A stretch of DNA of 64,000 nt, taken from positions 126,537 through 190,536 of the forward strand of contig NZ_LMRD01000001.1 in the NCBI RefSeq assembly GCF_001425575.1, in the 5' to 3' direction. Below the pieces are notes generated by a model. It had not been told where the DNA came from and searched no databases. It saw nothing but the letters and a program-made list of their open reading frames with translations. A program made the translations under genes and the position numbers. The DNA comes from Aurantimonas sp. Leaf443 (lineage in GTDB: Bacteria > Pseudomonadota > Alphaproteobacteria > Rhizobiales > Rhizobiaceae). This document shows, piece after piece, positions 1-64,000 of this stretch. Positions within the stretch are counted from its first letter, which is position 1, and each line of letters starts with the position of its first letter.

Positions 1-233
1 CCTTCACGAGGGCGGAGATGGACGCGCTCTCGGCCCGGGCCTGGCGGGAGGGGCTGCAGCTCGTGACGACCGCCAAGGACGCCGCGCGCCTGCGCTCCGG
101 CGGTCAGGCGGGCCAGTTCTTCCTCGCCGAATGCGAGGTGCTGGACGTCGAGCTGCGCTTTTCCTCGCCCCTTCAGGCGCAGCGCATCCTGGCCGAGACG
201 CTCGAGGCCTTCCGGCATCGGCGCCTCGCCTGA
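1..233 (+). CDS. lpxK: Tetraacyldisaccharide 4'-kinase, C-terminal end (partial)
   Basis: Only the last 77 or so codons are present; the gene runs in from before the window. The visible part reads in frame from base 3 to a TGA at 231-233. It contains the typical LpxK C-terminal signature, an FTxAE segment followed by LVTTAKDAARLR, then the final helix ending in FRHRRLA. LpxK phosphorylates the 4' position of the lipid A disaccharide at the inner membrane. It is followed on the opposite strand by a DUF2093 gene and mutL, an arrangement common in Rhizobiales. The family call rests on a short segment, but the TTxKDAxRL motif is distinctive. Confidence 0.85.
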   Translation, partial: FTRAEMDALSARAWREGLQLVTTAKDAARLRSGGQAGQFFLAECEVLDVELRFSSPLQAQRILAETLEAFRHRRLA

Positions 234-243
234 GATCGGGCGC

Positions 244-462
244 TCAGCGCTTGCCGGCGCGCGCCTCCGCTTCGCGGCGATAGGAGGCCTCGGCGTCGCG
301 ATAGGCTTCCTGGCGCTCCACGCTCCAGTATTTCAGGAGATCGAGCGGGATCTCCTCGCCGGTGACGGCGCAGCGCACGAAGGCGCCGGGCCGCACGACC
401 TGGAAGTCGGGCGTCCCGTATTTCAGCTTGGCTTCCCCGCCACCTTCCGCCCGGTTCATCAT
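244..462 (-). CDS. DUF2093 family protein
   Basis: A 72-residue protein of unknown function starting MMNRAEGGGEAKLKYG, with the family core FQVVRPGAFVRCAVTGEEIPL followed by LKYWSVERQEAYRD. The reading frame stays open further upstream to 540, but family members start near this Met pair, so the internal ATG at 460-462 (or the next at 457-459) is preferred. DUF2093 proteins are small, predicted cytoplasmic, and found almost only in Alphaproteobacteria next to lpxK and mutL, as here. The single CxxxGEEIPL segment could be half of a metal site, but nothing shows this. No function can be assigned. Confidence 0.85.
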   Translation of the reverse strand: MMNRAEGGGEAKLKYGTPDFQVVRPGAFVRCAVTGEEIPLDLLKYWSVERQEAYRDAEASYRREAEARAGKR

Positions 463-549
463 CGCTCGTCCTCGCGTCCGCAAAGCGAACGGGTTAGGAG
501 ATCGCGCCCGCCCCGTCAAATGCCGGGGCCGGCTGGCCAATCGGAGCGC

Positions 550-2409
550 TCAGCGCCGCCCGAACATGCGCTCGATGTCGGCGAGCTTCAGCGCGATGAA
601 GGTCGGGCGCCCGTGGTTGCAGGTGCCCGAGCCCGGCACGGCCTCCATACTCCGCAACAGCGCGTTCATCTCATCCGCCTTCAGGATGCGGCCCGAGCGC
701 ACCGAGCCGTGGCAGGCCACCGTCGCCGCAACATGGTCGATGCGCGCGCGCAGCGCGTCCGGCGTGCCGGCCTCGGCGAGCTCGTCGGCGATGTCGCGCA
801 CGAGGCGCCCGCAATCGACGGCGCCCAGGATCGAGGGCGTCTCGCGCACCGCGACGGCGCCCGGCCCGAAGCGCTCGATCGACAGGCCGAGGCGGGCCAG
901 CGTTTCCGCCGCCTCCGCCAGCCGGTCGGCATCCTCCTCCGAGACGGCCACGATCTCCGGGATGAGCAGGAATTGCGAGGCCAGCGCCCCGCCGCCGTAG
1001 AGCGCGCCCTTCAGCGCCTCGTAGACGAGCCGCTCGTGCGCGGCATGCTGGTCGACGATGACGATCCCGTCCTGCGTCTCCGCGACGATGAAGTTGCCGT
1101 GGATCTGCGCCCGCGCCGCGCCGAGCGGATGGCGCTCGGCCGGCTCCGGCGAATCCGGTTCCGGCTGGTAGGGGGTGGGTGCCTCGTCGAAGCCGAAGGC
1201 CTCGCGCGCTGGCGGGGCGCGGACCCCGTCGAGCGGCCGAAAGGGCGAGGCGTCGGCGGAATAGGGCGTGCCGGGGGAGAAGCTGCCGGGCGCGAAGCCC
1301 TCGAAGCGCGCCATGTCCGGCCGGCGGGGCGCGGCCGTCACCGGCGCGTCGGCGCGGCCCTCGGCGCGCGGGGCGCCGCCGGCAAAGCGCGCCATCAGCC
1401 CGCCGGCATTGGCGGTGGAGGAGCGAAGGCCGTCTTGCGCGAAGCGCTGGCGCAGCGCGCCGACGATGAGGCCGCGCACGAGGCCGGGATCGCGGAAGCG
1501 CACGTCCGCCTTGGCCGGATGGACGTTGACGTCGACGAGCTCGGGATCGATCTCCAGGAACAGCGCGACGACGGGATGGCGGTCCTTGGCCATCGCGTCC
1601 GCATAGGCGCCGCGCAGGGCCGAGAGCAGCATCTTGTCGCGCACCGGCCGCCCGTTGACATAGAGATACTGCGACGCGCTCGTGCCGCGCGAATAGGCGG
1701 GAAGGCCGGCATAGCCGAAGAGGCGCACGCCCTCGCGGCTCGCCTCGACCTCCAGCGCGTTCTCGGCGAACTCGGCGCCGATCACCGCGGCGAGCCGCTC
1801 CAGCGGCGCGTCCGTCATCTCGAAGACGAGGGTCGAGCGGTCGGCGCCCGACAGTTCGAAGCGGATCTGCGGGAAGGCGACGGCGATGCGCCGCACGATC
1901 TCGGTGATCGCCGCGCTCTCGGCCCGCTCGCTCTTCAGGAACTTCAGCCGCGCGGGAACGGCGTGGAAGAGGTCGCGCATCTCCACCACCGTGCCGCGCG
2001 AGAGCGCTGCCGGGCGCGGTCCCTCGCAGGCGCCGTTGGCGAGCGCCACTTCCGCGGCCGCCGCCGAGCCGACCGCGCGCGAGCGCACCGTCAGCCGGGC
2101 CACCGAGCCGATCGAGGGTAGCGCCTCGCCGCGAAAGCCGAGCGTCTCGATCCGGTCGAGCCCGTGGCCGAGCTTGGAGGTGCAGTGGCGCCGCACCGCC
2201 AGCGGCAGGTCGTCGGCCGCGATGCCGCAGCCGTCGTCGGTGACGCGCACGAGGCTGCGCCCGCCGCCGGCCGTCGCGATCTCGATGCGCGTCGAGCCGG
2301 CGTCGACGGCGTTCTCCACGAGCTCCTTCACCACGCTCGCCGGCCGTTCCACCACCTCGCCGGCGGCGATCTGGTCGACGAGATGGTCGGGAAGCTGGCG
2401 GATGGTCAT
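550..2409 (-). CDS. mutL: DNA mismatch repair protein MutL
   Basis: A 619-residue MutL. The N-terminal GHKL ATPase domain (about 1-330) shows the Bergerat-fold motifs: [23 protein letters not shown], then DDGCGI, then GFRGEAL. A Pro-rich linker (about 335-430) joins a C-terminal dimerisation and endonuclease domain. That domain carries the metal-binding motif DQHAxxExxxxE at about 453-464 and the late CNHGRPTF motif near the C-terminus. The intact DQHA motif means this MutL is expected to nick DNA itself, as in bacteria lacking MutH. The frame is open 12 codons upstream, but the start chosen gives [13 protein letters not shown], the standard MutL N-terminus. Confidence 0.97.
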
Positions 2410-2470
2410 GGGCGAAGCTTTAGGCGCGGGCGCGGGGCGGCGCAATCGCGCTCCGGTTCGAGGCGGGCCG

Positions 2471-4540
2471 TCAGCCCTTCTCCTCGAAGAGGATCAGGAC
2501 GGAGCGGGCCGGCACCACCAGCGGGCGCCCTTCCTCCAGCGCCGCGGGTTCGGCCTCCGGGCGGTCGGAGCGAAGATGCAGCACGAAGCGGTGGCCGCGC
2601 CGGCAGGGCAGCGGCGTGACGCTCGCGTCGGCACGCCCCGCATTGAGATAGACGAGCGCGTGCTCGCTGGCGCGGTGGGTGCTCTTCTCCGCCGGCGCAT
2701 AGAGGCTCATGCCCAGAAGCCGGCGGCCGGGATCGCTCCAGTCGGCCTCGCCGAGCGGTGCGCCGTCCTCGCGCAGCCATTGCACGTCGGGCAGCGTCTG
2801 GCGGCCCTTCGGCCTGCCGGTGAGGAAGGCGTCGGCGCTGAGCGCGGGATGCTCGCGGCGAAGGCGGGACAGGCGCCCGACGAAGGCGGCGAGTTCGAGA
2901 TCGGCGTGGCGCCAGTCGATCCAGCTCGTCTCGTTGTCCTGCGCATAGGCGTTGTTGTTGCCGCCCTGGCTGCGGCCGAGTTCGTCGCCGGCCGTCAGGA
3001 GGATGTTGCCGCGCGCGACGAAGAGCGAGGCCAGAAGCGCCCGCACGTCGCGCCCGCGCGCCTCGCGGATCGCGGGATCGGCCGTCGGCCCCTCCGCGCC
3101 GTTGTTCCAGGAATGGTTGTCGCCGTGGCCGTCGCGATTGTCCTCGCCATTGGCCTGATTGTGCTTGAACGCATAGGAGACGAGGTCGGCGAGGCTGAAC
3201 CCGTCATGGGCGGCGAGGAAGTTCACCCCGCGCGAGGGTCTGGCGGCCTCCTTGCCGAAGAGATCGGCCGAGCCGGCAAGGCGCGTGGCGAGCGCGCCCA
3301 CCAGCCCGTCGTCGCCGCGCCAGAAGCGGCGCAGGTCGTCGCGGAACCGGTCCTGCCATTCGAGGAAGGGGGCGGGGAAGTTGCCGACCTGATAGCCGCC
3401 CGGCCCGATGTCCCAGGGCTCGGCCACGTGGATCCGGTCCTTGAGCACGGGGTCGGCGAGAAGACGGGCGAAGAAGGGCGCGTCGCGGCTGAAGCCCGAG
3501 GGCAGGCGGCCGAGGACGGGCGCCAGATCGTAGCGGAACCCGTCGATGCCGCAGGCCTCCACCCAGGTTCTCAGGCTCTCTTCCATCAGGTCGGCCACGG
3601 CCGGCCGGTCGAGCGCGAACGTGTTGCCCGTGCCGGTGTCGTTGACGAGCCGGCCGGCGTCCTCGCCGGCATGGCGGTAGTAGAGCGCGTTGTCGAGGCC
3701 GCGGTAGCACACGGTCGGCCCGTGCTCGTCGCTCTCGCCCGAATGGTTGAGGACGACGTCGAGGAGGACGCGGATGCCGCGCGCATGCAGGGCGTCGACC
3801 ACGCGGCGCACGTCGCCGAGCCCGCCGGGCGCGAGGCGCGGGCAGGGCGCCATGTGGGTGATCGGGTTGTAGCCCCAGGCATTGGTCAGCCCGAGCCGCG
3901 TCAGGTGCCGCTCGTCGAGCGCGGCGGCGAGCGGCATCAGCTCCACCGTCTCGACGCCGAGCGTCGCCAGATGGTCGAGGAGCGGCGCCTCGCCGAGCGC
4001 CGAGACCGTGCCGCGCAGGCGCTGGGGAATGTCGGGATGGCGCTGCGAGAGCCCGCGCACCAGCACCTCGTAGGTGAAGCCGGGCGCGGCGAAGGGCAGG
4101 GGCTCGGCGTCGCGCGCCAGCGCCACCGCGATGGCGCGCGGCACGAAGGGGCCGCTGTCGATGTCGCGATGGGGCGGGGCGGCAAGTTCCGGCCTGTAGA
4201 CGAAGGGCCGGTCGAGCCGCGTCGCGTAAGGGTCGACGAGGAGCTTGGAGACGTCGAACCGGTGCCCCTGCGCCGGCTCGAAGGGCCCGCGCGCGCGAAA
4301 GGCGTAGCGCGTGCCCTCCGGCAGGCCGGGCGCGAAGCCGTAGCGCACGTGGCCCTCGCGACCGGGCAGGCGCAGGCGCGAGGTCTCGCGCGTGCCGTAG
4401 TCATCGAAGAGGCAGAGCATGACCTCGTCGGCATTCTGCGAATGGACGGCGAAGGCGATGCCATCGGCCTCCACGCTCGCGCCGAGCTTTTTCGGGCGCC
4501 CGCGCTCGGCGGTCAGCCGCACCGGTCCGTCCATCGCCAT
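2471..4540 (-). CDS. glgX: Glycogen debranching enzyme GlgX
   Basis: A 689-residue GH13 isoamylase-type enzyme that hydrolyses alpha-1,6 branches left by glycogen phosphorylase. The N-terminal CBM48-like region ([21 protein letters not shown]) is followed by a TIM barrel with conserved regions [22 protein letters not shown] (nucleophile Asp), HVAEPWDIG (acid/base Glu) and [24 protein letters not shown] and [15 protein letters not shown] are typical GlgX segments. The start at 4540 (MAMDGPVRL) lies 11 nt after the pgm stop; the second Met at 4534 is also possible. The frame remains open through pgm, which is only a shadow. It is the last gene of the glycogen operon. Confidence 0.95.
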
Positions 4541-4551
4541 GCGCCGCTCGC

Positions 4552-7630
<3,079 letters not shown>

Positions 7631-7634
<4 letters not shown>

Positions 7635-8905
7635 CGATGCAGGAGCCGGTCGATCATCGGCTTGGTGACGAGGCAGATGCCGGACTCGGTGCGCCGGAAG
7701 CGCTGGCCGTCGAGTTCGGGATCCTCGCCGATGACGAGCCCGTCGGGGATGATGACGCCGCGGTCGACGACGGCGTTCTTCACCCGCGCGTGCCGGCCGA
7801 TCTGGCAATGCGGCAGGATGACGGAGTTCTCGACATGGCTGAAGGAGCGCTGGCGCACGCCGGTGAAGAGGAGCGAGCGGTTGAGCGAGCCGCCCGAGAT
7901 GATGCAGTCGCCCGAGACGAGGGAGGAGACCGCGTAGCCGCGCCGGCCGTCCTCGTCATGCACGAACTTCGCCGGCGGCACGGTCTCGGCATAGGTCCAG
8001 ATCGGCCAGTCGCGGTCGTAGATGTCGAGCGGGGGCACCACGTCGGTGAGGTCGATATTGGCCTGCCAGTAGGCGTCGATCGTGCCGACGTCGCGCCAGT
8101 AGGCCTCGCCCACCGGCTCGTCGGCCGAGCGCACGACGGAGCGGTTGAAGCGGTGCGCATAGGCTTTGCCGTGGCGCACGATATGCGGGATGATGTCCTT
8201 GCCGAAGTCGCGGTCCGAGGTCGGGTCGGCCGCGTCGCGGCGCAGCTGGTCCATCAGGAAGGTCGTGTCGAAGACGTAGATGCCCATCGAGGCGAGCGCC
8301 GTGTCCGGTCGTCCGGGAACGGCCGGCGGGTCCTTGGGCTTCTCGACGAAGTCGGTGATCCGGTACTCGGTGTCGACATGCATCACGCCGAAGCCGACCG
8401 CCTCCATGCGCGGGACCTCCAGGCAGCCGACGGTGACGTCGGCTCCCGTGTCCACGTGCTGCTGGAGCATCAGCTCGTAGTCCATCTTGTAGATGTGGTC
8501 GCCCGCCAGGATCACGATGTAGCGCGGCGCGTAGTCCTCGATGATGTCGATGTTCTGGTAGACCGCGTCGGCCGTGCCCGCATACCACTGGTCCTCCGAC
8601 ACGCGCTGGCTGGCCGGCAGGATGTCGAAGCTCTCGTTGCGGCCCGGCCGCAGGAAGTTCCAGCCGTTCTGCAGGTGCCGGATGAGGCTGTGCGCCTTGT
8701 ACTGCGTCGCGACGCCGATGCGGCGGATGCCCGAGTTGATGGCGTTGGAGAGGGCGAAGTCGATGATGCGGGTCTTGCCGCCGAAATAGACGGCGGGCTT
8801 GGCGCGCACGTCCGTCATCTCCATGAGGCGCGAGCCGCGCCCGCCGGCGAGCACATAGGCCATGGACTCGCGCGAGAGCGATGCGATTCTTCGGCGGTCC
8901 GCCAT
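7631..8905 (-). CDS. glgC: Glucose-1-phosphate adenylyltransferase GlgC
   Basis: A 424-residue ADP-glucose pyrophosphorylase, the committed and allosterically controlled step of glycogen synthesis. The pyrophosphorylase signature [16 protein letters not shown] and [16 protein letters not shown] sit at the N-terminus. [23 protein letters not shown] and VEKPKDPP follow, and a left-handed beta-helix fills the C-terminal third ([19 protein letters not shown]). The start ATG at 8905 has a good ribosome binding site (GGGAGGA) 7 nt upstream. It begins a subcluster with glgA, pgm and glgX, separated from glgP by about 240 bp, so it may have its own promoter. Confidence 0.97.
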
Positions 8906-9069
8906 GTCCAGTCCTCCCGAGACTCTTTTACCCGGCCGGTCGCCGAAGGGCGCGGTGCGCCGATGGCGCCCGCGGCTCGGTTCTCTTCCGGCCCTTGGGG
9001 GGATTGGGGGTGCGAACGGGGGGGCTGTCAAGCCGGCGCGGGCGCCGAGGCCGCGGCGGGCGTGAAACT

Positions 9070-9135
9070 CCCGCGGGAAAACCGCGGGCGGAAGCGCCGG
9101 AGGGCGCGGCGGGCTCGGTCCAGGGCCCGCCGCGC
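9070..9135 (-). terminator. Two hairpins after glgP (possible terminator or processing site)
   Basis: On the glgP strand, directly after its stop codon, a perfect 11-bp stem (GCGCGGCGGGC/GCCCGCCGCGC, 9104-9114 with 9125-9135) is followed by a second 7-bp stem (CCCGCGG/CCGCGGG, 9070-9088) with an A/T-rich 5-nt loop. There is no clear U-tract, so this may be an attenuator or RNA-processing site rather than a full terminator. It separates pgi-glgP from glgC-glgA-pgm-glgX. Confidence 0.4.
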
Positions 9136-9143
9136 CGCCGTTT

Positions 9144-11642
9144 TCAGGCGCCGGGACCGGCCTTCCAGATGTCGGCCGCATACTCGCGAATCGAGCGGTC
9201 GGAGGAGAACCAGTGCATGCGGGCCGTGTTGTGGACGGCCTTGGTGTGCCAGTCCGACTGGTCGCGATAGAGCGCGTCGAGCTTGCGCTGGGTCTCCCAG
9301 TAGGCCTGGAAGTCGGCGCAGATCATCCACCAGTCGTTGTTGAAGAGATTGCCCACGAGCCCGTGGTAGCGCGACGGCTCGTCCGGGCTGAAGACGCCCG
9401 AGGAGATGGCGTGCAGCGCTTCGCGCAGGAGCGGCGAGCTCTCGATGATCGAGCGGCCGGAATGGGCCTCCGCGCGGCGCTTGGCGACTTCGGGCGCCGT
9501 CAGGCCGAAGATGAAGATGTTCTCCTCGCCCACATGCTCCAGCATCTCGACATTGGCCCCGTCGAGCGTGCCGATGGTCAGCGCGCCGTTCAGGGCGAAC
9601 TTCATGTTGCCGGTGCCCGACGCCTCGAGGCCGGCCGTCGAGATCTGCTCGGAGATGTCGGCCGCCGGCATGATGATCTCGGCGAGCGAGACATTGTAGT
9701 TCGGGATGAACACGACCTTCAGGAGATCGCGCACCGACGGATCGGAATTGATGATCCGCGCCACGTCGTTGGCCAGATGGATGATCTCCTTGGCCTGCGC
9801 GTAGCTCGGCGCCGCCTTGCCGGCGAAGATCTTCACCCGCGGCGTCCAGTCGAGGTCGGGCCGCGAGCGGATCTGCTCGTAGAGCGCGATCGCCTCGATG
9901 ATGTTGAGGAACTGGCGCTTGTATTCGTGGATGCGCTTGACCTGGATGTCGAAGATCGCCTCCGGGTCGAGCGTGATGGCGAGGCGCTCGGAGACGACGT
10001 CGGCGAGCCGCTGCTTGTTGGCGCGCTTCACCGCGGCGAACTTCTCGCGGAACGCGGCGTCGCCGGCCATCCTGTCGAGATCGGCGAGGCGCGCGATGTC
10101 GTCCTTGAAGGCCGGGCCGATCGCCTCGGTCACGAGGCTCGTCAGGCCCGGATTGGACTGCATCAGCCAGCGGCGCGGCGTGACGCCGTTGGTCTTGTTC
10201 TGGATGCGGTCGGGATAGAGCTCGTGCAGCGCGCGGAACACCGTGTCCTTCATGAGGTCGGTGTGGAGCGCGGAGACGCCGTTCACGGCATGCGAGCCCA
10301 CGAAGGCGAGCTGGCCCATGCGCACGCGCTTGCCGTTGCCCTCGTCGATCAGCGAGATGGCCGAAACGCGCCCGCCGTCGAAGCCGCGCTCCTGCGAGGC
10401 CTCGCGGATGACCGCGGCGTTGATGGCGTAGATGATCTGCATCTGGCGCGGCAGGAGGCGCTCGAAGAGATGCACCGGCCAGTGCTCCAGCGCCTCGGGC
10501 AGGAGCGTGTGGTTGGTGTAGGAGAAGGTCGCCTGGGTGATCTCCCAGGCTTTCGCCCATTCGAACCCGTGCACGTCGACGAGAAGGCGCATCAGCTCGG
10601 CGACGGAGACGGCCGGATGCGTGTCGTTCAGCTGGATGGAGACCTTGTCGGCAAGGTTCGACAGGTCGTCGTTCTCCGAGAGGTGCCGGCGCAGGATGTC
10701 CTGCAGCGAGGCGGAGGAGAAGAAGTATTCCTGGCGCAGGCGCAGTTCCTGGCCCGCCTGATGCGAATCGGCGGGATAGAGGACGCGGGTGATCGCCTCG
10801 GCCTTGTTGGACTCCACCAGCGCGCCGATATGGTCGCCGGAATTGAAGGCGTCGAGCAGGATCGGGTCGAGCGCCTGCGCGCTCCACAGGCGCAGCGTGT
10901 TCACGCGGTTGCCGCGCCAGCCGACCATCGGCGTGTCGAAGGCGACGGCGAGCACCCGCTCGGACGGGCGCCAGACCTGGCGCACGGGGCGGCCGGGCTC
11001 CTGGAAGGCACTGACCTTGCCGCCGAAGCCGATCTCGTAGGCGAGCTCGCGGCGCTCGAACTCCCAGGGGTTGCCGTGGACGAGCCAGGTCTCGGGCAGT
11101 TCCACCTGCGCGCCGTCGGCGATCTCCTGGCGGAAGAAGCCGTGAACGTAGCGGATGCCGTAGCCGAAGCCGGGCACGCCGGTCGTCGCCATGGATTCCA
11201 TGAAGCAGGCCGCCAGACGCCCGAGACCGCCATTGCCGAGCGCGGCGTCCGGCTCCAGGAGTTCCACCATGTCGAGCTTGACGCCGAACCGGTCGAGCGC
11301 CTCGCCGACGGTCTGCGTGAGGCCGAGATTGTCGATCGCGTCGCGCAGGAGGCGCCCGATCAGGAATTCCATCGACAGGTAGCAGACGCGCTTGGCGCCG
11401 GCTTCCTTGGTCTCCTGCGCCGAATGCATCCAGCGGTCGATGATGCGGTCGCGCACGGCGAGCGTCGTGGCGTGCAGCCAGTCGTAGCGGCGCGCCTCGG
11501 CGGGCGTCTTGCCGATCGAGTAGGTCAGCCGCTCGACGATCTCCGAGGCCAGCGTGTCGGCGTCGTTGACGCGCAGGGCCGGGCGCGCCACCGAGGTCGG
11601 CGTCTCGATCTCGTCTTCGATCTTCACGGTCGCGGAACTCAT
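9144..11642 (-). CDS. glgP: Glycogen/starch/alpha-glucan phosphorylase
   Basis: An 832-residue GT35 phosphorylase releasing glucose 1-phosphate from alpha-1,4-glucan ends. Landmarks are [15 protein letters not shown], the [19 protein letters not shown] block, [26 protein letters not shown] and the pyridoxal phosphate lysine in [15 protein letters not shown]. Length matches bacterial GlgP/MalP. The ATG at 11642-11640 overlaps the pgi stop (ATGA); the frame is open 43 codons upstream into pgi, a shadow. In rhizobial glg operons glgP is usually followed by glgB, which is absent here. Confidence 0.96.
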
Positions 11643-13291
11643 GCCTGTCTCATCCTTCGGATCGCCTCGACCAGCCCCGCCGTGGAGGCGTCGCGGCCCT
11701 CTGGTGTCGCCTTGCCCGTGACCACCGGAACGAGGGCGTTGGCAAGTTCCTTGCCGAGCTCCACGCCCCACTGGTCGAAGGCGTTGATGCCGTAGAGCGC
11801 CGCCTCGACGAAGACGCGGTGCTCGTAGAGCGCGATGAGGCGCCCGAGCGTCGCGGGGTCGAGGCGGTCGTAGAGAAGGGTGACCGAGGGCCGGTCGCCG
11901 GGAAAGGTGCGGTGCGGGGCGAGGCGCTCGGCATCGCCCTGCGAGCGGCCGGCCGCCAGCAACTGGCGTCGCGCCTCCTCCATCGAGCGGCCGCGCATCA
12001 GCGCCTCGCTCTGGGCGAGGCAGTTGGCAAGGAGAAGGTCCTGATGGACGTTCATCTTCGGGCCCTCGTGGGCGTTCGCCCCGACCATGAACTCCACGGG
12101 CACGACGGCCGTGCCCTGGTGCAGGAGCTGGAAGAAGGCATGCTGCCCGTTGGTGCCCGGCTCGCCCCAGACGACGGGGCCGCTGACGCTGACCGGCTCG
12201 CCGTCGAGCCCGACGCGCTTGCCGTTCGATTCCATGTCGAGCTGCTGGAGATAGGCGGGAAAGCGCGAGAGGCGCTGGTCGTAGGGAATGACGGCGCGGC
12301 TCGCATGGCCGAGGACGGCGTGGTGCCAGTAGCCGACGAGGCCGAGCAGGACCGGCAGGTTCTCACGCGGCGGCGCGTCGCGGAAATGCAGGTCCATCTC
12401 GCGCGCGCCGGAGAGGAAGGCTCGGAAATTCCCTTCGCCGACGGCGATCATCAGCGGCAGGCCGATGGCCGACCAGAGCGAATAGCGCCCGCCGACCCAG
12501 TCCCAGAAGCCGAAGATGCGCGCCGCGTCGATGCCGAAGGCGCCCACCTTGTCGAGCGCGGTGGAGACGGCGGCGAAATGGCTGCCGACCGCCGCCTCGC
12601 CGAGCGAGGCGACGAGCCACGCCCGCGCGGTGGCGGCGTTGGTCATGGTCTCGATCGTGGTGAAGGTCTTGGAGGCGACGACGACGAGTGTGCGCGCGGG
12701 ATCGAGGCCTTCGAGCGTGTCGGCGATATGGGCGCCGTCGACATTCGAGACGAAGTGGCAGCGCGGACCGTCGTGATAGGGGGCGAGCGCCAGCACCGCC
12801 ATCACCGGCCCGAGATCGGAGCCGCCGATGCCGATATTGACGACGTCGGTGATCCTCTCGCCGGTCGCGCCGGTGACGGTGCCGGCCCGAAGGCCCTCGG
12901 CGAAGCGGCCCATCGCCGCGAGCACTGCCTCGACGTCCCCGCCGACGGGCTTGCCCTCGGCCTCGTAGCCGTCCTCGGGGCGCCCGCGCAGCGCCACATG
13001 CAGCACCGAACGGTGCTCGGTTGCGTTGATCGGGGCGCCGGAGAACATCGCGGCCCGCTTCTGCGAAAGTTCGCAGCGCTCGGACAGGGCGACGAGCGCG
13101 TCGAGCGCCGCCGCGTCGAGGCTCGTCTTGGAATAGTCGAGGAGGAGGTCGCCGAGCCGCGCCGAGAAGCGCCGGAAGCGCTCGGGGTCGGCGGCGAACA
13201 GCGCCTTGATGCCGCGCTCGCCGGCCTGTCGGCCAAGCTCGGGCAGCCGGTCCGCGGCCGTTTCGTCGGAGGCTGAGAAAGTTGCGTTCAT
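11639..13291 (-). CDS. pgi: Glucose-6-phosphate isomerase
   Basis: A 550-residue Pgi interconverting glucose 6-phosphate and fructose 6-phosphate. Family signatures: [49 protein letters not shown], and near the C-terminus [14 protein letters not shown] (catalytic Lys). The start at 13291 ([15 protein letters not shown]) is preferred over an in-frame Met 23 codons upstream because family alignments begin here. It heads the glycogen operon, connecting Calvin-cycle fructose 6-phosphate to glucose 1-phosphate via pgm. The gene before it, tamB, belongs to a separate unit on the same strand. Confidence 0.97.
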
Positions 13292-13331
13292 CCCGTCCCG
13301 TTCCGTGCCTGCATCGCTCGATCCGGCCAGC

Positions 13332-13360
13332 CTCTTACGCATCCGACATACGCTTGGCAA
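13332..13360 (-). promoter_or_regulatory. Possible sigma-70-type promoter for the pgi-glg operon
   Basis: On the minus strand TTGCCA (13360-13355) is followed after 17 nt by TAAGAG (13337-13332). That puts a transcript start about 35 nt before the pgi ATG. The -35 element is good and the -10 weak. It is the best candidate seen in the 285-bp pgi-tamB gap. Confidence 0.3.
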
Positions 13361-13544
13361 ACGCGGCGCCGGTCGGGTGCGCGCTGTCTAGGCAGAACGG
13401 GAGACTGCCTCGTTTCCGTCCTCCCGTCCATCGCGGAGACGACCGGACGGGGAAATCCGTGGCTCAATCGACGGGGCGGCGCGGGCCTCGCGCCCTTCGC
13501 CTTCCCCTGGGACAATCCTTACGACGCGAGTTGCGAAGAAACGA

Positions 13545-13568
13545 CGAACGGCGCGGGCGCGCCGTTTG
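13545..13568 (-). terminator. Terminator-like hairpin after tamB
   Basis: Just past the tamB stop on the minus strand lies a 10-bp stem with a 4-nt loop. Its arms are CAAACGGCGC and GCGCCGTTCG, with one G-U pair. It is followed by the partly T-rich TCGTCGTTTCTTCG. A plausible intrinsic terminator for tamA-tamB. Confidence 0.55.
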
Positions 13569-13576
13569 CCGCGTTT

Positions 13577-16500
13577 CTAGAACTCGCCCTCGTAGAACAC
13601 GCCGACCTGGCCGCCGCCGGTGGCCGACACGGCGCCGCGCGCCTTCAGCCCGCCGCCGAGCTTCAGGTCGATGGAGACCTGGCCGGTGGAATCGACGCCG
13701 AGATAGGTGTTGTCGTTGAGATATTTGCCGACGCCGACCGCGGTCTGCCCGTCGGCGGTCGTCTTGATATCGAGATCGTCGACGCCGAGCTGGGCCCGCA
13801 GGTTCTCCAGAAGCCCCGTCGAGCCGCCGACCCCTGCCAGCGTGGCCGCCGCCTCCGCGAGCTGGGCGATCTGCAGCGGCGAGAGATCGGCCGTGCCCTG
13901 GCCGAAGATCAGGCGCGCCAGGACCTCGTCCTGCGGCAGCGCCGGTTCGGACGAGAAGGTGAAGCTCGGATCGTTGGCAGGTCCCGTCACCGAGATCGAG
14001 ACGGTCACGTCGCCCGTGTCGGAGGTCGCCAGGAGATCGAGCGTCGGCACGAGCCCGCCGGTGAAGGTGAGGATGCCGCGCTCGAAGTCGAGCCGGCGCG
14101 ACAGGACGCGGAAGCGCCCGCGCTGCAGCTCGAACCCGCCGACGATGGAGGGCGAGGCCGCCGAGCCGGTGATGCGGATGGACCCGCCGAGCTCGATGTC
14201 GAGGCCACGACCGCGCACGAAGACGCGGGACGGCGCGTTGAAGGTGAGGTCGAGATCGATGCCGCCGCCGCCGCCGCCGGAGCGACCCTTGGGGAAGAGC
14301 TCCTCCTGCTGGCGATAGACGGCGGGCCGGGCGTTGCGATGCGTCACGTCGATGCGCGCCAGCGAGGTCGGCAGGCGCTCGGGCACGATCACGTCGATCT
14401 CGCGCGCGTTCAGCGTGCCCGACAGGCGCGGCGTGCCGGTGAGGGGGCCCGTCAGCGCCAGATCGGCCGAGAGCTGGATCGACAGGAGATCGCCGTCCGC
14501 ATAGCGCCCGTCGACGATCTGGACCCGGATGTCCGCCTCGAAGGGCGGGCGCAGCGCCACCGAGCCGCCGACGGCGATGCGCCCGCCCGAGGCGAGATTG
14601 GCCGAGAAGGCCCCGATCGTCGCGCGGTCGCCGTTCAGCGAGATGGTCGTGGAAATGTTGTTGATGGCGAGATTGGTGCCGGTGTCCACGAAGCGGGCGC
14701 CCGCCGTGGAGACGGTGCCGGTGACGTTCGGCTGCGTCGCCGGTCCCGCGATCCGCGCGTCGATGCGCACCGTGCCCTCGATGGAGCGGCCGCCTTCCGC
14801 AAGGATCCGGTTGGCGAGGGCGAGCGGCGCCGTGCCGTTCACCGCCAGATCGAGCTGCGGGGCGCCGGCCAGGGTCACAGAGCCCGCGGCCGTGAGCGCC
14901 AGCCCGCTGCCCGAAAGGCGCGTGTCGGTCGTGAGCCGGCGGTCGGCGAAGCGCCCGGTCGTGGTGATGGCGAGCGCGCCGACGCCCGCGTCCCGCGTCT
15001 GCTGGATCGAGACGCCGCTCGCGCGGATGTCGTAGGCGGCGACCGGGTTGGAAGGCGAGCCCGACACGTTCGCCGTGCCCGAGATCGTGCCCTGCGGGGC
15101 GATGCCCGGGGCGAAGGAGCCGGCGATGGAGGCGGGAAGGTCGGCGATGGCGATGTCGAGGTCGAGCGCCTGCGCCCCGGCCGAGCCCGTGGCGCTGATC
15201 GTGCCGCCGCCGACGCGAACCTGCGCGGCCGACAGCTGGACCGTGCCGGCGCGATAGGTGCCGGCCGCATTGGCGTTGACCGCCGGCGCGCCGGCGGCCC
15301 GTCCCTGCGCCACCGAGATGGCGTCGGCGCGAAGGTCGAAGCGGGCATCGGGGTTGGACAGCTGCCCGGTCGCCGCGGCCGTGCCCGAGACCGTCCCCTG
15401 CGCGCCGAGCCCGTCCACGAAACCGTTGGCGAGGCCGACCGGCACCGTGTCGAGCGTCACGGCGATGTCGAGCGTGCGCCCGACGCGGCCCGTCGCGACG
15501 ATGGACCCGCGGCCGATGTCGACGCGCGCGTTCGACAGGTCCGCGCTGCCGTTCTCGTAGGTGCCGGCGACGTTGAGGCTCAGCGGCGCGACGCCGGACT
15601 CGGCGATCTTGCGCGTGGTGATGCCGCTGCCCGAGACGTCGAACCGTGCCACCGGGGCGCCGAGCGTTCCGCTCGCCCTGGCGCTGCCGGTGAGCGCGCC
15701 GCGCGCCTCGAGCCCCTCCACGAAACCGTTGGCGAGGCCGACGGGGAGGCGGTCGACCGTGAGGTCGAGGTCGAGCCTGTCGCCGATCGTGCCGGTGGCG
15801 CTCAGCGAGCCTTCGCCGACCGTGACATTGGCCCGCTCGATCGTGGCGCTCGCCGCGCCGTAGCGGCCGGCGACGTCGAGCGTCAGCGGCGCTATGCCCG
15901 AGCGCTTGATGTCGGCCGTCGTCAGCCCGGCGCCCTGCAGGGCGAAGACGGCGGAGGGGTCGGACAGCGAGCCCGTCGCGGTGCCCGTGCCGGTCAGCGT
16001 GCCTTCCGCGCCGAGCCCTTCGACGAAGCCGTTGGCGAGCGCCACGGGCAGGCGTTCGAGGGCAAGCGAAAGGTCGAGCCGGCGCCCGACCGTGCCTTGC
16101 GCCGTCAGCGAGCCGTCGCCGACGCTCACGCGCGTGTCGCCGAGCGTCAGCGTGCCGTCGGCGAGCGTGCCGGACGCCGTGAGGTCGAGCGGCGGCACGC
16201 CCTTCTCTGCGATGTCGCGCGCGGTGATGCCGCTGCCGCCGAGCTGGAACCGCCCGGCGGGCGCGGCGAGCGTGCCTTGTAGGTCGGCTGTGCCCGAGAG
16301 CGTGCCGCGAGCGTTCAGGTCGGGCACGAAGCCGTTGGCGAGCGCGACGGGGAAGGCGTTCAGCGCGAGATCGAGATCGAGCGTGCGTCCGACCGTGCCG
16401 CTCGCCTGGAGCGAGCCCTCGCCGACATTGACGACGGCCGTCTGGAGGCTCGCCGTGCCGTCGGTCGCGGTGCCGGTGAGGCGCAGCGACAGGGGCGGCG

Positions 16501-19500
16501 TGCCCGAACGCTCGATCGCCGCCGTCGTGATGCGCGTGCCGGTGATGTCGAACGCCCCGTCCGGCGCGGTGCGCGGGCCTGTGGCCCTCGCCGTGCCCGA
16601 AAGGGTGCCGGAGGCGTCGAGCCCCGGCACGAAGCCGTTGGCAAGACCCATCGGCAGGTCGGTCATGGCGAGGTCGAGATCGAGCGTGTCGCCGATCGTG
16701 CCGGTCGCCGTCAGCGAGCCGTCGCCGACATTTACCCGGCCCTCGTCGAGCCGCACGGTGCCGGCGTCGTAGCCGCCGGCGACGCGCAGTGTCAGGGGAG
16801 CGATGCCGGCCTCGGCGATCTCGCGGGCGGTGATCGCGTCGCCGGCGAGGCGGAAAGTCGCGACGGGCGCCGCGCGCGGCCCCGTCACGTCGGCCTCGCC
16901 CGACAGCGTGCCGGAGGCCTCGAGACCCGACACGAAGTCGTTGGCGAGGGCGGCGGGCAGGTCCGCGAGGCGGATGTCGAGGTCGAAGGTCTCGCCCACC
17001 GTGCCGCTCGCCTCCAGCCGCCCCTCGCCGATCGTCGCGCGGGCGGTGTCCAGGGCGAGGACGGCGTCTCGGTAACTTCCCCTGGCGTCGAGCGCGATGG
17101 CCGGAAGCCCGGCGCCGCGCGTCTGGCCGGTGGAGAGGTCGCGGCCTTCGAGGGCGAAGCTCGCCTGCGGCGCGTCGGCGGCACCGGTCACGCTCGCCGT
17201 GCCCGTCAGCGTGCCGCGGGCGTCGATGCCGGCCACGAAGGGGGCGGCGATGGCCGCGGGCAGGCGGTCCAGGACAAGCGCCAGATCCAGCGTCTCGCCG
17301 CTCGTGCCCGAGACGCTCGCCGAGCCGTCGCCTGCATCGAGGCGGATCGTGCCCAGAGTCGTCGTCCCGTCCGCGATGCGGATGCTGGCGGGCGCGGCGA
17401 GGCGCAGCGGCGCGTCGGGAATGGCGGCATTGAGCGTCGACAGGTCGAGCACCGTCTCGCCCGGCGCGACGCGCGCCGTGCCGGCGAGCGCCACGGGGAT
17501 GCCGTTCAGCGCGGCATCCGCCTCGAAGGCGTTCGCCTTCGTCTCGCCCGCGCCGGTCGTCGAGAGGCGCAGGTCGAGATCGGCGGCCGTCACCGTTCCG
17601 GCCGCGAGCGAGGCGGCCGTCACCGTGCCGTCGGCGGTCGGGATGCCCAGATAGTCCGACACGGCGAGATCGATACGGGCATCGGCGAGATCGGCGCCGG
17701 AAACCGAAAGGGCGCGCGTCGTCAGATCCACGGCGGCGACGGGCGTCGCGTCGGCCTCGACGCGAAGGTCCACCGTGCCGTTGACGTCGCCGGAGGCGGC
17801 GAGGCCGCCGAGCGCCGCGAGCGGGCCGATGTCCTCAACCGCGACGGTCAGGGTGCCGACGGGCGCGAAGGCTTGCGTCAGCTGCAGCGCCCCGGTGATG
17901 GCGTTCGGGCCCTGGCGGATGGCGATGTCGGAAATCCGACGCTCGCCGTTCGCAAGCGTCTCGAGATCGGCCTCGCCGGTCAGCGGCTGGCCGTCCAGCG
18001 TGCCGGAGATGCGCAGAGACCCGGTCGGGGCGGCGCTCGCCAGCGTGCCGCGCGCCTCGACCTCGAGGTCGGCGAGCTCGCGCCCGTTGATCGACAGGCC
18101 GTTGCCCGAAAGCGCGAGATCGACATCGGGCTGGTCGCTCGGCCCGCTGGCGGTGAGGCGGAAGTCGGCCGCGCCCGAGAGCGCCGAGGTCACCGCGCCG
18201 CTGTTGGCGATGCGGCCGGCGATATCGGCGCTCACCTGGTCCTGTGCGAGCTGCGCCTGTCCCGTCACGGTCAGGCCTTCGCTCGCGACGGAGAGCGTCG
18301 TCGCCGAAAGCGCGCCGTCCGCTGCGCGCGCGACGCGCCCGCCGACGCTCGTCTCGTCGCCGGCGATGGGCACGAGGGCGGCGGAGAGCGCGGAGGTCTG
18401 GAAGCGGCTGTCGAGCGTCAGGTCGAAGACCGAGAAGTCGAGCGCCGCCGTGCCGTTGACGCCGAGCCGGGCCGTCTCCGTCACGGCCTCGCTCGGCTCC
18501 AGCGTCAGGCCGGCCGGCGTCAGCGCGCCGTTCAGCGCGATCCGCACCGGGCCCGTCAGGAAGCGCTGCTGGAGCCCTTCGGGCGCGCGGAAGGTCGCCG
18601 CCTCCGCCGTCAGCGACAGGGGCCCGCGCAGCGCGCGCAGGTCGAAGCTCCGGCTCGTCGCGCGCGCGTTCACGGTCTGCGCGCCGTATTCGCCGGAGGC
18701 GAAGGCGCCAAGACGGGCGGAGAGATCCACGTTGGCGGCGGTGAGCGCGCCGGAGAGGCGCGCGTCCATGCCGGCGAGCGAGAGCGTCGTGCGGTTCGGC
18801 TCGGCGCCGAATGCGAGCGGGATGGCGCCGCCGCCCGGCGCCGCCAGCGCCAGCGTCAGATCGTTGCCGGCGCCCGAGAGGTCGAGCGTGCCGGCGGCGT
18901 CGAGCGCGAGCGCGTCGGAGGCAAGGCGGCCGGTCTCGATGCGATAGGTGCCGTCGGCGGCGAGGAGGACGGTCGCATCGAGCGCGGTGGAGCCGGCGAG
19001 ATAGGGCTTCACGCTCTGCGGCACGAAGCGCTCGGCCGCCACGTTCAGGGACAGAGACACGCGCCGCCCTTCGGCGCCCTGGGTGGCGCGCGCCGTCAGC
19101 GTCGCGGCCTCGGTCGCGCCCACCGAGAGCGCGCCGTTCGCCATGAAGTCGGACAGGGGGCCCGCGCCCTTGATCGACAGGTCGACGGCCGGCCGGTCCG
19201 CGAGGTCGAGCAGCGTCGCCACGAGCCCGCCCTGCGGCTCGCTGGCGGCGATGTCGAGCGTCAGCTGGTTCTCGTCGGGCGCGAAGGCGACGTTCAGCGC
19301 GATGCGGCCGGGCTGGTCCAGCCGGTCGATCGTGGCGCGCAGCGTCAGGTTCGTCGGGTCGGCGGCGAGACGCAGGGCCGCGTCGGCGCGCAGCCGCGCC
19401 CGCGTGCCGGCGATGGCCTCGCCGAGCACGAACTCGCCGATCGTCAGCTTGCGGATGTCGGCGGTGATCGAGGGCAGCGAGAAGCCCGAGCCCTCGCTGT

Positions 19501-19849
19501 CCGGGCTCTCCGGCTGCCCGGTCGGCAGCCGCTCCAGCACGATCTGGCCGGCGGTGAGGCTCTCGATCGAGACGTTCGAGCGCACGAGGGCGAGCGGCGA
19601 CCAGTCCATCGCGAGATCGCGCGCCGTCAGGAACACGCCCTGCGGATCGGAGGCGGTGACGCTCTCGATGCGCAGGTTGCCGGTGAGGGCGCCCGACAGG
19701 CCCTCGATCTCCACCGTCATCGTGTCGGACGAGAGCAGCTTCTCGATCTGGTCGGCGACGAAGCCCTGCGCGGCGGCCGGCCGGGCACCGGGCCCGGCTG
19801 CGGCGAACAGGAGGGCGAGGAAAGCGAGGGCGAGGGAACGCAGCATCAT
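13577..19849 (-). CDS. tamB: Translocation and assembly module protein TamB, with 101-residue tandem repeats
   Basis: A 2090-residue TamB (AsmA-like superfamily, DUF490 C-terminus). These proteins are inner-membrane-anchored, span the periplasm as a long beta-taco, and work with TamA in outer-membrane protein insertion or phospholipid transport. An N-terminal signal/anchor (MMLRSLALAFLALLFAAAGP) is followed by SSDTMTVEIEGLSGALTGNL, typical of TamB. The C-terminus ends in FYEGEF, with the conserved DEVLARLIFG segment about 170 residues before it. Between about residues 837 and 1578 an approximately 101-residue unit repeats, each copy bearing a motif like LANGFVxGLxAxGTLSGxA. The ATG overlaps the tamA stop by one base. 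The frame continues upstream through tamA only as a shadow. Confidence 0.93.
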   Translation of the reverse strand: MMLRSLALAFLALLFAAAGPGARPAAAQGFVADQIEKLLSSDTMTVEIEGLSGALTGNLRIESVTASDPQGVFLTARDLAMDWSPLALVRSNVSIESLTAGQIVLERLPTGQPESPDSEGSGFSLPSITADIRKLTIGEFVLGEAIAGTRARLRADAALRLAADPTNLTLRATIDRLDQPGRIALNVAFAPDENQLTLDIAASEPQGGLVATLLDLADRPAVDLSIKGAGPLSDFMANGALSVGATEAATLTARATQGAEGRRVSLSLNVAAERFVPQSVKPYLAGSTALDATVLLAADGTYRIETGRLASDALALDAAGTLDLSGAGNDLTLALAAPGGGAIPLAFGAEPNRTTLSLAGMDARLSGALTAANVDLSARLGAFASGEYGAQTVNARATSRSFDLRALRGPLSLTAEAATFRAPEGLQQRFLTGPVRIALNGALTPAGLTLEPSEAVTETARLGVNGTAALDFSVFDLTLDSRFQTSALSAALVPIAGDETSVGGRVARAADGALSATTLSVASEGLTVTGQAQLAQDQVSADIAGRIANSGAVTSALSGAADFRLTASGPSDQPDVDLALSGNGLSINGRELADLEVEARGTLASAAPTGSLRISGTLDGQPLTGEADLETLANGERRISDIAIRQGPNAITGALQLTQAFAPVGTLTVAVEDIGPLAALGGLAASGDVNGTVDLRVEADATPVAAVDLTTRALSVSGADLADARIDLAVSDYLGIPTADGTVTAASLAAGTVTAADLDLRLSTTGAGETKANAFEADAALNGIPVALAGTARVAPGETVLDLSTLNAAIPDAPLRLAAPASIRIADGTTTLGTIRLDAGDGSASVSGTSGETLDLALVLDRLPAAIAAPFVAGIDARGTLTGTASVTGAADAPQASFALEGRDLSTGQTRGAGLPAIALDARGSYRDAVLALDTARATIGEGRLEASGTVGETFDLDIRLADLPAALANDFVSGLEASGTLSGEADVTGPRAAPVATFRLAGDAITAREIAEAGIAPLTLRVAGGYDAGTVRLDEGRVNVGDGSLTATGTIGDTLDLDLAMTDLPMGLANGFVPGLDASGTLSGTARATGPRTAPDGAFDITGTRITTAAIERSGTPPLSLRLTGTATDGTASLQTAVVNVGEGSLQASGTVGRTLDLDLALNAFPVALANGFVPDLNARGTLSGTADLQGTLAAPAGRFQLGGSGITARDIAEKGVPPLDLTASGTLADGTLTLGDTRVSVGDGSLTAQGTVGRRLDLSLALERLPVALANGFVEGLGAEGTLTGTGTATGSLSDPSAVFALQGAGLTTADIKRSGIAPLTLDVAGRYGAASATIERANVTVGEGSLSATGTIGDRLDLDLTVDRLPVGLANGFVEGLEARGALTGSARASGTLGAPVARFDVSGSGITTRKIAESGVAPLSLNVAGTYENGSADLSNARVDIGRGSIVATGRVGRTLDIAVTLDTVPVGLANGFVDGLGAQGTVSGTAAATGQLSNPDARFDLRADAISVAQGRAAGAPAVNANAAGTYRAGTVQLSAAQVRVGGGTISATGSAGAQALDLDIAIADLPASIAGSFAPGIAPQGTISGTANVSGSPSNPVAAYDIRASGVSIQQTRDAGVGALAITTTGRFADRRLTTDTRLSGSGLALTAAGSVTLAGAPQLDLAVNGTAPLALANRILAEGGRSIEGTVRIDARIAGPATQPNVTGTVSTAGARFVDTGTNLAINNISTTISLNGDRATIGAFSANLASGGRIAVGGSVALRPPFEADIRVQIVDGRYADGDLLSIQLSADLALTGPLTGTPRLSGTLNAREIDVIVPERLPTSLARIDVTHRNARPAVYRQQEELFPKGRSGGGGGGIDLDLTFNAPSRVFVRGRGLDIELGGSIRITGSAASPSIVGGFELQRGRFRVLSRRLDFERGILTFTGGLVPTLDLLATSDTGDVTVSISVTGPANDPSFTFSSEPALPQDEVLARLIFGQGTADLSPLQIAQLAEAAATLAGVGGSTGLLENLRAQLGVDDLDIKTTADGQTAVGVGKYLNDNTYLGVDSTGQVSIDLKLGGGLKARGAVSATGGGQVGVFYEGEF
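15114..17338 (-). repeat. 303-bp in-frame tandem repeat array inside tamB
   Basis: A marker segment encoding (A/G)LAN(G/D)FV recurs at 15420, 15723, 16026, 16329, 16632, 16935 and, more diverged, 17238. That is exactly 303 bp each time. A further diverged copy lies 306 bp on, at 15114. Each unit encodes about 101 residues ending in GSLxATGTxGxxLDLDL. Copies differ at many positions, so the duplication is old or has diverged under selection while the length stayed fixed. Confidence 0.9.
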
Positions 19850-21819
19850 CAGAAGGCCTGCCCGATACCGGCATAGATCTGGTAGGAGGCGTCGCGCGGA
19901 CCCGGATCGAGCGGGATGCCGACGTCGAGCCGGATGGGGCCGAAGCTCGTGAGGTAGCGGGCGCCGAGCCCCGCGCCCATCTTCAGGTCCGAGAAGCTCG
20001 GCACGTAGTCGTCCGACACCGTGCCGAAGTCGAGGAAGGGCACGATCTGGATCGTCTCGGTCACGCCGATGCGCGCTTCCACCGAGCCCTCGAACACGGT
20101 GAGCCCGCCGGTCGGCGTGTCGGTGAAGTCCTCGTTGAAGCCCGAGCCTTCCGGCACGAAGTCCGGGAAGTAGGGGCCGATCGACTGGAACTCGTAGCCG
20201 CGCACCGAGCCGCCGCCGCCGGCATAGAAGCGCCGGTCGTTGGGGATGTCCTCGAGGTCCGCGCCGAAGATCGTGCCGTAGCCGAGCCGGCCGGCCAGGA
20301 TCAGCCGGTCGCTGTCGGTGAGCGAGAGATAGGCCGAGCCGTCGAGCCGGGTCTTGGCGAAATAGGCTTCGCCGTCGAGCGTCGCCGTCGGCTCGAACAG
20401 GGCCTTGGCGAGGAAGCCCTCGGTCGGGTTCAGCGCGTTGTCGCGGTTGTCGAACGTGTAGGTCAGGGGCACGGAGAGGAGCGTGTAGCCCTTGGTGCCG
20501 GTATAGTCGGTGATCTCCTCGTACTCGGCCCGCACGATGGCCGAGGCCTTCTGCGTCTTGTCGATCTCGTACTCGACGCCGCTCGTGGCGGCGTAGGAGA
20601 GACGGTCGTAGGCCAGCGGCTGCTCGCGCTTCAGCTCGAGCGAGCCGATATAGACGGAGTCGGGCCCGAGCACGCCGGGCTTCTTGAACACGAGCGAGGC
20701 GGAGAAGTCCGGCTCGGTCGTCTCGCGCGCCTGCTCGCTCACGGCCGTCGCCCCGATGCGGCTGACGGCGGCGTCGAAGCGCAGCGATTCGGCGCGTCCG
20801 AAGAGGTTGCGATGGCCGATATAGCCGGAGGCGCCCGCGCCTTCCGTGTTCGAATAGGTCGCGCCCGCGCCGTAGAAGCCGAACTTGCGCTCGCCCACCT
20901 CCACCTGCACCGGCAGCGTGCCGTCGGCCTCCTGGGCCTTGGCCTCCTTGACGGTGACGGAGGAGAAGACGCCGAGCTTGAGGAGGCGGTCGCGCGCGAT
21001 GTCGAGTTCCTCGGGCGAGAAGACCTTGCCCGCCTCCACGCCCGCCATGTAGGCGACGAAGCCCGGATCCACCGCCTCCGCCCCGTCCACATAGGTCGCG
21101 CCGAAGGGCACGCGCGGGCCGGGCGAGAGGTCGATCGTATAGTCCAGACGGTCGCGCGCGGCGTCCGCGATCACGTCGCGCCGCGTCACGGCCACGAAGG
21201 GCCGTCCGTCGTCGCGCAGCGCCCGCAGCATCTTGGCCTCGCCGTCGAGCACGTCGACCGAGGCGGCCGAGCCGCCGGTCGTGAGGTCGTACTGCGCGGG
21301 ATCGACCGGCAGGCCGCCGGCCGAGACGCGCACCTGGCCGAGCGCGTAGACCGGGCCCGGCTCGACGCGGATCGAGACGGGCACCGGGCGCGAGCGGTCG
21401 AACGTGGCGTCGGGCGCCAGCGTCTCGATGTCCCGCCCCTCGATGAAGATGCGCGCGATGCCGTCGTAGCGGGCGTTCTCGAAGAGGGCCGCCACGAGGC
21501 GCTTGCGGTCGTTGCGCGCCTTGGACAGCAGCCCGAGCGAGCCGGAGACGGGCGCGTCGGCGTCGGAGACGAGCGTCGAGGCCTTGTTCAGCTCCTCCTG
21601 GAGCCCGGCGACGTCGCCGGGGCCGGGCTGCACGGTGAGGGAGACCTGGTAGGAGAGGGGATCGACGACGTCCTCGCCCTCCTCCTCCGCGCTCTCGAAG
21701 ATCTTGAAGCCGAAGATCTCGAACGCGCCCGCGGGGCTCGCGCCGATCGGCCCCGACAGCGCCAGGGCGAGGCAGAGAGCCAGCGGGAGCTTCGCTCCGG
21801 ATCGGTCGGTATCGTGCAA
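19849..21819 (-). CDS. tamA: Translocation and assembly module outer-membrane protein TamA
   Basis: A 656-residue Omp85-family protein. A signal peptide (LPLALCLALALSGPIGASPAGA) precedes POTRA domains (about 50-290), then a 16-stranded barrel domain. The conserved barrel motif appears as GGGGSVRGYEFQ, followed by VFEGSVEARI, FLDFGTV and a C-terminal strand ending in Phe. It begins with TTG (21819-21817), because no ATG or GTG lies suitably before the signal peptide; GAGAG upstream could be the ribosome binding site. It is co-transcribed with tamB (1-base overlap) and diverges from coxS. Confidence 0.94.
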   Translation of the reverse strand: MHDTDRSGAKLPLALCLALALSGPIGASPAGAFEIFGFKIFESAEEEGEDVVDPLSYQVSLTVQPGPGDVAGLQEELNKASTLVSDADAPVSGSLGLLSKARNDRKRLVAALFENARYDGIARIFIEGRDIETLAPDATFDRSRPVPVSIRVEPGPVYALGQVRVSAGGLPVDPAQYDLTTGGSAASVDVLDGEAKMLRALRDDGRPFVAVTRRDVIADAARDRLDYTIDLSPGPRVPFGATYVDGAEAVDPGFVAYMAGVEAGKVFSPEELDIARDRLLKLGVFSSVTVKEAKAQEADGTLPVQVEVGERKFGFYGAGATYSNTEGAGASGYIGHRNLFGRAESLRFDAAVSRIGATAVSEQARETTEPDFSASLVFKKPGVLGPDSVYIGSLELKREQPLAYDRLSYAATSGVEYEIDKTQKASAIVRAEYEEITDYTGTKGYTLLSVPLTYTFDNRDNALNPTEGFLAKALFEPTATLDGEAYFAKTRLDGSAYLSLTDSDRLILAGRLGYGTIFGADLEDIPNDRRFYAGGGGSVRGYEFQSIGPYFPDFVPEGSGFNEDFTDTPTGGLTVFEGSVEARIGVTETIQIVPFLDFGTVSDDYVPSFSDLKMGAGLGARYLTSFGPIRLDVGIPLDPGPRDASYQIYAGIGQAF

Positions 21820-21863
21820 GACGCGCCACTCTCAACCAGTTGCGATGCGAGGCGACGGCCGGA

Positions 21864-21881
21864 CCGAGAAGGCCTTCTCGG
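21864..21881. promoter_or_regulatory. 18-bp perfect palindrome upstream of tamA
   Basis: CCGAGAAGGCCTTCTCGG reads identically on both strands. It lies 45 bp upstream of the tamA start, where a dimeric regulator could bind. It could also be part of a repeated intergenic palindromic element together with the hairpin at 21901-21949. No regulator is implied by the sequence. Confidence 0.45.
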
Positions 21882-21900
21882 CCCTTGCCTGTCCATGGAA

Positions 21901-21949
21901 TGCCTCTCCATCGCAAGGACTTGGCTTCAGGTCCTGCGATGGAGAGGCA
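21901..21949. repeat. Long imperfect inverted repeat (REP-like hairpin)
   Basis: The left arm TGCCTCTCCATCGCAAGGAC (21901-21920) pairs with the right arm GTCCTGCGATGGAGAGGCA (21931-21949), 19 bp with one bulged A and a 10-nt loop. It lacks a T-tract. Its length and position between divergent genes resemble repetitive extragenic palindromes. No second copy was noticed in this window. Confidence 0.6.
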
Positions 21950-22374
21950 AGGTTGCCGCTTCTCCCCGCCTTGGCAACGCCCAATGCCGCCGACCGCTGC
22001 GATCGGGGCGCCCGCGCTGCGCTTCTCGCCGACCTTGTGCCAGGCTGGACACACATTTTAACGATTGCCGCCCGGGGGTCTTAAGGCTTGGCGCCCTCCG
22101 GCGCGGCGCATCGACGCGCGCGGGGCGACCGAAGGTCGAATACCGTGCGTCCTGGAACGCTTCCAATATGCCGCCGGATGCCGCGCGGGGGCGGGGCGCC
22201 GTCGGCCGGGGCCTTTCGCGGCGGTGTTGAGAACCGTTCCAGAAAGGCCTTGAAGCCCGGCGGCGCAACGGGCAGTCTCCGCCGCAACGACCGGCCGGGA
22301 CGGCGGTTGCAAGAATCGAGGACGCTCCGCGACGCCGACCGGCGCGACGGGCGCATGAAGTCGGGAGGACTTTG

Positions 22375-22863
22375 ATGAGCGACGTGACCATCACCGTGAA
22401 CGGGCGCGAGATGAAGGGGTCGGTCGAGGACCGCACGCTTCTGGTGCAGTTCCTGCGCGACAATCTCGGCCTGACGGGCACGCATGTGGGCTGCGACACC
22501 TCGCAGTGCGGCGCCTGCGTGGTCCATGTCGACGGCCAGCCGGTGAAGTCCTGCACCATGCTCGCCGTCCAGGCCTCGGGCTCCAGCGTCACGACGATCG
22601 AGGGGCTCGCGAACGGCCAGGAGCTGCATCCCGTGCAGGCGGCCTTCCGCGAGCATCACGGCCTGCAGTGCGGCTACTGCACGCCCGGCATGATCATGAC
22701 GGCGGTCGCGATGATCGAGCGCCACGGCCCCTCGCTCGACGAGCACACGGTGCGCGACGAGCTCGACGGCAATATCTGCCGCTGCACGGGCTACCACAAC
22801 ATCGTCAAGGCGATCCTCTCGGCGGCGGCGGCCAGCGCCCCGCAGCGGATCGCCGCCGAATAG
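22375..22863 (+). CDS. coxS: Carbon monoxide dehydrogenase-type small (iron-sulfur) subunit
   Basis: A 162-residue 2x[2Fe-2S] subunit of a molybdenum hydroxylase (xanthine oxidase family). The plant-type ferredoxin cluster is Cys40, Cys45, Cys48 and Cys60 ([10 protein letters not shown]). The helical domain cluster is Cys99, Cys102, Cys135 and Cys137 (CGYCTPGM and ICRCTGY). It passes electrons from the Mo site on CoxL to FAD on CoxM. A GGGAGGA ribosome binding site sits 6 nt before the ATG; a TTG immediately upstream is ignored. The gene order S-L-M is that of form II (putative) CO dehydrogenases. Confidence 0.93.
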
Positions 22864-22954
22864 CGCCGGGTCCGGCGCGTTCGTTCCAGCGCCGCCGCGC
22901 TGCCCCCGGGAGAGGGGCGCCGGCCGGCTTCACGAGATTTCGGGAGGATTGAAG

Positions 22955-25300
<2,346 letters not shown>

Positions 25301-25308
25301 GTCCGACC

Positions 25309-25347
25309 GCCGGCGCGCCGCCTCCCGCGGCGCGCCGGCCTCTTTCG
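25309..25347 (+). terminator. Perfect 13-bp hairpin between coxL and coxM
   Basis: GCCGGCGCGCCGC (25309-25321) pairs exactly with GCGGCGCGCCGGC (25327-25339) across a 5-nt loop, followed by CTCTTTCG. It starts 8 nt after the coxL stop. It could partly terminate transcription or stabilise the coxSL message, giving more CoxS/L than CoxM. Confidence 0.5.
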
Positions 25348-25415
25348 AATCTGACGCTTCCTCCTGCCGCGCGGTCCCCCCGGGCGACCCGGCAGACGCC
25401 AAGAAGGACGATCCC

Positions 25416-26222
25416 ATGTACGAGACCCAGTACAAGCGCCCGACCAGCCTCTCGGAGGCGGCGGGCTTCGTGGCCGGCGGCGACGGCGACGCCAAGTATC
25501 TGGCGGGCGGCATGACGCTGATCCCGACCATGAAGCAGCGCCTCGCGGCCCCGACCATGCTGGTGGACCTGCGCCACGTGGAGGGCATGAAGGGCATCGA
25601 GGTGAACGGCCGCTCCATCACCATCAAGGGCGGCACGACCCATGGCGAGATCGCCGCGCACGAGGGCATCGCCGCCGTGTGCCCCGGCTTCCATTATCTG
25701 GCCAGCGTGATCGGCGACCCGGCCGTGCGCACGCTCGGCACGATCGGCGGCTCCGTCGCCAATTTCGATCCCGCCGCCGACTATCCGACGGCGCTCCTTG
25801 CGCTCGGCGCCACGATCCACACCGACAAGCGGCAGGTGCCGGCCGACGAGTTCTTCCTCGGCCTCTTCGAGACCGCGCTGGAGGAGGGCGAGATCGTCAC
25901 CGGCGTGTCCTTCGAGGCGCCGGAGGCCTGCGGCTACGAGAAGTTCCGCAATCCGGCCTCGCGCTACGCCATGTGCGGCGTCTTCGTCGCCCGCGACGGC
26001 GGCACCGCCAAGGTCGGCGTCACCGGCGCCGGCTCCAACGGTGCCTTCCGCTGGAGCGACGGCGAGGCGGCTTTGTCCTCGAACTTCAGCGCCGACGCGC
26101 TGAAGGACGTGTCGATCGGGGAGGGCGACATGATCTCCGACCTCCATGGCTCGTCGGCCTATCGCGCCAATCTCGTCCGCGTCGTCACGCAGCGCGCCGT
26201 GCGCAAGGCGCTGTCGCACTGA
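25416..26222 (+). CDS. coxM: Carbon monoxide dehydrogenase-type medium (FAD) subunit
   Basis: A 268-residue FAD-binding subunit of the molybdenum hydroxylase (FAD_binding_5 plus CO_deh_flav_C). FAD contacts are expected at KYLAGGMTLIPTMK and GTIGGSVANFDPAADYP. It accepts electrons from CoxS and passes them to the quinone pool or another acceptor. An AAGGA site lies about 7 nt before the ATG. No coxD, coxE, coxF or coxG-like maturation gene follows; a clear terminator does. Confidence 0.92.
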   Translation: MYETQYKRPTSLSEAAGFVAGGDGDAKYLAGGMTLIPTMKQRLAAPTMLVDLRHVEGMKGIEVNGRSITIKGGTTHGEIAAHEGIAAVCPGFHYLASVIGDPAVRTLGTIGGSVANFDPAADYPTALLALGATIHTDKRQVPADEFFLGLFETALEEGEIVTGVSFEAPEACGYEKFRNPASRYAMCGVFVARDGGTAKVGVTGAGSNGAFRWSDGEAALSSNFSADALKDVSIGEGDMISDLHGSSAYRANLVRVVTQRAVRKALSH

Positions 26223-26267
26223 GACCATCGACGCGGCGGGCTCACCCGCCGGGCACCGGACGAAATC

Positions 26268-26299
26268 GAGGGTCGCGCGCGGGCGCGGCCCTCTTTTTT
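26268..26299 (+). terminator. Intrinsic terminator of coxSLM
   Basis: GAGGGTCGCGC (26268-26278) pairs with GCGCGGCCCTC (26283-26293) over a 4-nt loop (11 bp, one G-U pair), immediately followed by TTTTTT (26294-26299). It lies about 45 nt past the coxM stop and closes the cox operon ahead of the dctB-like gene. Confidence 0.9.
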
Positions 26300-26360
26300 C
26301 GTGGCCGCATGGTCTAGAAGAGGAGGCGAGTTCCACGCCTTCGAAAGGCCCCGCACCGGC

Positions 26361-28205
26361 ATGCGCCGCATCGCCCGCCCGTCCTTGCCGCTTCTGGCCG
26401 CGCTCGCCTTGTGCCTGGCGCTCGGGCTGGCGGCCTTCGCCGGCCTCTACGCCTCCTCGCGCTCGCTCGAGAAGTCGGTCGCGACGGGCGAGGGCACCTT
26501 GCGCCTCGCCGTGGCCGCGCTCGACGGCCAGCTCGCGCGCTACCATTCGCTGCCGACGCTGATCTCCGAACAGTCCGTCGTCCACGCGCTTCTCGCAGAT
26601 CCCGGCGACAGGGCGGCGCGCGGGCGGGCCGACGACTATCTGAAGCGCGTCAACGCGCTCCTCTCCTCCTCCGACGTCTACGTGATGCTGCCCTCCGGCG
26701 AGACGGTGGCCGCCAGCAATGCCGGCGAGGCCTGGAGCTTCGTCGGACAGAACTTCCGCTACCGGCCCTATTTCGAGGCGGCGGCGCAAGGACGACGCGG
26801 GCGGTTCTACGGGCTGGGGACGACGTCGGGAAAGCGCGGCTACTACTTCTCCGCCCCCGTCCTCGTCGCGGGCGCGATCGAGGGCATCGTCGTCGTCAAG
26901 GTCGATCTCGATCCGCTGGAGGCCTCCTGGGCGAGCGGCGAGTTCGAGATCCTCGTCGTCGATCCCGAAGGGATCGTCTTCATGGCGGGCAATCCGCAAT
27001 GGCGCTTTTCCGGCTTCGGCCCGCTCCATCCCGCCGCGCTCGCCCGCACGCGCGAGATGCGCCGCTACGACGAGCGCGCCATCGCGCCCCTCGACATGCG
27101 CCTCGGCCGCGACGGCGACGGGCTGGAACGGGTGCGCATCCCGACGAGCGGGGAGAGCCGCGACTATGTCGCCCTTTCCGAGGCCATGCCCGAGGCGGGC
27201 TGGACGGTGAAGGTCCTCATCGACACGCGCCCCGCCGCGCTCCAGGGTATCGCCTTCGGCTCGGCGGCGCTGTTCCTGTCGGGCATCGGCGCGCTCGCCT
27301 TCGCCTCCGTGCACCAGAGGAGGCGCCGGCTCGCCGAGCGCGACCGGATCCGGGCGGAGGCGCACGAGGAGCTGGAGCGGCGCGTGCTCCAGCGCACGGC
27401 GGATCTGGCCGTCGTCAACCACCGGCTCGGCGAGGAGGTCGCCGAACGCCGGGCGACCGAGGAGACGCTGCGCCGCACCCAGTCCGACCTCGTGGAGGCC
27501 GGCAAGCTCGCCGCGCTCGGGCAGATGTCGGCCGCGCTCAGCCACGAGTTCAACCAGCCGCTCGCCGCCGCCAGCGCCTATGCCGACAGCGCCGCCGTGC
27601 TGCTCGACCGCGGCCGCGTCGCCGAGGCGCGCGAGAACGTCCTTCGCATCGCCAGCCTCGTCGACCGCCTCTCCTCGATCTCGCGTCACCTGCGCACCTT
27701 CGCGCGGCGGCCGGACGAACAGCTCGTGGAGGTGCGGCTGGAGACGGTCATCGCGGATGCCCTCGAGATCGTCGACTGGCGCCTGAAGGCGGCGGACGCT
27801 GCGGTCGCGGTCGATGTGGACCCCGATGTCGGGCCGGTCCTGGCCGTCTCGGTGCGCCTGCAGCAGATCCTCGTCAATCTCGTCTCCAACGCCGCCGACG
27901 CGGTGGAGGGCACGCCGCGGCGCACGATCGCCATCACCGCCGCGCGCGAGGCCGAGGGGCGCACGCGCCTTTGCGTGTCCGACAGCGGCCCGGGCGTGCC
28001 GGACGCGATCGCGGCGCGCATCTTCGATCCCTTCTTCACCACCAAGGGCGTCGGCAAGGGGCTCGGCCTCGGCCTCTCCATCTCCTACAATATCGCGCGC
28101 GATTTCGGCGGCGCGCTCCTGTGCGAGAAGGGGCCGGACGGCGGCGCGCGATTCGCGGTCATCCTGACGAACGCGCGCGAGCCGATGCGGAGCGCGGCCG
28201 AATGA
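26361..28205 (+). CDS. DctB-like sensor histidine kinase
   Basis: A 614-residue membrane histidine kinase of the C4-dicarboxylate sensor (DctB) type. One membrane helix at about 8-30 and another at about 295-315 flank a periplasmic double Cache/PDC sensor (…SDVYVMLPSGETVAAS…, NFRYRPYFEAA, YYFSAPV). A coiled coil (LERRVLQRTADLAVVNHRL) leads to the DHp domain with phosphoacceptor His395 (ALSHEFNQPLAA). The ATPase domain has N box LVNLVSNAADAV, G1 DSGPGVPD, F box FDPFFTTK and G2 GLGLGLSIS. The ATG at 26361 is preferred to a GTG at 26301, which directly follows the cox terminator. Its stop overlaps the regulator gene (ATGA). The ligand, probably an organic acid, cannot be read from sequence. Confidence 0.88.
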   Translation: MRRIARPSLPLLAALALCLALGLAAFAGLYASSRSLEKSVATGEGTLRLAVAALDGQLARYHSLPTLISEQSVVHALLADPGDRAARGRADDYLKRVNALLSSSDVYVMLPSGETVAASNAGEAWSFVGQNFRYRPYFEAAAQGRRGRFYGLGTTSGKRGYYFSAPVLVAGAIEGIVVVKVDLDPLEASWASGEFEILVVDPEGIVFMAGNPQWRFSGFGPLHPAALARTREMRRYDERAIAPLDMRLGRDGDGLERVRIPTSGESRDYVALSEAMPEAGWTVKVLIDTRPAALQGIAFGSAALFLSGIGALAFASVHQRRRRLAERDRIRAEAHEELERRVLQRTADLAVVNHRLGEEVAERRATEETLRRTQSDLVEAGKLAALGQMSAALSHEFNQPLAAASAYADSAAVLLDRGRVAEARENVLRIASLVDRLSSISRHLRTFARRPDEQLVEVRLETVIADALEIVDWRLKAADAAVAVDVDPDVGPVLAVSVRLQQILVNLVSNAADAVEGTPRRTIAITAAREAEGRTRLCVSDSGPGVPDAIAARIFDPFFTTKGVGKGLGLGLSISYNIARDFGGALLCEKGPDGGARFAVILTNAREPMRSAAE

Positions 28206-29584
28206 GCGATGCGATGGTCCTCCTCGTGGAGGACGAAAAGGAAGTGCGCCTGTCCTACACGCAGGCGCTCGATCTCGCCGGCTTCGCCGTGCGCGCCTTC
28301 GCCGGCGCCGAGGGCGTGCTCGATCTCGTCGGCTACGCCTTTCCCGGCGTCGTCGTCTCCGACATACGCCTCGGCGGCATGGACGGGATGACGCTCCTGA
28401 GCCGCGTGCGCGCCATCGATCCCGACATTCCCGTCGTCCTCGTCACCGGCCATTCCGACACGCCGCTGGCCGTCTCGGCCATGCGCGAGGGGGCCTACGA
28501 CTTCATCGAAAAGCCGTGTCCGCCCCGGCTCCTGGCCGAGGTCGTCTCGCGCGCGCTCGACCGGCGCCGGCTCGTCCTGGAGAACCGCCGCCTGCGCACG
28601 CTGGCGGACGGGCGGCGCGACAGTATCGAGGCGCGGCTGCAGGGGCGCACCCCGGCCATGGTCGATCTGCGCTACCGCATCCGGGCGCTCGCCGACGCCG
28701 ACGCCGACGTCTTCGTCGTCGGCGAGACGGGCACCGGCAAGGAGGTTGTGGCCCGCGCCCTCCACGATATCGGCGCGCGCGCCGCACGCCCCTTCGTGGT
28801 GGTCGACTGCGCCGCCCTGCCGACCGGGCTTGCCGAGAGCGAGCTCTTCGGCCACGAGGCGGGGGCGGTCTCGGGCGCCGCGCGCGCCCGCTTCGGGCGC
28901 TTCGAGCAGGCCCATGGCGGCACGGTGCTCCTCGACGAGGTGGCGCAGCTGCCGTCCGAGCTGCAGGCGCGGCTCGCCCGCGTCATCGAGGACCGCACGG
29001 TGACCCGCGTCGGCTCGCACAGTCCCGTGCCCGTCGACCTGCGCTTCGTGGCGACGGGCCGGGGCGATCCGCAGCAGGAGGTGGCGGCCGGGCGCCTGCG
29101 CGCCGACCTCTTCTACCGCCTGAACGTGGTGACGCTGCGCGTGCCCACGCTCGCCGAGCGCCGCGAGGACGTGCCGCTCCTCTTCCTGCAGCTCGTCTCC
29201 GAAGCCTTCGCGCGGCTCGGACGCGAGGAGGTCGCGGTGCCCCCGTCCGTCCTTGTCGACGTCGCCAACCGGCCCTGGCCCGGCAATGTGCGCGAGCTGC
29301 GCAACGCGGCCGAGCGCTACGTCCTCGGGCTCGGCTTCGCCGGCCTCGCCGAGACGCGCGAGGCCGGCGCCAGCGGCCGGCGCCTCGCCGAGAGGGTCGC
29401 CGACTACGAGCGCTCCCTCATCGCCGGCGCGCTCGCCACCTCCGGCGGCAGCCTCAAGGCGGTCTACGAACAGCTCGGCATCTCCCGCAAGACGCTCTAC
29501 GAGAAGATGCAGAAGTTCGGCCTCGACAAGCGCGATTTCGGCGAGGACGAGGCGGGCGAGGAGGGCGGGGCGCCCGACGCGTGA
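28202..29584 (+). CDS. DctD-like AAA+ response regulator with altered GAFTGA loop
   Basis: A 460-residue NtrC-family regulator. The receiver domain (1-120) has phosphoacceptor Asp54 in SDIRL, the VTGHSD threonine and the EKP lysine. The AAA+ domain (about 140-380) has Walker A GETGTGKE (174-181), Walker [10 protein letters not shown] and [12 protein letters not shown]. The C-terminal Fis-type helix-turn-helix reads [22 protein letters not shown]. The sigma-54 contact loop, normally GAFTGA, reads GAVSGA (221-226), which may weaken or abolish sigma-54 activation. Its partner is the overlapping DctB-like kinase; the adjacent tctCBA transporter is the obvious candidate target. Confidence 0.9.
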
Positions 29585-29948
29585 GCGATGGGTGGAAACA
29601 TGCCCATCGCGACGGGCGGATGGGTCGGTTTCCACTCAAGCCGCCTCTCGGTCGGCCGAAAATGTGAAGGAGACCTGAAGGCGCCCATTGCGCGAGCCGC
29701 CGCGAGACGGGCAATCTGCCCGCAGTGCCGGTGGGTTGGGAGACCCGTAAGGCGCTGCAAGCGGTCCGGGAGGACGAGTGGGACGCTGCGGCTTCGGTTC
29801 GAGGCCGCGAAGGCGGGCGCAGATGCCGGACGACCGGCGGCCCCCGCATGACGGACCCGCTCCCCCTTTCCTCCTGTCCCCTCCAGCGCCCTGCCACCGG
29901 CCGACCGCTTTATCGACGGCTATGCCGTTCCTCGGGAGGAGGCCACCC
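29585..29948. other. 364-bp gap between the DctD-like gene and tctC
   Basis: No gene was found. It begins with a two-part inverted repeat just after the regulator stop, and contains a small CGGGCA-ATC-TGCCCG hairpin near 29708-29722. No convincing sigma-54 -24/-12 element (TGGCAC-N5-TTGC) was found on the plus strand. If the regulator controls tctCBA, its sites should lie here. Confidence 0.5.
29592..29635 (+). terminator. Two-part inverted repeat after the DctD-like gene
   Basis: GTGGAAAC (29592-29599) pairs with GTTTCCAC (29628-29635), and inside it CCCATC pairs with GATGGG across a 3x3 internal loop. It begins 7 nt past the stop codon. It lacks a T-tract, so it may act as a transcript-end stabiliser, a weak terminator, or a regulator site for the tct genes. 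Confidence 0.4.
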
Positions 29949-30920
29949 ATGCTCAAACGTATGACCCTTGCAGCGCTCGGCATCGCCATGTCGATGGGCG
30001 GAGCCCTCGCGCAGGACTACCCGACCCAGCCCATCACCATGATCGTGCCCTTCTCGGCCGGCGGCCCGACCGACACGGTCGCCCGCCTCGTCGCGCAGGT
30101 CATGTCGAAGGATCTCGGCCAGCAGGTGCTCGTGCAGAATGTCGGCGGCGCCGGCGGCACGCTGGGCGCCGGTCAGGTCGCGCAGGCCAATCCGGACGGC
30201 TACACGCTGCTCCTGCACCATATCGGCATGTCCACCGCGCCGACCCTCTACCGCAACCTCGCCTTCGACCCGCTCAAGGCCTTCTCGCCCATCGGCCTCA
30301 TCACCGCGGTGCCGATGACCATCGTCGCCCGCAAGGACTTCGAGCCGACCGACGCCAAGTCGCTGGTCGAGTATCTGAAGACCAAGGGCTCCGAGGTCAC
30401 CTACGCCAATGCCGGCATCGGCTCGGCCTCGCATCTGTGCGGCATGCTCCTGCAGGAAGCGGTCGGCGTGCAGATGATCACCGTGCCCTACCAGGGCGCC
30501 GCCCCCGCCATGACCGACGTCGTCGGCGGCCAGGTCGATCTCCTCTGCGACCAGACGACCAACACGACGAACCAGATCAAGGCCGGCGAAGTGAAGGCCT
30601 ATGCCGTCACCACGCCCGAGCGCGTCGCCGCGCTGCCCGATCTGCCGACCACCAAGGAAGTCGGCCTCGAGAAGCTCGACATCGGCGTCTGGCACGGCCT
30701 CTACGGCCCGGCCGGCATGGACGCGGCCGTCGTCTCCAAGCTCGAGGGCGCGCTGCAGAAGGCGCTTGCCGACGAGACCGTGAAGGCGCGCTTCGCCGAA
30801 CTCGGCACCACGCCCGTCGCCGCCGACCAGGTGACCCCGGCAGCCCTCACGAGCGAACTGACCTCGCAGATCGAGCTCTGGCGCCCGATCATCCAGGCCG
30901 CCGGCACCTACGCCGACTGA
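29949..30920 (+). CDS. tctC: Tripartite tricarboxylate transporter substrate-binding protein (TctC/Bug family)
   Basis: A 323-residue periplasmic solute receptor. The signal peptide MLKRMTLAALGIAMSMGGALA is followed by QDYPTQPITMIVPFSAGGPTD, the Bug-family opening. NVGGAGGTLGAGQVAQANPDGYT and TVPYQGAAPAMTDVVGGQVDL are further hallmarks. It binds a carboxylate (citrate, tricarballylate or others) and delivers it to TctA/TctB. A strong ribosome binding site (GGGAGGAGG) lies 7 nt before the ATG. Bug proteins are numerous and the ligand cannot be predicted. Confidence 0.92.
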   Translation: MLKRMTLAALGIAMSMGGALAQDYPTQPITMIVPFSAGGPTDTVARLVAQVMSKDLGQQVLVQNVGGAGGTLGAGQVAQANPDGYTLLLHHIGMSTAPTLYRNLAFDPLKAFSPIGLITAVPMTIVARKDFEPTDAKSLVEYLKTKGSEVTYANAGIGSASHLCGMLLQEAVGVQMITVPYQGAAPAMTDVVGGQVDLLCDQTTNTTNQIKAGEVKAYAVTTPERVAALPDLPTTKEVGLEKLDIGVWHGLYGPAGMDAAVVSKLEGALQKALADETVKARFAELGTTPVAADQVTPAALTSELTSQIELWRPIIQAAGTYAD

Positions 30921-30928
30921 GGCGTCCG

Positions 30929-30954
30929 GCGACCGGGCGGCTGCGCCCGGTCGC
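30929..30954 (+). terminator. Hairpin between tctC and tctB
   Basis: A perfect 11-bp stem, GCGACCGGGCG (30929-30939) with CGCCCGGTCGC (30944-30954), with a 4-nt loop, just after the tctC stop. The T-run is minimal. Hairpins here often let a receptor gene outproduce its membrane partners. Confidence 0.5.
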
Positions 30955-31065
30955 TTCGGTGCCCCGGCACCGGACGAGACGGAGCGCGCCCGCCGCCCCT
31001 TGCGGGATCGACGGGGCGCTCCGGGCCCATCGCGATCGGTCGCGAATCGTCGCGGACACGCAGAG

Positions 31066-31086
31066 CGCCGGCCCATCGGGCCGGCG
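31066..31086 (+). other. Second hairpin upstream of tctB
   Basis: CGCCGGCCC (31066-31074) and GGGCCGGCG (31078-31086) form a 9-bp stem with an ATC loop, 45 nt before the tctB start. With the hairpin at 30929 it makes a tandem pair in the 211-bp tctC-tctB gap. Confidence 0.4.
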
Positions 31087-31131
31087 TTGCGCCTGCCGCA
31101 ACCGGACTTTCGACATCAGGGGAGGGGTGCA

Positions 31132-31623
31132 ATGAGCGGACCCATAGCGAACGGCACGGCGGAAGTCGGCGTTCGAAGCCGGCGCGACATGATCGCCGGC
31201 GCGATCTTCATTCTCGTGGCGCTCGCCTTCGGGCTCGAGGCGTCGCGCTACCAGATCGGCACGGCCTTCCGCATGGGGCCGGGCTTCTGGCCGCTGGTCC
31301 TGGCGGTCTTCCTGGCCCTGTTCGGCGGCCTCGTGCTTCTCTCGGGCCTGAAGAGCCACGAGCGCATCGAGCCGACCCCCATTCCCTGGAAGGGCATCGG
31401 CCTCGTCTGCCTCGCCATCCTGATCTTCGGCGAGTTCGGCCGCGTCCTCGGCCTTCTGCCGACCGTCTTCCTGTGCACCGCCATCGTCTCGCTCGCCTCG
31501 GTCCACAACCGGATCGTCGACGCGCTGATGATCGCGCTCGCCATGTCGGTCCTGTGCTGGCTCGTCTTCAAGCTGGGTCTCGGCATCACGCTGCCGAGCT
31601 TCGGCCCCCTCTTCTCCTTCTAG
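31132..31623 (+). CDS. tctB: Tripartite tricarboxylate transporter small membrane subunit TctB
   Basis: A 163-residue inner-membrane protein with four predicted helices, starting around RDMIAGAIFILVALAFGLEASRYQIG. The FRMGPGFWPLVLA motif after helix 1 is characteristic of TctB. It is the small, poorly conserved subunit paired with TctA. The ATG follows a GGGGAGGGG site by 5-6 nt, and tctA starts 9 nt after its stop. Confidence 0.88.
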   Translation: MSGPIANGTAEVGVRSRRDMIAGAIFILVALAFGLEASRYQIGTAFRMGPGFWPLVLAVFLALFGGLVLLSGLKSHERIEPTPIPWKGIGLVCLAILIFGEFGRVLGLLPTVFLCTAIVSLASVHNRIVDALMIALAMSVLCWLVFKLGLGITLPSFGPLFSF

Positions 31624-31632
31624 GCGGGCGTC

Positions 31633-33138
31633 ATGGACCTTCTCTCCAATCTCGCGCTCGGCTTCGAGACGGCCTTCACGGTCACCAACCTCTTCTGGTG
31701 CTTCGTCGGCGTGCTGCTCGGCACGCTGGTCGGCGTCCTGCCCGGCATCGGGCCGACGGCCACGATCGCCATGCTCCTGCCGATCACCTTCACCTTCGCC
31801 CCCGTCACCGCGCTCATCATGCTCTCGGGCATCTATTACGGCGCGCAATACGGCGGCTCGACGACGGCCATCCTCATCAATCTGCCGGGCGAGAGCTCCT
31901 CGGCGGTGACGGCCATCGACGGCTACCAGATGGCCAAGAAGGGCAGGGCGGGCGCCGCCCTCGCCACCGCCGCGCTCGGCTCGTTCTTCGCCGGCTCCGT
32001 CGCCACGCTCCTCCTGGCCGTCGCCGCCCCGCCGCTCTCGCGCGTCGCGCTGCAGTTCGGCGCGCCCGAATATTTCGCGCTGATCGTCCTCGGCCTTCTC
32101 GTCTCCATCTCGCTCGCCCACGGCTCGGTGGTGAAGGCGCTGGCGATGATCGTGCTCGGCCTGCTGCTGGGCACCGTCGGGCAGGACATCTACACGGGCA
32201 CCCCGCGCTTCACGATGGGCCAGCTCGAGCTCTACCAGGGCGTCAACTTCGTCTCGATCGCCGTCGGCGTCTTCGGCGTGGCCGAGATCTTCCGCAATCT
32301 CGAGAACGAATCGACCCGCGAGGTCATGGTCAAGAAGGTCACCAATCTCTGGCTGACCAAGGCGGACTTCAAGCGCATCGTCGGCCCGGTCCTGCGCGGC
32401 ACGGGCCTCGGCTCCGTGCTCGGCATCCTGCCGGGCGGCGGCCACGTCCTCTCCTCCTTCGCCTCCTATTCGATGGAGAAGAACCTCTCCAAGAACCCGA
32501 AGGAGTTCGGCCACGGCGCCATCGAGGGCGTGGCGGGGCCCGAAAGCGCCAACAACGCGGCGGCGCAGACCTCCTTCATCCCGCTCCTCACCCTCGGCAT
32601 CCCCGCCCATCCGGTGATGGCGCTCATCGTCGGCGCCTTCATCCTGCAGGGCATCACGCCGGGGCCGAACGTCATCAACACGCAGCCGGCGCTCTTCTGG
32701 GGCATCATCGCCTCCATGTGGATCGGCAACGTGCTCCTCGTCATCCTCAACCTGCCGCTCATCGGGCTCTGGGTGAAGATGCTGACGATCCCCTACCGCG
32801 TGCTCTTCCCCGCGATCGTGCTCTTCGCCGCCATCGGCTGCTACTCGATCAACAACAACGCCTTCGACGTCTATGCGATCGCGGTCTTCGGCGTGCTCGG
32901 CTACGTGCTGATCCGCCTCGGCTGCGAGCCGGCGCCGCTGCTTCTCGGCTTCGTGCTCGGCCCGCTCCTCGAGGAGCATCTGCGGCGGGCGATGATCATC
33001 TCGCGCGGCGATCCGACGATCTTCGTCTCGCGGCCGATCTCCGCCACGCTCCTGGCGCTGGGCCTTGCCGCCGTCGTCGCCGCCGCGCTTCCCTCGATCC
33101 GCGCCAAGCGCAACGAGGTCTTCGTCGAGGAGGACTGA
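31633..33138 (+). CDS. tctA: Tripartite tricarboxylate transporter large membrane subunit TctA
   Basis: A 501-residue permease with about 10-12 transmembrane segments. Conserved TctA blocks: GVLPGIGPTATIAMLLP, YYGAQYGGSTTAILINLPGE, PGGGHVLSSFASYSMEK and GPESANNAAAQTSFIPLLTLGIP. It catalyses cation-coupled uptake of the carboxylate handed over by TctC. It completes a canonical tctC-tctB-tctA cluster; a good terminator follows. Confidence 0.95.
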   Translation: MDLLSNLALGFETAFTVTNLFWCFVGVLLGTLVGVLPGIGPTATIAMLLPITFTFAPVTALIMLSGIYYGAQYGGSTTAILINLPGESSSAVTAIDGYQMAKKGRAGAALATAALGSFFAGSVATLLLAVAAPPLSRVALQFGAPEYFALIVLGLLVSISLAHGSVVKALAMIVLGLLLGTVGQDIYTGTPRFTMGQLELYQGVNFVSIAVGVFGVAEIFRNLENESTREVMVKKVTNLWLTKADFKRIVGPVLRGTGLGSVLGILPGGGHVLSSFASYSMEKNLSKNPKEFGHGAIEGVAGPESANNAAAQTSFIPLLTLGIPAHPVMALIVGAFILQGITPGPNVINTQPALFWGIIASMWIGNVLLVILNLPLIGLWVKMLTIPYRVLFPAIVLFAAIGCYSINNNAFDVYAIAVFGVLGYVLIRLGCEPAPLLLGFVLGPLLEEHLRRAMIISRGDPTIFVSRPISATLLALGLAAVVAAALPSIRAKRNEVFVEED

Positions 33139-33169
33139 GCCGCCGGGCCGCATCCTCTCCGCGTGATCG

Positions 33170-33200
33170 ACGCCGCGGCCCGAAAGGGTCGCGGCGTTTC
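33170..33200 (+). terminator. Intrinsic terminator after tctA
   Basis: ACGCCGCGGCCC (33170-33181) pairs with GGGTCGCGGCGT (33186-33197) over a GAAA tetraloop (12 bp, one G-U), followed by TTCCCGTT. Good stem and stable loop with a short T tail. It separates tctCBA from the radical SAM gene. Confidence 0.7.
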
Positions 33201-33311
33201 CCGTTCGGCCCCTTCGAGGCGCCCTGCCTGCGGCGCTCGGGCGCAGGCAGGGCGCTGTCGCGACGGACCATGCCTCTGGCCGGAACAAGGCGTGAACGCT
33301 ATAAGGGCCGT

Positions 33312-34559
33312 ATGGCCAAGACCACGCTCATCGACAAGCTCGCGATTCTCTCGGACGCGGCGAAATACGACGCGTCCTGCGCATCCTCCGGATCCACGCG
33401 GCGCGACAGCATGGCGACGAAGGGCATCGGCTCGACGGAGGGTTCGGGCATCTGCCACGCCTATGCGCCGGACGGGCGATGCATCTCGCTTCTCAAGATC
33501 CTGATGACGAATTTCTGCGTCTACGACTGCGTCTACTGCGTGAACCGCTCCTCCTCGAACGTGCCCCGCGCGCGCTTCTCGGTGGAGGAGGTCGTGACGC
33601 TGACGATGGAGTTCTACAAGCGCAACTATATCGAGGGCCTGTTCCTCTCCTCCGGCATCATCCGCTCCTCCGACTACACGATGGAGGAGATGGTGCGCAT
33701 CGCCCGCAAGCTGCGGCTGGAGGAGAACTTTGCCGGCTACATCCATCTGAAGACCATCCCCGATGCCTCGCCGGCCCTGATCGAGGAGGCCGGCCTCTTC
33801 GCCGACCGCCTGTCCATCAACATCGAACTGCCGACCGACCTGACGCTGGAGGCGCTCGCCCCCGAGAAGAACCCGCGCGACATCCGCCGCTCCATGGGGC
33901 ACCTGCGCGCCAAGATCGAGGAGCACAAGGGCGAGGCGAAGGACCGCCGCAAGCCGCGCCGCTTCTCGCCGGGCGGCCAGTCGACGCAGATGATCGTGGG
34001 CGCCGACGACAGCGACGACGCGGCGGTGCTGATGCGCTCGGAGAACCTCTACGGCAACTTCCACTTGAAGCGGGTCTACTATTCGGCCTTCTCGCCGATC
34101 CCCGACGGCTCCTCGCGCCTGCCCCTCGCAAAGCCCCCGCTGATGCGCGAGCACCGGCTCTACCAGGCCGACTGGCTGATGCGCTTCTACGGTTTCGAGC
34201 GCGGCGAGATCGTCTCGGGCGGGACGGACGGGATGCTGGATCTGGCGATCGATCCCAAGCTCGCCTGGGCGCTTAAGAACCGCGACCGCTTTCCCGTGGA
34301 CGTCAATCGCGCCGACCGCGAGGCGCTCCTGCGCGTGCCGGGCTTCGGCACGCGGGCGGTGAACCGCATCCTCTCGACGCGGCGCCACCGCACGCTTCGG
34401 CTCGACGACGTGGCGCGTCTCTGCCAGTCGGTTGACAAGGTCCGCCCCTTCGTCACCGCCCTCGACTGGTCTCCCGGCGGCACGACCGACGAGGAGGCCC
34501 TGCGCCAGCGCTTCCTGCCGAAGACCAGGGCCGCGTCGGCGCAGATGGAGCTGTTCTGA
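33312..34559 (+). CDS. Putative DNA modification/repair radical SAM protein
   Basis: A 415-residue radical SAM enzyme of the spore-photoproduct-lyase-like DNA-repair group. The [4Fe-4S]/SAM motif is Cys69-x3-Cys73-x2-Cys76 (CVYDCVYC). The C-terminus carries a helix-hairpin-helix (NRADREALLRVPGFGTRAVNRIL), expected to contact DNA. This family is consistently encoded beside a protein with the TIGR03915/DUF4130 domain, found here at 34998. The reaction is unknown, but a radical chemistry on damaged bases is the usual proposal. The frame is open upstream; MAKTTLIDKLAIL is preferred, with AAGGG just ahead. A CTATAA box at 33299 would place the transcript start almost at the ATG. Confidence 0.88.
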   Translation: MAKTTLIDKLAILSDAAKYDASCASSGSTRRDSMATKGIGSTEGSGICHAYAPDGRCISLLKILMTNFCVYDCVYCVNRSSSNVPRARFSVEEVVTLTMEFYKRNYIEGLFLSSGIIRSSDYTMEEMVRIARKLRLEENFAGYIHLKTIPDASPALIEEAGLFADRLSINIELPTDLTLEALAPEKNPRDIRRSMGHLRAKIEEHKGEAKDRRKPRRFSPGGQSTQMIVGADDSDDAAVLMRSENLYGNFHLKRVYYSAFSPIPDGSSRLPLAKPPLMREHRLYQADWLMRFYGFERGEIVSGGTDGMLDLAIDPKLAWALKNRDRFPVDVNRADREALLRVPGFGTRAVNRILSTRRHRTLRLDDVARLCQSVDKVRPFVTALDWSPGGTTDEEALRQRFLPKTRAASAQMELF

Positions 34560-34577
34560 TCCGCCGCCGGGCTTGCA

Positions 34578-34823
34578 TCACCGCGCGGGGGTGAAGGGTT
34601 CGGCCCGCCCGTTGTCGGTGAGGGCGTCGTCCGTCAGATCGTCGCCGGGCGGGGCGAAGGCGGGTCCGCAAAGCGCGACATAGGCCGCGTGGCTGAGGAG
34701 CACGAAAGCCGGCCGGCCGTGCTCCGTCACCAGAAGGGGCCCGGCCGAGACGCTGAGAAGCGCGGCCGGGACGTTTCGTTCGAGGTCCGGGACGGTGATC
34801 GTCCTCTCGCCGGTCCGTGACAT
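34578..34823 (-). CDS. Phd/YefM-like antitoxin (orphan)
   Basis: An 81-residue protein with the Phd/YefM N-terminal fold: TITVPDLERNVPAALLSVSAGPLLVTEHGRP followed by AFVLLSHAAYVAL. A Pro/Asp-rich tail could neutralise a toxin. The ribosome binding site GGGAGG lies 6 nt before the ATG at 34823. No toxin gene follows on the minus strand: the gene ends 18 bp from the convergent radical SAM stop. It faces away from the UdgX fusion gene, so it may act as a small repressor of the shared upstream region. The start is well supported; function is inferred from fold only. Confidence 0.75.
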   Translation of the reverse strand: MSRTGERTITVPDLERNVPAALLSVSAGPLLVTEHGRPAFVLLSHAAYVALCGPAFAPPGDDLTDDALTDNGRAEPFTPAR

Positions 34824-34997
34824 GGCGCGCCTCCCTGGCAGGCCGCAGCCTACACGATCGCGCGGCGGCGCGCATCTCCCCGTCGCCTTGCCCCGGCATC
34901 CCGGCCTTTTCGCGCGCGGGGGCGAACCCGCCCGGGCCGTCGCCCGTTTCTCTCCCGACCCCTCCAAGGGGCCGCGCCACTGCCGGGATCCGCCACG

Positions 34998-36482
34998 ATG
35001 TTCACCGCCGCCCTGTCCTTCCCGGCCGATTTCGACGGATGGCGCGCCGCCGCGCGGCGGGCGCTCCTCTCGGGCGTCAGGCCGCAGGACATGGCCTTCA
35101 CCGTCGGCGACGAGACGCCCGGCCTCTTCGCCGAGCCCTTGCCGGAGCCCCCTTCCGAGGCGCCGCAGCCGAGCGTGCCCAAGAGCTTCATGGAACTGGC
35201 CGCCCGCCTCGTCTGCCATGCCGACGCGGATCGCTTCACCTTCGCCTACAAGCTCCTGTGGCGCCTGCAGGGGCAGAAGTCGCTGCTGCAGGTTGCCTCC
35301 GACACGGATGTCCTGCGCGCCGCCGAGATGGAGAAGGCGGTGCGGCGCGACGCCCACAAGATGAAGGCCTTCGTGCGCTTCCGCGAGGTGGAGACCGAGG
35401 ACGGCGCCCGGCACTACGTCGCGTGGTTCGAGCCCTTCCACCATATCGTCGAGCGCACCGCGCCCTTCTTCATGCGCCGCTTTCCCGGCATGGTCTGGAC
35501 GATCATGACGCCCGAGCGCACCGCCCATTGGGATGGCGCGGAGCTCACCTTCCTGCCCGGCGCCTCGAAGGAGATGCGCCCGAAGGACGACGACATGGAG
35601 GCGCTCTGGCTCACCTACTACGCCTCGATCTTCAACCCCGCCCGCCTCAAGGTGAAGGCGATGCAGGCGGAGATGCCGAAGAAATACTGGCACAACATGC
35701 CCGAGACCGCGCTCATCGGCGGGCTCGTGGCGGGCGCCGAAGCGGCCTCGCGCCGCATGCTGGAAACCGCGCCCACCCTGCCGAGTTTGCGCCATGTGAG
35801 GCAGGTCGAGCGCGGGGAGGAACGGGTGCGGGCAGGGTCCGGAACGAGCGAGGCCTTCGCCGGCTTCAACAAGCGCCCCGAGACGATCGAGGAGGCGCGC
35901 GAGCAGGCCCGGCACTGCAAGGCCTGCGATCTCTGGGAGCCGGCGACGCAGACCGTCTTCGGCAAGGGCCCGCCGGACGCGCCGGTGATCTTCGTCGGCG
36001 AGCAGCCGGGCGACCAGGAGGATATCGCCGGCGAGCCCTTCATCGGCCCGGCCGGCAAGGTCTTCGACCAGGCGCTGGCGGCGGCGGGCGTCGACCGCGA
36101 GCGGGCTTACGTCACCAATTCGGTCAAGCACTTCAAGTTCACGCCGCGCGGCAAGCGGCGCATCCACATGAAGCCTAATATCGGCGAGGTGCGCGCCTGT
36201 CACGGCTGGCTCGAGATCGAGCGCGACCTGATCCGCCCGAAGCTCCTCGTGGCGCTGGGCGCCACGGCCGCCGCCGCCATTCTCGGCAAGAGCGTGACGA
36301 TCCGCGACACGCGCTCGAAGCTTATCGATCTCGACGAGACGACCAAGCTCCTCGTCACCGTGCACCCCGCCTATATCCTGCGCTTGCCCGATCCCGAGGC
36401 GCAGCGGCGCGAGACGGCGGCCTTCAACGCCGATATGGGCCTCGTCCTCGATTTCCTGCCCGAGCTGAAGGCGGCCGCCTGA
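34998..36482 (+). CDS. DUF4130-UdgX fusion, uracil-DNA binding/repair protein
   Basis: A 494-residue fusion. The N-terminal half (about 1-245, SFMELAARLVCHADADRFTF, FRFREVE-like strands, HHIVERTAPFFMRRF) is the TIGR03915/DUF4130 domain that accompanies radical SAM repair proteins. The C-terminal half (about 285-494) is a family-4-like uracil-DNA glycosylase with CKAC (Cys307, Cys310) and motif GEQPGDQED (334-342). The KRRIH loop has His390, the hallmark of UdgX, whose His attacks uracil sites and traps itself covalently on DNA. TVHPAYILR is the second glycosylase motif. It probably excises or sequesters lesions together with the product of the radical SAM gene 439 bp upstream. Confidence 0.9.
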   Translation: MFTAALSFPADFDGWRAAARRALLSGVRPQDMAFTVGDETPGLFAEPLPEPPSEAPQPSVPKSFMELAARLVCHADADRFTFAYKLLWRLQGQKSLLQVASDTDVLRAAEMEKAVRRDAHKMKAFVRFREVETEDGARHYVAWFEPFHHIVERTAPFFMRRFPGMVWTIMTPERTAHWDGAELTFLPGASKEMRPKDDDMEALWLTYYASIFNPARLKVKAMQAEMPKKYWHNMPETALIGGLVAGAEAASRRMLETAPTLPSLRHVRQVERGEERVRAGSGTSEAFAGFNKRPETIEEAREQARHCKACDLWEPATQTVFGKGPPDAPVIFVGEQPGDQEDIAGEPFIGPAGKVFDQALAAAGVDRERAYVTNSVKHFKFTPRGKRRIHMKPNIGEVRACHGWLEIERDLIRPKLLVALGATAAAAILGKSVTIRDTRSKLIDLDETTKLLVTVHPAYILRLPDPEAQRRETAAFNADMGLVLDFLPELKAAA

Positions 36483-36489
36483 GGCGGCC
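36473..36489. terminator. Small hairpin at the convergent udgX-DUF2474 junction
   Basis: GGCCGCC (36473-36479) and GGCGGCC (36483-36489) flank the TGA of the DUF4130-UdgX gene. Seven GC pairs with a 3-nt loop and no T-run. It lies between two genes that converge, so it might work in both directions. Confidence 0.3.
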
Positions 36490-36506
36490 CCGCGCGGGCG
36501 CCGACC

Positions 36507-36668
36507 TCAGAGGATGGCGCTGCGGATGAGGAAGGCGACGGCGCCGAGCGCGGCGACGCCGAGCACCCAGAAGGCGACGAACCACAGGAGCCGCGAGGCG
36601 AGCGTCGATTTCGCCCGCGCCTCGCGCGCGGCCCGGTCCTGCGCGCGTGGCGTCTCCTCAGGGCTCAA
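36507..36668 (-). CDS. DUF2474 small subunit of cyanide-insensitive oxidase
   Basis: A 53-residue single-span protein. A charged N-terminus (SPEETPRAQDRAAREARAKS) precedes RLLWFVAFWVLGVAALGAVAFLIRSAIL, which matches the DUF2474 pattern (RLxWFV…W…SVAALG…A…LIR). It starts with TTG at 36668, overlapping the cioB TGA as TTGA. Such miniproteins sit downstream of cydB/cioB genes and are thought to stabilise the oxidase as CydX does. It is easily missed because of its size and TTG start. Confidence 0.8.
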   Translation of the reverse strand: MSPEETPRAQDRAAREARAKSTLASRLLWFVAFWVLGVAALGAVAFLIRSAIL

Positions 36669-37663
36669 TGGTGATAGCCCTCGTCCGCGACCTTGCCCCG
36701 GAACACCCAGTAGGCGAAGCCGGTATAGACGAGGATGGCCGGGATCAGCACCGAGGCGCCCACGAGCAGGAAGCGCAGGCTCTCGTCGGGCGCGGCCGCG
36801 TCCCAGATCGTCACGCTCGGCGGGATGATGTTGGGAAAGAAGGTGATGCCGAGCCCGACATAGGCGAGGAGGAAGAGCGACTGCGCGCAGAGGAAGGGCC
36901 GCACGTGCCGTCCGGCCGCCAGCGCCCGGAAAAGCGCGTAGGCCGCAAACAGCGTGACGAGCGGCACGGGCGCGACGAGGAGGATCTGCGGGAAGGACAG
37001 CCAGCGCCAGTAGAAGTCCGGCTGCAGGAAGGGCATCCAGGCCGAGACCGCCGCCATCAGGAGAAGCGTGCCGACCCCCGCCACGAAGGCGTGCCGCCTC
37101 GCGATCTCCTGGACGGGCCCTTCGGTCTTCATCACCAGCCAGGTCGCCCCGAGCAGCGCGTAGCCGACGACGAGGGCCGCGCCCGTCATCGCGGAGAAGG
37201 GCGTCAGCCAGTCGAACCAGCCGCCGGCATAGGCGCGGTTCGAGACCTCGATCCCCTGCACCAGCGTGCCGAGGCAGAGCCCCTGCGCGAAGGCCGCGAC
37301 GATCGAGCCGAAGGAGAAGGACACGTCCCACAGCCAGCGCCCGCGCACCGTCTTGAACCGGTACTCGAAGGCGACGCCCCGGAAGATCAGCGCCAGGAGC
37401 ATGGCGATGATGGGCGCGTAGACCGCCGGCATGATGACCGCGTAGGCGAGGGGGAAGACGGCGAACAGCCCGCCGCCGCCCAGGATCAGCCAGGTCTCGT
37501 TGCCGTCCCAGATCGGCGCGACGGAGTTCATCGCCGTGTCGCGATGGCCGTGCGCGCCGAGGAACGGGAAGAGGATGCCGACGCCGAGGTCGAACCCGTC
37601 GAGCACCACATAGGCCATGACGGCGAAGGCGATGATGAAGGCCCAGAGGAGAGGCAGGTCCAT
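36665..37663 (-). CDS. cioB: Cytochrome bd-type (cyanide-insensitive) ubiquinol oxidase subunit II
   Basis: A 332-residue polytopic subunit with about nine membrane helices. Signature segments: LDGFDLGVGILFPFLG near the N-terminus, PIWDGNETWLILGGGGLFAVFP, and GVAFEYRFK. Together with CioA it forms a bd-type quinol oxidase reducing O2 to water without proton pumping. It starts with ATG at 37663, 10 nt after the subunit I stop. Symbol cydB would be equally acceptable; the short Q loop of subunit I argues for the CIO subfamily. Confidence 0.93.
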   Translation of the reverse strand: MDLPLLWAFIIAFAVMAYVVLDGFDLGVGILFPFLGAHGHRDTAMNSVAPIWDGNETWLILGGGGLFAVFPLAYAVIMPAVYAPIIAMLLALIFRGVAFEYRFKTVRGRWLWDVSFSFGSIVAAFAQGLCLGTLVQGIEVSNRAYAGGWFDWLTPFSAMTGAALVVGYALLGATWLVMKTEGPVQEIARRHAFVAGVGTLLLMAAVSAWMPFLQPDFYWRWLSFPQILLVAPVPLVTLFAAYALFRALAAGRHVRPFLCAQSLFLLAYVGLGITFFPNIIPPSVTIWDAAAPDESLRFLLVGASVLIPAILVYTGFAYWVFRGKVADEGYHH

Positions 37664-37673
37664 CGCGTCTCTC

Positions 37674-39095
37674 CTATTCCGCCGGGTCCGGCAGGCCGGA
37701 CAGCTTGAGCGCGGGCGCGGGCGTGATGCCGGCGCTGCGGATCGGGTGGTGCGGCGGCCGGTGCTCCTCGAAGGGCGTCGGCTCGCGGCTCATCAGGCGC
37801 AGGATGTAGAACGTGCCGGCGCCGAAGAGCAGGAAATAGACCACGATGAAGGCCAGGAGCGACGTTCCGACGGCCGCCGCCGCGATCGGCGAATGGCTCT
37901 CGGCCGTGCGCAGGAGCCCGTAGACCGTGAAGGGCTGGCGCCCGATCTCGGTCGTGATCCAGCCGGCGAGCACCGCCACGAAGCCCATCGGGCCCATGGC
38001 GATCATCGCCCGCTTCAGCCAGGGGCTCTCGTAGAGCGTGCCGCGCACCCGCTTGACCAGCGACCAGACGCCGATGCCGAGCATGGCGAAGCCGATGCCG
38101 ACCATGAGGCGGAAGGTCCAGAAGACGATGGTCGCGTTCGGCCAGTCCTCGCGCGGGAAGTCCTTCAGGCCCTTCACCTGCCCGTCGAGCGAATGGGTGA
38201 GGATGAGCGAGCCGAGATAGGGCACCTCCACCGCGTAGTCGGTGCGCCCCTCCGCCATGTTGGGAATGCCGAAGAGGGTGAGCGGCATCGGCCCCTCGGT
38301 GTTCGTCTCGAAATGGCCCTCCATCGCGGCGATCTTGGCGGGCTGGTGCTCCAGCGTGTTCACGCCGTGCATGTCGCCCGCCACGATCTGCAGCGGCGCC
38401 ACCACGGTCGCCATCCACAGCGCCATGGAGAACATGATCCGCGCCTGACCGTTGTGGCGGTTGCGCAGGAGATGGAAGGCGCCGACCGCGCCCACGATGA
38501 AGGCCGTGGTGAGATAGGCCGCCAGCACCATGTGCACGAGGCGGTAGGGGAAGGAGGGGTTGAAGACGATGGCCCACCAGTCGAGCGGGATGAACTGGCC
38601 GACCTCGTTGATGCCGTAGCCCGCGGGCGTGTGCATCCAGGAATTGACCGAGAGGATCCAGAAGGCCGAGAAGAACGTGCCGAGCGCCACGATGGCGGTG
38701 GCGAGGAAGTGCAGCACCAGGCCGACCTTCTTCTGCCCGAACAGCATGATGCCGAGGAAGCCCGCCTCCAGGAAGAAGGCCGAGAGCACCTCGTAGGCCA
38801 TCAGCGGCCCGAGCACGGGGCCGGTCTTGTCGGAGAAGACCGACCAGTTCGTGCCGAACTGGTAGCTCATCACGATGCCGGAGACGACGCCCATGCCGAA
38901 GACGACGGCGAAGATCTTCACCCAGTAGCGGAACACGTCCATGTAGACGGCCTTGCCCGTCGCCAGGAACAGCCCTTCCAGCACCGCGAGATAGGACGCG
39001 AGGCCGATGGAGAAGGCGGGAAAGATGATGTGGAACGAGACGGTGAAGGCGAACTGGAGTCGCGCCAGCACCACGGGATCGAAGCCTTCGAACAT
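37674..39095 (-). CDS. cioA: Cytochrome bd-type (cyanide-insensitive) ubiquinol oxidase subunit I
   Basis: A 473-residue haem-bearing subunit. The haem-ligating His22 lies in FAFTVSFHIIFPAF; later blocks are FGMGVVSGIVMSYQFGTNW and the WITTEIGRQPFTVYG region. GRQPF differs from the common GRQPW. The quinol loop is short, typical of CIO-type rather than E. coli bd-I oxidase. Two ATGs (39101 and 39095) are possible. An AGGG 7 nt before the second and the usual MFEGFD N-terminus favour 39095. It diverges from the glycerate kinase gene and leads cioB and the DUF2474 gene. Confidence 0.93.
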   Translation of the reverse strand: MFEGFDPVVLARLQFAFTVSFHIIFPAFSIGLASYLAVLEGLFLATGKAVYMDVFRYWVKIFAVVFGMGVVSGIVMSYQFGTNWSVFSDKTGPVLGPLMAYEVLSAFFLEAGFLGIMLFGQKKVGLVLHFLATAIVALGTFFSAFWILSVNSWMHTPAGYGINEVGQFIPLDWWAIVFNPSFPYRLVHMVLAAYLTTAFIVGAVGAFHLLRNRHNGQARIMFSMALWMATVVAPLQIVAGDMHGVNTLEHQPAKIAAMEGHFETNTEGPMPLTLFGIPNMAEGRTDYAVEVPYLGSLILTHSLDGQVKGLKDFPREDWPNATIVFWTFRLMVGIGFAMLGIGVWSLVKRVRGTLYESPWLKRAMIAMGPMGFVAVLAGWITTEIGRQPFTVYGLLRTAESHSPIAAAAVGTSLLAFIVVYFLLFGAGTFYILRLMSREPTPFEEHRPPHHPIRSAGITPAPALKLSGLPDPAE

Positions 39096-39308
39096 GGCCA
39101 TGCCCTGACAGGATGCGGGTGGGCGCAGGCACTGCGCCGCGGAACGATCGGGCCGCGGACTGCGCTCCCTTGCGGAATGCAGGATTCCTGGGCTCTCGTC
39201 CATCCTTGAGATAGCCCGCCGGCGCGGTGAAGACAGGCCGTTGCGACCATTTTGCCGGCCCGTGGCGGCACGGCGCCTCGGGCGCGCCCGCGTTCGCCGC
39301 CCCGCCTG

Positions 39309-39336
39309 TTGTGGCACCCCGCGCCCCTGCTATAGA
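39309..39336 (+). promoter_or_regulatory. Possible promoter of the glycerate kinase operon
   Basis: TTGTGG (39309-39314) and CTATAG (39330-39335) with a 15-16 nt spacer lie 22 nt before the glycerate kinase ATG. The same GCTATA box recurs before other units in this window. Confidence 0.35.
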
Positions 39337-39357
39337 GGCGCCGATTGCAGGCGAGCC

Positions 39358-40656
39358 ATGGGAGGGATCGTGGAAAGCCAGGCGAGAGAAGCGGAACTGC
39401 GGAGGATCTTCGAGAGCGCCGTCGCGTCCGCGCATCCGCGGCAGGTTCTGGCGCAGCACCTGCCCGAGCCGCCAACCGGCCGGGTCATCGTGCTCGCCGC
39501 CGGCAAGGCCGCCGCGTCCATGGCCGCCGTCGCCGAGGCCTTCTACCGGGAGCGCGGGCTCGGCCCCGAGCGCCTGTCGGGCCTTGCCGTCACGCGCGAC
39601 GGCTATGCCATGGACGCCGGCCTCGTGCCGGTCGTGGAGGGCGGCCATCCGCTGCCGAACGCGCAGGGCCTCGAGGCGAGCGCCCGCATCGTGGATCTGG
39701 CCCGTTCGGCGCGCCCGGGCGATCTCGTTCTGGCGCTGATCTCGGGCGGCGGCTCGGCGAACTGGCTGATGCCCGCGCAAGGCGTCTCGCTCGCCGACAA
39801 GCAGGCCGTGACGAAGGCGCTCCTGCGCTCGGGCGCGGGGATCGGCGAGATCAACTGCGTGCGAAAGCACCTGTCGCAGATCAAGGGCGGCCGGCTCGCC
39901 CGCGCCGTCGCAGAGGGCGTCGCCCTCCTGACGCTCGCCATTTCCGACGTTCCCGGCGACGATCCGGGCGTCATCGCCTCCGGGCCGACCGTGCCCGACG
40001 CCACGACGCTCGCCGAGGCCCGCGCCGTGGTGGAGCGCCGCGCCATCGCGCTGCCGCCCTCCTGCGTCGCCGCGCTGAACGATCCGGCGAACGAGAGTCC
40101 CAAGCCCGGCGATCCCGCCTTCGCGGACCGGCCCTTCCACATCGTCTCGACGCCCCGGGCGAGCCTCGAGGCCGCGGCACGGACGGCCGAGGGCTTCGGC
40201 TACGAGGTGCTCAGCCTGGGCGCGGACCTCGAAGGCGAGGCGCGCGAGGTCGGCGCCGAGCACGCGCGCATGGCGCTCGACGCCGCGCGGGCGGGCCGGC
40301 GCGTCGCGATCCTGTCGGGCGGCGAACTCACCGTCACGATCCGCGGCGAGGGGCGCGGCGGCCCGAACCAGGAATACGCGCTGGCGCTCGCCATCGGCCT
40401 GGCCGGCGCGCCCGGCATCGCCGCCCTTTCCGCCGACACGGACGGCACGGACGGCGGCGGCGGGCTGGCCAGCGACCCCGCCGGCGCCTTCGTCTCCCCG
40501 GCGACGCTCGAACGCGCGCGCGCGGCCGGCATCGACCCCGCCGCCCGTCTGGCCGACAACGATTCCACCGGCTTCTTCGAATCCGTCGGCGGCCTCTTCG
40601 TGCCCGGTCCCACCCATACCAATGTCAACGACTGCCGCGTCATCCTGGTCGGATGA
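39358..40656 (+). CDS. ttuD: Glycerate 2-kinase (TtuD/MOFRL family)
   Basis: A 432-residue kinase phosphorylating glycerate to 2-phosphoglycerate (DUF4147 plus MOFRL domains). Landmarks: VLAAGKAAASMAA, VVEGGHPLPNAQG, LALISGGGSANWLMP, VRKHLSQIKGGRLA and SDVPGDDPGVIASGPTVPD. In the MOFRL domain: GRGGPNQEYALALAI, DTDGTDGGG and LADNDSTGFF. The ATG at 39358 is used; a GTG at 39370 follows GGAGGG closely and may be a second start. It would feed glycerate from tartronate, tartrate or photorespiratory metabolism into glycolysis. It leads a three-gene unit. Confidence 0.92.
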   Translation: MGGIVESQAREAELRRIFESAVASAHPRQVLAQHLPEPPTGRVIVLAAGKAAASMAAVAEAFYRERGLGPERLSGLAVTRDGYAMDAGLVPVVEGGHPLPNAQGLEASARIVDLARSARPGDLVLALISGGGSANWLMPAQGVSLADKQAVTKALLRSGAGIGEINCVRKHLSQIKGGRLARAVAEGVALLTLAISDVPGDDPGVIASGPTVPDATTLAEARAVVERRAIALPPSCVAALNDPANESPKPGDPAFADRPFHIVSTPRASLEAAARTAEGFGYEVLSLGADLEGEAREVGAEHARMALDAARAGRRVAILSGGELTVTIRGEGRGGPNQEYALALAIGLAGAPGIAALSADTDGTDGGGGLASDPAGAFVSPATLERARAAGIDPAARLADNDSTGFFESVGGLFVPGPTHTNVNDCRVILVG

Positions 40657-40681
40657 ACGCCACGCACGAAAGGCCACGTCC

Positions 40682-41368
40682 ATGAAACGCTCGCGCGTCA
40701 ACGAGATCCTGAAGGCGGGCGACGCGTTCATCCGGTCCTTCGGCTATGTCATGCCGCCCTTCGCCTATCTGACGCCCGCCGAGATGCGCGCCCGGCGCGA
40801 CGAGCTCTCGCTCGTCGTCGAACGGCGCATGGGCTGGGACGTCACCGACTACGGCAAGGAGGATTTCGACCGGCTCGGCCTCTTCCTCTTCACGACTCGT
40901 AATGGCGACGCCTCCGATCTTTCGAAGGGCACGGGCATGCTCTACGCTGAGAAGATCATGATCTCGCGCCACGACCAGATCTCGCCGATGCACCGCCATG
41001 TCGTGAAGGCCGAGGACATCATCAATCGCGGCGGCGCCACCCTGGCGCTCGAGCTCTTCGAGAGCGCGCCGGACGGCTCGATCGACGAGGGCGCGCCGGT
41101 CCGCGTGCAGGTGGACGGGGTCACGCGCACCCTTGCCGCCGGCGGCATCCTGAAGCTTATGCCCGGCGAGAGCGTCACGCTCCTGCCCGGCAACTGGCAC
41201 GCCTTCTGGGGCGAGGGCGGCGACGTCCTGATCGGCGAGGTCTCGACCGTGAACGACGATCTGACCGACAACATCTTCCGTGAACCCATCGGCCGTTTCG
41301 CCGAGATCGAAGAGGACGAAGAGCCCTGGCACCTTCTCGTCGCCGATTACGACAAGTGGCTGCGCTAG
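40682..41368 (+). CDS. D-lyxose ketol-isomerase family protein
   Basis: A 228-residue cupin-fold enzyme of the D-lyxose isomerase family (lyxose/xylulose and mannose/fructose interconversion). The metal site is expected in QISPMHRHVVKAEDI (two His and a Glu) with a further His in LPGNWHAFWGE. Length and the N-terminal MKRSRVNEIL with YLTPAEM match family members. It starts 25 nt after the glycerate kinase stop. The context suggests a pentose or sugar-acid breakdown module. Actual substrate unknown. Confidence 0.85.
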   Translation: MKRSRVNEILKAGDAFIRSFGYVMPPFAYLTPAEMRARRDELSLVVERRMGWDVTDYGKEDFDRLGLFLFTTRNGDASDLSKGTGMLYAEKIMISRHDQISPMHRHVVKAEDIINRGGATLALELFESAPDGSIDEGAPVRVQVDGVTRTLAAGGILKLMPGESVTLLPGNWHAFWGEGGDVLIGEVSTVNDDLTDNIFREPIGRFAEIEEDEEPWHLLVADYDKWLR

Positions 41369-42393
41369 GCGCGGCCGTTTCCGCCATCGACCGGGCGAGG
41401 GGGCTTTCGAGGCTCCCGCTCGCGCTCGCCGCCCTTCTGGCGCTTCTCCTCGCCCTCGTCGGCGCCGGCGCCTCCGCGAGGGCCGGGGAGATCCGCTCCT
41501 TCGCCTATCCCTCGCCGGCGCTCGGCAAGGCCGGCGTCGCGCGGGTCTACGTGCCCTCCGGCCCGGCGCCGAAGGACGGCTGGCCCGTCCTCTATCTCCT
41601 GCACGGCCTCGGCGGCAACGAGCGGGACTGGGAAGGGCTCGGGCGCGTCGGCTCGACGCTCGACCGCATGATCGCGGCCGGCGAGATCGAGCCGCTCCTC
41701 GTCGTCATGCCGGCGGCGGGCAATTCCTGGTACACCGATTCGGCCTCCGTCGGCGGCCCCGGCAACTACCGCACCTCCATCCTCTTCGACCTGCCGGACG
41801 CGGTGGAGAAGGCCTTCCCCGCCGCCACGAGCGGGCGCTGGCGGGCCATCGCCGGCCTGTCCATGGGCGGCTACGGCGCGCTCTCCATGGGCTTCCAGTT
41901 CCCCGATCGCTTCCGCTCCATCGCCGCGCTCTCGCCGGCCGTCTGGCACAACGTGCCGGCGCGCGAGTTCAACTGGCCGGCGGCCGAACTCGCCGCGGTG
42001 CGCCAGAGCGGCTACTTCCACCGCTACGACGAGGCGACGGTCGCCGGCGGCATCAACCGCCCGCCCGAGGGCACGCATTTCGAGAGCGCCTTCGGCACGC
42101 CCTTCGACCCCAAGCGCTTCAACGCCGCCAACGTCTTCACCCATCTCGCCGCGGCCATCGCGGCGGCGACGCCGCTTCCCTCCACCTTCGTCTCGGTCGG
42201 CGACGATGACAGCCACGACCTGTGGCGCGGCGCCATCGCGCTCTACCAGACCATGCAGGCCGACGCGCGCGCCGTGGAGTTCCGCGTCACCGACGGCGAC
42301 CACAGCTGGGACGTCTGGCGCAGCTCGGTCGTCGACGCGCTGCGCTTCGTCGATTCGCGCTGGCCGGACGAGGAGACTCCGAAGACGCCCTGA
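41356..42393 (+). CDS. Secreted esterase (esterase D/S-formylglutathione hydrolase-like fold)
   Basis: A 345-residue alpha/beta hydrolase of the Esterase (PF00756) family with a signal peptide (LPLALAALLALLLALVGAGA). The nucleophile is Ser169 in GLSMGGYGALS, the oxyanion region is LYLLHGLGGNERDW, and the C-terminal His lies in TDGDHSWDVW. The only in-frame start placing the signal peptide near the N-terminus is a GTG at 41356, overlapping the isomerase gene by 13 nt. It has no obvious ribosome binding site, so coupling is likely. It might release sugars or acids from esters in the periplasm; substrate unknown. Confidence 0.82.
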   Translation: MAALGAAVSAIDRARGLSRLPLALAALLALLLALVGAGASARAGEIRSFAYPSPALGKAGVARVYVPSGPAPKDGWPVLYLLHGLGGNERDWEGLGRVGSTLDRMIAAGEIEPLLVVMPAAGNSWYTDSASVGGPGNYRTSILFDLPDAVEKAFPAATSGRWRAIAGLSMGGYGALSMGFQFPDRFRSIAALSPAVWHNVPAREFNWPAAELAAVRQSGYFHRYDEATVAGGINRPPEGTHFESAFGTPFDPKRFNAANVFTHLAAAIAAATPLPSTFVSVGDDDSHDLWRGAIALYQTMQADARAVEFRVTDGDHSWDVWRSSVVDALRFVDSRWPDEETPKTP

Positions 42394-42509
42394 CCTCGCA
42401 CCCATGCGGCACGGTCCGGCACAAGCTGTGGAGAACGCGGGGGCGCCCGCGACTCCCGCGGCCCCGCCCGTGCTAGCAAGGAGGGCTTGAGGCCCAAGGA
42501 GCGTTGCAA

Positions 42510-44042
42510 ATGACGGTCGCCGTCGATCTCGGGACGAACCAGGCCGGCGCGCCGGCGACGATCGACCTCGAGGAGCTGATCTCGACGCGTCTTCTCGTCC
42601 AGGGCAATTCGGGCTCGGGCAAGTCGCATCTCCTGCGCCGCCTCCTGGAGCGCAGCGCCGGCCACGTGCAGCAGGCCATCGTCGATCCCGAGGGCGACTT
42701 CGTGACCCTCGCCGATCGCTACGGCCATGTCGTGGTGGACGCCAACCGCACGCCGGCCGAGCTCACGCGCATCGCCAACCGCATCCGCCAGCACCGCGCC
42801 TCCGTCGTCCTCGACCTGGAGGGGCTCGACGCCGAGGCGCAGATGATGTGCGCCGCCGCCTTCCTGAACGGGCTCTTCGACGCCGACCGCGCGCACTGGT
42901 TCCCGATGCTGATCGCGGTCGACGAGGCGCATCTCTTCGCCCCCGCCATGGCCGGCGAGCATTCCGAGGACGCCCGCCGCGCCTCGCTCGGCGCCATGAC
43001 CAACCTCATGTGCCGCGGCCGCAAGCGCGGGCTGGCCGGCGTCATCGCCACGCAGCGGCTCGCCAAGCTCGCCAAGAACGTCGCGGCCGAGGCCTCGAAC
43101 TTCCTGATGGGCCGCACCTTCCTCGACATCGACATGGCGCGCGCGGCCGATCTCCTCGGCATGGACCGGCGCGCCGCCGAGCAGTTCCGCGACCTGAAGA
43201 CGGGCCATTTCGTCGCCCTCGGGCCGGCCCTCTCCAACCGGCCGATGGCGGTGAAGATCGGCCCCGTCGAGACCGCCGGCCGCTCCGGCCGCCCCTCGCT
43301 CATGCCGCTGCCCGAGACCCCGCGCGAGGCGATGGAGGACCTGATCTTCACCGTCGGCGAGGCCGAGCGTCAGGCCGAGCGGCAGGCCTTCGCCCGCCCG
43401 AGCGCGCCCCGCGCGCCCGCCGCCGTGCCGACCGGCGAGATCCTGGAGCGCGTCGGCGAGGCGGCCCGCCGCGCCGAGCCCGCCGAGGAGGATCCGCGCT
43501 CGGCCGAGGAGCGGGCGGCGGCCGTCGATGCCATCTTCGCGCAGATGCTGGAGGATCCCGAAGCCGCCTTCCGGCCCGTGCCCGTCCTCTACCAGGACTT
43601 CCTCACCCATTGCCGGCTGAAGCGCCTGCGCGGCGCCGAGACCGACATGGCCGCCTTCCGCCGCCGCCTCTCCCTGGCGCGCGCCGGCGTGAAGGGAGAG
43701 GGCGAGGACGAGGAATGGGATCTCGTCGCGGCCCGGGCCGGCGACCTGCCCGAGGAGATGCAGGGCGTGTTCCTGCTCCTGGCGCGGGCCGCCCGCGACG
43801 GCGCGCCCTGTCCCTCGGACGCGGTGCTCGCGCGCGCCTATGGCAGCCATTCCCCGTCCCGCGGGCGTTTCCTCATCGGCTACATGGCCGATCGCGGCCT
43901 CGTCTTCGCCGACCAGGATTTCCGCGGCAACCGCATCGTGCGCATCCCCGGCACGGAGTGGCGCACCGCGCTGCCGCAGGTGAAGCTGGAGCCGCTGGAC
44001 GAGGCGCGCGCCCGCCGCGCCGCGCGGCTGACGCGCAGCTGA
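42510..44042 (+). CDS. HerA-like ATP-binding protein (DUF87 domain)
   Basis: A 510-residue P-loop ATPase of the HerA/VirB4-like group. Walker A is GNSGSGKS (32-39), Walker B IAVDEAH (135-141), and a downstream sensor/Arg region reads RGRKRGLAGVIATQRLAKL. The C-terminal half is predicted helical and basic/acidic, with no domain recognised. An AAGGAG site 9 nt before the ATG supports the start. HerA ATPases usually pair with a NurA nuclease or sit in defence loci; here it stands alone, with no nuclease neighbour. A DNA pumping or anchoring role is inference. Confidence 0.8.
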   Translation: MTVAVDLGTNQAGAPATIDLEELISTRLLVQGNSGSGKSHLLRRLLERSAGHVQQAIVDPEGDFVTLADRYGHVVVDANRTPAELTRIANRIRQHRASVVLDLEGLDAEAQMMCAAAFLNGLFDADRAHWFPMLIAVDEAHLFAPAMAGEHSEDARRASLGAMTNLMCRGRKRGLAGVIATQRLAKLAKNVAAEASNFLMGRTFLDIDMARAADLLGMDRRAAEQFRDLKTGHFVALGPALSNRPMAVKIGPVETAGRSGRPSLMPLPETPREAMEDLIFTVGEAERQAERQAFARPSAPRAPAAVPTGEILERVGEAARRAEPAEEDPRSAEERAAAVDAIFAQMLEDPEAAFRPVPVLYQDFLTHCRLKRLRGAETDMAAFRRRLSLARAGVKGEGEDEEWDLVAARAGDLPEEMQGVFLLLARAARDGAPCPSDAVLARAYGSHSPSRGRFLIGYMADRGLVFADQDFRGNRIVRIPGTEWRTALPQVKLEPLDEARARRAARLTRS

Positions 44043-44159
44043 CGCTTCGGACCGGCTTGTTTCGGGACTGACGCTTCGGGCCCCGCCATGCGCTGTCCGC
44101 AGGCGCCCGGACGCCGCGCGGGATCGGCGAAGATGGGCCGTTTCGACCGCGCGGCGGTC

Positions 44160-44741
44160 TCAGATCGAGACGCCCAGGACGCGCAGCGTGCCGACCACGA
44201 ACCCGTCGCCGACCGCGATCGTCACGATCACCTCCACCGCCAGCGTCACCGCCACGGCCATGCCCATCGACAGGCGCGACATGGCGAAGGCGCCGGCCAT
44301 GGCGAAGACCGTGTCGCCCATCGAGTTCAGGATGCTGTCGCCCGAATAGGAATGGGCCGCCGGGTTCGAGGTGAAGAGGTGGATGACGAAGGGCGTGTTC
44401 TCCGCGATCTCCCAGATCGTGTGGCCGAAGAGGACCGCCATGAGGCCCGCCGCCACCGACCAGCGCGGCCGCATCCACGCCACGAAGGCGAAGAGCGCCA
44501 TGCCGAACACGACGTGGAGGAGCGAGTACCAGTCGGCGAACTGCTGCGAGTTCTCCTCCGGCGAAAGGCTCGTCTGGAACAGCGAAACGCGCCCGCAGGG
44601 GCACACCACGTCGTGGCCCATGAGATAGAGCGTCGCGGCGAGGCCGGCGACGATGAGGAGCGCCGTCGCCAGCCGCCCGGCCGTGTCGCGCACGAAGGGG
44701 CTGGAGCGGTCGTTCGGCGCGGGGGCGGTCGGGCTGGTCAT
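44160..44741 (-). CDS. UPF0314 / DUF2585 membrane protein
   Basis: A 193-residue inner-membrane protein of the UPF0314 family, confined to Alphaproteobacteria. About five helices; the family core is PEENSQQFADWYSLLHVVFGM, then FGHTIWEIAENTPFVIHLFT and YSGDSILNSMGDTVFAM. The HxxxEIxEN-type motif with conserved His and Glu hints at a membrane-embedded metal or catalytic site, but no function is known. The ATG at 44741 is preferred over an upstream in-frame Met, since the family starts here. It is divergent from crtX. Confidence 0.88.
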   Translation of the reverse strand: MTSPTAPAPNDRSSPFVRDTAGRLATALLIVAGLAATLYLMGHDVVCPCGRVSLFQTSLSPEENSQQFADWYSLLHVVFGMALFAFVAWMRPRWSVAAGLMAVLFGHTIWEIAENTPFVIHLFTSNPAAHSYSGDSILNSMGDTVFAMAGAFAMSRLSMGMAVAVTLAVEVIVTIAVGDGFVVGTLRVLGVSI

Positions 44742-44861
44742 GCGGCGGTTGAACGCGCGAGGGGCGCGCCGGGTTGCGGCGGGTGCGCGGCCGCGGCGAA
44801 GGGTCCGGACGAGCGCTGCGGCGTTTGGCCGGTGCAGCTTTGCCGGGCAAGGACGCAAGCC

Positions 44862-44891
44862 ATGACGCGCCGGCGGGCGGGCGTGCTATAG
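44862..44891 (+). promoter_or_regulatory. Possible promoter of crtX-Y-I-B
   Basis: ATGACG (44862-44867) and CTATAG (44886-44891) are 18 nt apart; the crtX ATG follows 11 nt after the -10 box. The TATA-like -10 is conspicuous in such GC-rich sequence. Confidence 0.35.
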
Positions 44892-44902
44892 GCGGGGGGT
44901 CC

Positions 44903-46180
44903 ATGGTCCATTTCGCCCTGATCTCTCCGCCCTTCTACAGTCATCTGCGCGTCTTCGAGGCGCTCGGCGCGGCGCTGCAGGCGCGCGGCCACCGCGTCAC
45001 GCTCGTGCTCAATGCAGGCGGCGGCGCCTGTGCGGGCCGGGAGGGCGCCGGCCCGTCGATCGCCGTCCGCGAGGTCGAGGGCATGCGCCCGGCGGGCGGG
45101 CTCGCCGCGATCGTGGCGCGCGCCGCGCGCCCGAGCGGCGTCCTCGGCATCCTGCGCACCGTCTCCGACGTCTCGTCCCTGACGGACGAGTTCTGCGCGG
45201 GCGGGCCCGCCCTCCTGAAGCGCATCGGCGCGGACTGCATCGTCGGCGACGAGATGGAGCCGGCCGCCGGCCTTCTCGCCGAGCATCTGCGCCTGCCGCT
45301 CGTCTCGCTCGCCTGCGCCCTGCCGGCGCGCACCGACCCGGCCGTGCCGCTGCCCTTCCTGTCCTGGCCCTACGATGCCGGCGAGGCCGGGCTGAAGCGC
45401 AATCGCGGCGGCGTCTCGGTCGCCCGCATCCTCCTGTCCGCGCAGCGCCGCACGATCGCGGACTGGGCGGCGCGATTCGGCCTGCCCCACCGCGAACGGC
45501 CGCAGGACTGCCTGTCGCGCACGCTGCGCCTGGCGCAGACCGTCGAGGACTTCGACTTTCCCGCGGCGCCCGAGCCGAACCTCGTCGGCGTCGGCCCCAT
45601 CCGGGCGCGCGGCGTCGAGGCGCCCTTGCCCTTCGCTCTTCCCGCCGACCGGCCGGTCGCCTTCGTGTCCCTCGGCACGCTGCAGGGCCACCGCTCGGCT
45701 CTGTTCGCCCGAATCGCCAGAGCCTGCCGGCGACTCGGCGTCTTCAGCGTCGTCGCCCATTGCGGCGCGCTGTCGCCGGACGAGGCGGCCCGCGTGGGAG
45801 CCGACATCGTCACCGACTTCGTGCCGCAGCGCGCCATGCTGGCGCGATCGCGCCTCTGCGTCACCCATGCCGGGTTGAACACGGCGCTCGATGCGCTGGA
45901 GGCGGGTGTGCCCATGCTCGCCATTCCCATCGCCTTCGACCAGCCGGGCGTCGCGGCCCGTCTCGTCCATCACGGGGCCGGCCTCAGGCTGCCCCGCGTC
46001 CTTTCGTCCGGCGCCCGGATCGAGAGCGCCCTTGAGTCCCTGCTCCACGAGGCTAGCTTCCTCGACGCGGCGCGCCGGATCGGACGCGCGGTCGCGAGCG
46101 GCGGTGGAGCGGATGTGGCGGCGGACCTGATCGAGCGCAGCATGGTGGGAGCCGACAGGCGGGCCATGGCCTTCGCATGA
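44903..46180 (+). CDS. crtX: Zeaxanthin glucosyltransferase (CrtX-like)
   Basis: A 425-residue GT1/GT-B glycosyltransferase. It opens with MVHFALISPPFYSHLRVFEALG, the acceptor domain. The nucleotide-sugar domain is marked by FVSLGTLQGHR and TDFVPQRAMLARSRLCVTHAG followed by LEAGVPMLAIPIAFDQPG, the PSPG-like UDP-sugar motif. The carotenoid context gives the function: glucosylation of zeaxanthin hydroxyls. Its stop overlaps crtY (ATGA). Activity on other hydroxycarotenoids is possible. Confidence 0.88.
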   Translation: MVHFALISPPFYSHLRVFEALGAALQARGHRVTLVLNAGGGACAGREGAGPSIAVREVEGMRPAGGLAAIVARAARPSGVLGILRTVSDVSSLTDEFCAGGPALLKRIGADCIVGDEMEPAAGLLAEHLRLPLVSLACALPARTDPAVPLPFLSWPYDAGEAGLKRNRGGVSVARILLSAQRRTIADWAARFGLPHRERPQDCLSRTLRLAQTVEDFDFPAAPEPNLVGVGPIRARGVEAPLPFALPADRPVAFVSLGTLQGHRSALFARIARACRRLGVFSVVAHCGALSPDEAARVGADIVTDFVPQRAMLARSRLCVTHAGLNTALDALEAGVPMLAIPIAFDQPGVAARLVHHGAGLRLPRVLSSGARIESALESLLHEASFLDAARRIGRAVASGGGADVAADLIERSMVGADRRAMAFA

Positions 46181-47349
46181 GCAAAGCGCGCATCTGCGAC
46201 GTCGCCCTCGTCGGCGCCGGCCTTGCCAACGGCCTGATCGCGCTGAGGCTCGCCGAGCGCCGGCCCGATCTCGACATCCGCCTCTACGAGGCGGGCGAGG
46301 CGCCCGGCGGAAACCACACCTGGTCCTTCCACGAGCACGATCTCGACCCCGCCGACGGCCCACTTGTCGAGCCGCTCGTCGCCCATCGCTGGCCCGCCTA
46401 CGAGGTGCGCTTCCCGCGCCGGCGCCGCACCGTCTCGACCGGCTACCGCTCGGCGACGGCGGAGCGTTTCCGGACGGTCCTGGCCGCCCGCCTGCCCGGG
46501 CGCGTGGAGACGGGGTGGCGGGCGACGGAACTGACGCCGACGAGCGTGGCCTTCGCGAATGGCGAAACGGTCCGCGCGTCCTGCGTGATCGACGGTCGCG
46601 GCCCGGGCGCGACGGCGCATATGGCGCTGCGCCACCAGAAGTTCCTCGGCCGCGAGTTCGAGCTGGAGCGCCCGCACGGGCTCGCCCATCCCATCGTGAT
46701 GGACGCGACCGTCGCGCAGGCCGACGGCTACCGCTTCGTCTATGTCCTGCCGCTGACGCCGACGCGCCTCCTGGTGGAGGACACCTACTATGCCGACGGG
46801 CCGGCGCTCGACCCGTCCATCCTGCGCGCCCGCGTCGACGCCTATCGCGAGGCGGCCGGCTGGGGCGGCGGGGCGATGGTGCGCGAGGAGCAGGGCGTCC
46901 TGCCCATCGCGCTCGGCGGCGACATGGCGGCCTTCTGGGCGGCGCGGAACGGAGTGCCGGCGAGCGGCCTCGCGGCCGGGCTCTTCCACCCCACGACCGG
47001 CTATTCCCTGCCCGACGCCGCGCGTCTCGCCACGCGCCTTGCGGCCCTTCCCGATCTTTCCGCCGGCGCGGTCTTCTCGACGACGCGCGACCATTCCATC
47101 GAAACCTTCGAGGCCAGACGCTTCTTCCGCATGCTGAACAAGATGCTCTTTCTCGCCGGCGACCCGGCCCGGCGCTTCGAGGTGCTCCAGCACTTCCACC
47201 GCCTGTCCGATCCGCTGATCGCCCGCTTCTACGCCGCCCGTCTGACGCCGGCCGACAAGCTGCGCATCCTGTCCGGCCGGCCGCCCGTGCCGGTGGGCGC
47301 GGCGCTGCGCGCCCTCCTGTCTCGCCCCGGCCAGGGAGTTCCCGCATGA
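46177..47349 (+). CDS. crtY: Lycopene beta-cyclase
   Basis: A 390-residue CrtY cyclising both ends of lycopene to beta-carotene. The N-terminal dinucleotide fold is VALVGAGLANGLIALRLAERRP, followed by LYEAGEAPGGNHTWSFH. VIDGRGPG, the FLGREFELERPHGLAHPIVMD segment, LPLTPTRLLVEDTYYAD and GLFHPTTGYSLPDA are all CrtY hallmarks. Overlapping stops and starts join it to crtX and crtI. Confidence 0.96.
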   Translation: MSKARICDVALVGAGLANGLIALRLAERRPDLDIRLYEAGEAPGGNHTWSFHEHDLDPADGPLVEPLVAHRWPAYEVRFPRRRRTVSTGYRSATAERFRTVLAARLPGRVETGWRATELTPTSVAFANGETVRASCVIDGRGPGATAHMALRHQKFLGREFELERPHGLAHPIVMDATVAQADGYRFVYVLPLTPTRLLVEDTYYADGPALDPSILRARVDAYREAAGWGGGAMVREEQGVLPIALGGDMAAFWAARNGVPASGLAAGLFHPTTGYSLPDAARLATRLAALPDLSAGAVFSTTRDHSIETFEARRFFRMLNKMLFLAGDPARRFEVLQHFHRLSDPLIARFYAARLTPADKLRILSGRPPVPVGAALRALLSRPGQGVPA

Positions 47350-48857
47350 CCCGCCCCATGGAAGGCCCGCGCCGCGCCGTCGTCATCGGAGCCGGCTTCG
47401 GCGGCCTCGCCCTCGCCATCCGCCTGCAGGGGGCCGGCATCGCCACGACCCTTCTGGAGAAGCGCGACAAGCCGGGCGGGCGCGCCTATGTCTACGAGGA
47501 CCAGGGCTTCACCTTCGACGCCGGTCCGACCGTCATCACCGACCCGACCGCGCTGGAAGAGGTGTTCGAGGCGGCCGGCGCCAAGCTGTCCGACTATGTC
47601 GAGCTCCTGCCCGTCGCGCCCTTCTACCGGCTGTGCTGGGAGGACGGCACGGTCTTCGACTATGCCAACGACCAGGAGGAGCTCGACCGGCAGATCCGGG
47701 CGCTGAACCCGGCCGATGTCGAGGGCTACCGGCGGTTCCTGGCCTATTCGCGCGACGTCTTCCGCGAGGGCTACGAGAAGCTCGGCACCGTGCCCTTCCT
47801 GCATTTCACGGACATGATGAAGGCCGGACCGCAGCTGGCGCGGCTCCAGGCCTGGCGCAGCGTCCACTCCATGGTCGCGAGCTTCATCAAGGAGGAGCAT
47901 CTCAGGCAGGCCTTCTCCTTCCATTCGCTCCTCGTCGGCGGCAATCCCTTCGCCACCTCCTCCATCTACGCGCTCATCCACGCGCTGGAGCGCAAGTGGG
48001 GCGTCTGGTTCCCGCGCGGGGGCACGGGCGCGCTGATCCAGGGCATGGTGCGCTGCTTCACCGATATCGGCGGGCGGATCGAACTCTCGGCGGAGGTCGA
48101 GCGCATCGAGCTCGACGGCGAGCGGGCGAAGGGCGTCGTGCTGAAGGACGGGCGGCGCTTCGAAGCCGATCTCGTGGCTTCCAATGCCGACGTCGTCCAC
48201 ACCTATGCCAAGCTTCTGGCGGGCACCGCGCGCGGCGAGGCCCACGGCAAGAGCCTCAAGAAGCGGCGCTTCTCCATGTCGCTCTTCGTCCTCTATTTCG
48301 GCCTGAAGAAGCACCAGCCGCAGCTGCAGCATCACACCGTGCTCTTCGGCGCGCGCTACAAGCCGCTGATCGCCGAGATCTTCAAGGGCGGCGGCCTGCC
48401 GGCCGACTTCTCGCTCTACCTGCACAGCCCCTGCGCGACCGACCCCTCGCTCGCGCCCGAAGGCGCCGGCAGCTACTATGTCCTGGCGCCCGTGCCCCAT
48501 CTCGGCAACACGCCGCTCGACTGGGCGGTGGAGGGGCCGCGATATGCCGAGAAGATCTTCGACTATCTCGAGGCGCGCTACATGCCGGGCCTTCGCGAGA
48601 ACCTCGTGACGCACCGAATCTTCACGCCCTTCGACTTCCGCGACGAGCTCAACGCCCATGTCGGCTCGGCCTTCTCGCTCGATCCGGTGCTGACGCAGAG
48701 CGCCTGGTTCCGGCCGCACAACCGCGACGACAGGATCGGCAATCTCTACATCGTGGGCGCGGGCACGCATCCGGGCGCCGGCGTTCCGGGCGTCGTCGGC
48801 TCGGCCAAGGCGACGGCCGGCCTGATGATCGCCGACGCCGCGCTCCTGCCGGCGTGA
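47346..48857 (+). CDS. crtI: Phytoene desaturase
   Basis: A 503-residue bacterial CrtI converting phytoene to lycopene in four desaturations. The FAD-binding VIGAGFGGLALAIRLQGAG is followed by LLEKRDKPGGRAYVYEDQGF and FDAGPTVITDP. The C-terminal carotenoid-oxidase signature appears as NLYIVGAGTHPGAGVPGVVGSAKA. Start ATG at 47346 overlaps the crtY stop. Confidence 0.97.
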   Translation: MTRPMEGPRRAVVIGAGFGGLALAIRLQGAGIATTLLEKRDKPGGRAYVYEDQGFTFDAGPTVITDPTALEEVFEAAGAKLSDYVELLPVAPFYRLCWEDGTVFDYANDQEELDRQIRALNPADVEGYRRFLAYSRDVFREGYEKLGTVPFLHFTDMMKAGPQLARLQAWRSVHSMVASFIKEEHLRQAFSFHSLLVGGNPFATSSIYALIHALERKWGVWFPRGGTGALIQGMVRCFTDIGGRIELSAEVERIELDGERAKGVVLKDGRRFEADLVASNADVVHTYAKLLAGTARGEAHGKSLKKRRFSMSLFVLYFGLKKHQPQLQHHTVLFGARYKPLIAEIFKGGGLPADFSLYLHSPCATDPSLAPEGAGSYYVLAPVPHLGNTPLDWAVEGPRYAEKIFDYLEARYMPGLRENLVTHRIFTPFDFRDELNAHVGSAFSLDPVLTQSAWFRPHNRDDRIGNLYIVGAGTHPGAGVPGVVGSAKATAGLMIADAALLPA

Positions 48858-49840
48858 GCGGGGTTTCGACGCGAGCGAGCGGCGCGGGCGAGGATCTGGA
48901 GGCCATCGCCGAAGAGGCGATCGCCCAGGGCTCCAAGAGCTTCGCCGCCGCCGCGCGCCTCTTCTCGCCGGACACGCGCCGCGACGCGGTGATGCTCTAC
49001 GCCTGGTGCCGGCACTGCGACGACGTGATCGACGGACAGGAGCTCGGCCACAGGCCGGACGGTCCGGCGCCCGCGGCCGAGGATCCCGCCGGACGGCTCG
49101 AACGCCTGACGCGCCAGACCCTGCGCGCGGCCGAGGGGCGGCCGGGGCCCGAACCCGCCTTCCGCGCGCTCGCCAGCGTCGTGCGCCGGCACGACCTGCC
49201 GGTCGATCTCCTCCTCGACCATATCGAGGGTTTCCGCATGGACGTCGCCGGTCGTCGCTACGAGACGATCGAGGACACGCTCGACTATTGCCACCACGTG
49301 GCCGGCGTCGTCGGGCTGATGATGGCGCGGATCATGGGCGTGCGCGACCGGCCGACGCTCGCGCGCGCCGCCGATCTCGGTCTCGCCTTCCAGCTCTCCA
49401 ACATCGCGCGCGACATCCTTCCCGATGCCGAGGTCGGACGCGTCTACCTGCCGGCGCGCTGGCTCGCCGAGGCGGGGATCGAAGCCGCCGAGATGACGCA
49501 GCCGCGACACCGCGCCGGCCTCTCGCGGCTCGCGCAACGCCTGGTGGAGCGGGCCGAGCCCTATTACGCCTCGGCGCGGATCGGCGTCGACGCGCTGCCG
49601 CGCCGCTCGGCCTGGGCGGTCGAGACGGCCCGGCGCGTCTATCGCGAGATCGGCCTGCGCGTCGTCGAACGCGGCGAGGGCGCGCTCGAAACGCGGGTCT
49701 CGACGTCGAAAGCCGACAAGATCGGCGCGGTCGCGCGGGCAGCAGCGGTCGCCTTCGGGCCGCGCCGGAAAGACGCGCCGCCGCGCCCCGCGACGCTCTG
49801 GACGCACGAGGGCACGACGCCCTGGCGCGGCGGCGCCTGA
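48854..49840 (+). CDS. crtB: Phytoene synthase
   Basis: A 328-residue squalene/phytoene synthase condensing two geranylgeranyl diphosphates. Aspartate-rich motifs: YAWCRHCDDVIDG (first) and LSNIARDILPDAEVGRVYLP (second, with the Asp residues around NIARD). It starts with GTG at 48854 overlapping the crtI stop as GTGA. The start gives SGVSTRASGAGEDLEAI, close to family N-termini. Last gene of the crtX-Y-I-B run. Confidence 0.95.
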   Translation: MSGVSTRASGAGEDLEAIAEEAIAQGSKSFAAAARLFSPDTRRDAVMLYAWCRHCDDVIDGQELGHRPDGPAPAAEDPAGRLERLTRQTLRAAEGRPGPEPAFRALASVVRRHDLPVDLLLDHIEGFRMDVAGRRYETIEDTLDYCHHVAGVVGLMMARIMGVRDRPTLARAADLGLAFQLSNIARDILPDAEVGRVYLPARWLAEAGIEAAEMTQPRHRAGLSRLAQRLVERAEPYYASARIGVDALPRRSAWAVETARRVYREIGLRVVERGEGALETRVSTSKADKIGAVARAAAVAFGPRRKDAPPRPATLWTHEGTTPWRGGA

Positions 49841-49852
49841 GGGCGCCGCGCC
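49824..49852. terminator. Hairpin over the crtB stop (possible terminator)
   Basis: GGCGCGGCG (49824-49832) pairs with CGCCGCGCC (49844-49852), nine GC pairs with an 11-nt loop that contains the crtB TGA. There is no T-run. It lies between the convergent crtB and crtZ. Confidence 0.3.
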
Positions 49853-49883
49853 GAGGATCGAAGGAAGGACTTGTGGCGGGTGG

Positions 49884-50408
49884 CTAGGCCTGCGGCCGCT
49901 CTTCGGGCGCCGGCCGGCCGCGCTCGCGCTTCACCGTGCCGGAGGCCTTCAGCTGCGCCTGCAGCTTGTCGACCGGCGGGGCGTAGAGGAAGCCGAAGGA
50001 GACCGCGCCGTCCTTGCCCTGCACGGCATGGTGCAGGCGATGGGCCTGCACGAGGCGCTTGGCGTAGCCCTTGTGCGGGATGTGTCGGAACGGCCAGCGC
50101 TGGTGCACCAGCCCGTCATGCACGATGAAGTAGAACAGGCCGTAGAGCGTGATGCCCGCGGCGACCGCCCCGACGATCGGGTGGCCGAAGGCCGAGATCG
50201 CGAAGAGGCCGATGGCGACCACGGCGAAGACGACGGCATAGAGGTCGTTCTTCTCGAACAGGCCCTCGCGCTCCTCGTGGTGGGACTGGTGCCAGCCCCA
50301 GCCGAAGCCGTGCATGATGTATTTGTGCGCGGCCCAGGCGAAGATCTCCATCAGGAGGAAGACGCCGATGGCGATGGCCGTCAGGCCGGGCCAGGAGGTG
50401 AGGGTCAT
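49884..50408 (-). CDS. crtZ: Beta-carotene hydroxylase
   Basis: A 174-residue membrane di-iron hydroxylase making zeaxanthin from beta-carotene. The histidine boxes are HKYIMH, HQSHHEE, HDGLVHQRWPFRHIPH and HRLHH. Four predicted helices. Its ATG overlaps the crtE stop, so the two are co-translated on the minus strand, facing crtB. Confidence 0.95.
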   Translation of the reverse strand: MTLTSWPGLTAIAIGVFLLMEIFAWAAHKYIMHGFGWGWHQSHHEEREGLFEKNDLYAVVFAVVAIGLFAISAFGHPIVGAVAAGITLYGLFYFIVHDGLVHQRWPFRHIPHKGYAKRLVQAHRLHHAVQGKDGAVSFGFLYAPPVDKLQAQLKASGTVKRERGRPAPEERPQA

Positions 50409-51331
50409 CGTGCGCCCGCTCCCTGTTCGAGGCGTTCGTCGGCGCCGGAGGCGTCGACGGCGGCAGGACGTCTTTCGAAGATCGAGGCGACGAGGAGGGA
50501 CAGGCGGCTGCGAGGCCCGAGAAGCTCCTCGAGGATGCGCAGCGCGCTGTCGCGATGGCGCTCGATGCGCCGCTCGACGCCGGCATGCCCGATCATCGAG
50601 ACGATGGTCGACTTCTCCCGGTCCTTGCCGACGTCCTTGCCGATCAGGAAGGCGCTCTCGGTGCCGTCGAGAAGATCGTCGAGAAGCTGGAACGCCTCGC
50701 CGAGTTCGGCGGCGAAGGCCGTCAGGCGCTCGCGCGCCATTTCGTCGGCCCCCGCCATCACCGCGCCCATGTCGACGGCGGCGAGGAAGAGGGAGGCGGT
50801 CTTCAGCGCGTTGGCGCGGGCGATCTCGGCGACGGGCCGGGCGCGCGCCCCGCCCTTGAGGTCGGCGAACTGGCCGCCGACGAGCCCGGCCGTCCCGACC
50901 GCGCGCGACAGGATGGCGACGCTGCGCAGCCGCGCCTCGGCGCTCGCCGCGCCGATCCCCGCCAGCACCTCGAAGGAGCCGGACAGGATGGCGATGGCCG
51001 CGAGCATGGCGACGTCCTCGCCGTGGCCGACATGGGTCGCCGGCCGCCCGCGCCGAAGGCTCGCGTCGTCCATGCAGGGCAGGTCGTCGAGAATGAGGGA
51101 GGCCGCGTGCACCATCTCCACCGCGCAGCCCGCATCGATCGCGGGCGCCGGCGCGCCGCCGAGATCCTCGGCGACGAAGGCGCACAGGAGCGGGCGCAGC
51201 CGCTTGCCGGGGGCGAGCACCGCGTCCCGGATGGCCAGATCGAGCCCGTCCTGCCCGTCCACCGCGCGCGGCAGCAGAACGGCCAGTCTCGCGTCGATCT
51301 CCGCGCGGCGCGTGGAGACGATTCCTGCCAT
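50405..51331 (-). CDS. crtE: Geranylgeranyl diphosphate synthase
   Basis: A 308-residue trans-polyprenyl synthase. The first aspartate motif is DDLPCMDD with a following RRGRPATH; the second is FQLLDDLLD. Bacterial CrtE proteins share this insertion-bearing first motif. It supplies GGPP for CrtB. The ATG at 51331 gives MAGIVSTRRAEIDARL; a GTG five codons upstream (51346) is a possible alternative. It is divergent from fni. Confidence 0.9.
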   Translation of the reverse strand: MAGIVSTRRAEIDARLAVLLPRAVDGQDGLDLAIRDAVLAPGKRLRPLLCAFVAEDLGGAPAPAIDAGCAVEMVHAASLILDDLPCMDDASLRRGRPATHVGHGEDVAMLAAIAILSGSFEVLAGIGAASAEARLRSVAILSRAVGTAGLVGGQFADLKGGARARPVAEIARANALKTASLFLAAVDMGAVMAGADEMARERLTAFAAELGEAFQLLDDLLDGTESAFLIGKDVGKDREKSTIVSMIGHAGVERRIERHRDSALRILEELLGPRSRLSLLVASIFERRPAAVDASGADERLEQGAGAR

Positions 51332-51497
51332 GTCGATCTGCGTCACTGCGACGCCGCCGTCGTTGAAAAGAACCGTGTCATGACGTCCATATGTTTCATC
51401 CCGCCGATTGTGGCGCGTAACATGGTCCCGGCCAAGGGCGAGGCCGCGATCGAGCGAAGAATTCCCGAGCCCTGCGACGAAAGGACATCGAGAAACC

Positions 51498-52547
51498 TTG
51501 GGCAAGAGCGACATCCTCGAGGCGGCGTCGGGCATCGGCGCACGCAAGAGTGACCACCTCGACATCGTCCTGTCGCCCGGTCTGGCCACCCGGAAGGCCG
51601 ACAGCGGCTTCGACGCGGTGCGATTCGAGCATTGCGCGCTGCCCGAACTCGATCTCGACGCGATCGACCTCGGCACGCGCTTCCTCGGCCGGCCGCTCAA
51701 GGCCCCGCTCCTCATCTCCTCCATGACCGGCGGCCCGGCGCGGGCGGGTGCCATCAACCGCAATCTGGCGCGCGCCGCCCAGGCGCTCGGCATCGCCCTC
51801 GCCGTCGGCTCGCAGCGCGTGGCGCTGGAGGGTGGCCCTGCCGGCGGGCTCGACGCCTCGCTGCGGCGCCTCGCGCCCGACATTCCGATCCTGGCCAATA
51901 TCGGCGCGGCGCAGCTCGGGCTCGGCTACGGGCCGACGGAAGCGCGTCGCGCGCTCGACATGATCGAGGCGGACGCGCTGATCGTCCATCTCAACCCGCT
52001 GCAGGAGGCGGTGCAGCCGGGCGGCGACCGCAACTGGTCGGGCCTCCTCTGCGCCATCGAGGGGCTGGCGAAATGCCTCGGCGCGCCGGTCGTGGTCAAG
52101 GAGGTCGGGGCGGGCATCTCGGCCGCGCTCGCCCGCCGCCTCGTGGAGGCGGGCGTCTCCGCCATCGACGTCGCCGGGGCAGGGGGCACGAGCTGGGCGG
52201 CCGTGGAGGCCGAGCGGGCGGGCGACGAGCGGGCGCGGGCCCGCGCGCTCCTCTTCTCCGACTGGGGTATTCCGACGGCGCAGGCGATCCGCAGCGTCCG
52301 CGCCGCCTGCCCGGACGCCGTCCTGATCGGCTCGGGCGGCGTTCGCCACGGGCTCGACGTCGCCCGTGCGCTGCGGCTCGGCGCCGATCTGGCAGGGCAG
52401 GCCGCCGGCGCGCTGCCGAGCGCCGAACGCTCGGCCGAGGACTGCATCCTGCATTTCGCCTCCGTGGTGGAGGAGCTGCGCATCGCCTGCTTCTGCACGG
52501 GCTCCAAGGACCTGGCGGCGCTGCGGCGCGCCAGGCTCATGGACTGA
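51498..52547 (+). CDS. fni: Isopentenyl-diphosphate delta-isomerase, type 2
   Basis: A 349-residue FMN-dependent type II IPP isomerase, providing dimethylallyl diphosphate. Landmarks: [11 protein letters not shown] at the N-terminus, [22 protein letters not shown] and the [17 protein letters not shown] segment with the catalytic Gln. [12 protein letters not shown] segment and [20 protein letters not shown] bind FMN. The frame is open upstream to 51408; TTG at 51498 is chosen because it gives the family N-terminus and length. In Pantoea a gene of this type also sits in the crt cluster. Confidence 0.93.
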
Positions 52548-52570
52548 CGAGCGGTCGGCCGGCGCGGAGC

Positions 52571-53506
52571 TCACGCCTGCGCCGGATAGAGCCGGTCGAG
52601 ATGGGGCAGATGCATCGCCCCCTTCCGGTCGAGGAAGGCGCGGAAGGCGACCTCGGCGGGCGCGGCCATGCGCTCCTGGCGGCTGACGGCGAACCATTGC
52701 CGGCGGATGGGCATGTTCTTCACGTCGAGAATGGCGAGGCGCTTCATCTCCACCTCGAAGGCGATCGTGTGGGCGGAGATGAAGGCGATGCCGAGCCCCG
52801 CCATCACCGCCTGCTTGATCGTCTCGTTCGAGCCCATCTCCACCGCGCGCCGCGACAGCGCGTCGTCGAACTCGACGAAGAAGCTCTCCAGCGACATGCG
52901 CGTGCCCGAGCCCGGCTCGCGGATGATGATCGTCTCCTTCAGGAGCGCCTCCTTGCAGATGTCGCGCCGGCCGGCCAGCGGATGGTCGGGCGCGGCGATC
53001 ATCACCAGCGGATGATCGCCGAAGAAGGTCGCGTCCACCGGGAACTCGGTCGGCGGGCGCCCCATCAGCGCGATGTCGAGCTTGTAGGACTTCAGGTCGG
53101 CGATGATGTCGGAGCGGTTGCCGACGAGGAGCTTGATCTCGATGTCCGGATGATCGGCCTTGAAGGCGGCGATGAGGCGCGGGGCGAAGTACTTGGCGGT
53201 CGAGACGACGCCGAGCTTGATATTGCCGAACCGGATGCCCTTGATCGCGTCCACTTCGTCGCCGAGGGCGCGCAGCGTCGTCTCGATCGCGTTGGCCGCG
53301 CGCAGCGTCGCCGAGCCGGCGGCGGTCAGCCGCATGCCCTCGCTGGTGCGGTCGAAAAGCGAGAGACCGAAGTCGTCCTCCAGCTGCTTTATCTGTAAGG
53401 TGACGGCCGGTGCCGTCAGCCCGAGGCTGCGCGCGGCCGCGGCCACCGTCCCGTGCTGGTTGACGGCCTGGATGGATCGCAGCTGGCGAAGGGTGAGGGT
53501 GCGCAT
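52571..53506 (-). CDS. cbbR: LysR-type regulator CbbR
   Basis: A 311-residue LysR-family regulator. The N-terminal helix-turn-helix (TLRQLRSIQAVNQHGTVAAAARSL…) is followed by an effector domain (about 90-300). It is transcribed divergently from cbbF, the standard position of CbbR, which activates Calvin-cycle operons in response to metabolites such as RuBP or NADPH. SVxKYFAPRL-like and MGRPP segments are typical of CbbR. An AT-rich palindrome in the 133-bp gap is the likely operator. Confidence 0.93.
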   Translation of the reverse strand: MRTLTLRQLRSIQAVNQHGTVAAAARSLGLTAPAVTLQIKQLEDDFGLSLFDRTSEGMRLTAAGSATLRAANAIETTLRALGDEVDAIKGIRFGNIKLGVVSTAKYFAPRLIAAFKADHPDIEIKLLVGNRSDIIADLKSYKLDIALMGRPPTEFPVDATFFGDHPLVMIAAPDHPLAGRRDICKEALLKETIIIREPGSGTRMSLESFFVEFDDALSRRAVEMGSNETIKQAVMAGLGIAFISAHTIAFEVEMKRLAILDVKNMPIRRQWFAVSRQERMAAPAEVAFRAFLDRKGAMHLPHLDRLYPAQA

Positions 53507-53514
53507 GCGAGACG

Positions 53515-53560
53515 ATTAAATTATCTTACCAGTCTGGTAAAGAGAATAAATTTTACTTAC
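53515..53560. promoter_or_regulatory. CbbR operator region: AT-rich palindrome between cbbR and cbbF
   Basis: TTACCAGTCTGGTAA (53526-53540) is a perfect 7-bp dyad around a central T and contains the LysR core T-N11-A. Flanking AATTATC and TTTTACTTA give further half-site-like sequence. The stretch is markedly AT-rich for this genome. It lies 20 bp upstream of the cbbR start and about 100 bp before cbbF, as expected for an autoregulated, operon-activating site. Confidence 0.7.
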
Positions 53561-53639
53561 GCCGTCGGCGTCCCCTAAGGTGCCTTCAACGAACGGGCAA
53601 GGGGCCGCAGAGCACCGTATCCCGAGGAGGAAGTGCCCC

Positions 53640-54683
53640 ATGTCATCGTCGCTCGACGCCTATCTGCAGTCCCAGGCCGGGTCCGACCCGCTGCGGGCGG
53701 ACGTCGCCGAAACGGTCCGTCAGCTTTGCCTCGCCGCCATCAAGGTCCGCAACACCATCCTGTCGGGCGGCACCGGCGACACGCTGGCCGCCTCGCGCGA
53801 GGCGACCAATGCCGGCGGCGACATCCAGAAGGAGCTCGACGTCCTCGCCGACCGCGTCTTCGAGGAGGCCGCCAAGGCATCTCCCGTCGTCTGGTACGGC
53901 TCCGAGGAGCAGGAGGAGCCGGTCGCGGCGAACCCGACGGGCACGCTCGCCATCGCCATCGACCCGCTCGACGGATCTTCCAACATCGACACGAACGTGT
54001 CGATCGGCACGATCTTCTCGCTCTTCCCCGTCGGCGAGGAGGGCCGGGCGAACCCGCACGCCGCCTTCCTCCAGCCCGGCACGAGCCAGCTGGCGGCCGG
54101 CTTCTTCATCTACGGCCCGCAGCTCCTTCTGGTGCTTTCGGTCGGCAACGGCACGCATGTCTTCATCTTCTCGCCGGCCTTCGGCGGCTTCGTCGAGATG
54201 CGCGCCTCCGTCGACATCGATCCGCGGGCCAAGGAATTCGCGATCAACGCCTCGAACTATCGCCACTGGGAGCCGCAGATGCGCTCCTATATCGACGATT
54301 GCCTGGCCGGCGTCGAAGGTCCGCGCGAGCGCGACTTCAACATGCGCTGGATCGGCTCGCTGGTCGCCGACTGCTACCGCATCCTCGTGCGCGGCGGCGT
54401 CTTCCTCTATCCGGGCGATGCGCGCAAGGGCTACGCCAAGGGCCGCCTGCGGCTTCTCTACGAGGCCAATCCGATCGCCTTCTGCGTCGAGCATGCCGGG
54501 GGGGCGGCGACGGATGGGGTGACGCGCATCCTGGAGATCGTGCCGGACGGGCTGCACGCCCGCACGCCGCTGGTCTTCGGCGGCAAGCGCGAGGTGGAGC
54601 GGGTCGCCCGCTACATGGCCGATCCCGCTTCCCTGAGCGAACGCTCGCCGCTCTTCGGCAAGCGCAGCCTCTTCAGGGCCTGA
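53640..54683 (+). CDS. cbbF: Class 1 fructose-1,6-bisphosphatase
   Basis: A 347-residue class I FBPase, also expected to act on sedoheptulose bisphosphate in autotrophs. The metal and substrate site is AIDPLDGSSNIDTNVSIGTIF; VRGGVFLYPGD and EHAGGAATDG are later signatures. An AGGAGGAA site precedes the ATG. It is the first gene of the cbb operon under CbbR control. Confidence 0.96.
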   Translation: MSSSLDAYLQSQAGSDPLRADVAETVRQLCLAAIKVRNTILSGGTGDTLAASREATNAGGDIQKELDVLADRVFEEAAKASPVVWYGSEEQEEPVAANPTGTLAIAIDPLDGSSNIDTNVSIGTIFSLFPVGEEGRANPHAAFLQPGTSQLAAGFFIYGPQLLLVLSVGNGTHVFIFSPAFGGFVEMRASVDIDPRAKEFAINASNYRHWEPQMRSYIDDCLAGVEGPRERDFNMRWIGSLVADCYRILVRGGVFLYPGDARKGYAKGRLRLLYEANPIAFCVEHAGGAATDGVTRILEIVPDGLHARTPLVFGGKREVERVARYMADPASLSERSPLFGKRSLFRA

Positions 54684-54722
54684 CGCCACTCAGGACGACA
54701 CGAACAGACGATTGAATGGGGA

Positions 54723-54747
54723 CCCCGGCCGTGGGAGCCGGCCGGGG
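54723..54747 (+). other. Hairpin between cbbF and cbbP
   Basis: CCCCGGCC (54723-54730) pairs with GGCCGGGG (54740-54747) over a 9-nt loop, in the 86-nt gap before the cbbP ribosome binding site. It has no T-tract, so a stabilising or processing role is more likely than termination. Confidence 0.35.
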
Positions 54748-54769
54748 CCTGGGGGAGGAGTGCGCCCGA

Positions 54770-55645
54770 ATGTCCGCCAAGCATCCGATCATCGCGATCA
54801 CCGGCTCGTCCGGCGCCGGCACCACCTCGGTGAAGAAGATCTTCGAGCAGATCTTCCGCCGCGAGAGCGTGCGGGCCGACTTCATCGAGGGCGACGCCTT
54901 CCACCGCTTCGACCGCCAGGCCATGAAGGACAAGATGGCCTCCGAGGAGGCCGCCGGAAACCGCAACTTCTCCCATTTCAGCCCCGAGGCCAATCTCCTG
55001 GAGGAGCTGCAGGAGGTCTTCGGCGACTACGGCCGCAAGGGGCGCGGGCGCACGCGGCACTACATCCACGACGAGGGCGAGGCCAGGCTCTACGGCGCCG
55101 AGCCCGGCACCTTCTCCGACTGGGTCCCGCTCGACGAGGCGTCGGACCTCCTCTTCTACGAGGGCCTGCACGGCTGCGTGAAGACCGACACGGTGGACCT
55201 CGCCCAGCTCGTCGACCTCAAGATCGGCGTCGTGCCGGTCATCAACCTCGAATGGATCCAGAAGATCCATCGCGACCGCGCTTCGCGCGGCTATTCCACC
55301 GAAGCCGTCATGGACGTCATCCTGCGGCGCATGCCCGACTACGTGAAGTATATCTGCCCGCAATTCGCCCGCACCAACATCAACTTCCAGCGCGTGCCCA
55401 TCGTCGACACGTCCGACCCGTTCATCGCCCGTTGGATCCCGACGCCCGACGAATCCATGATCGTCATCCGCTTCGCCAATCCGCGCGGCATCGATTTCCC
55501 CTATCTCCTGTCGATGATCCCCGGCAGTTTCATGTCGCGGGCCAATTCGATCGTCGCACCGGGCAATAAGCTCGACATCGCCATGCAGCTCATTCTAACC
55601 CCGCTTATCCTGCAGCTCATGGAAAAGAAGCGTCGCGCGTCGTGA
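54770..55645 (+). CDS. cbbP: Phosphoribulokinase
   Basis: A 291-residue class I (proteobacterial) phosphoribulokinase regenerating ribulose 1,5-bisphosphate. P-loop GSSGAGTTS at residues 12-20, catalytic Asp in [12 protein letters not shown], and [22 protein letters not shown] precedes the ATG with 8-9 nt spacing. This enzyme and RuBisCO are unique to the Calvin cycle, so their presence together confirms the pathway. Confidence 0.97.
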
Positions 55646-55676
55646 TGCGAGATCGCAGGACAAGGAGACACCGCAA

Positions 55677-57701
55677 ATGTCGATGACAGCCGCCAAAGCC
55701 TCGAGCGACGAGAAGCCGTCGTCGGGCACGACCGACCGCAACCCCCGCGACATGGCCAACGCCATCCGCGCCCTCGCGATGGACGCCGTCCAGAAGGCCA
55801 ATTCCGGCCATCCCGGCATGCCCATGGGCATGGCCGACGTCGCGACCGTCCTGTTCAAGGACTTCGTCACGCTCGACCCGAAGAATCCCTCCTGGCCCAA
55901 CCGCGACCGTTTCGTCCTGTCGAACGGCCACGGCTCCATGCTGCTCTACGCCATCCATCATCTCCTCGGCTACGAGGACATGACGATCGACGACCTGAAG
56001 AACTTCCGCCAGATCGGCGCGCGCACCGCCGGCCATCCCGAATACGGCCACGCGCTCGGCATCGAGACGACGACCGGTCCGCTCGGCCAGGGCATCACCA
56101 CCGCCGTCGGCATGGCGCTCGCCGAGCGCATGCAGAACGCCCGCTTCGGCGACGACCTCGTCGATCACTACACCTACGTCCTCACCGGCGACGGCTGCCT
56201 GATGGAGGGAATCAGCCACGAGGCGATCGACCTTGCCGGCCATCTCAAGCTCAACCGCCTGATCGTCCTCTTCGACGACAACGGCATCTCGATCGACGGC
56301 AAGACCTCGCTCGCCACCTCGATGGACCAGATCAAGCGCTTCGAGGCCGCCGGCTGGACCGCGCTCTCGGTCGACGGGCACGACCCGGACGAGATCCGCG
56401 CCGCGCTCGAACAGGCGCACCGGTCGGACAAGCCGACCATGATCGCCTGCAAGACGATCATCGGCTTCGGCTCGCCCAAGCTCGCGGGCTCGGAGAAGAG
56501 CCACGGCGCGCCGCTCGGCGACGAGGAGATCGCGGCGACGCGCAAGGCCCTCATCTGGGAGTCCGAGCCCTTCGTCCTGCCCGAGGCCGTGGTGAAGGGC
56601 TGGCGCGAGATCGCCGAGCGCGGCGCCAAGGCGCGCGAGGCCTGGGAGAAGAAGCACGCCGCTTCGCCCAGGCGTGACGCCTTCGACGCCGCCGTCGCCG
56701 GCAAGCTCCCGGCCGACTTCGCCAAGACCATGGCCGACTACCGCCAGACGCTCTCCGACGAGGCGCCCAAGCTTGCCACCCGCAAGTCCTCCGAGGCGAC
56801 GCTCGGCATCATCAACGCGGCGACCGATCTCACCATCGGCGGCTCGGCCGACCTCACCCACTCGGTCTTCACCCTCACCAAGGGCATGAGCTCGGTCCAG
56901 GCCGACAACTATGCCGGCCGCTACATCCACTACGGCATCCGCGAACATGCGATGGCGGCGGTGATGAACGGTCTCGCCCTCTATGGCGGCTTCATCCCCT
57001 ACGGCGGCACGTTCATGGTCTTCACCGACTATGCCCGCGGCGGTATCCGCCTCTCGGCGCTGATGGGCCTGCGCGTCGTCTACGTGATGACGCACGACTC
57101 CATCGGCCTGGGCGAGGACGGGCCGACGCACCAGCCGATCGAGCATCTGGCGATGCTGCGCGCCACGCCCAACATCCTCGTCTTCCGCCCGGCGGACGCG
57201 ATCGAGACGGCGGAAGCCTGGGAGATCGCGCTCACCGAGACCCATCGCCCCTCCGTCCTGTCGCTGTCGCGCCAGAACCTGCCGACGGTGCGCGTCGGCG
57301 ACGTCGCCCAGAACCGCAGCGCCAAGGGCGCCTACGTCCTGCGCGAGGCCGAGGGCGAGCGCCAGGTGACGATCCTCGCCACGGGGTCGGAGGTCGAGCT
57401 CGCGCTCGCCGCCGCCGACGCCCTGAAGGGCGAGGGGATCGCGGCGGCCGTCGTCTCGATGCCCTGCTGGGAGCTCTTCGAGGAGCAGGACAAGGCCTAT
57501 CGCACCTCGGTTCTGGGGCGTGCCCCGCGCATCGCGGTGGAGGCGGCGGCCCGCTTCGGCTGGGATCGCTGGATCGGGGAGGGCGGCCGCTTCATCGGCA
57601 TGACCTCCTTCGGCGCCTCCGGCCCCGCGCCCAAGCTCTACGAGCATTTCGGCATCACCTCCGCGGCGGTCGTCGCGGCGGCCAAGGACCTGGTGCGCTG
57701 A
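55677..57701 (+). CDS. cbbT: Transketolase
   Basis: A 674-residue thiamine-diphosphate enzyme. The TPP motif is [13 protein letters not shown]…; [21 protein letters not shown] and GADLTHS-like SADLTHSVF are conserved, as are [17 protein letters not shown] and [25 protein letters not shown] precedes the ATG. It rearranges sugars in the regenerative part of the cycle. The next gene, pgk, starts one base after its stop. Confidence 0.96.
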
Positions 57702-57702
57702 C

Positions 57703-61546
<3,844 letters not shown>

Positions 61547-61647
61547 CCGACGACGTGATGCGACAGGCGGGGCATCGTGCCCCGCCGCCACAAGGACCCC
61601 GACGGCCGCCCGAACGCGCGGCGCCGCGCTTTCCAAGGACGACAGCC

Positions 61648-62070
61648 ATGAGAATCACCCAGGGCGCCTTCTCCTTCCTGCCCGACCTCACCGACGAACA
61701 GATCACCAAGCAGGTCCAGTACTGCATCGACAACGGCTGGGCGGTGAACATCGAATATACCGACGATCCCCATCCCCGGAACACCTACTGGGAGATGTGG
61801 GGCCACCCGATGTTCGACATCGCGGACGCGGCCGGCATCATGATGGAGCTGAACGCCTGCCGGAAGGCGCATGGCGACCTCTATATCCGCCTCTCGGCCT
61901 TCGATTCCACCAGCGGTTGGGAGTCGGTGAAACTGTCCTTCATCGTGAACCGCCCGGCCAGCGAGCCCGGCTTCCGCCTGCGCCGCCAGGAGACCGAGGG
62001 GCGCACCATCCGCTATTCCACCGAGGGCTATTCCAACGACCGGCCCGAGGGCGAACGCTACACGCGCTGA
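61648..62070 (+). CDS. cbbS: RuBisCO small subunit, red type
   Basis: A 140-residue small subunit. It opens [19 protein letters not shown] and carries [21 protein letters not shown], typical of red-type CbbS, with the long C-terminal beta-hairpin extension ([17 protein letters not shown]) seen only in red-like enzymes. AAGGA precedes the ATG. It forms L8S8 with CbbL. Confidence 0.97.
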
Positions 62071-62096
62071 TCCCCTCCCGCACCGGGAACGGGATC

Positions 62097-62130
62097 GGCC
62101 GGCCGGGCGCCCCTCCATGCCCGGCCGGCC
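62097..62130 (+). terminator. Very stable hairpin between cbbS and cbbX
   Basis: GGCCGGCCGGGC (62097-62108) pairs perfectly with GCCCGGCCGGCC (62119-62130) across 10 nt, 26 nt after the cbbS stop. There is no T-tract. It may protect the abundant cbbLS message from 3' decay or attenuate read-through into cbbX and rpe. Confidence 0.5.
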
Positions 62131-62233
62131 GGCCATTGCCCCGCGGGGCGGGCGTTGCCCGACGCCCGTCCGCATCGCCGAGACAGGCCCGCCCGGCCCG
62201 CAAGGGACCCGGCCCGAACAGGACCCGACCGCC

Positions 62234-63169
62234 ATGAGCCAGACCGCCGATCTTCCCTCGCCGCCCGCCGCCGCGCCGACGACCGTGGACCTGAAGCGCG
62301 AATACGAGGAGGCGGGCGTGCGCGAGGTGCTGGAGGAGCTCGACCGCGAGCTCATCGGCCTCGCCCCCGTCAAGAAGCGCATCCGCGAGACGGCGGCGCT
62401 CCTCCTCGTCGAGCGGGCCCGCAAGCGCCTCGGCCTCGCCCACGAGACGCCGACGCTGCACATGAGCTTCACCGGCAATCCCGGCACCGGCAAGACGACG
62501 GTGGCCATGAAGATGGCCAATCTCCTCCACCGGCTCGGCTACGTGCGCAAGGGCCATCTCGTCTCGGTCACCCGCGACGACCTCGTCGGCCAGTATATCG
62601 GTCACACCGCGCCCAAGACGAAGGAGATCCTGAAGAAGGCGATGGGCGGCGTCCTCTTCATCGACGAGGCCTACTATCTCTACCGGCCCGAGAACGAGCG
62701 CGACTACGGGCAGGAGGCGATCGAGATCCTTCTCCAGATCATGGAGAACCAGCGCGATGACCTCGTCGTCATCCTCGCCGGCTATGCCGACCGCATGGAC
62801 AAGTTCTTCGAGAGCAATCCGGGCTTCCGCTCGCGCATCGCCCACCATATCGACTTCCCCGACTATTCGGACGGCGAGCTGCTGCGCATCTGCGACACGA
62901 TGCTGGAGCGGCAGAACTACACGCTGAGCCCGGAGGCGCGCGAGGTGCTCTCGCGCTATATCGCCGAGCGGCGCACGCAGCCCCATTTCGCCAATGCCCG
63001 CTCCATCCGCAACGCGCTCGACCGCGCGCGGCTGCGCCAGGCCAACCGCCTGTTCGAGGCCGATCTCGGACCGCTGGACGCGGCCGGCCTGTCGCGGATC
63101 GAGGCTTCAGACATCTCCGTCAGCCGCGTCTTCCAGCAGAAGCCGGCCCCCTCCGCAGAGAAGCGTTGA
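62234..63169 (+). CDS. cbbX: Red-type RuBisCO activase CbbX
   Basis: A 311-residue AAA+ protein. Walker [10 protein letters not shown], pore-loop YIGHTAPKT, Walker [14 protein letters not shown], sensor 1 in [12 protein letters not shown] and the arginine-finger region [14 protein letters not shown]. CbbX hexamers, activated by RuBP, pull on the CbbL C-terminus to release inhibitory sugar phosphates. Its presence agrees with the red-type CbbLS. The ATG at 62234 gives [13 protein letters not shown]; the frame is open upstream but GC-rich hairpin sequence precedes it. Confidence 0.96.
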
Positions 63170-63177
63170 GTTCCGCC

Positions 63178-63864
63178 ATGGCACAGAACCTCATCATCGC
63201 CCCCTCCATCCTCTCGGCCGATTTCGCCCGGCTCGGCGAGGAGGTCTCGGCCGTCGACCGCGCCGGCGCCGACTGGATCCATCTCGACGTGATGGACGGC
63301 CATTTCGTGCCCAACATCACCTTCGGCCCGCCGATCGTGAAGGCGATCCGCGGCGCCTCGAAGAAGGTCTTCGACTGCCACCTGATGATCGAGCCCTGCG
63401 ACGCCTATCTCGAGGCCTTCGCGGATGCGGGCTGCGACTACATCACCGTCCATGCCGAGGCGACGAAACATCTCGACCGCTCGCTCCAGGCCATCCGCGC
63501 GCTCGGCAAGAAGGCCGGCGTCTCCCTCAACCCCTCGACGCCCGAAAGCGTCATCGCATACGTGCTCGACCGCCTCGACCTCGTCCTCCTGATGACGGTC
63601 AATCCGGGCTTCGGCGGCCAGGCCTTCATCCCCGCGGTGGTCGAGAAGGTGCGGCGCGTGAAGGCGATGATCGGCGCGCGCGACATCCGGATCGAGATCG
63701 ACGGCGGCGTGACGCCCGAGACCGCGCCCCTCGTGGTGGAGGCCGGCGCCGACGTCCTCGTGGCGGGCTCGGCGATCTTCAAGGGCGGCACGCCCGAGCA
63801 TTACGAGGCCAACATGCGCGCCATCCGCCGCTCCTGCGAAGGTCTTGTCTCCCAGGCGGCCTGA
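63178..63864 (+). CDS. rpe: Ribulose-phosphate 3-epimerase
   Basis: A 228-residue TIM-barrel epimerase linking xylulose 5-phosphate and ribulose 5-phosphate. Signatures: [59 protein letters not shown] and [13 protein letters not shown]. The ATG at 63178 is preferred; a TTG at 63166 overlapping the cbbX stop (TTGA) gives four extra residues. Last gene of the cbb operon (often called cbbE). Confidence 0.96.
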
Positions 63865-63890
63865 GGTCTTCCCGCTCGGGCCCGTCTCCT

Positions 63891-63929
63891 GCCGCGCGCG
63901 ACCGAAGGACGGTCTCGCGCGGCCTTTTT
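63891..63929 (+). terminator. Intrinsic terminator of the cbb operon
   Basis: GCCGCGCGCGACC (63891-63903) pairs with GGTCTCGCGCGGC (63911-63923), 12 of 13 positions, loop GAAGGAC, followed by CTTTTTCG. It lies 27 nt past the rpe stop. Confidence 0.9.
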
Positions 63930-64000
63930 CGTCCGGACGCCGCCTCGCTTCACCGGCGTCCTCCGCCCATGGTCGCAGCGCGCCGGGCTTGATGGCGCCG

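Follow-up and report, generated by a model that had tools for sequence, protein, structure and literature searches.

Tandem copies of a predicted six-stranded unit in a TamB-family protein of Aurantimonas, and their probable multiplication in place

TamB forms a U-shaped hydrophobic groove, and lipid was bound to it in simulations (PMC12800296). An earlier survey described its length as "relatively consistent", apart from a small number of very long forms, and the available text of that survey names no repeat unit (Heinz 2015; PMC4494059). A literature search of titles and abstracts, outside subscription papers, returned no description of TamB repeats or length variation. Other AsmA-like proteins (PF05170) belong to the same beta-groove superfamily (PMC11014939). 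In eukaryotes, the RBG proteins VPS13C and VPS13D are groove proteins that became longer when central domains (~500 residues) were duplicated internally, and most RBG domain growth is placed before the last eukaryotic common ancestor (PMC7613979). Tandem folded domains also set protein length by their number in periscope proteins, which are surface adhesins with highly similar domains (PMC8201768). How the length of a bridge protein (TamB, YhdP, and VPS13 are examples) is related to the distance it covers is an open question.

The window analyzed here is a 64,000-nucleotide stretch from Aurantimonas sp. Leaf443 (contig NZ_LMRD01000001.1). It has a tamB-family gene on the reverse strand (13577-19849), an open reading frame encoding 2090 aa. 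PF04357 is matched over its cut-off at residues 1748-2090 (E = 1.2e-49). Upstream on the same strand is an Omp85-family gene (19849-21819; PF01103, E = 1.5e-49) encoding a TamA-like protein of 656 aa, and the ATG of tamB overlaps the stop codon of this gene by one base. The C-terminal PF04357, the adjoining Omp85/TamA-like gene, and a long amphipathic beta-sheet (predicted here) are shared with TamB of E. coli and other proteobacteria. While E. coli TamB has 1259 aa, the Aurantimonas protein owes its 2090 aa to a single unit that is present eight times. It scores below the cut-off of the NCBIfam model of E. coli-type TamB (ATportTamB, NF047952; 223.9 bits, cut-off 825), and the upstream protein matches the NCBIfam TamA model below cut-off (109.1 bits, cut-off 625). 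Membership of the TamB family is assigned from PF04357 and gene context, and E. coli-type equivalog status is not claimed. By eye, the N-terminus looks like a cleavable signal peptide ending in AxAQ. Anchor-like and signal-peptide-like N-termini, judged in the same way, are each seen in single-unit TamBs as well as in those with many units, and the N-terminal type was rejected as the cause of the arrays.

The eight units, of ~101 aa each, stand head-to-tail at residues 846-1654 (14888-17314; all parts of the gene are on the reverse strand). They are preceded by an N-terminal block (residues 1-845; 17315-19849), similar in length among relatives, and followed by a C-terminal block that contains PF04357 (residues 1655-2090 and the stop codon; 13577-14887) and is nearly constant in length. 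Unit 1 is at residues 846-946 (17012-17314), unit 2 at 947-1047 (16709-17011), unit 3 at 1048-1148 (16406-16708), unit 4 at 1149-1249 (16103-16405), unit 5 at 1250-1350 (15800-16102), unit 6 at 1351-1451 (15497-15799), unit 7, which has 102 aa, at 1452-1553 (15191-15496), and unit 8, the most diverged, at 1554-1654 (14888-15190). The motif LANGFV or a variant starts at residues 867, 968, 1069, 1170, 1271, 1372, 1473, and 1575. These sites correspond to 17234-17251, 16931-16948, 16628-16645, and 16325-16342 in units 1 to 4 and to 16022-16039, 15719-15736, 15416-15433, and 15110-15127 in units 5 to 8.

The motif spacing is 303 bp six times and 306 bp in the final step, just as the preliminary description of this DNA had it. 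That description called the repeat exact, which is true of the spacing and not of the sequence: the units are 27-57% identical in protein and 50-67% in DNA. It also placed the array at 15114-17338, a range that cuts the last unit. Within the array, protein identity at a lag of 101 is 0.442 (0.099 +- 0.011 and at most 0.131 in 1000 shuffles), and DNA identity at a lag of 303 is 0.584 (over lags 30-899, the mean is 0.313 and the sd 0.037). When the protein is taken as a whole, its autocorrelation has maxima at 101, 202, 303, and 404 aa. Tandem Repeats Finder, run with periods up to 500, reported no period-303 array.

In an AlphaFold2 model of residues 792-1702 (mean pLDDT 88.6, pTM 0.58), all eight units have six beta-strands, with two short helices per unit. 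Each unit is thus predicted to add six rungs to the sheet, which agrees with the earlier idea that the unit length marks a structural module. Because pTM is 0.58, the overall path of the model is not settled. Hydrophobic and polar residues alternate in the 54 predicted strands (2.50 versus 1.43 when shuffled), and the units resemble each other in hydropathy profile, with a correlation of 0.60 (0.001 and at most 0.073 after shuffling). The solved TamB structures 9xdc and 23sp match in sequence at residues 1676-2037 (E = 4.8e-7 and 1.4e-5), downstream of the array. A Foldseek search of solved structures with the model gave, with low TM-scores, ApoB100 and LptD (lipid-handling beta-sheets) and barrels as best matches. 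In a fold comparison, TamB 9xdc_B came 34th (Z = 7.3 over 242 residues, 5.3 Å) and stayed under the tool's telling value of Z = 8. VPS13, ATG2, and TamB 5VTG were not among the matches listed in the fold searches, an absence that proves nothing. The RBG domain has five strands, whereas six are predicted in the TamB unit, so that the unit does not correspond to an RBG domain by strand number.

Relatives were found using an alignment of the C-terminal block as query; a contig scan with the whole 2090-aa protein found none. Copies of the unit range from one to about 12 in related bacteria. Within the order, 131 genomes have a match, and 93 of these have one copy. In a sample of the class, 23 of 239 other genomes have one unit (E <= 0.001) and none has more. 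Note that the best 19-20 first-look candidates per genome were scored for both counts and copy numbers may be low. Aurantimonas and its allies have 4-9 copies, the 13 genomes sampled from one genus gave 4-12 matches each, and some Rhizobium/Neorhizobium have seven copies. Mesorhizobium has a different repeat, a 622-aa block present up to three times. Four or more units are kept in all 28 countable TamBs of the Aurantimonas type. Seven of the 80 named loci (L112, L125, L137, L138, L143, L144, and L152) were left out as the C-terminal-block motif was unmatched. Array counts are also lacking for L082, whose frame is broken (658 aa), and for L098, which runs off its contig; some other loci are cut short. 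G046 and G018 were missed in one unit count, where another or a split frame was read; G046 has two units in the order-wide count.

From these sequences, the unit is an ordinary part of TamB which has been multiplied in place in several lineages. The preliminary description had proposed length variation between strains; between species, copy number does vary. The repeat array is not a universal property of TamB, which that description had named as a refutation: many TamBs have a single copy (93 of 131 matching genomes in the order and 23 of the 23 others with a match), but arrays are not common. RBG growth is mostly ancient (PMC7613979), whereas the TamB unit number differs between species of one genus. 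Otherwise alike proteins thus form a natural graded series of one to about 12 homologous modules, even within one genus, with AsmA-like relatives of near-constant length as internal controls. This series lets the importance of length for lipid or protein transport be tested directly.

The flanking blocks take little part in this variation. Lengths were tabulated for 110 of 134 proteins, 24 being excluded (no N-terminal anchor match, 622-aa blocks, or a short C-terminal block), and removal of two duplicates left 108. Among these, TamB gains about 97 aa per copy (r = 0.97). The N-terminal block has medians of 838-889 aa over all copy numbers seen, and the C-terminal block is 436-450 aa (5th to 95th percentile; maximum 521). 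Spearman correlations with copy number are -0.45 for the C-terminal block, where the shift is a few aa, and 0.23 for the N-terminal block; we read them as a lineage effect. TamA-like proteins have 630-661 aa in 55 loci by a tblastn estimate, with medians of 634-635 at one, two, and seven TamB units and 652-654 at five, eight, and nine. This ~20-aa difference was read as one between families. With so narrow a range across copy numbers, the possibility that TamB length follows TamA length was rejected.

Unit trees were built from 28 and 27 proteins. In that of 28 TamBs, first units form one clade and last units another. Of the 39 outgroup units, which include eight of nine single ones, 38 are nearest to a last unit, always that of Consotaella (L092). 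Unit 8 probably corresponds to the one unit that ordinary TamBs have. End units are old and have kept their position, and central units show more recent duplication or conversion. Some central pairs are closer in DNA, among them units 5 and 6 of Jiella endophytica (identity 0.855) and units 8 and 9 of G270 (0.82). The unit comparisons and trees bear out the proposed growth by whole-unit duplication. Arrays arose in several separate lineages, and those of the Aurantimonas type and of family f18 could share one ancestral expansion (clade support 0.119 and 0.251, respectively, in a 120-unit tree). Purifying selection on the arrays is similar to that on the rest of the protein: in eight genome pairs, dN/dS is 0.063-0.248 for the array and 0.079-0.272 for the N-terminal block.

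We think it likely that the amphipathic beta-groove of TamB was extended, always at the same position, through tandem duplication of a single module of ~101 aa. Ordinary TamBs of the order have one such module, immediately ahead of the C-terminal block; several lineages have instead an array of two to about 12 between flanks of nearly constant length. With an even strand number per module, a copy could be gained or lost without reversing later strands or breaking the amphipathic alternation. Because strand direction and alternation would be preserved, an in-frame duplication may immediately yield a longer groove that works. Whole units may then be added or removed by homologous recombination among the copies. 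The even-strand argument comes from one predicted model; the 622-aa block of Mesorhizobium may be odd or even, with 39-41 strands counted by hand in its model depending on the treatment of broken strands. The resulting conduit, longer or more coiled, would serve lipids or strands of outer-membrane proteins between the inner membrane and the TamA-like partner. It would gain in reach or capacity and would not be fitted to a single membrane distance.

How the array grows is fairly clear, but any reason for its growth is tentative. Repeats can be mis-assembled and one copy of the unit is widespread; even so, an artefact of assembly or gene prediction, or a feature that every TamB ordinarily has, can practically be dismissed, since the units are diverged, arrays are in open frame in assemblies of 27 named relatives, and the class sample held no genome with more than one unit among the best 19-20 candidates scored in each. 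Fast length switching between strains in the style of periscope adhesins would suit tandem units of one folded module and the closer central pairs, but it is very improbable. Periscope arrays consist of highly similar domains on surface proteins (PMC8201768), while TamB is periplasmic, its units form one sheet, and those of the window, at 50-67% DNA identity, are too diverged for frequent recombination. Neutral elongation is a much stronger candidate, falling somewhat short of an even chance: even-strand units would be structurally silent, their number would drift by recombination, and selection would act only against misfolding, with no benefit of length. The spread of copies within one genus beside little-changed AsmA-like proteins of the same genomes fits such drift, as does the lack of a clear matching change in partner or flanks (~20 aa between families in the TamA-like proteins, a few aa in the C-terminal block). 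The growth of arrays in several lineages, the retention of at least four units in the Aurantimonas type, and array dN/dS similar to that of the N-terminal block speak against it. We only tentatively suggest, as the less probable case, that the number of six-strand units is a selected trait which sets the reach or lipid-holding capacity of an adjustable trans-envelope bridge, gained along two routes among several lineages (single units and the 622-aa block of Mesorhizobium) and largely independent of other AsmA-like bridges.

The fit to periplasm width proposed in the preliminary description, by which unit number would be adjusted for TamB to span the periplasm of a species, is unlikely, though a match between domain number and gap width has been suggested for eukaryotic RBG proteins (PMC7613979). 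YhdP (PF13116) was too weak as a second ruler, with matches in 13 of 19 genomes (one over cut-off, none in G000). In 19 genomes, open frames of AsmA-like proteins (PF05170) have a long form of 1192-1416 aa and a short form of mostly 582-706 aa, and little length change was seen when more genomes from one genus were added. The near-constant length of these other proteins disfavors a simple match to periplasm width. There is a weak opposite hint in genus g72, where the long AsmA-like protein is slightly longer with more TamB units (rho = 0.67, p = 0.024, n = 11, uncorrected for kinship). This correlation leaves out G111 (long open frame) and G524 (split gene), and with G111 restored it becomes rho = 0.47 (p = 0.12). 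In the same 11 genomes, however, the AsmA-like protein is 1198-1272 aa, and the differences in TamB reach eight units (~800 aa). A published model of E. coli TamB is 178 Å coiled and 246 Å stretched (PMC11014939). Scaled from it, a protein of 2090 aa would measure about 295-408 Å, at or beyond the 30-32 nm between the membranes of wild-type E. coli in hyperosmotic medium (PMC8824477).

The tamB-family gene of the window (13577-19849, minus strand) is an open frame of 2090 aa with a C-terminal TamB domain (PF04357, E 1.2e-49), and both PF04357 matches of the genome lie inside this frame. Directly upstream on the same strand is an Omp85-family gene (PF01103, E 1.5e-49), whose stop codon shares one base with the tamB ATG at 19849 (sequence TGATG). 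Together the two genes form a tamA-tamB arrangement. The labels "TamB family" and "TamA-like" are used because both proteins score under the NCBIfam equivalog cut-offs. Downstream of tamB, within 7631-13360 on the minus strand, are genes for phosphoglucose isomerase and a carbohydrate phosphorylase; the next gene, on the same strand, resembles an ADP-glucose pyrophosphorylase in translation. By the C-terminal block, the closest named relatives are found in Aurantimonas, Fulvimarina, Jiella, Aureimonas, and Consotaella (65-76% identity). Judged by eye, TamBs of the Aurantimonas group begin with an apparent cleavable signal peptide (AxAQ; window 19766-19849), and the N-termini of other lineages look anchor-like. 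The N-terminus of E. coli TamB is a membrane anchor.

Between an N-terminal block (residues 1-845) and a C-terminal block (1655-2090, with PF04357) lies an array of eight head-to-tail units (846-1654). The preliminary description called it an exact tandem repeat. This holds for the spacing, since six of the steps between motifs measure 303 bp and one measures 306 bp, but not for the sequence: units are only 27-57% identical in protein and 50-67% in DNA. Identity at lag 101 in the protein is 0.442 (0.099 ± 0.011 in shuffles) and at lag 303 in the DNA 0.584. No pair of units looks like a recent duplicate, and the array in this genome is old.

An AlphaFold2 model of residues 792-1702, built with 16 relatives (mean pLDDT 88.6, pTM 0.58), contains the periodicity expected if the unit is a structural module, as proposed earlier. 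All eight units have six predicted strands in the same order: strand, helix, two strands, helix, three strands. Because hydrophobic and polar residues alternate in the strands (2.50 vs 1.43 shuffled, 54 strands), and do so alike column by column between units (profile correlation 0.60), one unit is predicted to be six rungs of an amphipathic sheet. A beta-strand takes up about 4.8 Å. At this figure each unit would add about 29 Å. Solved TamB structures (9xdc and 23sp) match in sequence only downstream of the array (query residues 1676-2037), and the fold match of the array model to solved TamB is modest (Z 7.3).

Length changes in whole steps. In a set of 110 proteins (108 distinct) that covers copy numbers 1-9 and 11, each further copy corresponds to 97 aa of added length (r 0.97), and medians across these copy numbers stay at 838-889 aa for the N-terminal block and 436-450 aa for the C-terminal block. 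Small trends of the flanks with copy number (Spearman 0.23 and -0.45, respectively) are read here as lineage effects. Exceptions are N-terminal blocks of 1077-1361 aa in three genomes (G005, G009, and G011) and C-terminal blocks of up to 521 aa. The one-unit loci L045 (G011) and L049 (G009) have N-terminal blocks about 515 aa above the usual, without a strong internal repeat. Of 339 unit spacings, 168 are exactly 101; the others are 97-111, plus one of 122. There are 8-9 copies in Aurantimonas, Fulvimarina, and Jiella, 4, 5, and once 8 in Aureimonas, 5 in Consotaella, 4 in Corticibacterium, 6 in the unplaced Rhizobiales locus L149, and 1, 2, or 7 in Neorhizobium and Rhizobium. Thirteen genomes of one genus of the order (g72) have 11, 11, 4, 6, 11, 10, 9, 4, 4, 11, 11, 6, and 12 matches, where the split frame of G522 has one unit counted twice. 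In Jiella pelagia (L082) the tamB frame is broken and open only over the last 658 aa. In G164 (loci L167 and L168) the units are divided between two contigs: three precede a C-terminal block and five are in a 969-aa frame elsewhere, so that either one gene has been split or there are two.

A profile made from the window's eight units (threshold 15 bits) finds at least one unit in 38 of 40 relatives: one in all 12 whose open frames are 1391-1458 aa long, and two in seven of the nine with frames of 1544-1589 aa. Genome G028 has seven units with a period of 107. Of 249 genomes in the order, 131 match a 31-unit profile, 93 with exactly one unit and 38 with more. In a sample of the class, a single unit is present in 23 of 239 other genomes and several in none, although arrays of very different units might escape a profile derived from this order. 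In a second class sample, where 60 of 190 genomes have a TamB domain at E <= 1e-20, the longest open frame listed, the window excepted, is not above 1695 aa.

In a midpoint-rooted tree of 28 Aurantimonas-type TamBs, all first units form one clade and all last units another. The nearest unit in another genome is of the same position class for 28/28 first, 28/28 last, 27/28 second, 27/28 penultimate, and 86/87 central units; 4/87 central units have their closest relative within the same protein. These relationships indicate that the array is ancestral to the Aurantimonas group, its end units being fixed and its middle changing. Units 5 and 6 of Jiella endophytica have identities of 86% in protein and 0.855 in DNA. 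Single units of ordinary TamBs are nearest to a last unit in 8/9 cases, as expected from their position. Units of other families group by lineage, with good support for family f34 (0.986), L149 (0.995), and Corticibacterium (0.982), and so at least three expansions in addition to that of the Aurantimonas group are likely. Support is poor for the Aurantimonas group (0.119) and family f18 (0.251), and these two may share one expansion.

Why has TamB been lengthened? It had been suggested that its length is fitted to periplasm width. If so, other envelope-bridging proteins should follow. The AsmA-like proteins (PF05170), of the same beta-groove superfamily, barely do: open frames in 19 genomes are 1192-1416 aa in the long form and mostly 582-706 aa in the short form. 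In 11 genomes of g72 the long form is 1198-1272 aa, against a TamB difference of as many as eight units (about 800 aa); this set omits G111 (open frame 1402, probably running upstream) and G524 (split gene). What speaks for the width proposal is a weak positive trend in g72 between the length of the long form and the number of TamB units (rho 0.67, p 0.024, kinship ignored), which becomes rho 0.47 (p 0.12) when G111 is included. The TamA-like partner differs by about 20 aa between families and forms no series with copy number. The lengths of these AsmA-like and TamA-like proteins favor the view that elongation has little structural cost and is maintained by selection. We consider this probable; the modest fold match to solved TamB lowers our confidence slightly. 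Its strongest rival is neutral drift of unit number. Eight pairs of related genomes, with two genomes entering twice, give dN/dS values of 0.063-0.248 for the array and 0.079-0.272 for the N-terminal block, and that of the C-terminal block is below both in every pair. By these ratios, added units are conserved about as well as the remaining groove.

TamB has been described as a U-shaped hydrophobic groove that binds lipid in simulations (PMC12800296, section 14) and proposed as a chaperone of outer-membrane protein strands (PMC5719984). Its length is called relatively consistent in text from PMC4494059. Growth through internal duplication is described for VPS13C and VPS13D (PMC7613979). Titles and abstracts of the open literature yielded no account of unit arrays, or of length in whole steps, in bacterial TamB.

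Mesorhizobium TamB follows a second route, in which the repeat is a 622-aa block containing the unit and roughly two-thirds of the N-terminal block. Two tandem copies are present in L106, L111, L120, L126, L133, L139, and L151, three tandem copies in L128, L132, and L147, and one in other Mesorhizobium TamBs (e.g., L101, L103, L122, L135, and L145). A one-block model (pLDDT 87.2) has 39-41 strands per period by hand count; the number depends on how broken strands are handled and may be even or odd. Rhizobium setariae (L121) carries two copies of a similar block, about 593 aa long.
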